Positions 1 to 64,000 of a stretch of 64,000 nt of DNA are shown here, piece by piece. The position numbers and the translations under genes are program-made. The DNA comes from Cinnamomum chago. Lineage: Eukaryota > Streptophyta > Magnoliopsida > Laurales > Lauraceae. The notes under the pieces were generated by a model, which made no database searches, had not been told where the DNA came from, and saw nothing but the letters and a program-made list of their open reading frames with translations. Positions within the stretch are counted from its first letter, which is position 1, and each line of letters begins with the position of its first letter. The stretch is taken from assembly GCA_038049695.1 (NCBI GenBank), contig CP142452.1, positions 50,426,501-50,490,500 on the forward strand. Reading direction: 5' to 3'.

Positions 1-1
1 G

Positions 2-328
2 GATATGCTGAGGATAAGAGAACTCAAGTCTCTAGATGAAAAACGATTGGAGGCCAGGCAAAACATCGAGCTGTATCAGCCAGGAATCTCTGCCTCTTTT
101 GATAAGATGGTCAGGTAGAAATACTTCAAAAAAAGCGATCTTGTCCTTGTAGTCAGGAAACCCATGAAAACCACTTTCAAATCGACCGGAAAGTTTGAGA
201 CTAAGTGGGAAGGACCCTACGTGGTAGTTACCATCTATACGAACGGTGTTTATCACTTAAGGGATGTAAAAGGGACCAAGCAAGAATTGTCGATCAACAA
301 CAAGTTCCTCAAGAAATATTATCGGTAA
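2..328 (+). pseudogene. Ty3/gypsy integrase C-terminal tail (Tat/Ogre-like)
   Basis: This is the end of a gypsy polyprotein whose upstream part lies outside the window. The frame starting at base 2 reads RRLEARQ-like helix residues (EKRLEARQNIELYQ), then FDK, VRK, and a GPY module with GKFETKWEGPYVV, ending in INNKFLKKYYR and a TAA at 326-328. The GPY/F module follows the catalytic core of gypsy integrases and helps bind DNA. An in-frame TAG at 116-118 breaks the reading frame. The order pol end, then antisense genes, then tandem repeats is known from Tat-lineage elements, which supports that assignment. The lineage is inferred from these few residues and the context, not from a reverse transcriptase. 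Confidence 0.8.
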
Positions 329-950
329 AAAAAAAAAAAGAACGAGTGCTTTCAAAGGCCCATTTATCCATTAGCTTGATGCTCCCATTTTTACTCTTTT
401 TGTTAGAACTAACCCCCTCAAATAGAGGACATGGGTTGATCAAACCCAATAACACACATGAAAAAGGCACTCGCCTGAATTAGGCACACGCCTGAGAAAG
501 GCGCATGCCTGAAGAAGGCTAACAGCCTGCAAAAGGGTGACCAGCCTGAAAAAGGCGCCCCGTCTGATAAGGACAAAGGAGATAATGTAAAACCACAAAA
601 TGAGCAGAGAACCTGATAATAGCCAGAGTAGACAATACCCAAACCCAATGAGGGTAATACTTCAAAACTAACCAAAAAGTCGAACCTTAAAGGCACGACC
701 CACTCAGGAGCAAATGACTCTGAACAATGGTATTTCCAAAAGAGAGAGAGAGAGAAAGAAAGAGAGAACAAGATATGACAAACAAAAAGAAAGTACAAAG
801 TGTGTATTTCATTACAAAAAAAATGAAGAGGGGGCAACGAGCACTTGTACAATTATTAAAAAAAACACACCTAGAAAAAGGAGAATTGCAAGAAAAAAAA
901 ACAGGAAGAAAAGGAGCAACAACAAGCACAACTGAAGCAACCGGCGATGG
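329..950. other. Non-coding 3' region of the Tat-like element
   Basis: No coding signal follows the integrase stop. The stretch holds a run of A after the stop, a 17-bp repeat (461-558), a GA microsatellite at about 741-766 and purine-rich sequence to about 930. I see no other feature. Confidence 0.6.
461..558. repeat. 17-19 bp tandem mini-repeat, about six units
   Basis: Units contain AGGC, a variable 5-6 bases, then GCCTGA, so each unit is a small imperfect palindrome. The AGGC anchors fall at about 465, 482, 499, 516, 534 and 553, which gives a 17-19 bp period. Confidence 0.7.
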
Positions 951-1637
951 TCAAAGGATCTGACTAGCCCGATCAAGGAGAACCCTCAAACTCCTCTCAG
1001 CATTTAGCCGAAAACCCCAACCGACGGTAGTATCAACGCCAGATCCAACTAGCGGCCCAAGAGGAACACCACGGGACGTGGAACAACGCATTCCGTCAGC
1101 ACGCAAAAGCAACCCATCAATCTGCATAGCCATCTCCCACTCCTAGTTCTCTTCCTCGGCAAGACGTCCATCACGCTCATTTCGACCCTGCAGAAGGCCA
1201 CAAAGTCTGCGAAGTGCCTCAGTCAATTGTCGCTCCGCAATCATGAGGGTACAATTCAGCTCCACCAACTCAAAATGGGAGTTTAGGGACTCCCACTGGA
1301 TTATATGGACTGCCAGTAGCTCGTCCGACATCCCTCCCATCATCCCGACCACGCTGGCCCAATAACTGAGCAGCCAAAGCAGGTTCTCAACATGAAGGGT
1401 GGGGTACCCGGTTCTCCTCAAAAGGCCGAGATAGGGGACCAGATACTCAGGCGCCCAACGAAGCTCGCCTGTGGACCAATCAACCATATTGCGAAAGTGA
1501 ACCAACATATGGTCGAGTAAAAATTCCCGACGAGTGTATCCTAGAGGGGGAGTGATCTGAGCCACACGGTGTTCCGTCACCTCAGGAGGGAGTTGATCCA
1601 CTCTCAAAATAAGTGTGTTGTTCCTGGTACCAAACAT
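951..1637 (-). pseudogene. aORF1: antisense ORF of the Tat-like element
   Basis: The minus strand has one frame from ATG at 1637 to 951, about 228 codons, interrupted only by a TAG at 1143-1145. The first 164 residues begin MFGTRNNTLILRVDQLPPEV and end in a charged helical stretch (ERQLTEALRRLCGLLQGRNE), probably a short coiled coil. The part after the TAG stays in frame and ends RVLLDRASQIL. I do not recognise a domain. It lies between the pol end and the repeat region on the strand opposite to pol, where Tat-lineage elements such as Retand are known to carry extra ORFs. A TATA box at 1775-1783 on the same strand suggests separate antisense transcription. Function is unknown; a role in the element's own regulation is only a guess. 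Confidence 0.65.
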
Positions 1638-1763
1638 CAGGTGAGGGCGAAAGCAGCGGATGACTGAAAGGAGAGAATTTCGTTTCTCTTTCTTCTTTTC
1701 TTATCAGAGAAGGGAGGAGACACTGGTTTCTTTTTTTTTTCTCTGAACACAGAAGGAGTGAAA

Positions 1764-1783
1764 CCCCCCCCCCCCTTTTATAG
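1764..1783 (-). promoter_or_regulatory. TATA box for antisense ORF aORF1, next to a C12 tract
   Basis: On the minus strand CTATAAAAG (1775-1783) is followed by a G12 run (1764-1775) and then a T/C-rich leader. The ATG of aORF1 is about 140 bases downstream at 1637. The spacing and leader composition fit a plant core promoter facing against the host element's own direction. Confidence 0.6.
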
Positions 1784-2056
1784 AAGCTGCGACTACAGAG
1801 GCAAACTCTCTGGGGTAATACTAATCGAGCCCTCAAAAGCACAACCTCCTCGAACTACATGCATAAAGACAATTTAGAAAGAGAGTACGAAGCGATTTTC
1901 CGCCTACGCACGATCAAGGCAACCGTGAAAGCAACTCCAACTGGACACCGGCAGAACATGAACAGTCTCATCAATGTTAGAATTCCTAGAAACGGGGGCC
2001 CCTTTAATAAAGAGCGGCACTTCGATTCTTTAACTGCCGAAAGACGACCGATAAAG

Positions 2057-2751
2057 TCACAACCGCCACAATACTTCCCGAAGGCTCGGGTCTCGCACTC
2101 GACCCTGCGGAAGGATGGCCCACCAGGCCACATCGCCAGGAAACTTCGCAGAGGCAAGGGTCATGAGCCCGACCTTGTTGCGGCATGGCCCACATGGTCA
2201 CACGGTCGTAGAACTACGTAGAGGCACCGGTCAAACATCCGACCCTGTGGAGGCATGGACCACAAAGTCACATCGCCACGAATCTCTGCGAAGGCAAGGG
2301 TCATGAGCCCAACCCTGTGGCAACATGGCCCACAAGGTCACACAGTCACGGAACTACGCAGAGGCACAGGTCGAACATCCAACCCTGTAGAGGCATGGAC
2401 CATAAACTCACATCGCCACGAATCCCGGTGGCTGCAAAAGTCACGCGCCCGTCCCGGTGGAAACATGGCTCACAAAGTCACACCGCCACGATACTTCGTG
2501 AAAGCAAGGGTCGCATGCCCAACCCTGCAGAAGGATGACCCACCAAGTCACACGTAGCGGAACTCCGCGGAGGCACTGGTCGAACTCCCGACCCTGTGGA
2601 GGCACGGCTAGCAAAGTCACGTTGCCACGATACTTCGCGAAGGCAAGGGTCACACGCCGGACCCTGTGGAGGCATGGCCACAAGGTCACACGGTCGTGAA
2701 AGTCCGTGGAGGCAAGGGTCATGAACCTGACCCTATGGAGGCATGGCCCAT
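2057..2751. repeat. 70-bp tandem array (left part), about ten units
   Basis: Units begin TCAC and recur at about 2057, 2131, 2200, 2269, 2339, 2409, 2478, 2548, 2616 and 2686. Two unit types tend to alternate: TCACATCGCCACGAA-like and TCACACGGTCG-like, giving a loose 140-bp higher-order period. Each unit contains a GACCCTGTGGAGGCATGG-like block. The array is interrupted by solo LTR A and resumes at 6639. Such arrays between pol and the 3' LTR of Tat/Ogre elements are known to seed satellite DNA. Confidence 0.85.
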
Positions 2752-3399
2752 TGTCACGCCCCCGAAACAGAAACCTCGGGGGCGGGAATTGGGATTAAGC
2801 ATAAATGTATTTTACTTCTCCCAGGATCCGCGTGTGTGAAGACAACACATTCTGAATATTTTGCGGAAGCATTTGTGGCGTTGCGACCCGAAGTCCGTGG
2901 CCATCGGATTCCGCGTCGCACTCAACCTTTAGCCCATAGCTAGTATATCAAGTATCATCTCAGACTGGAGTAAACATCACAATAAATCACAGAGCTGACA
3001 GTAACAGGATATTACATTCCCGAATATGTTCAAGTTACAATTATCAATGTACATTAATTAAGAATCCCAAGAAAAAGGCTAATAAAAGCCATACAACAAT
3101 AAGCTATAAACTACTACCCAAATGTGACGTAGCTCCGATGTCAGACTCAATGTCTACATGACATAGCCGACAAAACAACCTGCAAGGCATGGCTCCAAAG
3201 CCAACAAAACACTCAACTCGGGGCAAATAACTCTGAACCTGAGTACCAAAAGTAGTGGGTCAGACACGACGGTCTGGCAGGTGGATGAAAAGATCACAAA
3301 TATAGTAAAGAATAAAACATATAATAAATCATGCTAATCGATCAAGTGCTGCATATAATTAAACGGGTGCAAAGTCGGGAATCTCGGACAAAACATGTA

Positions 3400-3930
3400 T
3401 TCTTTTCAAGCATGAGTAAAAGCCTGAAGATCTAATAAAGCATATGTTCATTTACATAATCTGTAAAGGCATAGATATTTGACAATCGGGTTTTCGTCTA
3501 AAACATGTGTAAATATAGAAGTTTGACAAACAACGTTCATTTAAAACAATGGGTAACCAAGGAATCTGGCGAAGCTAAGGTTCATTTAAAACATAATTCA
3601 AAGCAGGGATATTTAACAAATCGGGTATTCATGTGAAACCGGTATAAACATAGTGATCGGGCAAAACAAGTGTCATTTCAAACATATTTCAAAGCATGGG
3701 TATTTAACAATTCGGGTATTCATTTAAAAACAGGTATAAATATAGATATCTGACAAACCAAATGTCCTTTATAACAAGGCACGGGTATTTAACAATTCGG
3801 GTATTCCTTTAAAACACGTGTAATCATATAAATCTAGCAAAATCATTGATCGTATGGAACATATGTAAAAGCATGGTTATTCACCCAACCGGCATTCATT
3901 TAAAACATGTGCGGGTACAAAGAACAGAAA
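3400..3930. repeat. 80-95 bp diverged tandem repeats in LTR A
   Basis: Repeated words are ATTTAACAATTCGGGTATTC, TTTAAAACA and CATGGGTATTT, returning about every 80-95 bases roughly six times. The same array is present in B at about 61090-61760. Confidence 0.75.
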
Positions 3931-4264
3931 ACAATATAATAATAACTGAATTTACATTGGAGAATATTAGCACTTGTTTAAATAACCACTTTCATAAAGG
4001 AAACGAATCATTTACCGGAAAGCAAGTAAACAATATAAAACATGTCGGGTGTCCAAGGAATCGGGAACTGGCAAGATGGCAACCACACGAAGCTAAGTCC
4101 TCTATCACTAAAGCGATAGAGCAAAAACTAGGCCCTGATCTCAGTCACTCGAGGTGAGGAGAAGCAGGGGATCTCATATCAATACATATACATATACTAG
4201 GCCCTGGTCTCCGTCACTCGAGGTGAGGAGAAACAGGGGATCTCATGAATGCATATACATATAC

Positions 4265-4390
4265 TATACGGGACCACGGTAGCGAGCCGGGCATCGGGGA
4301 CCACAGTAGCAATCTGCGGTATCGGGACAAGACCACGGTAATAACCGGGTATCGGGACGGGACCACGGTAGTAACCGGGTATCGGGATCC
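4265..4390. repeat. 30-bp repeats shared by several gypsy LTR families
   Basis: Four units of the type ACCACGGTAGTAACCGGG followed by TATCGGG. The same block, flanked by CTAAGCTTAGTGGTG-like sequence, occurs in B (about 60737-60826), C (11033-11118), D (14836-14932), E (25694-25787) and F (39103-39172). Confidence 0.8.
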
Positions 4391-5113
4391 AAGCTGCAGC
4401 TGGCGGGACAAGATGGGGATCTCCAAGTCGGTTGATCAGACCAACATGGTTATCCAAGCTTAGTGGTGCCGACTCATAGGTTAAAACCAATCGAGACATA
4501 TGCAAGCAAGTCAAGTACAATAAATAACGGGCAAGACGGGGGTGCTCAAGGGCACACTATCATATCATGTCGGGCAATATATCTCGGGAAATGAGGAATT
4601 ATAATGCACTATACCATTTCGGGAAGAATATTGATTGCAAGATCTACTTAAGTGAATAGGGGTCCCGTATGTCGATTATGATAATTACTTGGTACTCCTT
4701 GAGTTTGAAGACATTCCGGGCTCCTTATGCACTTTTACTATTTTCACAACTTAAAATGAGCTTATGGGTAGTACTAGATTTCATACTAGGAAAAATCAAG
4801 GTTATAGACGGTCCATCCTAGGCATGACGTTAATTCGGAAACATCGACCAACCTATTCAGTCATCGAAAGGAATGGAATTCGCGATAACCAAGGCAAAAG
4901 ACTTATATTTGGATATAAAGGAGTTATCGCGTCATTCCATCCCGTTCAAGATTGAAATCGATTGGACTTCGATGCCACTAAACTAACCGTGAGAAGCGTC
5001 GGCACAAGACATCTCACCCATAGTCCAATTAGTCCAAAAAGGGGTAGCCAAGGTCCCACCTAGAACCAAGAAAAAATAAAAATCTCAAAATTCACCGGAC
5101 TCAAACTGAGTCC

Positions 5114-5253
5114 TCCGATCGATCGGACCGAAGGTCCGATCGATCGGCCAAAATTTCTGCACAGGGTCCGATCGATCGGTCGATCGATCGGCTGAAAAAT
5201 GCTTACTGTTAAAAGTCAGTCCGATCGATCGGCCTGAACGTCCGATCGATCGG
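5114..5253. repeat. Palindrome cluster, core CGATCGATCG, in LTR A
   Basis: Six copies of CCGATCGATCGG or its shorter core occur at 5115-5126, 5136-5147, 5168-5179, 5181-5190, 5221-5232 and 5242-5253. B carries three copies at 59727-59803. The flanks are not conserved, only the palindromes. Confidence 0.9.
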
Positions 5254-6115
5254 ACCTGGGCGCAGTGCAGGTCCGGGAACTCTGATTTTTCTCTTTTTCT
5301 TTCCTTTCCTTCCAACATATAATCAATCACATAAAACTATAAACAAGGGGGCTTAATCACATGTTTCCAAGACATTAAAATGAGCTAAAGAGCTCCTCAT
5401 TTCAAGTTCCTCCATTTCCATCCTTTCCATCTATTCCATCCACAATAAAACTCAAGGTGGAGAAAACTCATTCATGTGAAACCATTTGAAATTCTTGACA
5501 ATAGGATGCATGCACTTTCAAGAGCTTAACAAGAAAGAATAACTCATCAATAGCACATCTCATAATCAATATTTATCATATCAAAAACAACTATTAAAAT
5601 TACCAAAACCATCAATGAAATCAAGATTTTCACCAAAACATGTTGATAATCAAAACGATCCAATCAACCACTTGCCTTTGACTCTAATCAAGAAAATCAA
5701 GCTCCTAATCACCTCTCAAGCTCAAGATCCACAATCTCTACAAAAACCCCCAAAACAACCCAAAAATGGGTTAAACAATGAAGAAGAAGAAAGAACTCCC
5801 AATAATGAAAATGGAGCTTCTCAAGGGCAAGAAGAACACATATCTAGAAGATTTGAGGAGGGAACTTACTTGGATGACTTTCAAATGAGAAGAACAAGCT
5901 CAAGGAAGGTCTCAATGTTGGTGGATTTCTCTTCTAATGGCATCCATGAAAAGCTTGCAAGGTGGAGAAGAGAATGGTGATCTCCATTTCTAGTTTGGTG
6001 CAAGATTTGTGTGGCTTGGAGATGAAGAAGCAAGAAGAAGAAGAAGTTGCACAATGGGAAACCCTAGGCTCAGCTGGGACAATGGTGAATTGAGTGAATG
6101 AAGGAGAAGGGTCTC

Positions 6116-6125
6116 CTTTTATAAG
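6116..6125 (-). promoter_or_regulatory. TATA box of LTR A
   Basis: CTTATAAAAG on the minus strand is followed by a T/C-rich leader and a CTAGGGTTT telo-box-like word near 6064, as at the matching place in B. Confidence 0.6.
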
Positions 6126-6638
6126 CAAGTGAGAATGGGTCCCACAACTTAAAGAACTTGGGTGGCTGAAATCATCTAATTCGAGACCTCGGATGGATTC
6201 GACGAAGAAGGAAGAAATGATCGTCGAAATATCTAGTTTCCAAAAAGTATATGTTTCACGGATTTCGAGAATATCGAGTTTTGGGTACAGATTTGGTGTG
6301 AAAAGACTGTTTTGCCCTCAAGGCCAAGAAATCGGTTTTCGGGTTCTCAAATGGATACGGGATCAACATGAAAGTTGTAGGATTCCTCAAGATGAATGCA
6401 ACGGGCCAAAAACACAATACGAAACCAATCGGGAAAATCTCTCAAGAAAATGCAAAGCCGAAAAGGGAACCCCCAAAGGGCCCCACAAGCTACCAAAGCA
6501 CTCAAAAGCCCAAAACTAGAAGAAAACTCATTCTAGCTCACAAACTCAACCCAACAACTACTAATCCCACTAAAAGAACTAATCCACAAATAAAACAACA
6601 CTAATCCAAGAGATTAGGGGTCGGGTTCTCACACCCAT

Positions 6639-6850
6639 GAAGTCACACCGCCATGGTACTTCGATGAGGCAAGGGTCACACGCCGGACCCTATGGAGGCA
6701 TGGCCCACAAGGTCACACAGCGGCGGAACTCTACAGAGGTACGGGTCGAACGCCCGACCCTGTGGAGGCACGGCTCGCAAAGTCACGTCACCACGAAACT
6801 CCGCGGAGGCAGAGGTCGTGCGCCCGACCCTGTGGAAATATAGCCCACGG
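6639..6850. repeat. 70-bp tandem array (right part), about three units
   Basis: This is the continuation of the 2057-2751 array after solo LTR A. The CCCAT duplication of A is part of a unit (GGCCCAT), which shows the array was continuous before insertion. Confidence 0.85.
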
Positions 6851-7226
6851 GACAACCCTTAACACAACTCTAGCACACAAAACTGGGGCCATCACGGAGG
6901 CACTCGACCCCACCAGACGTACTGGCCCACTGCTAAACGGAGACCCTCAAAGGCAGAAACCTCCATACTATGAGTCCATCAGAAGTAAAAGGTGAACGGA
7001 AAGGATAATCGATGCCACCGCACATGAAAATTATCCACGACATCCCGGAAGCAGAATGTAGAAGCAACGACACACAAACATTAGTGGCTGTGACAACCGT
7101 GGAGGCAGAAAGGGGAGTTACATCGGTGACCAAAACAAGAAATTACGGTTGCACCACACCCACACACAGAAAAAAAACAACAAAGGAAGAAGGAAAGGGA
7201 AAAAGACCAAACAAATTCTTCCTGCA
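6851..7226. other. Unassigned sequence between the 70-bp array and aORF2
   Basis: I see no coding frame or repeat here. By position it is the 3' non-coding side of aORF2 on the minus strand. Confidence 0.4.
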
Positions 7227-8821
7227 TTAGTTCAATTGCCGCAAGGAAAACAACACATCCTCAATACAACCACGAGCCTCAGACTCTACAGAGGATGTAT
7301 AACTAGCCTTGAGTTCATCAAGAAAAGCAGGGTCGGAAGACATCTTGCTCAAATCAGGATCAACTAAACTAAGAGATTTCTCGAGCCCTTTCATCTTAGA
7401 AGAATCAAGCTCTATAGAACATCGTTGGTCTTTCACAAATACATCAAGATCGACGGTCTCCTTTTCCAAAGTCGTGCGGCGAGATCGCAAGCACTCCAAC
7501 TGAGCCACCTGGTCCCTCTCCGATTTAATAACTTCGATGAGATTAGACCGCTTTTGGTCAAGGTCCTACGAGGCGGATTCTAATTGCGGGGTACCTACAG
7601 CTACCCGATTACAGACAGTGGCATATTCAGACTCTATGGCCTCCTTCTTGCCAAGAAGGAGGGGCTCAACTATGGCCAACGCAAGACCTTTCCATGGCGT
7701 GTGAGTTTAGCTCACAAAACCAAGATGCGTGCAACCTTAGATCCAATCAAAGAAAGGGACTCCCCAGAAGACGCACCATCTGAAGCGAAGAAGCCATGAT
7801 CCCTTCATAACAGGCTAAATCCTCTATTAATTCAGACAAAGGAGACTGGCGGGCCCCCTCTAAAAGGGATCGGAGGACACCAACGGCCACGTACAAATAG
7901 CGAAGAGCAGCGGAAAACTCCCCCCAAAGGAGGAAAGATCCAGATCGCAACCAGGATTTCCTAAAAAGGGAGGAATGGAAGAAATCCCCTTCTCGGTGCA
8001 AGGCCTATCCAACGGAACTAGGGTGTTGGAAACCACCATCGGAACATCGTTCCGAGGAACCAAAGAAACTGGGCTGGAAGTAGGACAAGGAGCAAGGGTT
8101 TGGGAGCCCTGGGAGCACGAAGATTGGGCCTGGACTAGTGGATCTATTGCCATTTCACCTAATAAAAATCACACCACCACATGAGCAAAGCACATATATA
8201 TAAGAAGAAGGCGATCCGGGTAAAGCACTAGACCCCCTTCTACCCTTCTTAAATAAATGACATAATAAAAGGAGGAACGACCACCAACAAGGAAAAGGAC
8301 AACAAAAGAAGTGGAATAAAGGAAGAGAGCGAAAACAAAGACCTGAAGATAATTGCGGAATAGTGGAAGGCCGTGGAGAAGGAAAACTCTACCATTCGCC
8401 CTCCAGGTAAGCATTGTCTCCCCCCGACACGATTCCCCTTGCACCATCCACATTAATCTCTCCGCCAAGCAATACACCATCAGTAGGAAGTAAAGTAGAG
8501 CCGACGCTTTCAGAAAGAATAGAGGTATCGATGACGACCCCTGAGGGATCCATCAAAGCGCGTAAGTCACTGCTAGTCCAATCAGCTGTGTCAGGAGGAT
8601 CCGCAAAGCTCCGTGCGAGTGACCTACTAAAGGAAAGGGGAAGGTTGGCCGAGCCCCTAGGAGCGACCATGGAAGACCGACACTTCTTCACCACAGGCAT
8701 TCCCAAAATTGCCAAAGCCTGCGGCCTTCTGACTCCGCTCGTTAGCCAAAATTTTGGTTCCAAGTATGCAAGGGCAACTAACGCTACTTATAAAGATCAG
8801 GTCCTTGTCTAATTAAAGATA
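7227..8821 (-). pseudogene. aORF2, C-terminal half: plant-mobile-domain gene of the Tat-like element
   Basis: This continues the gene at 11933-13955 after insertion of solo LTR C. Open blocks on the minus strand are 8763-8389 (MEPKFWLTSGVRRPQALAIL to GDNAYLEGEW), about 8158-7747 and 7508-7227. The last block is charged and heptad-like (LECLRSRRTTLEKETVDLDV) and ends LFSLRQLN-stop, so a C-terminal coiled coil is likely. Between the first two blocks a 234-base stretch (8392-8159 on the minus strand) starts ATG|GTAGAG, is T-rich and ends TTATTAG|GTG, so it could be a real intron. Frame changes near 7900 and 7600 show decay. Function is unknown beyond the family link. Confidence 0.55.
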
Positions 8822-9333
8822 TTTCCCGTAAGACCCCGTCCCGAGTGTCATCAATTAGTATTAATTAAGTCGTGTTATAGTTCTAATTGTGATTAATTGA
8901 TTTTGGTTAAGTGGGGAATAGAATAGCTTTTGATATAGTTTTGGGGAATTTTGAGTGCCTTTGTGACTAGTGGGGGGCCCTTTGGGGGTTCCTTTTATGA
9001 CCTTGCGTTTACTTGGGGACTTATCTGAGATTCTGGTGTTTATTGTTATAATCTCATTTTACTTGTCTTGTTAGTCCCTACAACTTTTATGTTGATCCCG
9101 TACCCATTCGAGACCCCGAAATCCGACTTTCCTAGCACGGAGGGCAAAACAGTCATTGTACACTAAATCTATACCCAAAATTTGGTATCCCCGAAACCTG
9201 CGAAACATATACTTTTTGGAAACTAGATATTTTGATGTTCGCTATTCTCTTCTTCGTCGAATTCGTTCGAAGCCTCGATAAACATGATTTTAGTCCATGA
9301 AGGATTCTAGTGGTGGGACCCAACTCCACTTTT

Positions 9334-9343
9334 CTATAAAAAG
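9334..9343 (+). promoter_or_regulatory. TATA box of LTR C
   Basis: CTATAAAAAG is followed by repeated CTTTCCC, a TAGGGTTTT telo-box and more pyrimidine-rich leader. The same layout is seen in D (TATA-like CTTGTATATAAGG near 16630 on the minus strand) and E. Confidence 0.65.
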
Positions 9344-10178
9344 AGAACTCTCTCTTTCCCTTTCCCTTTTCTAGCTCAAACCATTAACTAGGGTTTTCCC
9401 TTTCCCTTTTCCTTCTTCTCTTTCTTTCCACCACCAAATCCACTACTAACCTTGCACAAATTGAGAAATAGATATCCTCATCTTATTCCTCATCACCATA
9501 GCTCTCCATTGATACCATTTTCGGAGAAGACCTCCCATTCCAAGACTCTCTTTGAGCTCACCTTGCCCATTTGGAGAACCTACAAGTAAGCAATCCTCCC
9601 CATCTCTTAGATTTATGTTCCTTTGGCCTTGAAGAGGTTCCATTTTCATTATTGTAAGGTTTCCCTTTCTATTTCTTGTTTTGACCCATTTAGGGTTTGT
9701 TTTTGGGGATTTTGGTTCATAGCTTGGATTCTTGGCTTGGAGGAGTGTTAGAGCTTGTTATTGATTAGCTTGGACCCAAGGCAAGTGGACGATTTGATTT
9801 TTATGAGTTTTGAATGGTTTTATAAGAAATGCGGTTGATTTTATTGTTTTTCCATACATGCTTATTTATTGCTTTGGCTTGAAATGAATGCTCATAAAGA
9901 GCCTTGATAGTGCATTTATTATCATAGAAATGTATTGGTTCATGGCATTCAATTTTCTCTTGTTTTATCTCAAATGTGCTGTTATGTGTAGTGGTTTCCT
10001 TCCCTTATTTCTTTTTATTTGGATGTGATATTGTTGGACGAAGATGGAATGGATGTTGTAGGAGATTTGATGTTGATTTAGATGGAGTTTTAGGAACTCC
10101 TCATTTGGTGTTTAAAGGAGGTGGTAGAAGGAAGAGAAAGAGAGGAGAAGAACTGTCCCGGAACCATTTTCTGGACAG

Positions 10179-10443
10179 TTCGCTCCAGCGAAGTGTCCAG
10201 AAAAGGGTTCGTGCCATTCCAGTGGACAGTTCGCTCGAGCGGACCCTTTTGTCGCTCGAGCAAACCCTCCTAGAACTCGTTCCAAAGAGTGGTTAGTTCG
10301 AGCGAACTGAACTTTCGCTCGAGCCAACCTGATGCTGGATGAGTTCGCTCGAGTGACCTCAATTTTCGCTCAAGCGAACCCTACCAAAAGACCATTCCAG
10401 AGACCACCTCGCTCGAGCGAACTCTCCGGTTCTCTCGAGCGAT
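10179..10443. repeat. Palindrome cluster, core GCTCGAGC, in LTR C
   Basis: About nine copies of TTCGCTCGAGCGAA or one-base variants lie within 265 bases, beginning TTCGCTCCAGCGAA at 10179-10192. Homologous clusters lie in D (15521-15784) and E (26375-26659, about ten copies). Many variants differ by C to T or G to A in CpG positions. Confidence 0.9.
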
Positions 10444-11932
10444 GTGCTCTGTCAGTCAAGGGCTATGTTTGGGACAGTGATGAATTGTTTAAACGTTTTG
10501 GGAATATTCATTGAAAACCCCTCTATGTCAAGGATATTTACTAGGCAATGTATGAGGCCATTTGAGAAAGAAACCACATCACGAAGATTTCATTCGAAGT
10601 CTTGAAAATCCTAAGGTTTATAAGGAGCCCGGAATGTCCCCAAACTCAAAGAGTACCAAGTTATTATTAAATCGACATACAAGACCCCTATTCACCTTAA
10701 ACAAATCTTGAACCCCGATATTTGTCTTGAGATTTCGAAAGTTCATTTGTATTTCATTATCCCCAAATTTCTTATGCATTCCCGAAAATATTGAAAGTGA
10801 AATTGTAGCATTTTGCTAGTCCCGATAAGCATGCCCGGATTGATATGACAGTTTTGCCTTTGAGCACCCCTGTCCTGTTTGTTTATGTACTTGCACTTGA
10901 TGTATTTTATACATGTTGTGATTTTGTCATTTGACCTATGAGTCGGTACCACTAAGCTTAGATAACACTGTTGGTCTAATCCACCGACTTGGAGATCCCC
11001 CTCTTGTCCCGCCAGCTGCAGTTTGGATCCCACTACCCGGTTATTATCGTGGTCTTGTCCCGATACCCAGGATCGCTACCGTGGTTCCCGATGCCCGGCT
11101 CGCTACCGTGGTCATGTCCCGTATATTATATGTATATGTATATATTCCGTTGTTTCTCCTCACCTCATGTGACTGAGATCAACGCCTTGATATTGCTTTG
11201 TCACTTCGGTGATAGAGGACTTAGCTTCGTGTGGTTTCCATCTTACTTGTTTCCCGTTTCCTTGGTTACCTTTACATGTTTTACAATGCATACTTGTATT
11301 TGAATAAATGATTTATCTCCTTTTATGGAAATTGTTATTTAAACAGGTTTTAAATACTTTTGAAGGTAAATTCATTTATTATTATATTGTTATGTCTCTT
11401 CACCCAATTACCAAACCGTCGTGTTTGACCCACTCTTTGGTACTCAGGTCCGGACATTGCCTGCCCCAAGGCGGAGCTTGAGGACGCGGTCGGTGAATCG
11501 CAACGCCTAGTTGAGTGGCATGCTAATGATGTCGTTTAGACATTTGACTGCTTGGAGAGACGTAACATTTTGGGAACGTTTAACCATTCTTTTGGGGATT
11601 GGTATTTTGTTTATATTGGCCTTTGTTGGCCTCTATTCTTGGGAATGTAACTAAATGATCTTTTGTATAAACTTTAACTTTTCTTTTGGGAAAGCACTTA
11701 TGATCATTGCTCATTCTAATACTTGGTTTATATATATAATTTTATCTTGTGACTAGAATTGAAATTATCAATTTGATTTGCTACACGCTTCCACATTGAA
11801 AGAAATATTTATGTTGTTGTGATATCCTCATCGCGGACACCTGTGGGAAATTAAATAAACATATACACACATTATGAGTCCCGATCCCTGATTAGGACCT
11901 CGGTGAACCCGGTCCGGGGTCGCAACACTTCC

Positions 11933-13955
11933 CGAGTGAAACAACATACCACCGGAGGTGGGAAGACATAGTGTCTCCAATATCCCTTCCCACCAGCGAT
12001 GGATACAAGAAGCGACCACGGGTGTGCAGGGCAGAGAAATCGCACCAAGCCCTCCACCTGTCCGAGATAGAACTCTCCCCGTGAAAGAACGTGCGAGGCA
12101 ACCCAACTCTACCCTGAGTATAGCCGAACTGACGAGGAAAACGATTATGCCAGTCAGGCTCAATGAAGCTAGACCACCAGGAACGGAAGACCAGCATAGA
12201 GGGCTGCACACATAAAAGCCATTCCACTTTAGAATCGTTCATCAAAGGAATGTCCCGGGGAATATACCCTCTCGGCATCACAGAAGTGGGAATTATCATC
12301 GAAGCAGGTAAGCCAGGAATGGCCCCGGATTATGAAGGATTGGATGTTCCAGATAATGGAACGGGAACCTGAGAATCCTTTGAACGGCTTCAATTCGGAG
12401 GCCAAAAACTAAGTCGCTAGCCTACACATGAAAGGCAGATCGAAAGAAGGGTCTCCCTAGAACAGGGATGAAGAGCACGACAATGAAACACGAACTAGGC
12501 ATAGATGTAATGCTTCGGGTAGTGACCGCTTGGATCAATGCCGCCAATGACATGATCAATGTTCTCGCAAAGCCCGTGGCATAATTCCACCACCATAGCA
12601 GGACATAGGGCCGTATGGAATCCCCACGCCAATTTACAAGCAGGAAGAAGTGAAGAAGCCTAACATTGTAGCCATCCCAGTCAGGAAAGATTGCCGGCAG
12701 AGCCAAAGAGCGAGTAAGTACGCCAGAAGAGAACAAGAGTCAGGATGGTCACGAAAAAAATATTCCATCTCTACAGCATTCCCTGGCCGACGAAAGGAAG
12801 TGTCATTGTGTAAAGATTAAATGGAGGACGGAATTTCCTGACGCAGCCATTGGGTGTGAAGGACATCCCTCTTGGAACGGGACATAGCTTGGTCCATATG
12901 ATAGTCGACTAAGGCGTCTAGGGTGGTAGCAAATTCAGAAGAATCTCTCCTCATATCGGCAAACTCGTCTTCAGAAGGGATGTACTCCTCGTATAAATCG
13001 CCCAAAATAGGTAAACCAGTAATGGCCTTCATCTCCAAAAGCGAAAGGCCAAGTTCTGGCACCGGGGTTAGAAATGTATTGCTAGCAGGACAATAAGTCC
13101 CCAGCCTTGTCCCAAAAGAATGAACGAGAATGTAGGAGCGGACAGATGTGGCTTGAATAGCCCAAAAAATCCCAATGTCCCTTAGCAGGGGTTCGAAAAA
13201 TAAGAGCGCGAACTGAGACCACCATTCCCAACCTAGTGTGGAATTCAGACACCCTTTGGCTTCAGATCTCCTGGAAAGCCTATATCGGAAGGCCCTTAAA
13301 ATGTTCTGATAAGCGGACAGAGTTCTCCCCGATAAGAAGAGGGCAAGTCATCTAAGAAGCAAGGAAGGAGAAAGCGCCTGCGCACAAAGACGGTAGAGGG
13401 AGGAGGCTTGTCACCACTAACCAGCAAGCTCCGATCCAATTCGTGCAGCTCCACCCAGTCAATAGAATCCTTTTCCTGGATGGGGATTTCGCTAGAGTAG
13501 AAAACATGAGATGGATGACTTCAGGGGTAAGGAAAGCACTAACCATCTTTGGAAGATGAGCTGTGAGGAGCTGACTCCCTATGACGAACGGAAATCGGGT
13601 AGAGGTCCCCAAAGATATAGTCAGTACGGGAAGGTGAGGCGGGGAACCCCTCCATCATCAGAGCATGATAGTTTGATAGAGAATGCACTCGAGGAGTCTC
13701 CTTCGTACGATCGAAAGTATCAAGGAAAATACTCATCGGCCCTAGGAGATTCTTCCCAACAAGAGGGGCGTTGGCCCAGGAAGACAGGGGGACCCGGCCT
13801 GAAATAGGGGTAGTAGAAGACATCGCAGAAACAAACCTCAGGACGCCGCACGCAAAACCCCAATCAGTCACAGAATCCATCACCCCAAAGATATAAACCT
13901 TCCCTGAGTGATTGAGGGGAGGCAATATGTAGGCACGCCGAAAGTTACAAGTCAA
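11933..13955 (-). pseudogene. aORF2, N-terminal half: plant-mobile-domain protein
   Basis: Translated blocks on the minus strand follow the order known for aminotransferase-like plant-mobile-domain proteins: PLLRDIGIFWAIQATSV near 13180, LGLSLLEMKAITGLPILGD near 13045, EMEYFFRDHPDSCSLLAY near 12770, then KLAWGFHTALCPAMVV and HYPKHYIYAWFVFHC near 12600-12480, and VEWLLCVQPSMLVF with RFPRQFGYTQG near 12200. The family is found in host genes and inside gypsy and Mutator-like transposons; its molecular role there is not settled. At least three frame changes and a TAG show decay. A likely start is the ATG at 13821-13823 (MSSTTPISGRVPL). The gene lies antisense to pol of the Tat-like element. LTR C cut it, and chromovirus P inserted just upstream. 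Confidence 0.7.
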
Positions 13956-14009
13956 AATAAACTGTCACTAGGCCCGCTTCCGCCAAGATGGTAAAAGCAG
14001 ATTGAGAAC

Positions 14010-17000
14010 TATCGCGACCCCGAATCGGGCCCACGGGACTAATCCAGGATCGGGACAAATTAATCATATTTAGGTTGACAAGGTGTTAAGTGTACGCATT
14101 GATTTAATTTCCCACAGGTGTCCGCGGTGAGGATATCACAACAACATAAATATTTCTTTCAATGCGGAAGCGTGTAACAAATCAAACATTCAATTTTGTT
14201 TGTCACAAGGTAAAAACACTTGTATAAACCAAGTATCAGAAATAGCAATGATCATAAGTGCTTTCCCAAAAGAAGGGTTAAAGTTTATACAAAAGATCAT
14301 TTAATTACATTTCTGAAAAATAGAAGCCAACAAAGGCCAATATAAACAAAATACCAATTCCCAAAGAATGGTTAAATGTTTCCCAAAACCTTATGTCTCT
14401 CATCGCAACCAAATGTCTACACGACATCATCAGCATGCCACTCAACTAGGCATTGTGGTTCACCAACCCCGTCCTCAAGCTCCGCCTTGGGATAGACATT
14501 GTCCAGACCTGAGTGCCAAAGAGTGGGTCAAACACGACGGTTTGGCAAATGGGTGAAAAGACATGACAATATAATAATAAATAAATTTACCTTCAAAAGC
14601 ATCTAAACTTGTTTAAATAACAGTTTCCATAAAAGAGATAAATCGTTTATTCAAATACAAGTATAAGTTGTAAAACATGTAAAGGTAACCAAGGAAATGA
14701 GAAAACAAACAAGATGGCAACCACACGAAACTAAGTCCTCTATCACCGAAGTGACAGAGCATATCAAGGCATTGATCTCAGTCACACGAGGTGAGGAGAA
14801 ACAACAAAATATATACATATACATATAATATACGGGACATGACCACGGTAGCAAGCTGGGCATTGGGAACCACGGTAGCAATCCAGCGTATTGGGACAAG
14901 CCCACGGTAATAACCGGGTAGCGGATCCAAACTGCAGCTAGCGGGACAAGAGGGGGATCTCCAAGTCGGTGGATCAAACCAACAGGGTTATCCAAGCTTA
15001 GTGGTGTCGACTCATAGGTCAAATAACAAGATCAAAACATGTATAAAATACATCAAGTGCAAGTACATAAACAAGCGGGACGGGGATGCTGAAAGGCATA
15101 ACTACCATATCAATCCTGGCAAATGCATTTCTGGACTAATAACTATATCAAATACAATTTCAATGCTTTCGGGAATAACAAGTCGTGTAGTATAAATCTC
15201 GGGAACACTAAAATACAATAAACCGTAGAAGTTTCGGGTAAAATATCGGGTTCAAGATTCATTTAAGGTGAATAGGTGTCCCGTATGTCGGTTTAATAAC
15301 CACTTGGTACTCTTCGAATTTAGGGACATTCTGGGCTCCTTATACACCTTAGGATCCTCAAAACTTCAAATGAAATCTTTGTGATGTGGTTTCTTTCTCA
15401 GACGGATATCAAATAAAACGAATGGGTCTTCTGTTCACAATAGGGTTCCTAACAAACCTCTCTTAAACATTTAAATATTACATTAGTACTCCCAAAACAG
15501 TCCCAAGTGAACAGTACCCATCGCTCGAGCGGACATGGAGTTCGCACGAGCAGTGAGCTCTCTAGAATGGTTGTGTGGGTTGGTTCGCTCGAGCGAACTT
15601 ATCCAGTACCAGGTTGGCTCAAGTGAAATTTCAGTTCGCTCGAACTAACTACTCTCTGGAACGAGTTCTAGGAGGGTCGCTCAAGCAACAAAAGGGTTCG
15701 CTCGAGCGAACTGTCCATTGGAATGATTCAAACCCTTTTTTGGACACTTTGCTCGAGCGACCTGTCAAGTTCCCTCTAGTGAACTATCCAGAAACTGGTT
15801 CCAGGACGGTTCTTCTCATCTCTTTCTCCTCCTTATACAACCTCCTTTTTAACCCCTTGTATACATCATATGAGGAGCTCAAAACCCTATCCAAACCAAC
15901 ATCAAATCTCCAACAACATCCATCCCATCCCCCTTCAATAATATCACATCCAAATATAAAGAAAGAATGGAAGGAAACCACTACACACAAGAGTAGATTT
16001 GAGCAAAAAACAAGAGATAATTGAATGCCATGAACCAATACATTTCTATGACATTAAATGCACTATCAAGACTCTTTCATGAGCATTTATTTCAAGTCAA
16101 TGCAATAAATAAGCATGAGTGGAAAAAAACAAAATCAATCACATTTCTTATAAAATCATTTAATGCTCAAATAACAAATCATCCACTTGTTTTAGCTCCA
16201 AGCTAAACAATAACAAGCTCTAAACACTCCTCCAAGTCAAGGATCCAAGCTACAAACAAAAATCCCCAAAACAAACCCTAAAAGGGTCAACACAAGAAAT
16301 AAAACAGGAAAGCTTACTGTCATGGAGATAGAACTTCTTCAAGGCCAAAGGGACACAAATCTAAGAGATGGGGAGGGTTGCTTACTTGTAGGTTCTCCAA
16401 ATGGACAAGATGAGCTCAAAAAGGGTCTTGGAATGGGAGGTCTTCTCCAAAAAATGGTATCAAGAGAGAGTTATGGTGGTGAGGAAGAAGATGATGATCT
16501 CTATTTCTCAATTTGTGTAAGGTTGATGGTGGATTTGGTGATGGAAAAGCAAGAGGAGAAGGAAAAAGGGAAAACCCTAGGTGAAGATTGGAGTTGAGCT
16601 AGGAAAGGGGAAAAGAGAAGGGGAGTCCTCCTTATATACAAGTCAAGAGATTGTCGAAATTTCTAGTTTTCAAAAAGTATATGTTTCGCACGTTTCGGGT
16701 ATATCAAATTTTGGATACAGATTTAGTGTAAAAAGACTGTTTTGCACTCAATGCTTGGAATGTCGGGTTTCGGGGCCTCGAACAGGCACGGGATCAACAT
16801 AAAAGTTGTAGGAATTGACGAGACAAGTGAAATGGGATTAAAACAATAAACACAAGAATCTCATATAATCCCCCAAGTAAACGTAAAGTCATAAAAGGAA
16901 CCCCCAAAGGAAACCCACTAGTCACAAAGGCACTCAAAATCTGCCAAAGCTATATCAAAAGCTATTCTAACCCCCACTTAACCAAAACACACTAAACATG

Positions 17001-17061
17001 CTTAAAACTAAAACACAACTTAATTAACACTTATCGAGGTCACTCGGGATGGGGTCTTACA
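14010..17061 (-). repeat. LTR D, 3' LTR of chromovirus P
   Basis: It runs from TATCGCGACCCCGAATCGGG (the expected TG is mutated to TA) to GGGATGGGGTCTTACA. On the minus strand it carries a TATA-like box near 16630, the donor-like CAAGTAAGC near 16385, the palindrome cluster at 15521-15784 and the 30-bp repeats at 14836-14932. Confidence 0.92.
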
Positions 17062-17074
17062 TCCTCTACCCCTT
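17062..17074 (-). other. Polypurine tract of chromovirus P
   Basis: AAGGGGTAGAGGA on the minus strand abuts the 3' LTR D. It is the expected plus-strand primer site. Confidence 0.75.
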
Positions 17075-18869
17075 AGGGCATTTGGTCCACCAAATGAAAT
17101 ATAACTCACCTCAGGTAGAAGATGTGGATACTTCTTCTGCACTTGATCTCGTAGTTCCCACGTTGCTTCTTCTGGCCCATGATTCTCCCAAAGTACTTTC
17201 ACCCACTGAATAGTCCTTGTCCTCAACTCTTGTTCTTTCGTATCAATGATCTGGACGGGTTTCTCCACATAGGTAGCGTCCTCTAGAATCTCTAAAGGTT
17301 CATGCCGGAGTACATGCAAAGGGTCGGGGACGTACTTCTTCAACATAGATACGTGAAAGACGTTGTGTACGCCGGATAGCTCGGGTGGTAAGGCTAACCT
17401 ATAAGCCACATCACCAATCTTGCTCACAATGTCGTACGGTCCAATGTATCTCCGTGATAGCTTGCCCTTCTGTCTAAATCTCAATGCTCCTCTCGTAGAT
17501 GACACTTTCAAGAAAACTTTGTCTCCTTCTTTGAACTGTAAATTCCTTCTACAAGAATCTGCATAGCTCTTCTGTCTACGGGCTACTTTCAGACGTTCTT
17601 GGATTAACTTGACTTTGTCGCTGGTTTCACTCACTATGGTCTGCCCATGGAAACTGTGAATTCTGACCACTTCCCAACATACAGGTGTCCTACACCTTCT
17701 GCCATACAATGCCTCGAAAGGCGCCATTCCAATGCTTGAATGGTAGCTGTTGTTGTAAGCAAACTCACACAATGGTAATGTCCCTCCCATTGAGTCTTAA
17801 AATCTAACACACAAGCATGAAGCATATCCTCAAGGGTCTGAATAGTCCTCTCTGATTGGCCATCTATTTGAGGGTGATAAGCCGTGCTAAACTGTAGCTT
17901 CGTACCCATAGACTCACGTAAGGTCTTCCAGAATCTCGAGATGAATCTACTATCTCTATCAGATGTGATAGAAACTGGTTATCCATGTCGACTGACAATC
18001 TCATTGACAAATAATTCTGCCAAAGGTAGCATATGCATCCTCTTCCCTATCCTCATAGTAATAAAATGAGCTGACTTGGAGAGACGGTCCACAATGACCC
18101 ATATCGCATCGTTGTCGTCGCTGGTCTTCGGTAATCCCGAAATAAAGTCCATGGTAATGTGCTCCCATTTCCATTCAGGAATCTCTAATGGCTGTAACAA
18201 TCCTCAAGGCCTCTGATGTTCTACCTTAATCAACTGATAAGCCATGCAACGGGAGACGAACGCTGCAATCTCTCTCTTCATGTAATTCCACCAAAATCTA
18301 CCCTTCAAATTCTGATACATATTCATGCTGCCTGGATGCATAGAGTACTTCGTACTGTGAGCCTCTGTCATGATGTCATTCCTCAAATCTTCAATATTGG
18401 GTACACATAGACGATCACAGTAGTACAAAACTCCATCAACAATACGGAAGTCAGGACATTCTGCTATATGCTCTGAAATCTTGGCTAATTCTGGATCCTG
18501 TAACTGACTGTCTTTGATCTTCTGAATGAAGGAAGGCTCTGACACTGACATGTTAGCTAATAGTACACCTTTCCTTAGTGGTTATAGGTCTATACTCAAC
18601 TCTTCAAATTGCTCAAAAATACAAGTGCCACTTAAAGTTGCCAAGCCTACTGATTTTTTGCTCAAGGCATTAGCAACTACATTCGTTTTTCCGGGGTGGT
18701 ACTTGATTGGAAAATCATAATCTTTGATGTATTCCATCCATCTTCTCTGCCTTATGTTAAGTTCCTTCTAAGAAAACAAATATTGTAAGCTGCGGTGATC
18801 GGAGTGGACTTCGAACTTCTCTCCATAGAGGTAATGTCTCCACATTTTCAACGTAAAAACAACTGCTGC

Positions 18870-21734
18870 TGTCGCGACCCCGGAACGGATTCCCGGGCCC
18901 GCGACGTTGGTGATGATGTTTATGCTCAATGGTTCATTATTTTCCCACAGGTTCCCGCGGTGAGGATTCCCAAAGACACGCGGAATCTGGCTCACACGTA
19001 CACGATTTGCGGAAGCGTGTAGCAAAACACAACTAGATAAGCACCAGTAAAATATTTAGGTGCTATCACAATAATATACAAGACAAAGTATCAAAGGAAT
19101 AAGTTAACAAGGCATTCCCAACATTATTCAAGTTACAAGTCTAACAAGAAAGTAAATTAAGTTTTGTTACAATTCCCAAGAGAGGCCAACAGAGGCCAAT
19201 ACACAACTCCAACATAAACAAAAGGACCCTAAGACAAAATGTGACGAAACTCAGGAACCAGACCGACATCTAGATGACATCGTCGGGCTGCCACTCTCTC
19301 ACGGGAGTTGGCTCACAAGCCTCCTCCTGACGCTCCTCCTCAAAGGCAACGTCACCTGCACCTGGGCACCAACAAGCAAGGGTCAAACACGACGGTTTGG
19401 CAGGTAATCAATATAGGCATGAACATGACAATAATACTTTGGAAAAGCACTTGAAATCGAATACTTGATTTGAACTGTCACAATAGCTGAGGTATCAAAA
19501 CAAACTAGCATGAGTACTAAATATATCATGAAAAGTTACAATCCACAAAGAGCCCATCCTTTCTCTATCATTTATATAATGAAAAGAGCAAGCACGCACG
19601 ACAAGCACGATATACATAATATAAGCACGACACGATTTCCCACAAAGACGGGAATTCCGGCCGCGGAACCGGACACGTACGATGTGTAATAAATACACGA
19701 CCAGTCTGCAGACAGTCCACATGTTTAAAGACCCCCAGACAGTGGATCAAACCGAAGGGGCAGTCTAAGCTCAGTGGTGTTTACTTAGTTCATGAATGCA
19801 CAAAACACGCGAAGCACGATCAAACACGTCGAGATAAAAAGGGGGAAATCACTTATCACAACACGACGAGCACGACTAGCACGAGGCATAATATTTATGC
19901 AAAACACGCTTAGGAAGTGATCCCCTTTTTCTTAACAAACTTCAAAACACGGTTGTACTAACACTTCAAAATGAGTTCACAATGGTATTCATCATACCCA
20001 AAAATCAAGGTTCAAACACAAAGTCTATCAAGCACATACAAGGACCTTTGGATGGTTGTTGTACAATCGAAGCCCAGATGCAGAGTTAAAAATAGAATTG
20101 GTGCCCCAGAAGTTCAAGGACATCTCGGGTCTCGAGTGTACAATATCAAGCTAAAGGTCACTTAACATGTCCTAGTTTTTCATTCTTGCTAAACTCGTCA
20201 AAATACACAAACAGTGAATTTCGGTCACCTCGCGGTCAGGTGGCGGCTAGCCGAACTGGGGTCCGGCGGCTAGCCGCAAGGTGACCGCCAGGCTGACCGC
20301 TGAAATACCAATTTTGAACTTAGCTCTCGGGAAATGGAACCGCATTGCGCGGTTGGCTTGCGGTTAACCGCGAGTAGGACTGGCGGTTAGCCGTGAGCTG
20401 ACCGCGGAGCTGACCGCTGGTCCCAGGTGAAAATGCTAGCTTCTGGAAAGGTAACCGCTGAGTTCGGTCAGCATGCGGTTAGCCGAAGTGGACACAGGCG
20501 GCTAGCCGCGAGCTGACCGCTGTGCTGACCGCTGTGCTGACCGCCAGTGCACGGGAATGCGTTTCAGCACAGATTTTTCACATTTCTCTTCTTCCCTTCC
20601 ATTCATTCTCATTCCACTTATATTCCCTGAGTCTACATACTCTCCAAGGGACAAAGCACACATCCAAAACTCATGAAAACACAATCATAAAGCTTGTAAA
20701 CATATCCATATGCAAAGTTTCCAAAACAATAATGTAGCTTAAAATAACATGCACAATGATCCTATAGAGATTACTTGCCTTGCCCAAATGCTAAACACTC
20801 CACTTCAAGCTCTTCACACAAGCTAATCCCACACTACAAGCCAAACCAAGAAAACACACAAAACTTACTCAAAAAAATGGAAACAAGAAACCCATTTTCC
20901 AAATAGGGTTTGAAAACATGAAAAACATGATCTTAAGGAACTAAAATGACTCAATGGAAAGTATGAGTGGAAACCCTTACCTAGAAATGGCCACACAAGA
21001 GGGAGGGAGAGAAATGGAGCTCTTGCCCAACTTGAAAACTCAAGAAACTTGTATCAATAGGAAGCTTGCAAGGAGATGAAGAAAATGGTAGTCTTAGAAT
21101 TTCCTTTGGAGCTCTCTAGCTAGATCAAACCAAGTGAGGAAGATGAAGGAGAAAAGAGGTTTTCTCTCTTGCCCTAGACTCAAAAGTTGCAGAGATTGGG
21201 AAATGAATGAAAAGGGAGGGGAAAGGGGATTAAGTGATGACTCATGGGCCCCATTTGGCTTGAACTTGAAGTGACTAAAACATGGTCTTGTGGGCCTTGG
21301 ATGACTTCGACGAAGAAGGATAAAATGATCGTCGAAATATCTAGTTTCCAAAAAGTATATTTTTGACATGGTTTTGAGATCTCGAAAATTGTGTCCAGAT
21401 TTATGCAAGAAAGACAATTTTACCCTCTTTGGGCCAAAACATGGGTTTTTGGGCTTCAAACACGAATGGGCTTAAAAAGAAAGTTGTAACACATAACGAG
21501 ATCATTCACATGAAATCAAAATCACACTCACACGAAAATCAATACGATCTTCCCAAGCTTACACGTGCACTCAGGCCTTCCTGAGTGTGTCTGACTAATA
21601 CTAGACGTTCTCAAATTCCCAAAGCTATGTCCAAACTAACTAATCACTTCTAACCCAACCACGACTAAACCCACTTAGAACTAAACACATACTAATCGCA
21701 CACTAATCGACTAGGTCTGGGTCGGGGTCTAACA
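18870..21734 (-). mobile_element. K: solo LTR, gypsy type, 2.9 kb, in RNase H of P
   Basis: It runs from TGTCGCGACCCCGGAACGG to GGGTCGGGGTCTAACA with a perfect duplication GCTGC (18865-18869 and 21735-21739). Removing it rejoins the RNase H reading frame from [14 protein letters not shown] to [14 protein letters not shown]. The ends resemble those of C/D/E/F, but the body differs. It carries the GGCTAGCC palindrome cluster (20223-20545), which F also carries. Confidence 0.95.
20223..20545. repeat. Palindrome cluster, core GGCTAGCC / GGTTAACC, in LTR K
   Basis: Copies of GCGGCTAGCCGC and GCGGTTAACCGC alternate with half-sites GACCGC and GCGGTCAG. At least ten related words occur in about 320 bases. 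The last part is a short triplicate of GCTGACCGCT (about 20512-20545). Confidence 0.88.
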
Positions 21735-24700
21735 GCTGCCAACTCAAGATCATGGGTGGCATAGTTCTTCTCGTAATCCTTCAACTGTCGAGATCCATAT
21801 GCAACAACTTTTCCCTATTGCATCAACACGCAACCAAGTCCAAGATTCGAAGCATCGGTAAAAATGGTAAAACCGCCGCTTCCAGATGGTAAAGTAAGGA
21901 CTGGTGCTGTAGTCAATCTCTTCTTCAGCTCTTGAAAACTAGCTTCACACTGATCCATCCACACATACGACACATTATTCCTTGTCAACTTCGTCAATGG
22001 TGACGTAATCGATGAAAATCCTTGCACAAACCTCCGGTAGTAGAATGTCAATCCCAGAAAACTCCTGATTTGTTTCACATTCTTCAGTCTTTCCCACTTC
22101 ACTACTGCCTCAATCTTGGTCGGATCTACTGACAATCCTTCCTTTGAAATGATGTATCCCAAAAATGCTACTTGCTCTAGCTAGAATTCGCACTTGTTGA
22201 GCTTCGCATACAGCCGGTTCTCTCTCAAAAGTTGTAGTGCTATCCTCAGGTGCTCTTCATGCTCTTCCTTGGTCTTAGAGTACACTAAAATATCGTCAAT
22301 AAACACTACCACAAACTGATCCAAGTATTGCGCGAATATCTTGTTCATCAATGCCATGAACACTGCCGGTGCATTAGTCAACCCAAATGGCATCACAAGG
22401 AACTCATAGTGGCCATATGTTGTCCGGAAAGTTGTTTTCAACACATCTGATTCTCTGACTCTAAGCTGATAGTAACTGGATCTCAAATCAATCTTCGAAA
22501 AATATGAAGCACCTTGTAACTGATCAAACAGTTCATCTATCCTTGGCAATGGATAGTTGTTCTTGATGGTCACTTGATTCAATCTCCTGTAATCTATGCA
22601 CATTCTCATCGAACCATCTTTCTTCTTGACAAACAAAATTGAAGCTCCCTAAGGTGAAATGCTCGGCCTCACAAAACCTTTGTCCAACAATTCTTACAAC
22701 TGCGTCTTCAATTCTCTCGATTATGCCGGAGCCATACGATATGGTGCAATAGATATCGAAGAGATCCCCTGTAATAACTCAATGGTGAAGTCAATCTCTC
22801 TGATGGGTGGCAAACCTGGAATTTCCTTTAGAAAAACATCCGGGAATTTCCAAATAATTGGGATCTCCTCCACCCCTTGGGACCATTTATCCTCTGTCAT
22901 AAACTTCAAATAGGCTTCACATCCACTTTTCAATAGTCTATCAACTTTCAACGCTAAGACAAACCCTGTACGAGGATTTCTCCTCTCCCTGAAACAACAC
23001 TCCTATTAGTGTCTCATCTAACTTAAAGGTAAGGGTTTTATGGAAACAATCCATTGTGGCATGGTACCTTGCCAACCAATCCATCCCTAGGATGACATCA
23101 TAATCATACATCTCCAATAGAATGAGATCTGCGGTTAAAACCACTTCTCATATCTAAACTACACAACTAGGGTAAAAGGTTCTACAAATAACTTGTTTAC
23201 CTACTGGGGTTGCCACAGTCAAAATGAACTCAAGTTCTCTATCATGCACATCAATCAACTTAGAAAATGCATGAGACAAAAATGAGTGTGTAGAGCCAGG
23301 GTCAAATAAAATCTTAGCTTTAATCCCACAAACACGGAGTGTACCTTCCACGACATTGCATGTCGCCTCTTCATCGACTCTATTAACCGTATATATTTGT
23401 CCTCCCTACTGTGGCATGTTCTGAGCCTGTTGTGGCCTACCTTGTTGGCCATTTCTGTTCTGTTGTGGTGCATGTTGATTTTGGTTCTGTCACTATTGGT
23501 AACGGGCCTACTGCTGTTGCTGTTGTGGTCTATGTTGTTGTTGTGGTGCCTGTTGCTGAAGTGACCTTGCCTGATTCTGGACAACTATTGCATTATGTGG
23601 TGGTGTTGGACGCTGTGCCCCTTGCTGCTGTGATTCTTTCTGTTTTGTCTTGGACAGTCACTCATCTGGTGGTTCATGGAACCACATCTGAAGCATACTC
23701 CTGTGAGTGTACGGTACTGTGTGCTCTCATGGTTCTTCCCACAGTGGGTACAAACCAATGGATTCTGACATTCTGTTATGTTCTCTGCTTCTTGTTCTGA
23801 TGACTCTTCTGCTGGTAGTTCTACTGATGAGCTTGTACTTTCCTTTGAACTCTAAGGATCTTGTTGTGAAAATTCTCAAACTTGTAGGCTCTCTTGACAG
23901 CTTCCTTGAAGGTGATAGGTGGCACTACGCCCGTGGCGTCTCTCTCAATGATGGGGTTAAGTCCTTCTAGGAACTTTGCAATCCTTTTCTCCACCGTGTC
24001 TACCAATTCAAGAGCATATCTAGACAATCTCTTGAACTTTGTGAGGTATTCGAGGACTGTCATGTTCCCTTGCACGAGCTGCTGGAATTCCACTGCCTTC
24101 TATCTCTTGATGTGGATGGGTACATATTTGTCATGAAATTGTCTCTTGAAACTAACCCAAGCTACTGCATCTTGCATGGTTATGTACTCATCTTTAATTG
24201 TCTCCACCATATGTCTGCTACACCGTTAAAGAGAGATGTTGCAAGTTTCACTCTTTCTCCTCCGATGCATTGGAAAATCTCAAAGATGTTCTCGGTATGC
24301 TCTAGCCATTCATCTGCAGCTAATGGATCTTCAATGCCTAGAAAGTCCTTCGGAGCTCTCTTTCGAAACCGCTCAAACAAAGCACTCTGGTCATGTTGCC
24401 TTTGATTTATGACAATGGCGGGTTGAGCTTGAACCGGTTCGGGCCTTCTCTGTAATACTTCTAATAATTGCCTCTGCATTTCTGCTAATTCCCTAGCATG
24501 ATCTTCCTCTCTCTTCAGCATTTGTTTTTGCAATCTGGCTTGGTTTTCATTAGCCTAACTCTATGGGTCAAGCATTGCCTGCATCATCGGTTGGAATTGA
24601 TTTGGCAAGTTGTTATCAACCATATCCTCTTCAACTGGCCCTGTGTGATCAATGTAACTTGCGGAGGCGTTGTCGTTTATCGGTCTCTTACGAGGTGGCA

Positions 24701-24846
24701 TGATGTTGCAAAACAAGTTGTTAGCACATAATAATGAAATAAAAGGTCACACATTGCTCGCACAATACGAGTTAACGAAAAGTCTAACGAATCCTCACCA
24801 CGTCCTTAGGATTTCTAGTTTCTTTTAATTGATTGAAACACGTCTC

Positions 24847-24859
24847 GCTCTGAAAACCA
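24847..24859 (-). other. Primer-binding site of chromovirus P
   Basis: TGGTTTTCAGAGC on the minus strand, four bases inside LTR E, differs slightly from TGGTATCAGAGC, the methionine-tRNA site used by many plant LTR elements. Confidence 0.6.
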
Positions 24860-27800
24860 CTCTGTCGCGACCCGGGACCGGGCCCACGGGACTAATCTGG
24901 AATCAGGACTCATTAATCATATTTAGGATGACATGGTGTAAAGTGTACACATTGATTTAATTTTCCACAGGTGTCCGCGGTGAGGATATCAAAACAACAT
25001 AAATATTTCTTACAATGCGGAAGCGTGTAGCAAATCAAACATTCAAATTTTTTTGTCACAAGGTATAAACACTTGTATAAACCAAGTATCAGAATGAGCA
25101 ATGATCATAAGTGCATTCCTAAAAGAAGGGTTAAAGTTTATACAAAAAGATCATTTAATTACATTTCCCAGAAATAGAAGCCAACAAAGGCCAATATAAA
25201 CAAAACACCAATTCCCAAAGAATGGTTAAACGTTTCCCAAAATGTTACGTCTTTCATCGCAACCAAATGTCTAAACGACATCATAAGCATGCCACTCAAC
25301 TAGGCATTGCGGTTCACCGACCGCGTCCTCCAGCTCCACCTGAGGATAGACAATGTCCGGACCTGAGTACCAAAGAGTGGGTCAAACACGATGGTTTGGC
25401 AAATGGGTGAAAAGACATGACAATATAATAATAAATGAATTTACCTTCAAAAGCATCTTAACCTGTTTAAATAACATTTTCCATAAAAGAGATAAATCAT
25501 TTATTTAATTACAAGTATATGTTCTAAAACATGCAAAGGTAACCAAGGAAACGTGAAAACAAGCAAGATGGCAACCACATGAAGCTAAGTCCTCTATCAC
25601 CGAAGTGACAGAGCGTATCAAGGCAATGATCTCAGTCACACGAGGTGAGGAGAAACAACGAAATATATACATATACATATAATATACGAGACATGACCAC
25701 GATAGCGAGGCGGGCATCAGGAACCACGGTAGCAATCCGAGGTATCGGGACAAGACCACGGTAATAACCGGGTAGCGGGATCCAAACTGCAGTTGGCGGG
25801 ACAAAAGGGGGATCTCCAAGTCAGTGGATCAAACCAACAGGGTTATCCAAGCTTAGTGGTGCCGACTCATAGGTCAAATAACAAGATTAAAACATGTATA
25901 AAATACATCAAGTGCAAGTACATAAACAAGCAGGACGGGGATGCTCAAAGGCACAACTGCCATATCAATCCGGGCAAATGCATTTCTGGACTAATAACTA
26001 TATCAAATACAATTTCAAAGCTTTTGGGAATAACAAGTCGTATAGTATAAATCTCGGGAACACTAAAATACAATAAACTGTTGAAGTTTCGGGTAAAATA
26101 TCGGGTTCAAGATTCATTTAAGGTGAATAGGGGTCCCGTATGCCGGTTTAATAACAACTTGGTACTCTTTGAGTTTAGGGACATTCCGGGCTCCTTATAC
26201 ACCTTAGGATCCTCAAAACTTCAAATGAAATCTTTGTGATGTGGTTTCTTTCTCAAACGGATATCAAATAAAACGAGTGGGTCTTTTCTTCACAATAGGG
26301 TTCCCAACAAACCTCTCTTAAACATTTAAATATTACATTAGCACTCCCAAAACAGTCCCAAGTGAACATTACCCATCGCTCGAGCGGACATGGAGTTCAC
26401 TCGAGCGGTGAGCTCTCTGGAATGGTTGTGTGGGTGGGTTCGCTCGAGCGAAGTTAAGGTCACTCGAGCGAACTTATCCAGTATCAGGTTGGCTCAAGTG
26501 AAATTTCAGTTCGCTCGAACTAACTACTCTCTGGAACGAGTTATGGGAGGGTCGCTCAAGCAACAAAAGGGTTCGCTCGAGTGAACTGTCCAGTGGAATG
26601 ATTCGAACCCTTTTCTGGACACTTTGCTCGAGTGACCTGTCAAGTTCCCTCGAGTGAACTATCCAGAAACTGGTTCCGGGACGGTTCTTCTCATCTCTTT
26701 CTCCTCCTTATACAACCTCCTTTTTAACCCCTTGTATACATCATATGAGGAGCTCAAAACCCTATCCAAACCAACCTCAAGTCTCCAACAACATCCATCC
26801 CATTCTCCTTCAATAATATCACATCCAAATATAAAGAAAGAAGGGAAGGAAACCACTACACACAAGAGTACATTTGAGCAAAAAACAAGAGATAATTGAA
26901 TGCCATGAACCAATACATTTCTATGACACTAAATGCACTATCAAGACTCTTTCATGAGCATTTATTTCAAGTCAGTGCAATAAATAAGCATGAGTGGAAA
27001 AACAACAAAACCAATCACAATTCTTATAAAATCATTTAATGCTCAAATAACAAATCATCCACTTGCCTTGGGCCCAAGCTAATCAATAACAAGCTCTAAA
27101 CACTCCTCCAAGTCAAGGATCCAAGCTACAAATAAAAATCCCCAAAACAAACCCTAAAAGGGTCAACACAAGAAATAAAATAGGAAAGCTTACAGTAATG
27201 GAGATAGAACTTCTTCAGGGCCAAAGGGACACAAATCTAAGAGATGGGGAGGGTTGTTTACTTGTAGGTTCTCCAAATGGACAAGATGAGCTCAAAGAGG
27301 GTCTTGGAATGGGAGGTCTTCTCAGAAAATGGTATCAAGAGAACTATGGTGGTGAGGAAGAAGATGATGATCTCTATTTCTCAATTTGTGCAAGGTTGGT
27401 GGTGGATTTGGTGATGGAAAAGCAAGAGGTGAAGGAAAAAGGGAAAACCCTAGGTGAAGATTGGAGTTGAGCTAGGAAAGGGGTAAAGAGAAGGGGAATC
27501 CTCCTTCTATACAAGTCAAGAGTGGGCTCCACCACTCGAAATCTTTGTGGGCTGAAATCATGGTTTTCAGGACTTCGAACGAATTCAACGAAGAAGAGAA
27601 AAGTGATCGTCGAAATTCCTAGTTTTCAAAAAGTATATGTTTCATGGTTTTCGGGGATATCAAATTTTGGGTACATATGTAAAAGGATGATTTTGCACCT
27701 AACGCTAGGAAAGTCAGGTTTCGGGGTCTCGCACGGGCACGGGATCAACATAAAAGTTGTAGGGATTAACAAGACAAGTGAAACGGGATTAAAACAATAA

Positions 27801-28005
27801 ACATAAGAATCTCAGATAATCCCCCAAGTAAATGCAAAGTCATAAAAGGAACCCCCAAAGGGCCCCACTAGTCACAATAACACTCAAAATTTCCTAAAGC
27901 TATATCAAAAGATATTCTAATCCTCACTTAACCAAAACACACTAAACACACTTAAAACTAAAACACGACTTAATTAACACTAATCGAGATCACTCGGGAC
28001 GGGGT

Positions 28006-29190
28006 TGTTAGGTCTTTTGTTTTTGCAATTTGATGGATGCATTTGCACTTTAGCATCATTTGGATTCACACACTAGCATTGTTTTAGAAAACCTTGAAAT
28101 CTAGTTTTATACATGCATAGCTTTTAAGATTTGGAAAAGTCTTTGCTTTATGCATGTTTTGGTTTTAAAGTTGGATGCATTGGTTTTGAAACCCAAACTC
28201 TTTTTGAAAACCTATTTCCTTGTGCACTACATTTGGAAAATCATGTTAGGTATTTAGGTTTGAGGTTTGCATACTTTCAGCACCTTTAGAATCAGTTTTG
28301 TATGCAATTTCATTTGAAAAGAGTTTTTCTCAAATCAAGCTAGCCTATGGTTTTAAAGTTTTCAAATTTGTTTAGGCTTCTTATAATCATGTTTTATTAA
28401 CCTTTAGAATCTCTAAAACATGTATTTAAGCTTGATTTAATGGCCCAAAAGGTCCCCCATAGATATACCTTCAAATAGGCAAAAATTGAGTTTTTGCAAA
28501 ATGGGGTGTCTCGGCAGTGTCGCCGGTCGACCGAGACCTGTGTCCCGGTCGACCGGGAACACTGTCGGGCAAGTGGAAAGTTTCTGTGCAGAAATTTTCC
28601 AACGGTCAGAAATATGACCGTTGTGTTGTCCCGGTCGACCGAGACACCTCTAGGTCGACCGAGACAACTAGCCGTTGGACTGTTTTTTGCCTATAAAGTC
28701 CATTCATTTCCAACTTCTAAAAAGTGGAACAAATGAGCCTTTGAGAGCATTTTGGAGCCAAACAAAGGGGAAGAAGTTGGAAAGGCTAGGAGGTCATTAG
28801 GAGAGCTAAAGCTTGGATTAATGAGTTAAACCACCGGTTATTGCTTAGCCTAGAAAAGCACATTGTAAGGTTGTTGTTGAGCCTAGAAAAACAACATTGT
28901 ATAGGTTATTGCTTAGCCTTTGAAAAAGCATACATAGTGGAAATCCGGTGGGGTGATTGGATTCACAAGCCGGTAGTGGATGTAGGCATTGAGGCCGAAC
29001 CACTATAAACATTGGTGTTGTGGTGCATGCTATGTGGTGATTGTATTTGTATTAGCTTCCGCATTTTGTTTGTTAATCATCACATGTGACTAGTTTATGC
29101 TAAGAAGTTAAAATTGGTCATAATTAGTCATAGTTGTAGCTCACCCTATTCACCCCCCCCCCCTAGGGTTAGGATCCTCGTGGACTTTCA
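28006..29190 (+). mobile_element. J: short solo LTR of the G/L family, 1.2 kb
   Basis: It begins TGTTAGGTCTTTTGTTTTTG and ends near GGATCCTCGTGGACTTTCA, with a perfect duplication GGGGT (28001-28005 and 29191-29195). It matches G and the L LTRs at both ends but lacks their central 1.04-kb stem-loop module: the sequence passes from GTTAAACCACC directly to GGTTATTGCTTAGCC. A palindrome cluster (28522-28675) precedes a TATA box (CTATAAAG, 28691-28698). A 32-37 bp repeat with TTATTGCTTAGCCT lies at about 28846-28940. A C tract lies near 29150-29163. Confidence 0.92.
28522..28675. repeat. Palindrome cluster, core GGTCGACC, upstream of the J TATA box
   Basis: Four copies of CGGTCGACCG or one-base variants plus an inverted pair AACGGTCA / TGACCGTT. 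The same cluster lies in G (40598-40742) and in the L LTRs (43574-43711 and 48666-48805), each time just upstream of the TATA box. Confidence 0.9.
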
Positions 29191-29201
29191 GGGGTCTTAC
29201 A

Positions 29202-29359
29202 AAAACTTTGCCTCCCCCAGTCAGCAAAGGCAAGGAGCAAAAAAAAGAAAAAGGGGAATAAAGAATATTCCCCGTTAGGCATGACCCGCTTCCATTGTAT
29301 TGACAAAAGGCAAAGGGAGGAAGGTAGATGATGCAACCAATTCTGAGGACCCTGCCTTT
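29202..29359. other. Strip of the Tat-like host between P and H
   Basis: This 158-bp strip joins the host sequence left of P (14009) to that right of H (54211) once both are removed. It shows no clear coding frame. On the minus strand it would be the leader of aORF2. Confidence 0.5.
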
Positions 29360-31062
29360 TGTTAGTTTTGATGGTCTCAATACCAAGTATATGATGTAAT
29401 AAATTGATTCAATTCTTTATTTATCAATACAATCATGATTTCCTTTCATGAGATGAATGGTGTTTAGTTATATACTTGCACATAACCAATACAAAAGACA
29501 TAATGGTTCATGAGATGAACCGGAGTCCATAAGTATACTAGATGTAATACATGTGTATGGATGAGATCCACATACAGGAGACATGTATTGCAAAACTTAT
29601 ACTTAAATATCTTCATAACCAGTGATGAGATTGGGCATCTCATCTGACAAGGTTGCAGCACTTTGATCACTATGAGATAGTGTGGTTTGTCTCGATCATC
29701 GAAATGTAAGATTCTGGATCATGGTTCTGGTACATTAGATATATTGAAGGACCATAAGAAGCACCTTATATACACTGTCTTTACTATAAGGTCTGCTCTC
29801 ATAATTCCTTAGCAATAGGCTCATAATCCTGAGACATTAATGAACTCAAGTTTCTATCTATTCATTTGCTTTGAGTCACCAATGAGTGAGGCCAATTGCA
29901 GGTCAACACCTCGGTGATTTGGGTACGTGGTAGTAGAGCTGTGGGAACATTCAATGGTCAAGATGGAATCTATCTTTAATATCCCCTTGTGCCAATTAAT
30001 GGATTTATCATTGGTAAGTGCGCACCCATTCCGATTAAGAGTTAATTGGGGCTCAAGGATAATAAGATATGGATCTACTTTGGTGGACAGGTCCAATTGA
30101 TCCATTGATATAGATGGAGGGGCCTACTTGTGGTACTGAGGAAGTTTAGAGTCTTCATTGTAATTTATTCCTAAGACTAGAGTGCAATTGCATTTATATA
30201 GTGAAGTTATTTGCAATTAACTGTGGGCCCGGATTGCACATGAGATGTGGGGTCACGTGTCCCAGTTGGAGCCAGCTTTCTAAGGAATCCCTAGTGGTCC
30301 CCATGCTAGCCGAAGTTATTAGAAAGATTCTAATTCTACTTAAACTCTAAAGGGAATGTTACTATTTCTATTTGAAGTGAGACTTCTAATAGTGGTAATG
30401 GTAAGCTACTAATTATTAATGGAAGTAGGACTTCTATTTTAATTAGAAAGGAGAAAGCTACTAAAAAGTTGTGGAAGTGAGACTTCTATGGCAACTAGCA
30501 AGGGAGAAGTTTACTATTTTGTAATGGGAGTTAAACTTCTATTTCAAATAGGAAAAGAGATGGAATGGAGGGCTATAAATAGAGGAATAAACCCCTCTTG
30601 GTCGTGCATAATAGAGCGAGCAACATCAGCCCATTTGTGCAAGTGTTGCACAAGTTCTCTTCCTCTCTAAGTTCCCTTCTCTTTCTCATTTAGTTCCTTA
30701 GAGTTACTAGTTGGGTTTTCTCTTGAAGATTCCACCATCTTTTTGAGAAAAGAGATCTAATACAGGTCATTCTGAATTGGATAGTGAAGGTGTTCATCAT
30801 TAAAGGAAAGAACTCAAATTCTCCATTAGAACACAACAAAGCTCCAAAGGTATATCTACATCCTTGTATGTTGTAGATTTCGTGGTTGCATGTTTATGTG
30901 CTATTTTCTATCTTCTAGATAGGTTATGTTGCTATACATGATTTATGAGTTTGAGGGATTACATCCTGGATTGGGTTTTGTTGTCTTCTAGACAATTGAT
31001 CCCTGCATCAAGTGGTTCAAAAGTTTTGAAACCTGTCTGGAAGGCCCACCTATATTCCAACA
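29360..31062 (+). repeat. 5' LTR of copia H
   Basis: 1.70 kb with TG...CA ends and a TATA box CTATAAATAG at 30573-30582. Compared with the 3' LTR it lacks about 33 bases (ATCGGTACCAAATGGTCAC and following). Confidence 0.95.
30573..30582 (+). promoter_or_regulatory. TATA box of the H 5' LTR
   Basis: CTATAAATAG lies in a GGAGGG...AGGAATAAACC context. An identical site is in the 3' LTR at 53706-53715. Confidence 0.75.
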
Positions 31063-31064
31063 AT

Positions 31065-31077
31065 TGGTATCAGAGCC
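31065..31077 (+). other. Primer-binding site of copia H
   Basis: TGGTATCAGAGCC two bases after the 5' LTR matches the 3' end of plant initiator methionine tRNA. Confidence 0.9.
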
Positions 31078-32393
31078 ATACCTCATCTCTAATCATGTTA
31101 GACCAGCAAGCTTGCTCTAATCTTTGCATGAGATGCGAAAAAGATGAAGCAAGGGCTATGTAAGGATTAGTTTTGATGAATTTACTTGGTTTGATAGTAG
31201 ATTCATGTTTAGATAGTCACAAAAGGGTTTCAAAATGATGGAAGGATCATAGGAAGCCATTGGGACACTTTGGAAGTGATTTGTGGAAGAATGGACATGA
31301 AACAGAAAACCCATGTTGCAGGTTTTCGTCAGTCCGGTCGACCTAGCCCCGTGCTCGGTTTACCGGCTGACTTGCAGGTCGGTCGACCGAGCCCCCTAGC
31401 TGGTCGACCGAGCCAACTGCACAGCATGCTGTAGAAACTGGTTTTTCCAGTTTCGGGTCTTCTTTTACTTCCTATTTTTCCAGCATTATTTAGCAGCCTA
31501 TTTTTGTGATTTGTATGGTCGTATGAGATACTAACTTGCAGATGATATTGTCCTCTCCATATGGCCCACAAGTCTTTTGCTTTCTATTTATGGTGATTGG
31601 TTTATTTAAGGCTAAATGTAAAGGCGTCATGGTTTCCTTGGTTTCCCGTGAAAGGGCAAGGCATGATGAATTTCCCTATAGCCCTTTTATTTCCATGTTT
31701 AGATTACCATGTAAGTCTCATAATCGAGGCATATGAATTTATGTAGTTTTTATAAATTTGTAAATTCTGGCAATGTCCGAGACTAAGAAGGAAAGCGATG
31801 TTGGACTCCTAATCAAAGAGTTTGAAGATTACCAAAAGAGTTTTGGAGTTGCCCAAAGAGTTTGAGGAATTCCAAACTCTTGGAAAGTCTAGAAGTCCAA
31901 GAAGTCTATTCCGCTAGGGCCATGTGGAGGAGAGGACTAGTTTCTAATTTTTAGCACTTTCTATTTATGGATGAATGCTTAATTTAGAATGTTTCCAAAT
32001 CTGATCCAAACATAGCAAGTTACTAAAATTGGTCAAATCAAATTAATTTTGGGAAAGAGTTCTAATTAGTGTTGATGACCCATGAGATGGACACATTGGT
32101 AACACTAATTTAGAAACTGGACTTTCCTTAAAATAACTTGACTTGGAACCAATCTTAGATCATATCATGAGATTATTTGATGTTCATATGTATACATGTG
32201 GGCCCTAATACCTTACAAAGAAATCCTCAATTCTAAAATATTAAGTGGGAGCGGGGCATTTATATTTAGAAATCCCCATGCTTTTCCACCATAGGTCCAT
32301 TGTAAGGAAAGTAATAGCCTCGCGCCATCTTGAGAATGGTCGTTCCCCACGGAGGGCTTTTACTTATCTGGCTACTAGATATGGATCTCCTAT
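31078..32393. other. Leader of copia H with GGTCGACC palindromes
   Basis: Non-coding leader between the primer site and gag, resuming at 35451-35885 after insertion I. At 31333-31413 it carries three to four CGGTCGACC words, one degraded (CGGTTTACCG), the same palindrome as in G/J/L although the families are otherwise unrelated. I see nothing else from 31414 to 32388. Confidence 0.6.
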
Positions 32394-32552
32394 TGTTGAC
32401 ACCAAAAATGTCACTTTGCCTCTTCACATCAAAAGCTATATGGAGCCGCATCCTACCAAAAATAGGCAGGCGCCACTTCAAGCATCAGATCTTGTCAGAA
32501 TCAAACAAAAACTGCAAGGTCATTCAAAACAGCCGAAAGAGAGGTATACATG

Positions 32553-33670
32553 AAGTTTCAGGCCATTCCGACATCATTTGGCCTAGCTTCACTTCTCCAA
32601 CAGCTAAGCAGCAGCTACCAGCGGCGACAGTGTCGAAGACCCCAAATCTTCGATCAGAGCCTACGGATGGTCTCAAAATACCTCCGAAAGGCTACATGTC
32701 AAGTTTCAAGTCAAGCCGACACCGTTTGACCCGCCATCAACTCTCGAGCAGCAAAATCAAGCCCTTAGGTAGCGAGAACTACCGAGGTCATCACTCATCA
32801 AACAGAGCACATGGGCGGCTCCTACATACCTCCAAAGGGCTGCACAACAAATTTCAGGTCATTCCGATGACGTTTGACCCAATTTCGATGCTCGGAAACA
32901 AAATCAAGCCTACTGGTGGCGGAGCACCCCGGGACCATGGCACTCAATTCGGAGCTTGTGGATCATCTCAAAATGACTCCAGTAGGCTCCCCATCGAATT
33001 TCAGGTCAATCGGACATCGTTTGACCAGAAGTCAAAGCTTGGCATTTCCCTCGCGGTGAAATAAAGGCAAGCGTTTGCATGACTCCAAATGGCTTCAAAA
33101 CTCAAACGAAAGCCTATGGTTGTTCTTATCTACTGATGGGGGAGTCACACGTCGAATTTCAGGTCAATCAGACATCGTTTGACCAGAAGTCAAAGCTCGG
33201 CATTTTCCTCGCGGTGAAATAAAGGCAAGCATTTGCATGACTCCAAATGGCTTCAAAACTCAAACGAAAGCCTATGGTTGGTCCTATCTATTGATGAGGA
33301 AGCTACCCATCAAATTTCAGGTCAATCGGACATCGTTTGACCAGAAGTCAAAGCTCGGCATTTCCCTAGCGGTGAAATAAAGGCAAGCGTTCCCATGACT
33401 CCAAATGGCTTCAAAACTCAAATGAAAGCCTATGGTTGGTCCTATCTACTGATGAGGAAGCTACCCATCAAATTTCAGGTCAATCGGACATCGTTTGACC
33501 GAAAGTCAAAGCTCGACATTTCCCTCGCAGTGAAATCAAAGTCAAGCATTTGCGGGACCCAAAACGGCTTCAAAACCTGAACAAAAGCCTATGGTTGGTC
33601 TCGTCTACTGCTCAAGAAGCTACACGTCGAATTTCAGGTCATTCCGACATCGTTTGACCTAGTTTCGACG
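32553..33670. repeat. 146-159 bp tandem array in LTR I, eight units
   Basis: The anchor AATTTCAGGTCAATCGGACA or a variant recurs at 32553, 32701, 32851, 32997, 33155, 33313, 33471 and 33630. Spacings are 148, 150, 146, 158, 158, 158 and 159 bases. The last four units are much more alike than the first four, which suggests recent local amplification. Confidence 0.9.
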
Positions 33671-33877
33671 CTTGACAAAAATCGGCAGTTCTCCACAGCA
33701 AAGTCTTCGGCTTTTCAGAAAATGGGAAACTTGGCAATCCGATTTGCACGGCTTCTCGTCAGGTTTTCTTAAGGGAAATCCAGCCAATAAATGAGAGGAA
33801 ATTCCAAGAAAAATGCAGGAGAAAACAGAAGCGAAAACGGACGAAAAACGGCGAAGAAAAGGCGACCGGAAGACGGC

Positions 33878-33918
33878 CGACCATGGGGCACAAACCCCAT
33901 GGTCGCCGGCGACCATGG
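33878..33918. repeat. Overlapping GC-rich inverted repeats in LTR I
   Basis: CGACCATGGGG (33878-33888) pairs with CCCCATGGTCG (33895-33905) around a 6-base loop. The same right arm is also half of a perfect 22-bp palindrome (33897-33918) centred on GCCGGC. The two folds exclude each other. Confidence 0.85.
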
Positions 33919-34611
33919 AGGTCCGGGCCGCCGGACCTTGCCCAAAAACCCCGTTTTCCGGGTACTTTTCGCTTTTCGAGTTGATTGGCCCCTGTGATTT
34001 TTCCAAAATCTGATTTTTTGTGCATGATATCCGTCGATCTTCATCAACATCACGGATCCATCACTGGAATCACTAGATCATCATCGGACGCCTCAAGATC
34101 GTCAAACGGCTAACCAAGAAAGCACACTTTCTGCCCACCCGATCGCGAAATCGACTGGACAGATGTTGTCGGCCCGCTGACATCAACCAATGTCTGAAAT
34201 TGGATCACCATCCGACATCAAATGGTATGTGGGTCCATTGGTGATCATCGCAAGAAGAATCCCAAAGGACGCGGCATGGCCCGCAACTCTTCAAGCGCCC
34301 AGGCAATAAATTAATGAAGTTAAATGACCCGTTTATGGCAAGTTAATGCGGTCATTAACTCATTATTTTGAATGGCCCAATCAGAAGCAAGCAAATGGGA
34401 GTTACAAGTCCAAGTAATCATGACATTAAAATCATGAAACTTCCATCATCATGGAGATTAAAGGCGATTAAATGCCCATCACTCTCCATCGGCCAATCAA
34501 ATTCAAGGAAAAATGAGTTACAAAACAAGTAAATAAAAACTTGTAACTCCTCCCATCATGAGCATTAATACCATAAATGCTCATAAACTCTCCTAAATGG
34601 CTACCAAAGGC

Positions 34612-34621
34612 CTATAAATAG
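34612..34621 (+). promoter_or_regulatory. TATA box of LTR I
   Basis: CTATAAATAG is followed by GAGGGTCATTCC and an A-rich leader (AGAGAGAAAAATCG). Confidence 0.75.
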
Positions 34622-34754
34622 GAGGGTCATTCCAAGGGAAACAGATCCAGAGAGAAAAATCGCCAGAAAATCATTAAAAAATCCTCGGAGAAATCTTTAC
34701 AACTCTGCTCCTTCAAGAAAACTCTGCAGCAACCAACACTACAAGGTGATCAAA

Positions 34755-34791
34755 GCCCCTTGGGGGGCCACCCCCCCCCCCCCCCCCAAGG
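34755..34791. repeat. C17 tract able to form a hairpin with a G6 block
   Basis: CCCCTTGGGGGGCCA is followed by C17 (34771-34787) and AAGG. CCTTGGGGGG can pair with CCCCCCAAGG. It lies about 140 bases past the TATA box, so inside the predicted transcript. Confidence 0.8.
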
Positions 34792-35885
34792 CCACCTCTC
34801 CTTCTATCCAACATGGCTAGATGCGGCTTTTCAGCCCGTCTACTCAGCTTTTTACCGGATATAGGACCTTATCTTGGTCCTTATCCTCTAAAAATCTGAG
34901 GTTGGAGCCAAGCCAAGAAATCAAGCATCAAAGTTCTCATCTGAAGGACGATGACGGAGTCCATACATGACTCGCGACTGTCGATCTGAACGGGTCCCCC
35001 ACAATCGCATGAGAAGTTAGATTCCATTTCTTTCTTTTCTATTGTATTGTATTTTTTCTTAAAGAGACACAAAATTCACATTTCTTGTCTTTTCATTATT
35101 GATGAGATTTGTAAACCGCCTTTCACGGCAAAATCGCCTTTCACGACACCAAAATCACCTTTCACGGCAAACAAAGAAAATCGCCTCTCACGGCATTCAA
35201 AACAAACTTGTCTCTTTTCTTTAAAATATGTGTGCAATGGAAAGTTAGGAAAAAGTTTGATTTCCTTTCTACTTCTGAAGGTGAATCTCCGGATCACTAC
35301 TCTAAATTCCAAGTAGAAAAGAAAATCTGGCATACCCACAAAAATGTTGATACCCGCCTTTCTTTCTTCCCTCTCCCTCCTTCCGGACCCCGACAGACCC
35401 GGGGCGGATGGCAGCGGAGGAGGAACGGAGGGGCGCGGTCCATCACCTATGGATAGTGTTGGTGAGACGGGGCGGGGGCCCACTCCCCAAGGAGGAGCTG
35501 CTCGCAACGGTTGTCATGCAATGCTAGTTGGTGGGTCACACTTAACTAAAATAATGATGTAGTATCCCTAAGGATTTGCCTCATGTATTTTAGAAACCGA
35601 AGCTAATCGGGAGTCATTCATTATTTGGTATGAGATACCTAGATAATAATGAATGAAGGGGATCATGGAAAGTTAGTCTTAATTCCAATTTTGACCAACT
35701 TTGATCCGCACCAATCTAGGTGGTATTCGCACTCCCCAAGGAGGCATACCCCGGAGAATGGGATTCCGATGTATTCTGAATTTAGTGGTTATGAGGATTC
35801 CATATAAATTTGGTAGAAAACTAAACCCTAATGTCATTTAAATTCATTAATTGAATGAATGGTTATGTGCTACAGTATTTCAAGC

Positions 35886-36944
35886 ATGAATTCAAATACT
35901 TTCAATCCACTTGCGACCATCCTCAACCAGAATAAGTTGGTGGGATCCAATTATGTAGACTGGAAACGGAACCTGGATATAGTCCTGACAGCTTTAGGAT
36001 ATAAATATGTCCTTACCAAACCACCCCTTGATGAGCCAATACCGGAAGCATCACAGGAAGAAAAGGAACTTTACACCAAGTGGGCCAAAGACGATGAGAT
36101 GGCCAGATGTTATATACAGGCATCCATGTCTAGTGTTTTGAAACACCAACATCAATCATTTAAGACTGCATATGATATTATATCAAACTTAAAGGAGATG
36201 TTTGCGGAACAGGGCAGGCCTGCTAGACAAGCTGCTATGAGGGTGCTTATAAGCACCAAGATGGCTGAAGGCACACCAATACAGGACCACATGTTGAAAA
36301 TGATGGACTCATTGAATGAGTTAGATGTACTGGGGGCTGCGATTGATGCAGAATCGCAGATTGACATAATCCTTGAGTCACTACCAGAGTCATTCAACAA
36401 TTTCAAGGTCAACTATAATATGAATAAGATGAATTTGACTCTAGCTAAGCTTTCTAGCCAGCTGGTGGTGACTGAAGGGATCATGAAGAAGAAGCCAACT
36501 GCCCTGATGACAGAAAAGTCATTTGCCAAGTCCAAACCGAAATGCAAAGGGCGGAAAGGCAAGAAGAAATCAGTTCCGAAGGGTCCTAAGGCGGAGAATG
36601 GTCCTAATGGTGGTGTTGGCAAGGCTAAGGGGTCAGGGACAAAAGGAAAGTGTTTCCATTGTGGTATGACAGGACACTGGAAAAGGAATTGTCCAGATTA
36701 TCTGTCTAAAAAGAAGATCTCAGGTATGATTGAGTCACTTGTTTCTGAAGTTAGTTTTGCAACTGGTACTTCAGAATCTTGGTGTGTGGACTCTAGGGCA
36801 ACTAATCACATATGTAATTCGTTGCAGGGGTTCAGGGAAACCAGGAAACTCAATAACGGCGAAATCATTGTCAACCTAGGATCTGATGTTAAGGCGGATG
36901 CGGTCTCAGTAGGAGTTATTACTTTATGTTTTCAAGATAATAAG
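35886..36944 (+). pseudogene. Copia H gag and start of protease
   Basis: The chosen start is ATG at 35886 (MNSNTFNPLATILNQNKLVG), the conserved start of plant copia gag; an in-frame ATG at 35859 lies in the leader. A UBN2-type gag domain follows (YIQASMSSVLKHQHQSFKTA), then a basic stretch and one CCHC knuckle CFHCGMTGHWKRNC (36651-36692). Gag forms the RNA-packing particle. The protease begins WCVDSRATNHIC at about 36780: the active triad D-S-G reads D-S-R because of one base, which should inactivate it. The frame is open for about 353 codons until solo LTR F cuts it at 36944, and continues at 40011. Confidence 0.95.
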
Positions 36945-39900
36945 TGTAAGACCCCGACCCGAGTGAACCCGATTAGTGCTAATTAAGTTGTGTGTTAGTT
37001 CTAAGCTTTATTAGTGATTTTGGCTAAGTTGGGCTTAGAATAGCTTTTGATATAGTTTTGGGGATTTTTGATCGCTTGTGCTTAGTGGGGCCCTTTGGGG
37101 GTTCCTTTTTATTGACTTTGCATGCGCTTGAGGATTTATCGGAGATTTTTCATTCATTATTTTAATCCCATTTTATTTATATTGTTAATCCCTACAACTT
37201 TCATGTTGATCTCGTCCTCGTTCGAGACCCTGAAACCCAATTTCATAACCTTGAGGGGCAAAACAGTCTTTTTACACTAAACCTGTACCCAAAAATTTGA
37301 TATCGCCGAAACCCGCGAAACATATACTTTTTGGAAACTAGATATTCCTATGATCATTTCTTCCTTCTTTGTCGAATCCATCCGAGATCCCGAAAGAGAT
37401 GATTTCAGCCAAACAAGTTCCTTTATTAGTGGGACCCAACCCATTTGTTAACAAAGGGAAGCCACTCTCCCTTCCATTTCATTTTCCTTTTCCAACACAA
37501 AAAGGCAGCCTAGGGTTTGTTTGGAAGCTTTCCTCTTCTTCTTGCTCTCTCCACCTCCAATCCACACCAAGCTTGCATCAATCAAGAAATGGAAGTTATC
37601 ATTCCCCTCCCCACCTTGCAAGCTTCCTTTTGATACCATTCGTAGAAGAATCCACCAACTTTGAGATCTTCATTGAACTAAATCTTGCCATTAGAGGACC
37701 TTACAAGTAAGTAATCCTTCCCTTCTTCTAGATTGGTATTCTTCTAGCCTTAGAGAAGCTTCATCTTCATTATTGTAAAGTTTCCCTTCCTATTTCTTGT
37801 TTAGACCCATTTTAGGGTTTTCTTTGGGGATTTTTGTTCATAGCTTGGACCTTTGGCTTGGAAGAGTATAGGAGTTTGATTTCTTAATTTGAAGACACAA
37901 GGCAAGTGGATGATTTGGTTGTTTTATGAGCTTTCAATGGGTTTTCATGAGGAATGTGGTTGACTTGTCATTTCACTCATATTTATTGGCTTGCATTGGT
38001 TTTTGAAATGAATGCTTGAATGCATCTTGGCTAAGTCATTTAATGTTTTGGACACATGTTGGTTGAGTATTTATTGTCTTTTGTGATATCCTAAATGAAT
38101 GTTTGTGAAATGGTTTCCTTCCTCCTTCCTTTGTATTGGACTTGATATGGAAGAAGTGATGGAGTGAACACATAATGGGGTTTTGGAGAAGTGTAGATAG
38201 AGGCATTGGAGGAGCTCTTAGCTCAATTTTATTGCAGGGACTAAGTGGAAGTGGGGAGAATGGTTTTGAGGAGGAGAAATGGCTAAAAATCTGAACACAG
38301 TGGGTGTTCCCGCACCTGGCGGTCAGCCTGCGGTCACCTGGAGGCTAGCCGCCTGGTGACTGGCGGCTAACCGCCAGCTAGCCGAAATGTCACGGTTGCT
38401 TTTCCAGAGAGCACACTTCTCCACCTGAAAACTCAGTCAGCTAACCGCACCTTGGCGGTTAGTTTTCCAGTAAGCTGCATTTTTCAGCCCAGCCGCGGTC
38501 AGCCAGCGGCTAGCCGCCCATCCCAGCGGCGGCTAACCGCCAGGTGACCAAAATTTCCCAGGTTCCGGAGAGCTCCTCGCTCGAGCGCTGAGCTTTGTCG
38601 GTAAAAGGAGATTCACTAGGCATTGTATGAGGCCATCCGAGAAAGAAACCATATCACGAAGATGTCATTCGAAGTTTTGAGAATTCAAAGTGTATAAGGA
38701 GCCCAGAATGTCTTCAAACTCAAGGAGTACCAAGTTATTATTCTAATCGACATATGGGACCCCTATACACTAAATAGATCTTGAAACCAGTATTTTACCC
38801 GAAATTGTTATAGCTCATTGTTTCACTTCATTCCAAGATTTATATTACATGGTTTGTTTTCCCAAAAGCATGATAGTTACACTAGTAACATTGACTTGTC
38901 CCGAAGTGCATTGCCCGATATGAAATGAAAGTTACACATTTGAGTATTCTTGCCCCGTTCATTTATTTACTTGGACTTGATGTATTTTGCATATGTCCCG
39001 ATTTGTTGTTTAACCTATGAGTCGGCATCACTAAGCTTGGATACCTTGTCGGTTTGATCCACCGACTTGGAGATCCCTTTCCCGTCCTGCCAGTTGCAGT
39101 TTGGATCCCGATACCCGGTCTATTACCGTGGTCCCGTCCCGATACCCGGTTCGCTACCGTGGTCCCGTCCCGTATATTTATATTGTATATATGATTTGCG
39201 TTGAATCTCCTCACCTTGTGTGACTGAGATCAACGTCCCGTTATACTGTTGTCACTTTAGTGACAGAGGACTTAGCTTTATGTGATTGCCATATTGTTAG
39301 TCCCCGATCCCTTGGATACCTTATATGTTTTATCTTGCTTACTTGGTTTCTAGCAAATGATTTATCTACTTTATCAAAGTTCTTGCTTAAACAGATTTCG
39401 ATGCTTTCTAAGATATTTCTTTTATTATACATTGTTGTACCATTTCACTCTCTTGCCAGACCGTCGTGTCTGATCCATTTGCTTTGGTACTCAGGTCCCG
39501 TTGCCGGCTACCTTGAGGAGGAGCCGGAGGAGGCGGTAGGTGAGCCGCAACCTCTAGTCGAGTGGTGTGCTGACGATGTCATGTAGACATTGGGTTGCTA
39601 CGAGAGGCGTAACCTTTTGAGGAGAACTATTTAACCATTCTTTTGGGTTATTGTTTTGTTTATATTGGCCTTTGTTGGCCTCTAATTTTGGGGAATGTAA
39701 CTAAATGATCTTTTGTTAAACTTAAACTTACTTTTGGGAACATGCTATAGATCATTGCTCATTCTGATACAGTAATTTATACTTGATGTTAATGCTTTCA
39801 TGACTAGAGATAGTCTGACTATTTGATTTGCTGCATGCTTCCGCACTTAAAAGAAATATTCAATTATGGTTGTGATATCCTCACCGCGGACACCTGTGGG

Positions 39901-40005
39901 AAATTAAATAAATATATGTGGTTATCTATTCATCATCTCATCATCACCAACACTAATGTCCCGATCTCGGATCAATCGCGTGGGGCCCGGTCCGGGGTCA
40001 CGACA
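36945..40005 (+). mobile_element. F: solo LTR, chromovirus-like, 3.1 kb, in copia protease
   Basis: It runs from TGTAAGACCCCGACCCGAG to GGTCCGGGGTCACGACA with a perfect duplication ATAAG (36940-36944 and 40006-40010). Removing it restores the copia frame FQDNK-LVSSDTLHVP. The flanks resemble C, D and E, but its palindrome cluster (38317-38591) has the K-type core GGCTAGCC, with a single GCTCGAGC left at about 38578. A donor-like AAGTAAGTAA is near 37707 and the 30-bp repeats are at 39103-39172. Confidence 0.95.
38317..38591. repeat. Mixed palindrome cluster in LTR F
   Basis: GCTAGCCGCC, GGCTAACCGCC, GCGGTCAGC and GCGGCTAGCCGC words fill about 230 bases and are followed by one CTCGCTCGAGCGCTGAG. 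The first type is shared with K, the last with C, D and E. Confidence 0.85.
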
Positions 40006-40010
40006 ATAAG

Positions 40011-40204
40011 TTGGTTTCGTCAGATACTCTACATGTACCGTCTTTAAGGCGGAATTTAATTTCAGTTTCTATTTTGGTGAATAAAAGTTATTCTATTACT
40101 TTTGGTACTGAAGTTGTCCTAAAGAGGAACGGTACTTTTATATGTTCTGGCAAGGTAACCAATGGACTTTATCTGTTGACTCCCACAATGTATGAGATAC
40201 ATGA
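40011..40204 (+). pseudogene. Copia H protease remainder
   Basis: Continues the frame after F: LVSSDTLHVPSLRRNLISVS, ending GLYLLTPTMYEIHD. This is the C-terminal part of copia protease and the linker to the GAG-pre-integrase domain. The frame is open with no stop and is cut by insertion G inside the codon after His, at 40204. It resumes at 49743. Confidence 0.92.
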
Positions 40205-40597
40205 TGTTAGGAATTTTGTAGATTGCAATTTGATGGATGCATAATCATTCTAGCATCATTTGATTCACACACATATGCATTGTTTTAGATAAACTTGAAA
40301 TCTTGTTTTATTCATGCATTGCTTTTAAGATTTGTAAAAGTATTGATTTATGCATGATTTGTATTTTCATCTTGGATGCATTTGTTTTATAAAAGAGTTT
40401 TCAAGAAATCAAGCAAGCCTTTGTTTTAAAAGTTTTGAATCTTTTTAGGCTTTTAATGTTCATGTTTTAAAAACCATTAGAATCTTTAAAACATGTTTTT
40501 CAAGCTTGATTTAGTGGCCAAAAGGTCCCCCAAAGAAATACCTTCAAAATATGCAAAGTTGGAATTTTTGCAAAAAGGGGGGTGTCCCGGCAGTGTC

Positions 40598-40774
40598 GCC
40601 GGTCGACCGAGACCTGTGTCCCGGTCGACCGGGAACACTGTCGGGCGAGTCATCAGTTTCTGAGCTGAAACTTGCCAACGGTCAAAAATATGACCGTTAT
40701 GCCTTCCCGGTCGACCGAGACCTGTGTCTAGGTCGACCGAGGACTAGCCGTTGGCAACTTTTTGCTATAAAAAT
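40598..40774 (+). promoter_or_regulatory. GGTCGACC cluster and TATA box of LTR G
   Basis: Four CGGTCGACCG-like words (40598-40742) and the pair AACGGTCA / TGACCGTT lie directly upstream of CTATAAAAAT (40765-40774). The arrangement looks like a promoter-proximal element with repeated binding sites. Confidence 0.65.
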
Positions 40775-40999
40775 GAGTTCTTTCCTTTGCCAAAAGTTGG
40801 GAATTTTTAGCCCCTCCTTGAGAGGATTTGAGGCATATCAAAAGGGAAAAGAACCAAGGGATGAAGGGGATGATTAGGAAAGCTAAAGCTTGGATTAATG
40901 AAGTTAAACCACCAAGTAGGCTCTTCCTTCCTTAATCATATGTTTTCATGCTTTTGTTTTATTTTTGGTAAATCATTTCTAGCATGTTAAACTATGTTT

Positions 41000-41873
41000 G
41001 TGTTGTGTCCTTAACATGTGTTATGTTTTGAGTTGATTTATTGTTTTGGATACAACACCATATGATTCAATCCAAGTAGTACTTAACTTTGGTAAATCTA
41101 AGTAGATCATGTTAATGAAAGAACCTTTGAAATTATATGTAACATGATTCATATACTTGGTTGAATCTTTGGTTGTTGTTTTCCATCATAAGAAAATCAC
41201 TTTCAAAACTATCTTATGTTTTGGATTCAACTTCTTTACAAATCATATGTTTTCATGTTTTGTTTTATCATTAGTAAACCTTTAGTAACAAGTTAATCTA
41301 TGATTTGTTGTATCCTTAGCATGTTCTATATTTTGAATAGATCTATTGTTTTGGATACATCACCATTGATTCATCAAAGTAGTACTTTATCTTTGGTAAA
41401 TCTAAGTAGATCATGTTAATGAAATATGTAACATGATTCATATACTTTGTTGAATCTTTGGTTGTTGTTTTCCATCATAAGAAAATCTCTTTCAAATGTA
41501 TCTTATGTTTTGGATTCAACATCATTACAAATCATATGTGTATTATTGTTTTAAAGTTTCACAACTTGCTTTACTTTGATAGGAAAATCATTTTCAAGTT
41601 GTATTTATAATTACATATGATTTGTCCCCATAACATCAATCAAATCTATTATTATGTTTTGAGCTTCATTGATGATTTGATTGACATCCCTATGCATCAC
41701 ATGTTTAGAGCTAATCCATTTCATACAACTTGTGTAACTTTGATATCATTAACAAGTTGTTACTTTTAACATGTGATTGCATTGTTTCCTCAATCATAAA
41801 TGTTTTATGAGCCAAAACTTTCAAAAGCCTTAGGCATACTTTTATGAGCTTTCATTTTCAAAATGATTGAGGA
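41000..41873. repeat. Stem-loop module in LTR G
   Basis: Successive inverted repeats: 41000-41010 with 41048-41058; 41187-41193 with 41212-41218; 41527-41540 with 41613-41625 enclosing 41561-41568 with 41595-41602; 41638-41646 with 41674-41682; 41692-41705 with 41768-41782 enclosing 41725-41733 with 41752-41760; 41787-41797 with 41863-41873. Arms are 7-14 bases and mostly perfect. Several loops contain TTATGTTTTGAG or TTATTGTTTT. Part of the module is a 320-bp tandem duplication (about 40920-41560). Confidence 0.8.
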
Positions 41874-41887
41874 CCACACACACACAC

Positions 41888-44094
41888 TGTAAATCCATGG
41901 GGATCCGAACCCTAGAGGGGGGGTGAATAGGGTGAGCTCCAATTATGACCAATTTTAACAATTTTAACTTCTTTAAAACAAACTAGTCACATGTGATGAT
42001 TAATCATACAAGATGCGGAAGCTAACAAAAGAATCACCACAAAGCAATCACCATCACACAAGTATTTATAGTGGTTCGGCCTCAATGCCTACATCCACTA
42101 CCGGCTTGTGAACCAACACCCCACCGGATTTCCACTATTTATGCTTTTCAATAGGCTAAGCAATAACCTTTACAATATGCTTTCCAAGGCTAAGCAATAA
42201 CCTTACAATGATGTTTTTCAAGGCTTAACATCAACCTATACATTATGCTTTTATAGGCTAAGCAATAACCTCTTCAACCATAGGTTGGTTATCTCACTAA
42301 ATTAGTGTCTAACATACACTTGATGGAGATTCTATTAAGCTCATTACAATGCCTCTTAAATAGGCGGATATGGAAGTGAAAAACTAATACACACTCACAC
42401 TATGAATGCAAAGATGAAAGTATATGAAGTGTGTGTGTGTGGTCCTCAATCATTTTGAAAATGAAAGCTCATAAATGTATGCCAAGGCTTTTGAAAATTT
42501 TAGCTCATAAAACATTTATGATTGAGGATATAATGCAATCACATGTTAAAAGTAACAACTTGTTAATGATATCAAAGTTACACAAGTTGTATGAAATGGA
42601 TTAGCTCTAAACATGTGATGCATAGGGATGTCAGTCAAATCATCAATGAAGCTCAAAACATAAAAATAGATTTGATTGAAAAGAGGGGACAAATCATATG
42701 TAATTATAAGGACAACTTGAAAATAATTTACCAATCAAAATAAGGCAAGTTGTGAAGCATTAAAACAATAATACACATATGATTTGTAATGATGTTGGAT
42801 CCAAAACATAAGATACATTTGAGAGAGATTTTCTTATGATGGAAAAACAACAACCAAAGATTCAACAAAGTATATGAATCATGTTACATATTTCATTAAC
42901 ATGATCTACTTAGATTTACCAAAGATAAAGTACTACTTTGATGAATCAATGGTGATGTATCCAAAACAATAGATCTATTCAAAATATAACACATGCTAAG
43001 GATACAACAAATCATAGATTAACATGTTACAAAGATTTACCAATGATAAAACAAAACATGAAAACATATTATTTGTAAAGAAGTTGAGTCCAAAACATAA
43101 GATACTTTTGAAAGTGATTTTCTTATGATGGAAAACAACAACCAAAGATTCAACCAAGTATATGGATCATGTTACATATGATTTCAAAGGTTTTTACATT
43201 AACATGATCTACTTAGATTTACCAAAGTTAAGTACTACTTGAATTGAATCATATGGTGTTGTATCCAAAACAATAAATCAACTCAAAACATAACACATGT
43301 TAAGGACACAACACAAACATAGTTTATCATGCTAGAAATGATTTACCAAAAATGAAACAAAGCATGAAAACATATGATTAAGAAAGGAAGAGCCTACTTG
43401 GTGGTTTAACTTCATTAATCCAAGCTTTAGCTTTCCTAATCTTCCCCTTCATCCCTTGGTTCTTTTCCCTTTTGATATGCCTCAAATCCTCTCAAGGAGG
43501 GGTTAAAAATTCCCAACTTTTGGCAAGGGAAAGAACTCATTTTATAGCCAAAAAGTTGCCAACGGCTAGTTCTCGGTCGACCGGCAAAGGGGTCTCGGTC
43601 GACCGGGAAGGCACAACGGTCAGATTTCTGACCGTTGGAGGTTTCAGTGCAAAAATGCAGATTTTACCTCCAGTTGTCTCGGTCGACCGAGACCTGTGTC
43701 TCGGTCGACCGGCGACACTGCCGGGACTCCCCCCTTTTTGCAAAAAATGCAACTTTTGCATATTTGAAGGTTTTTCTTTGGGGGACCTTTTGGCCACTAA
43801 ATCAAGCTTGAAAAACTTGTTTTAAAGATTCTAATGGTTTTTAAAACATGACATAAAAAGCCTAAAAAGATTCAAAACTTTTAAAACAAAGGCTTGCTTG
43901 ATTTCTTGAAAACTCTTTCTTAAAACAAATGCATCCAAGATTAAAAAGACAAATCATGCATAAATCAATATCTTAAAAACAATGCATGAAGAAAACAAGA
44001 TTTCAAGTTTATAAAACCAATGCATAAGTGTGTGAAACAAATGATGCTAGAATGAAATGCATCCATCAAATTGCAATCTAGAAAATTCCTAACA
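41888..44094 (-). repeat. L 3' LTR (left copy)
   Basis: Ends are TGTAAATCCATGGGGATCC and GAAAATTCCTAACA. A reverse TATA box is at 43539-43547, the GGTCGACC cluster at 43574-43711, and the stem-loop module at about 42425-43400. ORFs common to both L LTRs (such as 43472-43825 and 48565-48918) are LTR sequence, not genes. Confidence 0.95.
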
Positions 44095-44847
44095 ATCTCC
44101 CCCTTTGCAATTTGATGGCAAACACACTCACCACTGAACAAGCACACTTAGTCTTCAGCTCCCCCTCAGCTGGACAAGGCTTGAAATCTTCTTGGATGCT
44201 TCTTCTCATAGCTTGGGCTCTTGGGCTTCAATCTTCATTCTTCATGATGCTTGGTGCTTAAATATTCTTTAAGCTTTCTTTCTTCTTTCTTTCTTTATCC
44301 AAGCATCTTCTTTAGCTCCAAGCTTTGTTTCTTCTATTTGCTCTCCCTCTTTGACCATGCCTCTTTCTCCCTTTGGCAAGGTATGTATTCTCTCCCCTTG
44401 TAGAAGATCATACACAACTCTCCCTTTAGGAAGCTTGGACATTCTCTTTACCCTTTTGAGAACTTGCATAATTTCTCCCCCTTTGCCATTAAATTGCAAA
44501 GGTACCTACACACATGAAACAAGGAAAATACCTTTAGAAGCACCTGTTAACAAATGAAATCGAAAATGAAATGCGTAACAGGCTATCATGTATGGAAGTT
44601 ATCTCTGAGGGCTCAAAGGCTATCCAAGGGTCAATTTGATCAAAACTAATACTTCCTATGAAGGTTTACACTCCCCCTCAATCCATTCTCTCCTTTTGTC
44701 AAACTTTTGACAAAGATTTAACTATTAGGTGCAAGAAGAAGATGGTTTAACCAAATGAGGGTCAACTTCAAGGAAAGGATTAGATTCATTTAACTATAAA
44801 GCTCATATGATCAAATTACCAAAAGAGAGCTAGGTCTAATGGGAAAA
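44095..44847. other. 3' end of L: repeated polypurine-like tracts
   Basis: On the minus strand GGGGGAG tracts occur at about 44099-44105, 44158-44166, 44473-44481 and 44671-44677. The first abuts the 3' LTR and should be the working polypurine tract. The longest, AAAGGGGGAGA, occurs twice. The rest is T/C-rich on the plus strand with no convincing coding frame. Confidence 0.6.
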
Positions 44848-46598
44848 GCAATCATGGATATCAATTGGACAAACAAAGAATACCAATTGAGATTTAGGAT
44901 AAGTCTATTAAAGCAATCACTCTAAAATGGATTTAAAAATATACCTATTAGGAAAAATCCAAATTAGAGCTATCCATGATGCAATGGGGTTTACTAATCA
45001 TAGCATTAAAAAATTTAACTATGGAAAGCATATGCTATGTAAGTTTTGAAATCATTTCATTCAATCAATAAATATGACTTATTAAAGTGCAAGATGAGTG
45101 AAATGAAATTCAAACATGAAGCCAACCTCAACTAATAACCAACCAATATTATGAACACATAAACATGGTGGTCATGAGATATACCTATATGAGCAAAGGA
45201 GGTGGCAACATGAACATTATGATGCTAATGGTGTGTGACATGGAACAATCATATTACTTATCAAGTTCAATCCAATGCACACAAGATTTATCACATTCAC
45301 AAGAAATCAAATCAATCAAACATTATACCAATAGAATCCAATTGAATTTGATAACATGATAAAGAGCAAGAATGTGACAAAATTCCATCAAGCATCATAA
45401 ATGCATATTCATCACTTTTGAAGATATAACTATTGAGCATAGTGATGAACAAGATAAATTGCAATGCAAAAGGATATAACTTTGAAATGCATGCAATTTA
45501 AAAAGTGACTAAATCATATGAATTCAACTTCTAAGTTATCCATCAAACACATAGAAATATGAGGAATGGATTTCAAAGAGTTTCATATGATTAAGAACAC
45601 TGCTATGAAGTTGAAACATGTATAAAGATGATATCACTTAGAGAAAATACATGAATCAACATCAAAACCATCCAAAAAAAAAATAACTAGAAAGCATAGA
45701 GGATGGATTTTAGTTCTAGTATGGTTTCTACAAAAGTAATAAATAACACAACCATACATAGAACGATTTGACATTTGCATAGAGAGGATTAATCAACATT
45801 CAAGATCTAACTCATACCAAACATCAAAAAGGAATATAACTATTTAAGCACAAGAAGGTATGAAGTTAAAGGAATCAATCTATCATGTAACATCTCCACT
45901 CTTAGCAAATGTACTAAGCTTACAATGCAATGGAAAAGGATATGAGGTTTAAACCAAATGAACTTAGCACATAAAATCACATATGTACTTAAAAAGCTCA
46001 AATACAAGATTTTACTATAAAGCACATAAACACTCATTAATTTGCATTAATGAAACTATATACCAAAACAGGCACAAACATGCAAATCAATGAAATCATA
46101 TCTAACCAAGCAAAGTAAGATAACAAACTCAATTTGCATAAAGAATGTAACTCAATGAGCAAAGATGCAAATTGTTTGTAAAAATTATTTCCTTTCAAAT
46201 GATACAATCATAGTTAGGCACAAGGAAATAAATTCAAGGAAAATGCTTCTATAAATATAACTTATAAAGCTTAGAACATTTTCCAAAGTTGCAATCAAAG
46301 GATTTTGAAAACCATGAGATATAACTATAAAAGTTCATGAAGACAAAATCAAATGATCACAAAGAAACATTGCATTTTAAAAGATGTGACTTTAAAGAAA
46401 CAAAATGCAAATGTAACATGACCAACAAAAAGATATAACTAAAAAGCATAGGTTGGTCTAGGGGTATCAAGGCCTAAGGTTACTCAAATAGTCTACCTTT
46501 GAAAATTCACCTAAGGTCTTGAAAAGGTTGTCCATGAGAGAACATTTTGAGGACTCACCAACTCTTAAAGATATAACTTAGAAAAGTCTTAGAGTGGT
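44848..46598 (-). repeat. Array of stem-loops with a shared loop motif in L
   Basis: At least sixteen consecutive inverted repeats have different stems of 8-24 bases. Clear pairs are 44920-44934/44955-44969, 45045-45063/45095-45114, 45248-45271/45341-45360, 45408-45416/45441-45449, 45456-45468/45488-45499, 45664-45673/45701-45711, 45808-45818/45857-45868, 46034-46047/46080-46093, 46122-46139/46165-46179, 46183-46194/46222-46234, 46238-46250/46273-46284, 46301-46317/46335-46350, 46367-46378/46402-46414 and 46469-46480/46509-46520. Most loops are 17-38 bases and many contain a version of AGATATAACTATWAAGCAT (plus strand). No known feature type explains it; a structured RNA domain is the simplest reading. 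Confidence 0.85.
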
Positions 46599-46733
46599 GC
46601 AATGAGGCTAGGGAAAAATTCATTTTCAATCATAGTGGAAATCTTTAAAAAGATATGCAATGAATCACAACACTAGGGTTCTAATCTAGCAAGGATCAAC
46701 TCCGGGTTGTTAAGCCCTAAAATGGAGTAACCC

Positions 46734-46747
46734 GCTCTGATACCACT
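46734..46747 (-). other. Second primer-binding site inside L
   Basis: AGTGGTATCAGAGC on the minus strand is identical to the site at 46968-46981 and directly follows the 220-bp mini-LTR. Confidence 0.85.
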
Positions 46748-46967
46748 TGATGAGGGGTCTGAATTTCTTCAAAACCCTTAAGGACCCACATCCTCTTAAC
46801 ACGGATCACCAAATGGTACCTATCAGAGTCCAGACACATGGAGCACGATAGTCCCCCCCCACATGCCTGCCACGAACGGAGAGTCTCTATTTATCCGCTA
46901 TTTCAAGCGAGAGTTTCCGTGGATGCGAGTGATCACGACTCACAAGGAGTTTTTCCGAGGCTCTACA
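46748..46967 (-). mobile_element. 220-bp TRIM-like mini-LTR inside L
   Basis: On the minus strand it begins TGTAGAGCCTCGG and ends GACCCCTCATCA, with TG...CA ends. It contains a TATA-like GGATAAATAGAGAC near 46890 and is followed at once by a methionine primer site. It is unlike the 2.2-kb LTR of L. The arrangement LTR, primer site, mini-LTR, primer site looks like a chimera formed by template switching at the primer site. Confidence 0.75.
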
Positions 46968-46981
46968 GCTCTGATACCACT
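46968..46981 (-). other. Primer-binding site of L
   Basis: AGTGGTATCAGAGC on the minus strand abuts the 5' LTR (46982-49187) and fits methionine tRNA. Confidence 0.9.
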
Positions 46982-49187
46982 TGTAAATCCATGGGGATCC
47001 GAACCCTAGAGGGGGGTGAATAGGGTGAGCTCCAATTATGACCAATTTTAACAATTTTAACTTCTTTAAAACAAACTAGTCACATGTGATGATTAATCAT
47101 ACAAGATGCGGAAGCTAACAAAAGAATCACCACAAAGCAATCACCATCACACAAGTATTTATAGTGGTTCGGCCTCAATGCCTACATCCACTACCGGCTT
47201 GTGAACCAACACCCCACCGGATTTCCACTATTTATGCTTTTCAATAGGCTAAGCAATAACCTTTACAATATGCTTTCCAAGGCTAAGCAATAACCTTACA
47301 ATGATGTTTTTCAAGGCTTAACATCAACCTATACATTATGCTTTTATAGGCTAAGCAATAACCTCTTCAACCATAGGTTGGTTATCTCACTAAATTAGTG
47401 TCTAACATACACTTGATGGAGATTCTATTAAGCTCATTACAATGCCTCTTAAATAGGCGGATATGGAAGTGAAAAACTAATACACACTCACACTATGAAT
47501 GCAAAGATGAAAGTATATGAAGTGTGTGTGTGTGGTCCTCAATCATTTTGAAAATGAAAGCTCATAAATGTATGCCAAGGCTTTTGAAAATTTTAGCTCA
47601 TAAAACATTTATGATTGAGGATATAATGCAATCACATGTTAAAAGTAACAACTTGTTAATGATATCAAAGTTACACAAGTTGTATGAAATGGATTAGCTC
47701 TAAACATGTGATGCATAGGGATGTCAGTCAAATCATCAATGAAGCTCAAAACATAAAAATAGATTTGATTGAAAAGAGGGGACAAATCATATGTAATTAT
47801 AAGGACAACTTGAAAATGATTTACCAATCAAAATAAGGCAAGTTGTGAAGCATTAAAACAATAATACACATATGATTTGTAATGATGTTGGATCCAAAAC
47901 ATAAGATACATTTGAGAGAGATTTTCTTATGATGGAAAAACAACAACCAAAGATTCAACAAAGTATATGAATCATGTTACATATTTCATTAACATGATCT
48001 ACTTAGATTTACCAAAGATAAAGTACTACTTTGATGAATCAATGGTGATGTATCCAAAACAATAGATCTATTCAAAATATAACACATGCTAAGGATACAA
48101 CAAATCATAGATTAACATGTTACAAAGATTTACCAATGATAAAACAAAACATGAAAACATATGATTTGTAAAGAAGTTGAGTCCAAAACATAAGATACTT
48201 TTGAAAGTGATTTTCTTATGATGGAAAACAACAACCAAAGATTCAACCAAGTATATGGATCATGTTACATATGATTTCAAAGGTTTTTACATTAACATGA
48301 TCTACTTAGATTTACCAAAGTTAAGTACTACTTGAATTGAATCATATGGTGTTGTATCCAAAACAATAAATCAACTCAAAACATAACGCATGTTAAGGAC
48401 ACAACACAAACATAGTTTATCATGCTAGAAATGATTTACCAAAAATAAAACAAAGCATGAAAACATATGATTAAGAAAGGAAGAGCCTACTTGGTGGTTT
48501 AACTTCATTAATCCAAGCTTTAGCTTTCCTAATCTTCCCCTTCATCCCTTGGTTCTTTTCCCTTTTGATATGCCTCAAATCCTCTCAAGGAGGGGTTAAA
48601 AATTCCCAACTTTTGGCAAGGGAAAGAACTCATTTTATAGCCAAAAAGTTGCCAACGGCTAGTTCTCGGTCGACCGGCAAAGGGGTCTCGGTCGACCGGG
48701 AAGGCACAACGGTCAGATTTCTGACCGTTGGAGGTTTCAGTGCAAAAATGCAGATTTTACCTCCAGTTGTCTCGGTCGACCGAGACCTGTGTCTCGGTCG
48801 ACCGGCGACACTGCCGGGACTCCCCCCTTTTTGCAAAAAATGCAACTTTTGCATATTTGAAGGTTTTTCTTTGGGGGACCTTTTGGCCACTAAATCAAAC
48901 TTGAAAAACATGTTTTAAAGATTCTAATGGTTTTTAAAACATGACATAAAAAGCCTAAAAAGATTCAAAACTTTTAAAACAAAGGCTTGCTTGATTTCTT
49001 GAAAACTCTTTCTTAAAACAAATGCATCCAAGATTAAAAAGACAAATCATGCATAAATCAATATCTTAAAAACAATGCATGAAGAAAACAAGATTTCAAG
49101 TTTATAAAACCAATGCATAAGTGTGTGAAACAAATGATGCTAGAATGAAATGCATCCATCAAATTGCAATCTAGAAAATTCCTAACA
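46982..49187 (-). repeat. L 5' LTR (right copy)
   Basis: Nearly identical to 41888-44094; I counted six substitutions and one base of length difference. It carries a reverse TATA box near 48632-48640 and the GGTCGACC cluster at 48666-48805. Confidence 0.95.
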
Positions 49188-49742
49188 CACACTTCATATA
49201 CTTTCATCTTTGCATTCATAGTGTGAGTGTGTATTAGTTTTTCACTTCCATATCCGCCTATTTAAGAGGCAATGTAATGAGCTTAATAGAATCTCCATCA
49301 AGTGTATGATAGACACTAAATTAGTGAGATAACCAACCTTGTGGTTGAAGAGGTTATTGCTTAGCCTATAAAAGCATAATGTATAGGTTGATGTTAAGCC
49401 TTGAAAAAACATCATTGTAAAGGTTATTGCTTAGCCTTGAAAAGCATATTGTAAAGGTTATTGCTTAGCCTATTGAAAAGCATAAATAGTGGAAATCCGG
49501 TGGGCTGTTGGATCACAAGCCGGTAGTGGATGTAGGCATTGAGGCCGAACCACTATAAATACTTGTGTGATGGTGCTTGCTTTGTGGTGATTGTTTTCTT
49601 TAAGCTTCCGCATTTTGTTTGATAATCATCACTTGTGACTAGTTTGTTTTAAAGAAGTTAAAATTGTTAAAATTGGTCACAAAAGGAGCTCACCCTATTC
49701 ACCCCCCCTCTAGGGTTCGGATCCCCATGGACCAACACATGA

Positions 49743-52446
49743 TACCAAAATAATTAATAGGCCATCATTAAAGAGAAGGTCACCTTCATCTAATGCAACA
49801 AAACTTTGGCACTTGAGGCTAGGTCATATAAACCTAAATAGGATTGACAGGCTAGTGAAAGATGGTATCTTGCTTTCATTGGTTATAGAACCAATGCCTG
49901 TCTGTGAGTCTTGTCTAGAAGGCAAAATGACCAAAAGACCATTTTCATCCAAGGGCAATAGGGCCAAAGATTTATTGGAATTAGTGCATACTGATGTGTG
50001 TGGACCCATTAATGTCAGAGCCAGAGGAGGATATGAGTACATCATCACTTTCACAGATGACTACTTAAGACATGGATACATATACCTTATGCACCACAAG
50101 TCCGAGGCTTTTGAAAAGTTCAAAGAGTTTCAAGCGGAAGCGGAAAAGCAATTAGGTAAAAGTATCAAGACTCTTCGATCAGATCGAGGAGGGGAATATC
50201 TCTCTGGTGATTTTATGGGATACTTATCAGAAAATGGGATTCTATCCCAGTTGTCTGCTCCTGGCATGCCTTAACAGAATGGAGTAGCGGAAAGAAGGAA
50301 CCGAACTCTTTTAGATATGATTAGGTCTATGTTGAGTTTCTCAGGATTACCTATATCCTTTTGGGGATATGCCTTGGATACTGGGATGTACATACTAAAC
50401 CTCGTACCATCTAAGTCTGTACCTAAGACTCCCCGGGAGTTATGGTCTGGGAAAAAGCCTAGTCTACAACATTTACACATTTGGGGTTGTCCGGCACACA
50501 TGCTGAAAGTAAAGACGGATAAGTTGGAAACGAAGTCGAAAGTATGCACGTTTGTAGGATATCCTAAAGGAACTAAAGGTTGGTTATTCTATAATCCCAG
50601 AGAGCAAAAAGTACTGGTAAGCACAAATGCGGTTTTTCTAGAGGAAGATTTTATGATGGACCGGAAATCTTTAGAAAAGGTGATCTTGGAAGAGATTCAA
50701 GAACAATCAATTCCAAATCCAAGTATGACCGAACTTGAGGAAGAACCGCCCCTATCAGACCCAGTAGTTACAGCAGTGCCTTGTCGTAGTGGGAGAATAA
50801 TCAGGCCCCCTGATAGGTTCTCGTTCTTGGGAGAGTCTTATGAGGCAATCCCGGAAGAACTGGAACAGGATCCCTGTAACTATGATGAAGCAATTAATGA
50901 CATAGATTCAGGACATTGACAAGATGCTATGAAAGCTGAAATGGAGTCTATGTACTCTAATCAGGTCTAGACACTTGTGGACTTGCCTGCCAATATCAAA
51001 CCTATTGGGTACAAGTGGGTCTACAAGAGAAAGAGAGGACCAGATGGAAGAGTTGAGACCTTTAAGGCCAGGGTTGTTGCGAAAGGGTATACTCAGAAAG
51101 AGAGTATCGATTTTGAGGAAACCTTCTCGCCGGTAGCCATGCTAAAGTCCATCCGGATACTCTTATCCATAGTGGCTCATCTCGATTATGAGATTTGGCA
51201 AATGGATGTCAAGACGGCGTTTCTCAATGGCCATCTTGAGGAAGACATCTATATGATGCAGCCAGACGGTTTTATAGCAAGTAACCAAAAACAAAGAGTT
51301 TGCAAGCTGCAGAAGTCCATTTATGGACTGAAGCAGGCATCCCGAAGCTGGAACATCCGTTTTGATCGAGCAATCAAATCATTTGGCTTTAGTCAAAATC
51401 CGGATAAGTCATGTGTGTACATGAAAAATGAAGGTGATAGGGTAGTTTTTCTGGTTTGATATGTCGACGACATCCTTCTCCTTGGGAAAGATATAGGAAT
51501 GTTGTCAACGGTAAAAGTTTGGTTAGCAAAGACTTTTGATGAGAAGGACTTGGGAGAAGCTAGTTACATCCTAGGGATCAAACTCCATCGAGACCGGAAA
51601 ATTAGGATGATTGGCTTATCTCAAGTTGTTTACATAGATAAGGTACTGGTACGGTTTGCTATGCTGGACTCCAAGAAGGGTATCACACCTTTTAGGCATG
51701 GAGTACACCTTTCCAAGGATTAGGGTCCCAAGACCCCGGAGGTAAAGGAGCAAATGAGAGCAATTCCATATGCTTTGGCTGTTGGTAACCTCATGTATGC
51801 TATGCTATGTACTAGACCGGATATCTGTCATGCAGTGGGCTTAGTCAGCAGATATCAGTCTAACCCAGGTCCTGACCATTGGACTACTGTAAAATGTATC
51901 CTCAAGTACTTGAGAAGACCTACAGATTACATGTTGATTTACTGCAGTGATGAGCTGATTCCAGTCGGATATACAGATTCTGACTTCATGTCAGACAAGG
52001 ATTCCAGGAAATCCACCTCTGGTTATGTGTTTATGCTTGGCGGAGGAGCTATTAGCTGGAGGAGTATTAAACAGGAATGTACTGCTGATTCCATTTCTGA
52101 GGCTGAATATGTACTGGCTTGTGAAGCAGCTAAGGAAGCAGTATGGCTCAAAAGAGTCCTTTTGGAACTTCGAGTGGTACCTTTGGCGCGACAGCCGCTC
52201 GCAGTTTACTGTGACAGCAGTGGGGCAGTCGCTCAGTCCAAGGAACCCAGGAGCCATAAAAGCCAAAAGCACGTACAGAGGAAGTATCACTTGGTCAGAG
52301 AGATTGTGCAGAGAGGTGATATTGCTATCACCAAGATAGCCTCTACGGACAATCTGGTAGATCCTTTTACTAAGCCTTTGACCACCAAACTCTTTGAGCA
52401 ACATGTAGACGGGATGGGGATGAGATGCAATCCAGATTGGCATTGA
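49743..52446 (+). pseudogene. Copia H pol: integrase, reverse transcriptase, RNase H
   Basis: One frame spans the whole region with five in-frame stops (50272, 50917, 50968, 51457, 51721) and no frameshift. Domains in order: GAG-pre-integrase (LWHLRLGHINLNRID, then CESCLEGK); integrase core ([20 protein letters not shown]), which joins cDNA to the chromosome; reverse transcriptase from [20 protein letters not shown] with [10 protein letters not shown] and YVDD at 51460-51471; RNase H with GYTDSDFMSDKDSRKSTSGY and ADSISEAEYV; end CNPDWH. Four of the five stops are one transition away from Gln or Trp codons, as expected from deamination of methylated cytosine. The copy cannot make a full polyprotein. 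Confidence 0.97.
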
Positions 52447-52448
52447 GC

Positions 52449-52461
52449 CCAAGTGGGAGAT
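52449..52461 (+). other. Polypurine tract of copia H
   Basis: AAGTGGGAGAT lies immediately before the 3' LTR, after the pol stop. Confidence 0.8.
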
Positions 52462-54210
52462 TGTTAGTTTTGATCGTCTCAATACCAAGTATATGATGTA
52501 ATAAATTGATTCAATTCTTTATTTATCAATACAATCATGCTTTCCTTTCATGAGATGAATGATGTTTAATTAATACTTGCACATAACCAATACAAAAGAC
52601 ATAATGGTTCATGAGATGAACCGGAGTCCATAAGTATACTAGATGTAATACATGTGTATGGATGAGATCCACATACAGGAGACATGTAATGCAAATCTTA
52701 TACTTAAATATCTTCACAACCAGTGATGAGATTGGGCATCTCATCAGACAAGGTTGCAGCACTTTGATCACTATGAGATAGTGTGGTTTGTCTCGATCAT
52801 CGGAATGTAAGATTCTGGATCATGGTGCTAGTACATTGGATGTATTGAAGGACCATGAGAAGCACCTTATATACACTGTCTTTACTATAAGGTCTGCTCT
52901 CATAATTCCCTAGCAATAGGCTCATAATCCTGAGACATTAATGAACTCAAGTTTCTATCTATTCATTTGCTTTGAGTCACCAATGAGTGAATCCAATTGT
53001 AGGTTAACACCTCGGTGATTTGGGTATGTGGTAGTAGAGCTGTGGGAACATTTAATGGTCAAGATGGAATCTATCTTTAATATCCCCTTGTGCCAATTAA
53101 TGGATTTATCATTGGTAAGTGCACACCCATTTCGATTAAGAGTTAATTGGATCGGTACCAAATGGTCACTATAATTAATTGGGGCTCAAGGATAATAAGA
53201 TATGTATCTACTTTGGTGGACAGGTCCAATTGATCCATGGATATAGATGGAGGGGCCTACTTGTGGTACTGAGGAAGTTTAGAGTCTTCATTGTAATTTA
53301 TTCCTAAGACTGGAGTGCAATTGCATTTATATAGTGGACTTATTTGCAATTAATTGTGAGCCCGGATTGCACATGAGATGTGGGGTCGCGTGTCCCAGTT
53401 GGAGCCAGCTTTCTAAGGAATCCCTAGTGGTCCCCACACTAGCCCAAGTTATTAGAAAGATTCTAATTCTACTTGAACTCTAAAAGGAAGGTTACTATTT
53501 CTATTTGAAGTGAGACTTCTAATAGTGGTAATGGTAAGCTACTAATTATTAATGGAAGTAGGACTTCTATTTTAATTAGAAAGGAGAAAGCTACTAAAAA
53601 GTTGTGGAAGTGAGACTTCTATGGCAACTAGCAAGGGAGAAGTTTACTATTTTGTAATGGGAGTTAAACTTCTATTTCAAATAGGAAAAGAGATGGAATG
53701 GAGGGCTATAAATAGAGGAATAAACCCCTCATGGTCGTGCATAATAGAGTGAGCAACTTCAGCCCCTTTGTGCAAGTGTTGCACAAGTTCTTTTCCTCTC
53801 TAAGTTCCCTTCTCTTTCTCCTTTAGTTCCTTAGAGTTACTAGTTGGGTTTTCTCTTGAAGATTTCACCATCTTCTTGAGAAAAGAGATCTAATACGGGT
53901 CATAGCGTGGAAGATTAAAAGGAGTTGGAGATTTGAAGGTGTTCGTCATCAAAGGAAAGAACTCAAATTCTCCATTAGAGCACAACAAAGCTCCAAAGGT
54001 ATATCTACATCCTTGTATGTTGTAGATTTCGTGGTTGCATGTTTATGTGCTATTTTCTATCTTCTAGATAGGTTATGTTGCTGTACATGGTTATGAGTTT
54101 GAGGGATTACATCCTGGATTGGGTTTTGTTGTCTTCTAGACAATTGATCCCTGCATCAAGTGGGTCAAAAGTTTTGAAACCTGTCTGGAAGGCCCACCTA
54201 TATTCCAACA
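52462..54210 (+). repeat. 3' LTR of copia H
   Basis: 1.75 kb, TGTTAGTTTTGATCG to TATATTCCAACA, with TATA box CTATAAATAG at 53706-53715. It differs from the 5' LTR by scattered substitutions and a few short indels. Confidence 0.95.
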
Positions 54211-54215
54211 CCTTC

Positions 54216-54575
54216 GTCTGTAGACAATGGCAGGTGAAAAAAGGGGATGGCAAGTGCGAAAGAATCTATATAAGGAAGGGGGCACCGATCCCGGATGAGG
54301 CAAGGAGGAAGAAAAAAAAGACGAATGTCATGCATGAGAAACCTTATCTAGAGGGGAAAAAGATGTTCCTAATCGTCTACTTCCCCTCTAAAAGGAAAGA
54401 TGATGCTCTGTGATTTCTCTGTAAATAGGAGTACTGGCAGTCCAAATACCGGATAGACGAGAAGCTTAGTGTAAAGCCTGGGATCTCTAGTTGTTGAAAT
54501 ACAATTTCCATATGCATGCACTTTTCTTCTCTCACATTTACACTTCACACTTTATATTTATTTTCCGTTTACAGT
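54216..54575. other. Unassigned sequence right of H
   Basis: No recognisable domain. GGGGCACCGATCCCG occurs here (about 54262) and again at about 54703. A CTATATAAGG at about 54269-54278 could serve as a TATA-like site on either strand; on the minus strand it would face aORF2 once H and P are removed. That is speculation. Confidence 0.35.
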
Positions 54576-55367
54576 TGTTGCTGTGGATGCTTAGAAGCTT
54601 GTTGATTTCCTCTATCGGAATTACATTATCAATGGATTGGACAACACATTGTATAATGTGTACTATTCACTGAAGACAACGAAGGAACTTTAAGATGGTG
54701 GAAGGGGCACCGATCCCGAGAGAGGTAAGAAGTACAAGACTGAAGTTGTCGGAATGAAGAAATTCGTTGTTGGCAAATTCCTTGACTATACGATGGTGAA
54801 TTCCATGGCAGTCATCAATCAAGTTCAGGAACTTCAGGTAATCCTCCATGAAATTCATGCAGAAGGAATGTCTCTTAGTGAATCTTTCCAAGTGGTTACA
54901 ATCATTGAAACATTGCCATCATTTTGGAAAAATTTCAAGAACTACCTGAACCATAAGAAAAGGAGATGTTACTTGAAGACTTGATTGTCAGATTGAGCAT
55001 AGAGGAAGACAATTGTGCATCTGAGAAGAAAGCAGGGAAAACCTTCACAGAAGCAAAGGTGTATGTGGTGGAACAAGGGCAGAATCCCAAAAAGAGGAAA
55101 AACTTTGGAAATGGTCCAAAACAAGGTCCCAATGAAAATAAGAAGTGCAAAAGGAAATGCTATGTGTGCGACAAAGCAAGCCACTGTGCTAAGGACTGTC
55201 GTAAGCATAAGGATCAAGGGAGTACCGGTAAGAAACCAACATAAGCTAACATGACAGAATTAGACACCCTCTCCAATGATGTTTCAGACATCAATTTGTC
55301 TGCTGTGGTCTCCGAAGTTAATCTGGTTAGCAACACCAGAGAATGGTGGGTGGACACTGTTGGAAGT
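54576..55367 (+). pseudogene. Copia gag fragment of a further element
   Basis: A different copia gag from that of H. Readable parts are YRNYIINGLDNTLYNVYYSL, KKFVVGKFLDYTMVNS, QVQELQVILHEIHAEGMS and, after a one-base frame change near 54960, LLEDLIVRLSIEEDN. A CCHC knuckle CYVCDKASHCAKDC follows near 55158-55199. The protease just begins (EWWVDT) when LTR N interrupts it at 55368. Stops are at the KEL-DGG junction (about 54690) and near 54594. Neither LTR of this element is visible, so its limits are unknown. Confidence 0.85.
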
Positions 55368-56862
55368 AGGTGGGCCTCATGGATAGGTTTTCAAAACTTT
55401 TTGACCCACTTGACTCCGGGATCAACTATCCAGAAGGCTATAAAACCCAATCCAGGATCCATGTCCTCAATCTCTGCCATCATGATCAGTAAATAAACCT
55501 ATCAAGAAGATAGAACAGCAGCCAACAAGCATCCACAAAATCTACAACATGCAAGGAAGTAGATTATACCTTTGGAGCTCGATTGTGCTCTAATGGAGAA
55601 GTTGCGTCTTTCTTTGATGATGAAACTCTTTCACGTATCAAACAAGAATCTCCAAGACCTATTGATCTTCCACGCTATGATCCTCTAATCAGAGCTCTTT
55701 TCTCAAGAAGATGGGTGGAATCTCCCAGAGAAAAACCTACTAGAAACTCCAAGGAAACTAGAAGAGAACTAGAAGAGAGAGAAAGAAAGAGGAGAGATGT
55801 GCAACTCTTGAACAAGGGGTGTTTTGGGTGTGGATACCAAGGATGGACGTCCAAGAGGATGCTTCCCCTCTTTATAGCCCTCAAGCCTTCTGTTATGACT
55901 CTCTTACTAATTGTATTAGAAGTCTCACTTCCACACTAATTAGTAGCTTACTATTACCACTGTTAGAAGTCCCACTTCAAATAGAAATAGTAAATTTCTA
56001 ATTCCTTTTGGAGTTCAAGTAGGATTAGTATCTAATAACTTGGGCTAGCGTGGGGACCACTAGGAATTCCAAAGAAAGCTGGCTCCAACTGGGACACCGC
56101 GACCTTACATCTCATGTGCAATCCGAACCCACAGTTAGTTGCAAATAATACCACTATATAAATGCAATTGCACTCCAGTCTGAGGAATAAATTACAATGA
56201 AGACCCTAAACTTCCACAGCACCACAAGTAGGCCCCTCCATCATTATCCATGGACCAATTGGAATAATTTTGTCCCATCCAATCTTAGATCCACATCTTA
56301 TTATCCTTGAGCCCCATTTAATCACAGTGATCATCAGTACCTTCCAATTAATTAACTCTTAATCGAGAAAGGTGCGTACTTACGAATGATAAATTCATTA
56401 ATTGGCATAAGGGGATAATATAGATAGATTCCATCTTGACCATTGGATGTTCCCACAGTCCTACTACCAAGTACCCAAGTCACTGAGATGTTGACCTACA
56501 GATGGCCCCACTCATTGGTGACTCAAAGAAAATGAATAGATAAAAACTTGAGTTCATCAATGTCTTAGGATTGAGAGCCTATTGCTAGGAAATTATGAGA
56601 GCAGACCTTAAATCGAGACAGTATTGTATAAGGTGCTTCTCATGGTCCTTCAATACATCCAATGTATCAGCGTTATTATCCAGAATCTTACATTCTGATG
56701 ATCGAGAGAAATCACACTATCTCATAGTGATTAAGGCGCTGCAACCTTATCAAATGCGATGCCCAGTCTCATCACTAGTTGTGAAGATATTTTTAAGTAT
56801 AAGATTTGTGACACATGTCTCCTGTATGTGGATCTCATCCATATACATATATCACATCTAAT
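55368..56862 (-). mobile_element. N: diverged copia LTR, H family, truncated by CACTA
   Basis: It begins TGTTGGAAGTAGGTGGGCC, the inverse of the H LTR end, and follows the H LTR in reverse until about 56860 (CATCTA). The sequence is clearly more diverged than the two H LTRs. The remaining 0.2 kb and the target duplication partner of GACAC (55363-55367) are not in the window. There is no coding content; ORFs at 55583-55939 are LTR sequence. Confidence 0.85.
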
Positions 56863-57480
56863 CACTACAACAAAACACAGTTTTGCCAACGTAGTCATTG
56901 CGTCTGGAAAGGTGGATTTTGCGTCGGCAAAAGATGTCCCAATGCATTTCAGCGCGTCGGCAATCACGTGTAGCCAAATCCATAGCCGACGATATTTTAA
57001 CTACGTCGGCATATCCCTGTACAATTGCCAACGCACTGCAGCGTCGGCCAATACGTCGGCAAAGAGATGTGCGTCGGCAAAAGGTCCAACTTTTCTGATT
57101 CGAAAACTATATTTGCCAACGCTGGTAGTGCATTGGGAGTTCCTAGTAATTGTCGACGTTGGCAGCGCGTTGGGAATTCATAGTAATAGCCAACGCTTGT
57201 AGTGTGTTGGGAATTCGTGGTAATGGCAGACGATGATTAAGCATTGGGAATTCATGAAATAGCCGACGCTATCAATGCGTTGGGAATGCATGAAATAGCC
57301 GACGCTACCATTGCGTTGGGAATATATGAAATAGCCGACGCTACCAATGCGTTGGGAATGCGCTATATCTTTAGGCTAACACGTTGGGAAATGCAACTTC
57401 GCCGATGCGCAAAGCACGTCGGGAAATGTTGTAATAAATTTTCTTTTTTGCAACGCACGCTGGTGCGTTGGGAAAGATTA
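56863..57480. repeat. CACTA subterminal repeats
   Basis: GCGTCGGCAA and its inverse TTGCCAACGC fill the first 250 bases. From about 57120 to 57370 a 36-37 bp tandem repeat follows (AGCCGACGCTACCAATGCG, then TTGGGAATGCATGAAAT). Such motifs bind the element's own transposase in known CACTA systems. Confidence 0.85.
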
Positions 57481-58319
57481 TTATTATTATTTTTAATTAA
57501 ATTCTCATTTATCCCTGTATACCACAAAAAAAAATTTGAATACCTGTTCAAACCACCAAGCTTGATGCACAACCCAATTTAAAATAGACTCATTAACAAA
57601 TCGAAAATAACATCCACAACCAAATATCCTACATCCATAGACCAAAATAAACCCACAAATCTCTAAAATAGACAAATATTACTACTTGATAATTTCCAAA
57701 AATCTTTAACATATACAAATGTATGTGATCAAAATAAAAAAAGTTATCCCTAAGAGCCCGCAGCCAGCACAATAATATCCAAAATCAATCTGCAAAACCA
57801 AAAAAGAACATCGTTAGAATACAAGTAGCAATAAACTAGCAACAACGCCCACGTATTTAGCCCAGGGCAAAAAGTAAAACATTACATTTTGAATTTATGA
57901 GATACCAAAATTAATTATGAACATATAAGCATATATTCATGCATATTTATATTTGGGCATCTTCCATATATTTGACAAACATATCAAATATGCCTGATTA
58001 GAAGAAGTTCCTCCCCACATCAATCTACAATCTGTTTAGGTCAAAACACCTTACAACTCTCACAGTTTGAGAAATAAAAAACATGAATTGGGTCTTCAAA
58101 AGTAGAAGAACAAACAAAGAGCCATGTTCATGAATGAGTTAATTCTTCTTATAAAAGAAAAAAAAGGGGAAGATTCATTCATGCTTACCTTTAGAAGCTT
58201 GTAAGTTGGAACAAAAATATCCTGAAGAAGAGATAGATCATAAACATCATTATGATTATATGTTGACACCTATGTAACATGTTTGTTCTTTTCTAATTAT
58301 GTTGTGTTGAGTCTGGATG
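57481..58319. other. AT-rich non-coding sequence in the CACTA region
   Basis: No domain or repeat seen. It has long A/T runs typical of introns or transposon interiors. Confidence 0.4.
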
Positions 58320-58324
58320 ACGTG

Positions 58325-61300
58325 TGTGAGAACCCGACCCCTAATCTCTTGGATTAGTGTTGTTTTATTTGTGGATTAGTTTCTTTTAGTGGGATTAGTA
58401 TTTGTTGGGTTGAGTTTGTGAGCTAGAATGGTTTTTCTTCTAGTTTTGGGCTTTTGAGTGCTTTGCTAGCTTGTGGGGCCCTTTGGGGGTTCCCTTTTCG
58501 GCTTTGCATTTACTTGTGAGATTTTCCCGATTTGTTTCGTATTGTGTTTTTGGCCCGTTGCATTCATCTTGAGGAATCCTACAACTTTCATGTTGATCCC
58601 GTATCCATTTGAGAACCCGAAACCCGATTTCTTGGCCTTGAGGGCAAAACAGTCATTTCACACCAAATCTGTACCCAAATCTCGATATTCTCGAAATCCG
58701 TGAAACATATACTTTTTGGAAACTAGAAATTTCGACGATCATTTCTTCCTTCTTCGTCGAATTCATCCGAGGTCCCGAAAGAGATGATTTCAGCCACCCA
58801 AGTTCTTTAAGTTGTGGGACCCAAACCTCACTTGCTTATAAGAGGAACCCATCTCCTTCATTCATTTCACTCTTCCTTTTCCAGCACAAACCAGCAACCT
58901 AGGGTTTCTCTTGTGTTCCTCTTCTTCTTCTTGCTTCTTCATCTCCAAGCCACACCAAGAGTTCATCAATCAAGAAATGGAGATCACCAACCTCTTCCTC
59001 ATCTTGCAAGCTTTCCATTGATACCATTTGTGAAGAGAACCCTCCATCACAAGACTTCCTTTGAGCTTACCTTGTCCATTAGAGGACCTTGCAAGTAAGT
59101 GTTCTTCTTCATCTTCTAGATTTGTAATCTTCTAGCCTTAGAGAAGCTCCACCTTGATTATTGAAAGGTTTCCTTGTCATTTCATTGCTTAACCCATTTT
59201 AGGGTTTGTTTTGGGGGTTTTTGTAGAGATTGTGGATCTTGAGCTTGAGAGGTGATTAGGAGCTTGATTTGCTTGATTAGAGTCAAAGGCAAGTGGATGA
59301 TTGGATCGTTTTGATTATTAACATGTTTTGTGAGAAAAATCTTTTTTCATTAAGGGTTTTGGTGATTTTAGTAGTTGTCTTTACTATGATTAATATTGAT
59401 TTCGAAATGTGCTTATTGATGAGTTTATTCCCTCTTGTTCATGCTTGGAAAATATATGCATCATATTGGCAAGGTTTCAAATGGTTTCACATGAATGAGT
59501 TTTCTCCACCTTGAGATTTGTTGTGAATGGAAAGAATAGAAAGGGAGAAACTTGAAATGAGGAGCTCTTTAGCTCATATTATTGTCTTGGAAACATGTAT
59601 TTTAGTCTTCTTGTTTATAGTTCTATGTGATTGTTTAAGTGTTGGAAAGGAAAGGAAAAAGGAAAGGAAAAAGGAAAGGAAAAAGGAAGGAAAAATCAGT
59701 GTCCCGGACCTGCTGCACGCCCAGGTCCGATCGATCGGACCTACAGGCCGATCGATCGGTCTGTCTTTAACTGTAAGGCTTTTTGAGCCGATCGATCGGA
59801 CTCTATGCATAACTGGTACAGAAATTTCGGTGAGATTTGATATTGTTTTTTTTTAAACCTTTGGGCTTTCTATGAGTCCTAGGGGTATATACCTTAGTGT
59901 TAAGACCAATTATACCCTAATCTAAGGTCTCTAAGACTAGGGAACTAAAAGAAAGAATGGTGATGATCTAGGCACTAATTCTCGGTTTTAGGTGGGACCC
60001 TGGCTACCCTCTTTGGACTGTTTGGACCATGTGTGAGAATGTCTTGAGCCGACACGCCACACGGTTGGCTCGGTGGCATCGGAGTTCAATCCATTTCAAT
60101 CTTGAACGGGATGGAACGACGCGATATCTTCTTTATATCTAAACACAAGTCTTTCCCTTGGTTATCGCGAATTCTATTCCTTTCGGTGATTGAATAGGTT
60201 GCTCGATGTTTCCGGATTAATGTCATGCCTAGGATGGACCGTTTATGATCTTGATTCTTTTCTATGGTAACATCTATTACTACCCATAAGCTCATTTTAA
60301 GTTTGGAAAACCGAAAAGTGCATAAGGAGCCCGGAATGTCTTCAAACTCAAGGAGTACCAAGTAATTATTATAATCGACATACGGGACCCCTATTCACTT
60401 AAATAGATCTTGAAATTAATACTTTTACCCGAAATGGTTATAGTTCATTGTTTCACCTCATTTCCCGAGATTTGCATCACATGACTTGTTTTCCCGAAAG
60501 CATTGAAGTTACTCTGGTAACAGTTATTGTCCCGAAGTGCATTGCACCACATGATATGTCAGTGTGCCCTTGAGCACCCCCGTCTTGCCCGTTTGATTAT
60601 GTATTTGTACTTGGTTTACTTGCATTTGTCTCGATTGTATTTGACCTATGAGTCGGCACCACTAAGCTTAGATAACCCTGTTGGTCTGATCCACCGACTT
60701 GGAGATCCCCCTCTTGTCCCGCCAGCTGCAGCTTGGATCCCGCTACCCGGTTATTACCGTGGTCTTGTCCCGATACCGCAGATTGCTATTGTGGTCCCCG
60801 ATGCCCGGCTCGCTACCGTGGTCATGTATAGTATATGTATATGCATTCATGAGATCCACTGTTTCTCCTCACCTCGAGTAACTGAGATCAGTGCCTAGTA
60901 TATGTATATGTATTTATATGAGATCCCCTGTTTCTCCTCGCCTCGAGTGACTGAGATCAGGGCCTAGTTATTGCTCTATCGCTTTAGTGATAGAGGACTT
61001 AGCTTCGTGTGGTTGCCATCTTGCTAGTTCCTGATTCCTTGGATACCCGACATGTTTTATATTGCTTATTTGTTTTCCGTTAAATGATTCATTTCTTTTA
61101 TAAAAGTTATTGTTATATTATTTCTCGTTCTTAGTACACACCCATGCTTTTACATATATTTCAAACGAACAATGGTTTTGCTAGAATTCTATGATTACAC
61201 ACGTTTTAAATGAATGCCCGAATTGTTAAATATCCATGCTTTGAAATATGTTTTAAATGACACTTGTTTTGCCAGATCCCTATGTTTATACCTGTTTTAA

Positions 61301-62389
61301 ATGAATACCCGAATTGTTAAATATCCATGCTTTGAAATATGTTTTAAATGACACGTGTTTTGTCAGATTCCTATGTTTATACCTGTTTTAAATGATTACC
61401 TGAGTTATTTAATATCCATGCCTTGAAATATGTTTAAATGAACATTAGTCTTGTCAGATTTCTTTGGTTACACCTGTTTTAAATGAACACCCGGTTTGTT
61501 AAATATCCGTATTTTTACATATGTTTCAAATGGACATTGGTTTTGCTAGACTGCTACGAATACATGGTTTGTTGTATACTTATGTTTTTACCTAACTCTC
61601 AAATGAACGTTTGTTTTGTCAAACCACTATATTTATACATGTTTTAGACGAACACCCGATTGTCAAATATCTATGATTATAGATGATGTAAATGAACACA
61701 TGTTTTATTAGATATTCATGTTTTACCCATACTTGAAACGAATACATGGTTTGCCCGAGATCCATGATTTTGCACCCGTTTAATTATATGCAGCATTTGA
61801 TCGATTAGCATGATTTATCATATGTTTTATTCTTTAGTATATTTGTGATCTTTTCATCCACCTGCCAGACCGTCGTGTCTGACCCACTACTTTTAGTACT
61901 CAGGTTCAGATTTCTTCGTCCCGAGATGAGTGCTTGGGTTGGCTGTGGAGCCATGTTTTGCAGGTTGTTTTGTCAGCTATGTCATGTAGACATTGGGCTT
62001 GACATCAGAGCTACGTCATAAATGGGGTAGTGATTATAGCTTATTGTTGTATGGCTTTTATTAGCCTTTTTCTTGGGATTCTTAATTAATGTACATTGAT
62101 AATTGTAACTTGAACATATTTGGGAATGTAATATCCTGTTACTGTCAGCTCTGTAATTTATTGTGATGGTTACTCCAGTCTGATATGATTCTTGATATAA
62201 TAGCTATGTGCTAAAGGTTGAGTGCGACGCGGAATCCGATGGCCACGGACTTCGGGTCGCAACGCCACAAATGCTTCCGCAAAATATTTAGAATATGTTG
62301 TCTTCACACACGCGGATCCTGGGAGAAGTAAAATACATTTATGCTTAATCCCATTCCCGCCCCCGAGGTTCCGGTTCGGGGGCGTGACA
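58325..62389 (+). mobile_element. B: solo LTR, same family as A, 4.1 kb
   Basis: It runs from TGTGAGAACCCGACCCC to GGTTCGGGGGCGTGACA with a perfect duplication ACGTG (58320-58324 and 62390-62394). In order: a TATA box CTTATAAGAG (about 58835), a T/C-rich leader with CTAGGGTTT, a donor-like GCAAGTAAGTG near 59091, a GGAAAGGAAAAA repeat (about 59645-59695), three CCGATCGATCGG palindromes (59727-59803), 30-bp repeats (60737-60826), a 57-bp duplication (about 60859-60967) and the 80-95 bp repeats (61090-61760). No coding content. Confidence 0.94.
59727..59803. repeat. Palindrome cluster, core CGATCGATCG, in LTR B
   Basis: Three CCGATCGATCGG copies sit within 77 bases, versus six in A. The sequence between copies is only partly conserved. 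Confidence 0.9.
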
Positions 62390-62394
62390 ACGTG

Positions 62395-63558
62395 CCCCAA
62401 ATCACAGTTCATGTAGATTTTGTGTTTGGGGTGGGTTTTTCTAATGCCTAAAACACTTGTTTTAGCAAGCAAACAGGCCCCAATAGTTCCATTTATGACA
62501 CTTTTTGGACTAGTATCAATTCTCTGGCTGGCAATTTGTTCTGATTTGGTTTGATGCTGTTATAGTAGGAATTCAATAATATACTATTCTGCTTTGTCCA
62601 TCTTACTTTCCTATGCTAACATGCTTATCTTGTGAATCAGTTACTTCCTTTGGTAATTTAATACTTAATACTCTTTTCTATATATATATATATATATATA
62701 TATGGGAATTAGGAAGCTATAGCAAACTGAGAAAGGTTAAAGAATAAAGTGGACAGAGTGGATATACAAGATGACTTCCATCTGGAGATGGAGGTGATAA
62801 CATATGAAAATTATGGCACAGTTCCACCAACATATAATGAAGGTGACATGCCTGATTTGACCAAATCATCAGCCAGAGAGTTTGTTTCACCATGAACATG
62901 GTACGTAGAGAGAGGCATGTTTTCAATCATGCTCATCTAGTGCAATCTCCACAGCTCCTTACCCTGTTCTTTAACCTAACTAATGGCATTGGAGGAGAAA
63001 ATTCTCAGTAGGGCACCCATTACTGCTACTGTCGTTCCACGTTGGCTTGGGTTGCTCAAGGAACTTTCATAAAATTTGTCTTCTTTACTAAGTAGTTGGA
63101 GACCACTTTTCAACAATTAAAAAAAAAACTATATAGAGACATGATGCAGAAAATTACCACAAAATGCGTCCCACTGCTCGAGTTTGTGGAGAATGGAGAT
63201 ATGGTAACTGGTTCATATTTGGACCAGTACATGAAATGAATGGGGGGTCTTTACTCGAGAAAGAAGGGGTGATGTGCCACACCGCCATGGACAATGAAAT
63301 TGCTTTGACCTTAAAAGTTAATCTGTATTTACACCTAGGCAATAAAATGGAGCAAAGACTAAAGAGATTAACAAGTACAATTCCCACCGGTGGAGTGATT
63401 GCTATGTGAAAATTTATCACCCCTTAATCTTGTTGATTCATCAAGGCCGTCTCTCATGTATCTCTTTCTCCTAACTATATTATAAATTTTCCTCTTTAGA
63501 TGCTGGTTATTTTTTGTTCACCGACCTTAGTGCATGCATCACATGTTGGTTTTTGAAG
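62395..63558. other. Intron-like sequence before the INTS11-like exon
   Basis: T-rich, with a (TA)12 microsatellite at about 62679-62703. A frame at 62740-62905 (KVDRVDIQDDFHLEMEV) and one at 63164-63409 do not match anything I recognise. Confidence 0.4.
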
Positions 63559-63695
63559 GTTATCGGGGCAGCAATGTTTTATGCAAAGGTCGGAGACAGC
63601 ACAATGGTGTATACAGGGGATTATAATATGACACCTGATAGACACCTTGGAGCAGCTCAAATTGATCGCTTACAGCTGGACCTCCTTATAACAGA
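63559..63695 (+). pseudogene. INTS11/CPSF73-II-like exon
   Basis: The frame reads [20 protein letters not shown], then [20 protein letters not shown] and DLLITE. This matches the metallo-beta-lactamase core of plant CPSF73-II (INTS11 homologue), an RNA 3'-end endonuclease, and not CPSF73-I. The [11 protein letters not shown] segment is the part of the metal-binding fold before the STY motif. The upstream edge ...TTTTTGAAG is acceptor-like, and the downstream ACAGA|GTATGA is a plausible donor, after which the similarity stops. Only this exon is seen; neighbouring exons were not found in 62395-63558. It is either a transposon-captured fragment or one exon of a real gene entering the window at its edge. 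The exon itself shows no lesion, so the pseudogene label is provisional. Confidence 0.75.
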
Positions 63696-64000
63696 GTATG
63701 AAGATAGGATTCAATTTAGATTTTTTTGGAATGATGGTAATTATATTAAAATATAAAAATAACAAACGGAACAGATGGAAGATCCATTCAAGGATGTGAA
63801 TCAAATCCAAGAGCATTTGCAAACTAAAGGATCTGCAAATCCATGGAATCAAGGAACACGTAAAAAAAACCGAAATCAGATGAAACATTTTTGGGACATA
63901 AGCGTTTCCATACTCGGATGTAAAAACCGAAATCAGATGAAACTAGGCAGCAATGCAGTTATAAAAGTGAAATAATAAGTATAGCCATGCAATTGTACTC
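63696..64000. other. Sequence after the INTS11-like exon
   Basis: AT-rich and intron-like. AAAACCGAAATCAGATGAAAC occurs twice in part or whole (about 63868 and 63925), 57 bases apart. No further exon is seen. Confidence 0.4.

Follow-up and report, generated by a model that had tools for sequence, protein, structure and literature searches.

An array of unlike hairpins with a common loop core in a protein-less LTR element of Cinnamomum chago

Results

A young LTR element without long reading frames

The window, a 64-kb stretch of Cinnamomum chago DNA, holds an LTR element (L) at 41888-49187 on the minus strand, with CACAC on both sides (41883-41887 and 49188-49192). L is young, its LTRs being 99.7% identical. 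In the sense of the element, its main features are:

46982..49187, minus strand: 5′ LTR, from the LTR match (99.68% identity to the other LTR)
48667..48804, minus strand: four CGGTCGACCG palindromes in the 5′ LTR, from sequence; four more lie in the 3′ LTR
46968..46979, minus strand: primer-site-like TGGTATCAGAGC after the 5′ LTR, from sequence
44848..46598, minus strand: hairpin array, from folding, stem counts, motif counts and copy comparisons
44097..44678, minus strand: four AGGGGGAG tracts (44678-44671, 44482-44475, 44166-44159 and 44104-44097), from sequence
41888..44094, minus strand: 3′ LTR, from the LTR match

No open reading frame of at least 100 aa lies in the internal region, which rules out the array as coding sequence. 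Two 117-aa frames within the LTRs are on the plus strand, antisense to L. A second copy of TGGTATCAGAGC is present at 46734-46745, and between the two primer-site copies lies a block of ~234 bases (46746-46979). Among the loci compared, this block is confined to L itself and a pair on C3, L016 and L017 (99.6%); the internal regions of two other copies, L011 and L013, begin at the second primer site.

L is itself inserted in a solo LTR of its own family, on the opposite strand and ~95% identical (40205-41887 plus 49188-49737). CATGA borders this host LTR on both sides. An older solo LTR of the family, ~78-81% identical, lies at 28006-29190 with GGGGT on either side. Elsewhere in the window, Tandem Repeats Finder reports repeats at 32992-33659, 57115-57359 and 61142-61550, with periods of 158, 36 and 91 bp.

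Sirevirus hallmarks in the non-coding parts of L

We compared L with the Sirevirus hallmarks given in the available text of Bousios et al. 2010 (PMC2829016), namely a tract cluster, an AT/TG end, a junction inverted repeat, palindromes and poly-C. As in Sireviruses, the AGGGGGAG tracts are clustered before the 3′ LTR, with none elsewhere in L. The last tract is followed by AT and then by the TG of the LTR (junction AGGGGGAGATTG), and an inverted repeat, with CCATCAAATTGCAA before the junction and TTGCAATTTGATGG inside the LTR, encloses it; both are Sirevirus traits. So is poly-C near the LTR 3′ end, found here as a six-C run at 47016, ~30 bases before the end. CGG-CCG palindromic LTR repeats, which that text reports in 13 of 21 Sireviruses, are present as CGGTCGACCG, four times per LTR, and in the 5′ LTR CTATAAAA lies downstream of them, starting at 48640. 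The same text describes Sirevirus palindromic motifs as repeated in both LTR and linker. Where Sireviruses are expected to have at least eight in linker plus 3′ LTR, L has four exact copies of CGGTCGACCG in the 3′ LTR and none in the linker, variants being uncounted.

The exact 23-base tract/LTR junction of L occurs 5504 times in the genome (reversed control, 0), a count of junctions of any element having the 23-mer rather than of arrays. Because L has no pol, and with it no RT or RNase H of the Sirevirus clade, we class it as a Sirevirus derivative and not as a full Sirevirus. The best explanation of its non-coding hallmarks is that L is a non-autonomous derivative of a Sirevirus (Ty1/copia), which would depend on the proteins of other elements to move.

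A hairpin array beyond chance

The array lies in the linker of L, between the polypurine-tract cluster and the point where gag ends in sister copies, and consists of ~17-25 hairpins in one orientation. A preliminary description of this DNA had proposed an inverted-repeat array of ~1.75 kb beyond chance, and had named comparison with dinucleotide shuffles as a check. The array is real. Local folding of 44848-46598 (span at most 150, 40 dinucleotide shuffles) was far better than that of shuffled sequence on both strands, with z = -10.9 on the plus strand and -9.7 on the minus strand; the same test on two other internal pieces of L, four strand tests in all, gave z from +0.6 to -1.5. Ungapped Watson-Crick stems with a score of at least 8 numbered 25, compared to 12.9 ± 2.6 in 30 shuffles (maximum 18). 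Together, the folding and stem counts rule out chance in AT-rich DNA as the source of the stems. A simple tandem repeat is also ruled out, as Tandem Repeats Finder reports nothing in 44848-46598. Loose 21-bp stems, counted as possible small-RNA hairpins without a shuffled control, numbered 42 in the 3′ LTR and 34 in the array, compared to 2 and 6 in the other internal pieces. The individual hairpins are:

46420..46458, minus strand: hairpin with loop TAGTTATATCTT, 0 mismatches (fold, motif scan)
46289..46362, minus strand: hairpin with an inner stem, arms 46289-46307 with 46344-46362 (fold)
46238..46284, minus strand: hairpin with loop AAGTTATATTTA (fold, motif scan)
46181..46235, minus strand: hairpin (fold, stem scan)
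46123..46179, minus strand: hairpin holding 46130-46139 with 46165-46174 (fold, stem scan)
46033..46094, minus strand: hairpin (fold, stem scan)
45713..45764, minus strand: hairpin, arms nearly fixed and loop variable among copies (fold, copies)
45602..45668, minus strand: hairpin, arms nearly fixed and loop variable among copies (fold, copies)
45406..45451, minus strand: hairpin with loop TAGTTATATCTT, 0 mismatches (fold, motif scan)
45043..45115, minus strand: hairpin, 45043-45063 with 45095-45115 (stem scan)
44920..44969, minus strand: hairpin (stem scan)

Three stems named in the preliminary description were all recovered. The pair 45045-45063/45095-45114 extends by one base or two at its outer ends (45043-45063 with 45095-45115), 46122-46139/46165-46179 is found as the shorter pairing inside the larger 46123-46179 stem, and 46301-46317/46335-46350 is the inner part of the 46289-46362 hairpin. 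The further claim that the stems are consecutive and all different needs qualifying in two respects: several stems have TTTGCAT in common (by eye), and some are nested or competing, so that the hairpins are not strictly consecutive. Counts of G-T against A-C pairs gave no sign of sense-RNA pairing and do not tell RNA and DNA apart.

A common loop core with three apparently slow adenines

The 19-base loop motif first described occurs at up to 3 mismatches in five places in the 64 kb (0.06 expected), every one of them on the plus strand and within the array; exact copies are found at seven places in the genome. A 12-base core (sense TAGTTATATCTT, at most 3 mismatches) gave 17 sense and 2 antisense hits in 44700-46620, compared to 5.5 ± 2.2 sense hits in 200 shuffles (maximum 13), which bears out a common loop motif. 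All but one of the 17 fall within 44848-46598. In three other copies, the sense and antisense counts were 20/2, 21/3 and 15/3. The core sits off-centre, within unlike stems. Stems around motif hits exceeded shuffles in all four copies, and exceeded other places in the array (p < 0.05) in only one of the four.

Slower change of the motif as a whole is ruled out, since its rates were close to those of other unpaired bases (0.151 vs 0.155, 0.069 vs 0.076 and 0.140 vs 0.149). In the far copies, core A positions 1, 5 and 7 changed at a rate of 0.072 where other unpaired A's changed at 0.174 (p = 0.0014); in the near copies the two rates were 0.037 and 0.111 (p = 0.005). These positions were picked after the rates of both sets were known, and the second set is thus no blind test. 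The three positions look constrained. If this is real, constraint would act on a short core together with the shape of the stem-loop, and not on the 19-mer. The loop-binding factor suggested in the preliminary description is supported in part, with the post-hoc adenines of two copy sets on its side and the rate of the whole motif against it.

Constraint on shape among copies

In all nine copies tested, relocating the differences of a copy to random places with the same base cost more folding energy than the real differences did; z ranged from -4.4 to -7.4, and none of the 60 controls per copy reached the real value. The nine came from the 16 other copies then aligned, and for five of them the test was confined to 44848-45781. 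The same procedure had no effect on a control segment outside the array, where 52 of 60 controls reached the real value. Shifting the pattern of differences, which keeps their clustering, also cost more structure in 11 of 11 copies (of 23 available; z -2.2 to -6.4), with 0 of 60 controls reaching the real value in ten copies and 1 of 60 in one.

Helices also changed more slowly than unpaired bases. With helices defined in one group of copies and differences counted only within the other, the helix/unpaired ratio of change rates was 0.27-0.52, compared to 0.83-1.0 for shifted labels, and p was 0.0005, the smallest value possible, in all 12 rows (four label sets by three variants).

Paired changes were counted on a tree of 31 copies with seven reference structures, in tests that share data. 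On internal branches, double changes that keep a pair numbered 9, 12, 8, 10, 7, 1 and 4 (null means 1.0, 1.2, 1.0, 1.1, 1.3, 0.2 and 0.5), above all 150 permutations for six of the seven structures. Pair-breaking single changes were below every permutation for five of the seven. Broken doubles numbered 4, 10, 5, 4, 4, 1 and 6 (null 1.3, 1.8, 1.3, 1.1, 0.7, 0.2 and 0.9); since they too are above the null in most tests, part of the paired excess is clustering. Earlier lineage-level counts of paired/broken doubles were 8/1 (L012), 7/3 (L051), 8/8 (L043) and 1/4 (the window's copy), so two of the four did not favour pairing. Our first pair counts, in which pair-keeping doubles exceeded the permutation mean, were discarded because the excess proved to be clustering once broken doubles were separated. 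At the level of single alignment cells, over all copies from L to the far group, doubles numbered 15 paired and 24 broken, against a null of 8.0 and 12.8: the same share, with pairing no more frequent than by chance.

Within the sequence present in L, three pairs are cleanly compensated: 46218/46196, 46553/46531 and 46360/46291, the last of which the near group has as G-C and the far group as A-T. Most of the other such pairs sit in a ~367-nt block absent from L. Taken together, the comparisons support constraint on the array helices, which we attribute to probable selection on shape. The preliminary description had proposed such selection, and named as fatal to it a finding that arms change independently and lose pairing in other copies. 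In copies from the same genome the structure survived, on the evidence of relocated and shifted differences and the rate ratio and, more weakly, of lineage-level doubles.

Structured LTRs

We ranked 51 windows across the 64 kb by folding energy over shuffled energy (1251-base windows, sense of L, 20 shuffles). LTR windows of L's family took places 1-3, the array was fourth and the older related LTR fifth. LTR helices changed more slowly than unpaired LTR bases in five of five comparisons (p < 0.05 in four). Structure is a property of the element's non-coding parts in general, and since it extends to the LTRs, no separate function of the array is required.

Sister copies encode a partial Gag

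DNA searches with the arrays of L, L010 and L008 were scored for the best 40 of 6190, 6460 and 8802 candidates, respectively. The family occurs in head-to-tail LTR-internal series (L016-L042, for example G000:C7:33257856-33312904) of up to 12 units ~4.8 kb apart, and 33 of the 40 scored places from the search with L's array lie in such series.

In the far group, open frames of 519 (L010) and 407 (L012) codons lie near the start of the internal region; that of L014 is broken. The L010 frame (L010:4845-6401, minus strand) is a partial Gag frame of ~520 aa, with no pol. It has a CCHC (zinc-knuckle) motif (zf-CCHC E = 0.01, 16.4 bits, below the curated cut-off of 20.8) and, by eye, a coiled-coil-like stretch. 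In these sister copies the array directly follows the partial gag, overlapping its last ~110 nt. A tblastn search did not find the frame in L, nor between the LTRs of L011 and L013.

The best 83 of 8571 candidate gag matches in the genome were 518-524 aa long, and 80 of the 83 contained no stop, in a ranking by score that favours intact frames. Every one of these 83 ends at 518-524 aa, and among them no autonomous partner was found. The best 150 of 16771 RVT_2 hits were not lineage-specific; when the nine scored hits in the first 43 Mb of C1 were compared by eye with 100 listed junctions, no hit had a same-strand junction within 10 kb. Among 8000 scored candidates from public proteins were two relatives of the partial Gag, of 521 aa (68% identity) and 504 aa (59%). 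Relatives of the public partial Gags were sought in viral contigs and none was confirmed.

The arrays of these copies also differ by whole blocks. A block of ~341-377 nt with further hairpins, placed at 46291 of L, is present in L043, L044, L011, L013 and the far group and absent from L, and the far group lacks about 355 nt corresponding to 45788-46142. L011 has an insert inside its array, at about 2585-2785, with inverted ends CACTACACCAAAAA...; we take it to resemble a small CACTA-type MITE.

Discussion

What the array does is judged here from sequence comparison. Our best explanation, held tentatively, is that the hairpins are multivalent packaging or dimerisation signals read by Gag. The element RNA would be transcribed, its hairpins would offer candidate recognition sites for Gag or a nucleocapsid-type protein, and binding would promote dimerisation, packaging or both. 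A copy that lacks gag and pol but retains the array might then still be mobile. The stems may differ between units since self-pairing is all that each hairpin requires, the protein reading shape and loop core. The partial Gag of array-bearing sisters, with its CCHC motif, adds circumstantial weight to the idea, raised in the preliminary description, that the array serves packaging or dimerisation or exploits the Gag of a partner. In favour of a Gag reader we count the folding excess, the single orientation, the constrained helices, the pair-keeping doubles on the tree, the slow core A's, the position of the array after gag, the mostly uninterrupted gag matches and the likeness in form to multiple packaging signals; against it, the lack of an RNA wobble sign, the null cell-level doubles, the high number of broken doubles, the mostly unconstrained motif, the structured LTRs and the helper that was not found.

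A more specific form of this explanation is a two-tier parasite, in which the knuckle-bearing Gag fragment of the sisters would bind the array of its own RNA, and stripped copies like L would keep only the array and ride along. We regard this as rather unlikely; if true, it would be a multivalent packaging system within a very abundant plant LTR family.

It is possible, if doubtful, that the array instead acts in cis, read by the host or at the DNA level, as an AT-rich equivalent of the Sirevirus LTR palindromes with a part in transcription control and/or a small-RNA response. The LTRs of L's family are more structured still and carry CGGTCGACCG palindromes, RNA wobble pairs show no sign, and Sirevirus palindromes are known from LTR and linker in the available text of PMC2829016. 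An excess of small RNAs over maize Sirevirus palindrome clusters is also mentioned in the part of PMC10760457 that cites Bousios 2016. However, the array has no CGGTCGACCG at all, and its loop motif is one-oriented with an off-centre core in unlike stems, neither of which palindromic binding sites need.

We consider it unlikely that the array is structural filler, in which selection maintains a compact or stable RNA in place of the lost pol and nothing reads the loops. Constrained stems, mostly unconstrained loop positions and likewise structured LTRs would fit such a role, but a one-oriented common loop motif and slow core A's would not. A mutational origin, in which tandem duplication of hairpins and template switching rewrote one arm from the other without selection, seems quite improbable: it would account for a loop common to units, stem letters common to several, groups differing by whole blocks of about 355-377 nt and paired double changes, but it predicts neither the two- to fourfold slower change of helices, so that the rate ratios weaken it, nor the slow core A's.

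Protein-less LTR elements keep spreading in plant genomes, at times outdoing their helpers, and how they do so is a standing question. In L's family the packaging-signal and loop-binding ideas are directly testable, as it offers a delimited RNA region whose constraint can be measured, numerous natural variants and, in the sisters, a candidate protein.

TR-GAG elements are LTR elements with an intact gag and no pol. The sisters L010 and L012, with LTRs and a gag-type frame without pol, resemble them, whereas L itself has lost the gag frame that L010 retains (519 codons), and falls outside the definition. To our knowledge, a hairpin array is no part of that definition. L also has LTRs, a primer site and a polypurine tract while lacking both gag and pol, as LARD and TRIM elements do. 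Their RNAs are described in the available text of PMC7215508 as well conserved in secondary structure, which L shares on the evidence of relocated and shifted differences and of helix rates, lineage-level support for pairing being moderate and the cell-level count negative. The head-to-tail LTR-internal series of L's family resemble the Cassandra arrays of that text, but the structures it describes include no hairpin array with a common loop core, and the sisters of L, unlike LARD/TRIM elements, encode a partial Gag. The multiple packaging signals of RNA viruses, as far as the sources consulted describe them, are also many stem-loops with a common loop recognition motif. This would be an analogy of form, the array belonging to a retroelement with only a candidate binding protein.

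Searches of open-licence PMC papers turned up no account of an element-internal hairpin array whose stems are unlike and whose loops have a common core. Closest are the Sirevirus palindromes (available text of PMC2829016), which share with the array a genus assigned by non-coding hallmarks and dense dyad-symmetric units in non-coding regions including the linker; the LTRs of L even carry the CGGTCGACCG listed there for a Vitis element. Those palindromes are near-identical GC units of about 10-20 bases, whereas the array of L has AT-rich, unlike stems and loops of about 20-35 bases with a common core. Thus, as far as these texts go, palindrome arrays in the Sirevirus LTR and linker and structured LARD/TRIM RNAs are already known, and what the array adds is unlike stems with a common loop core.
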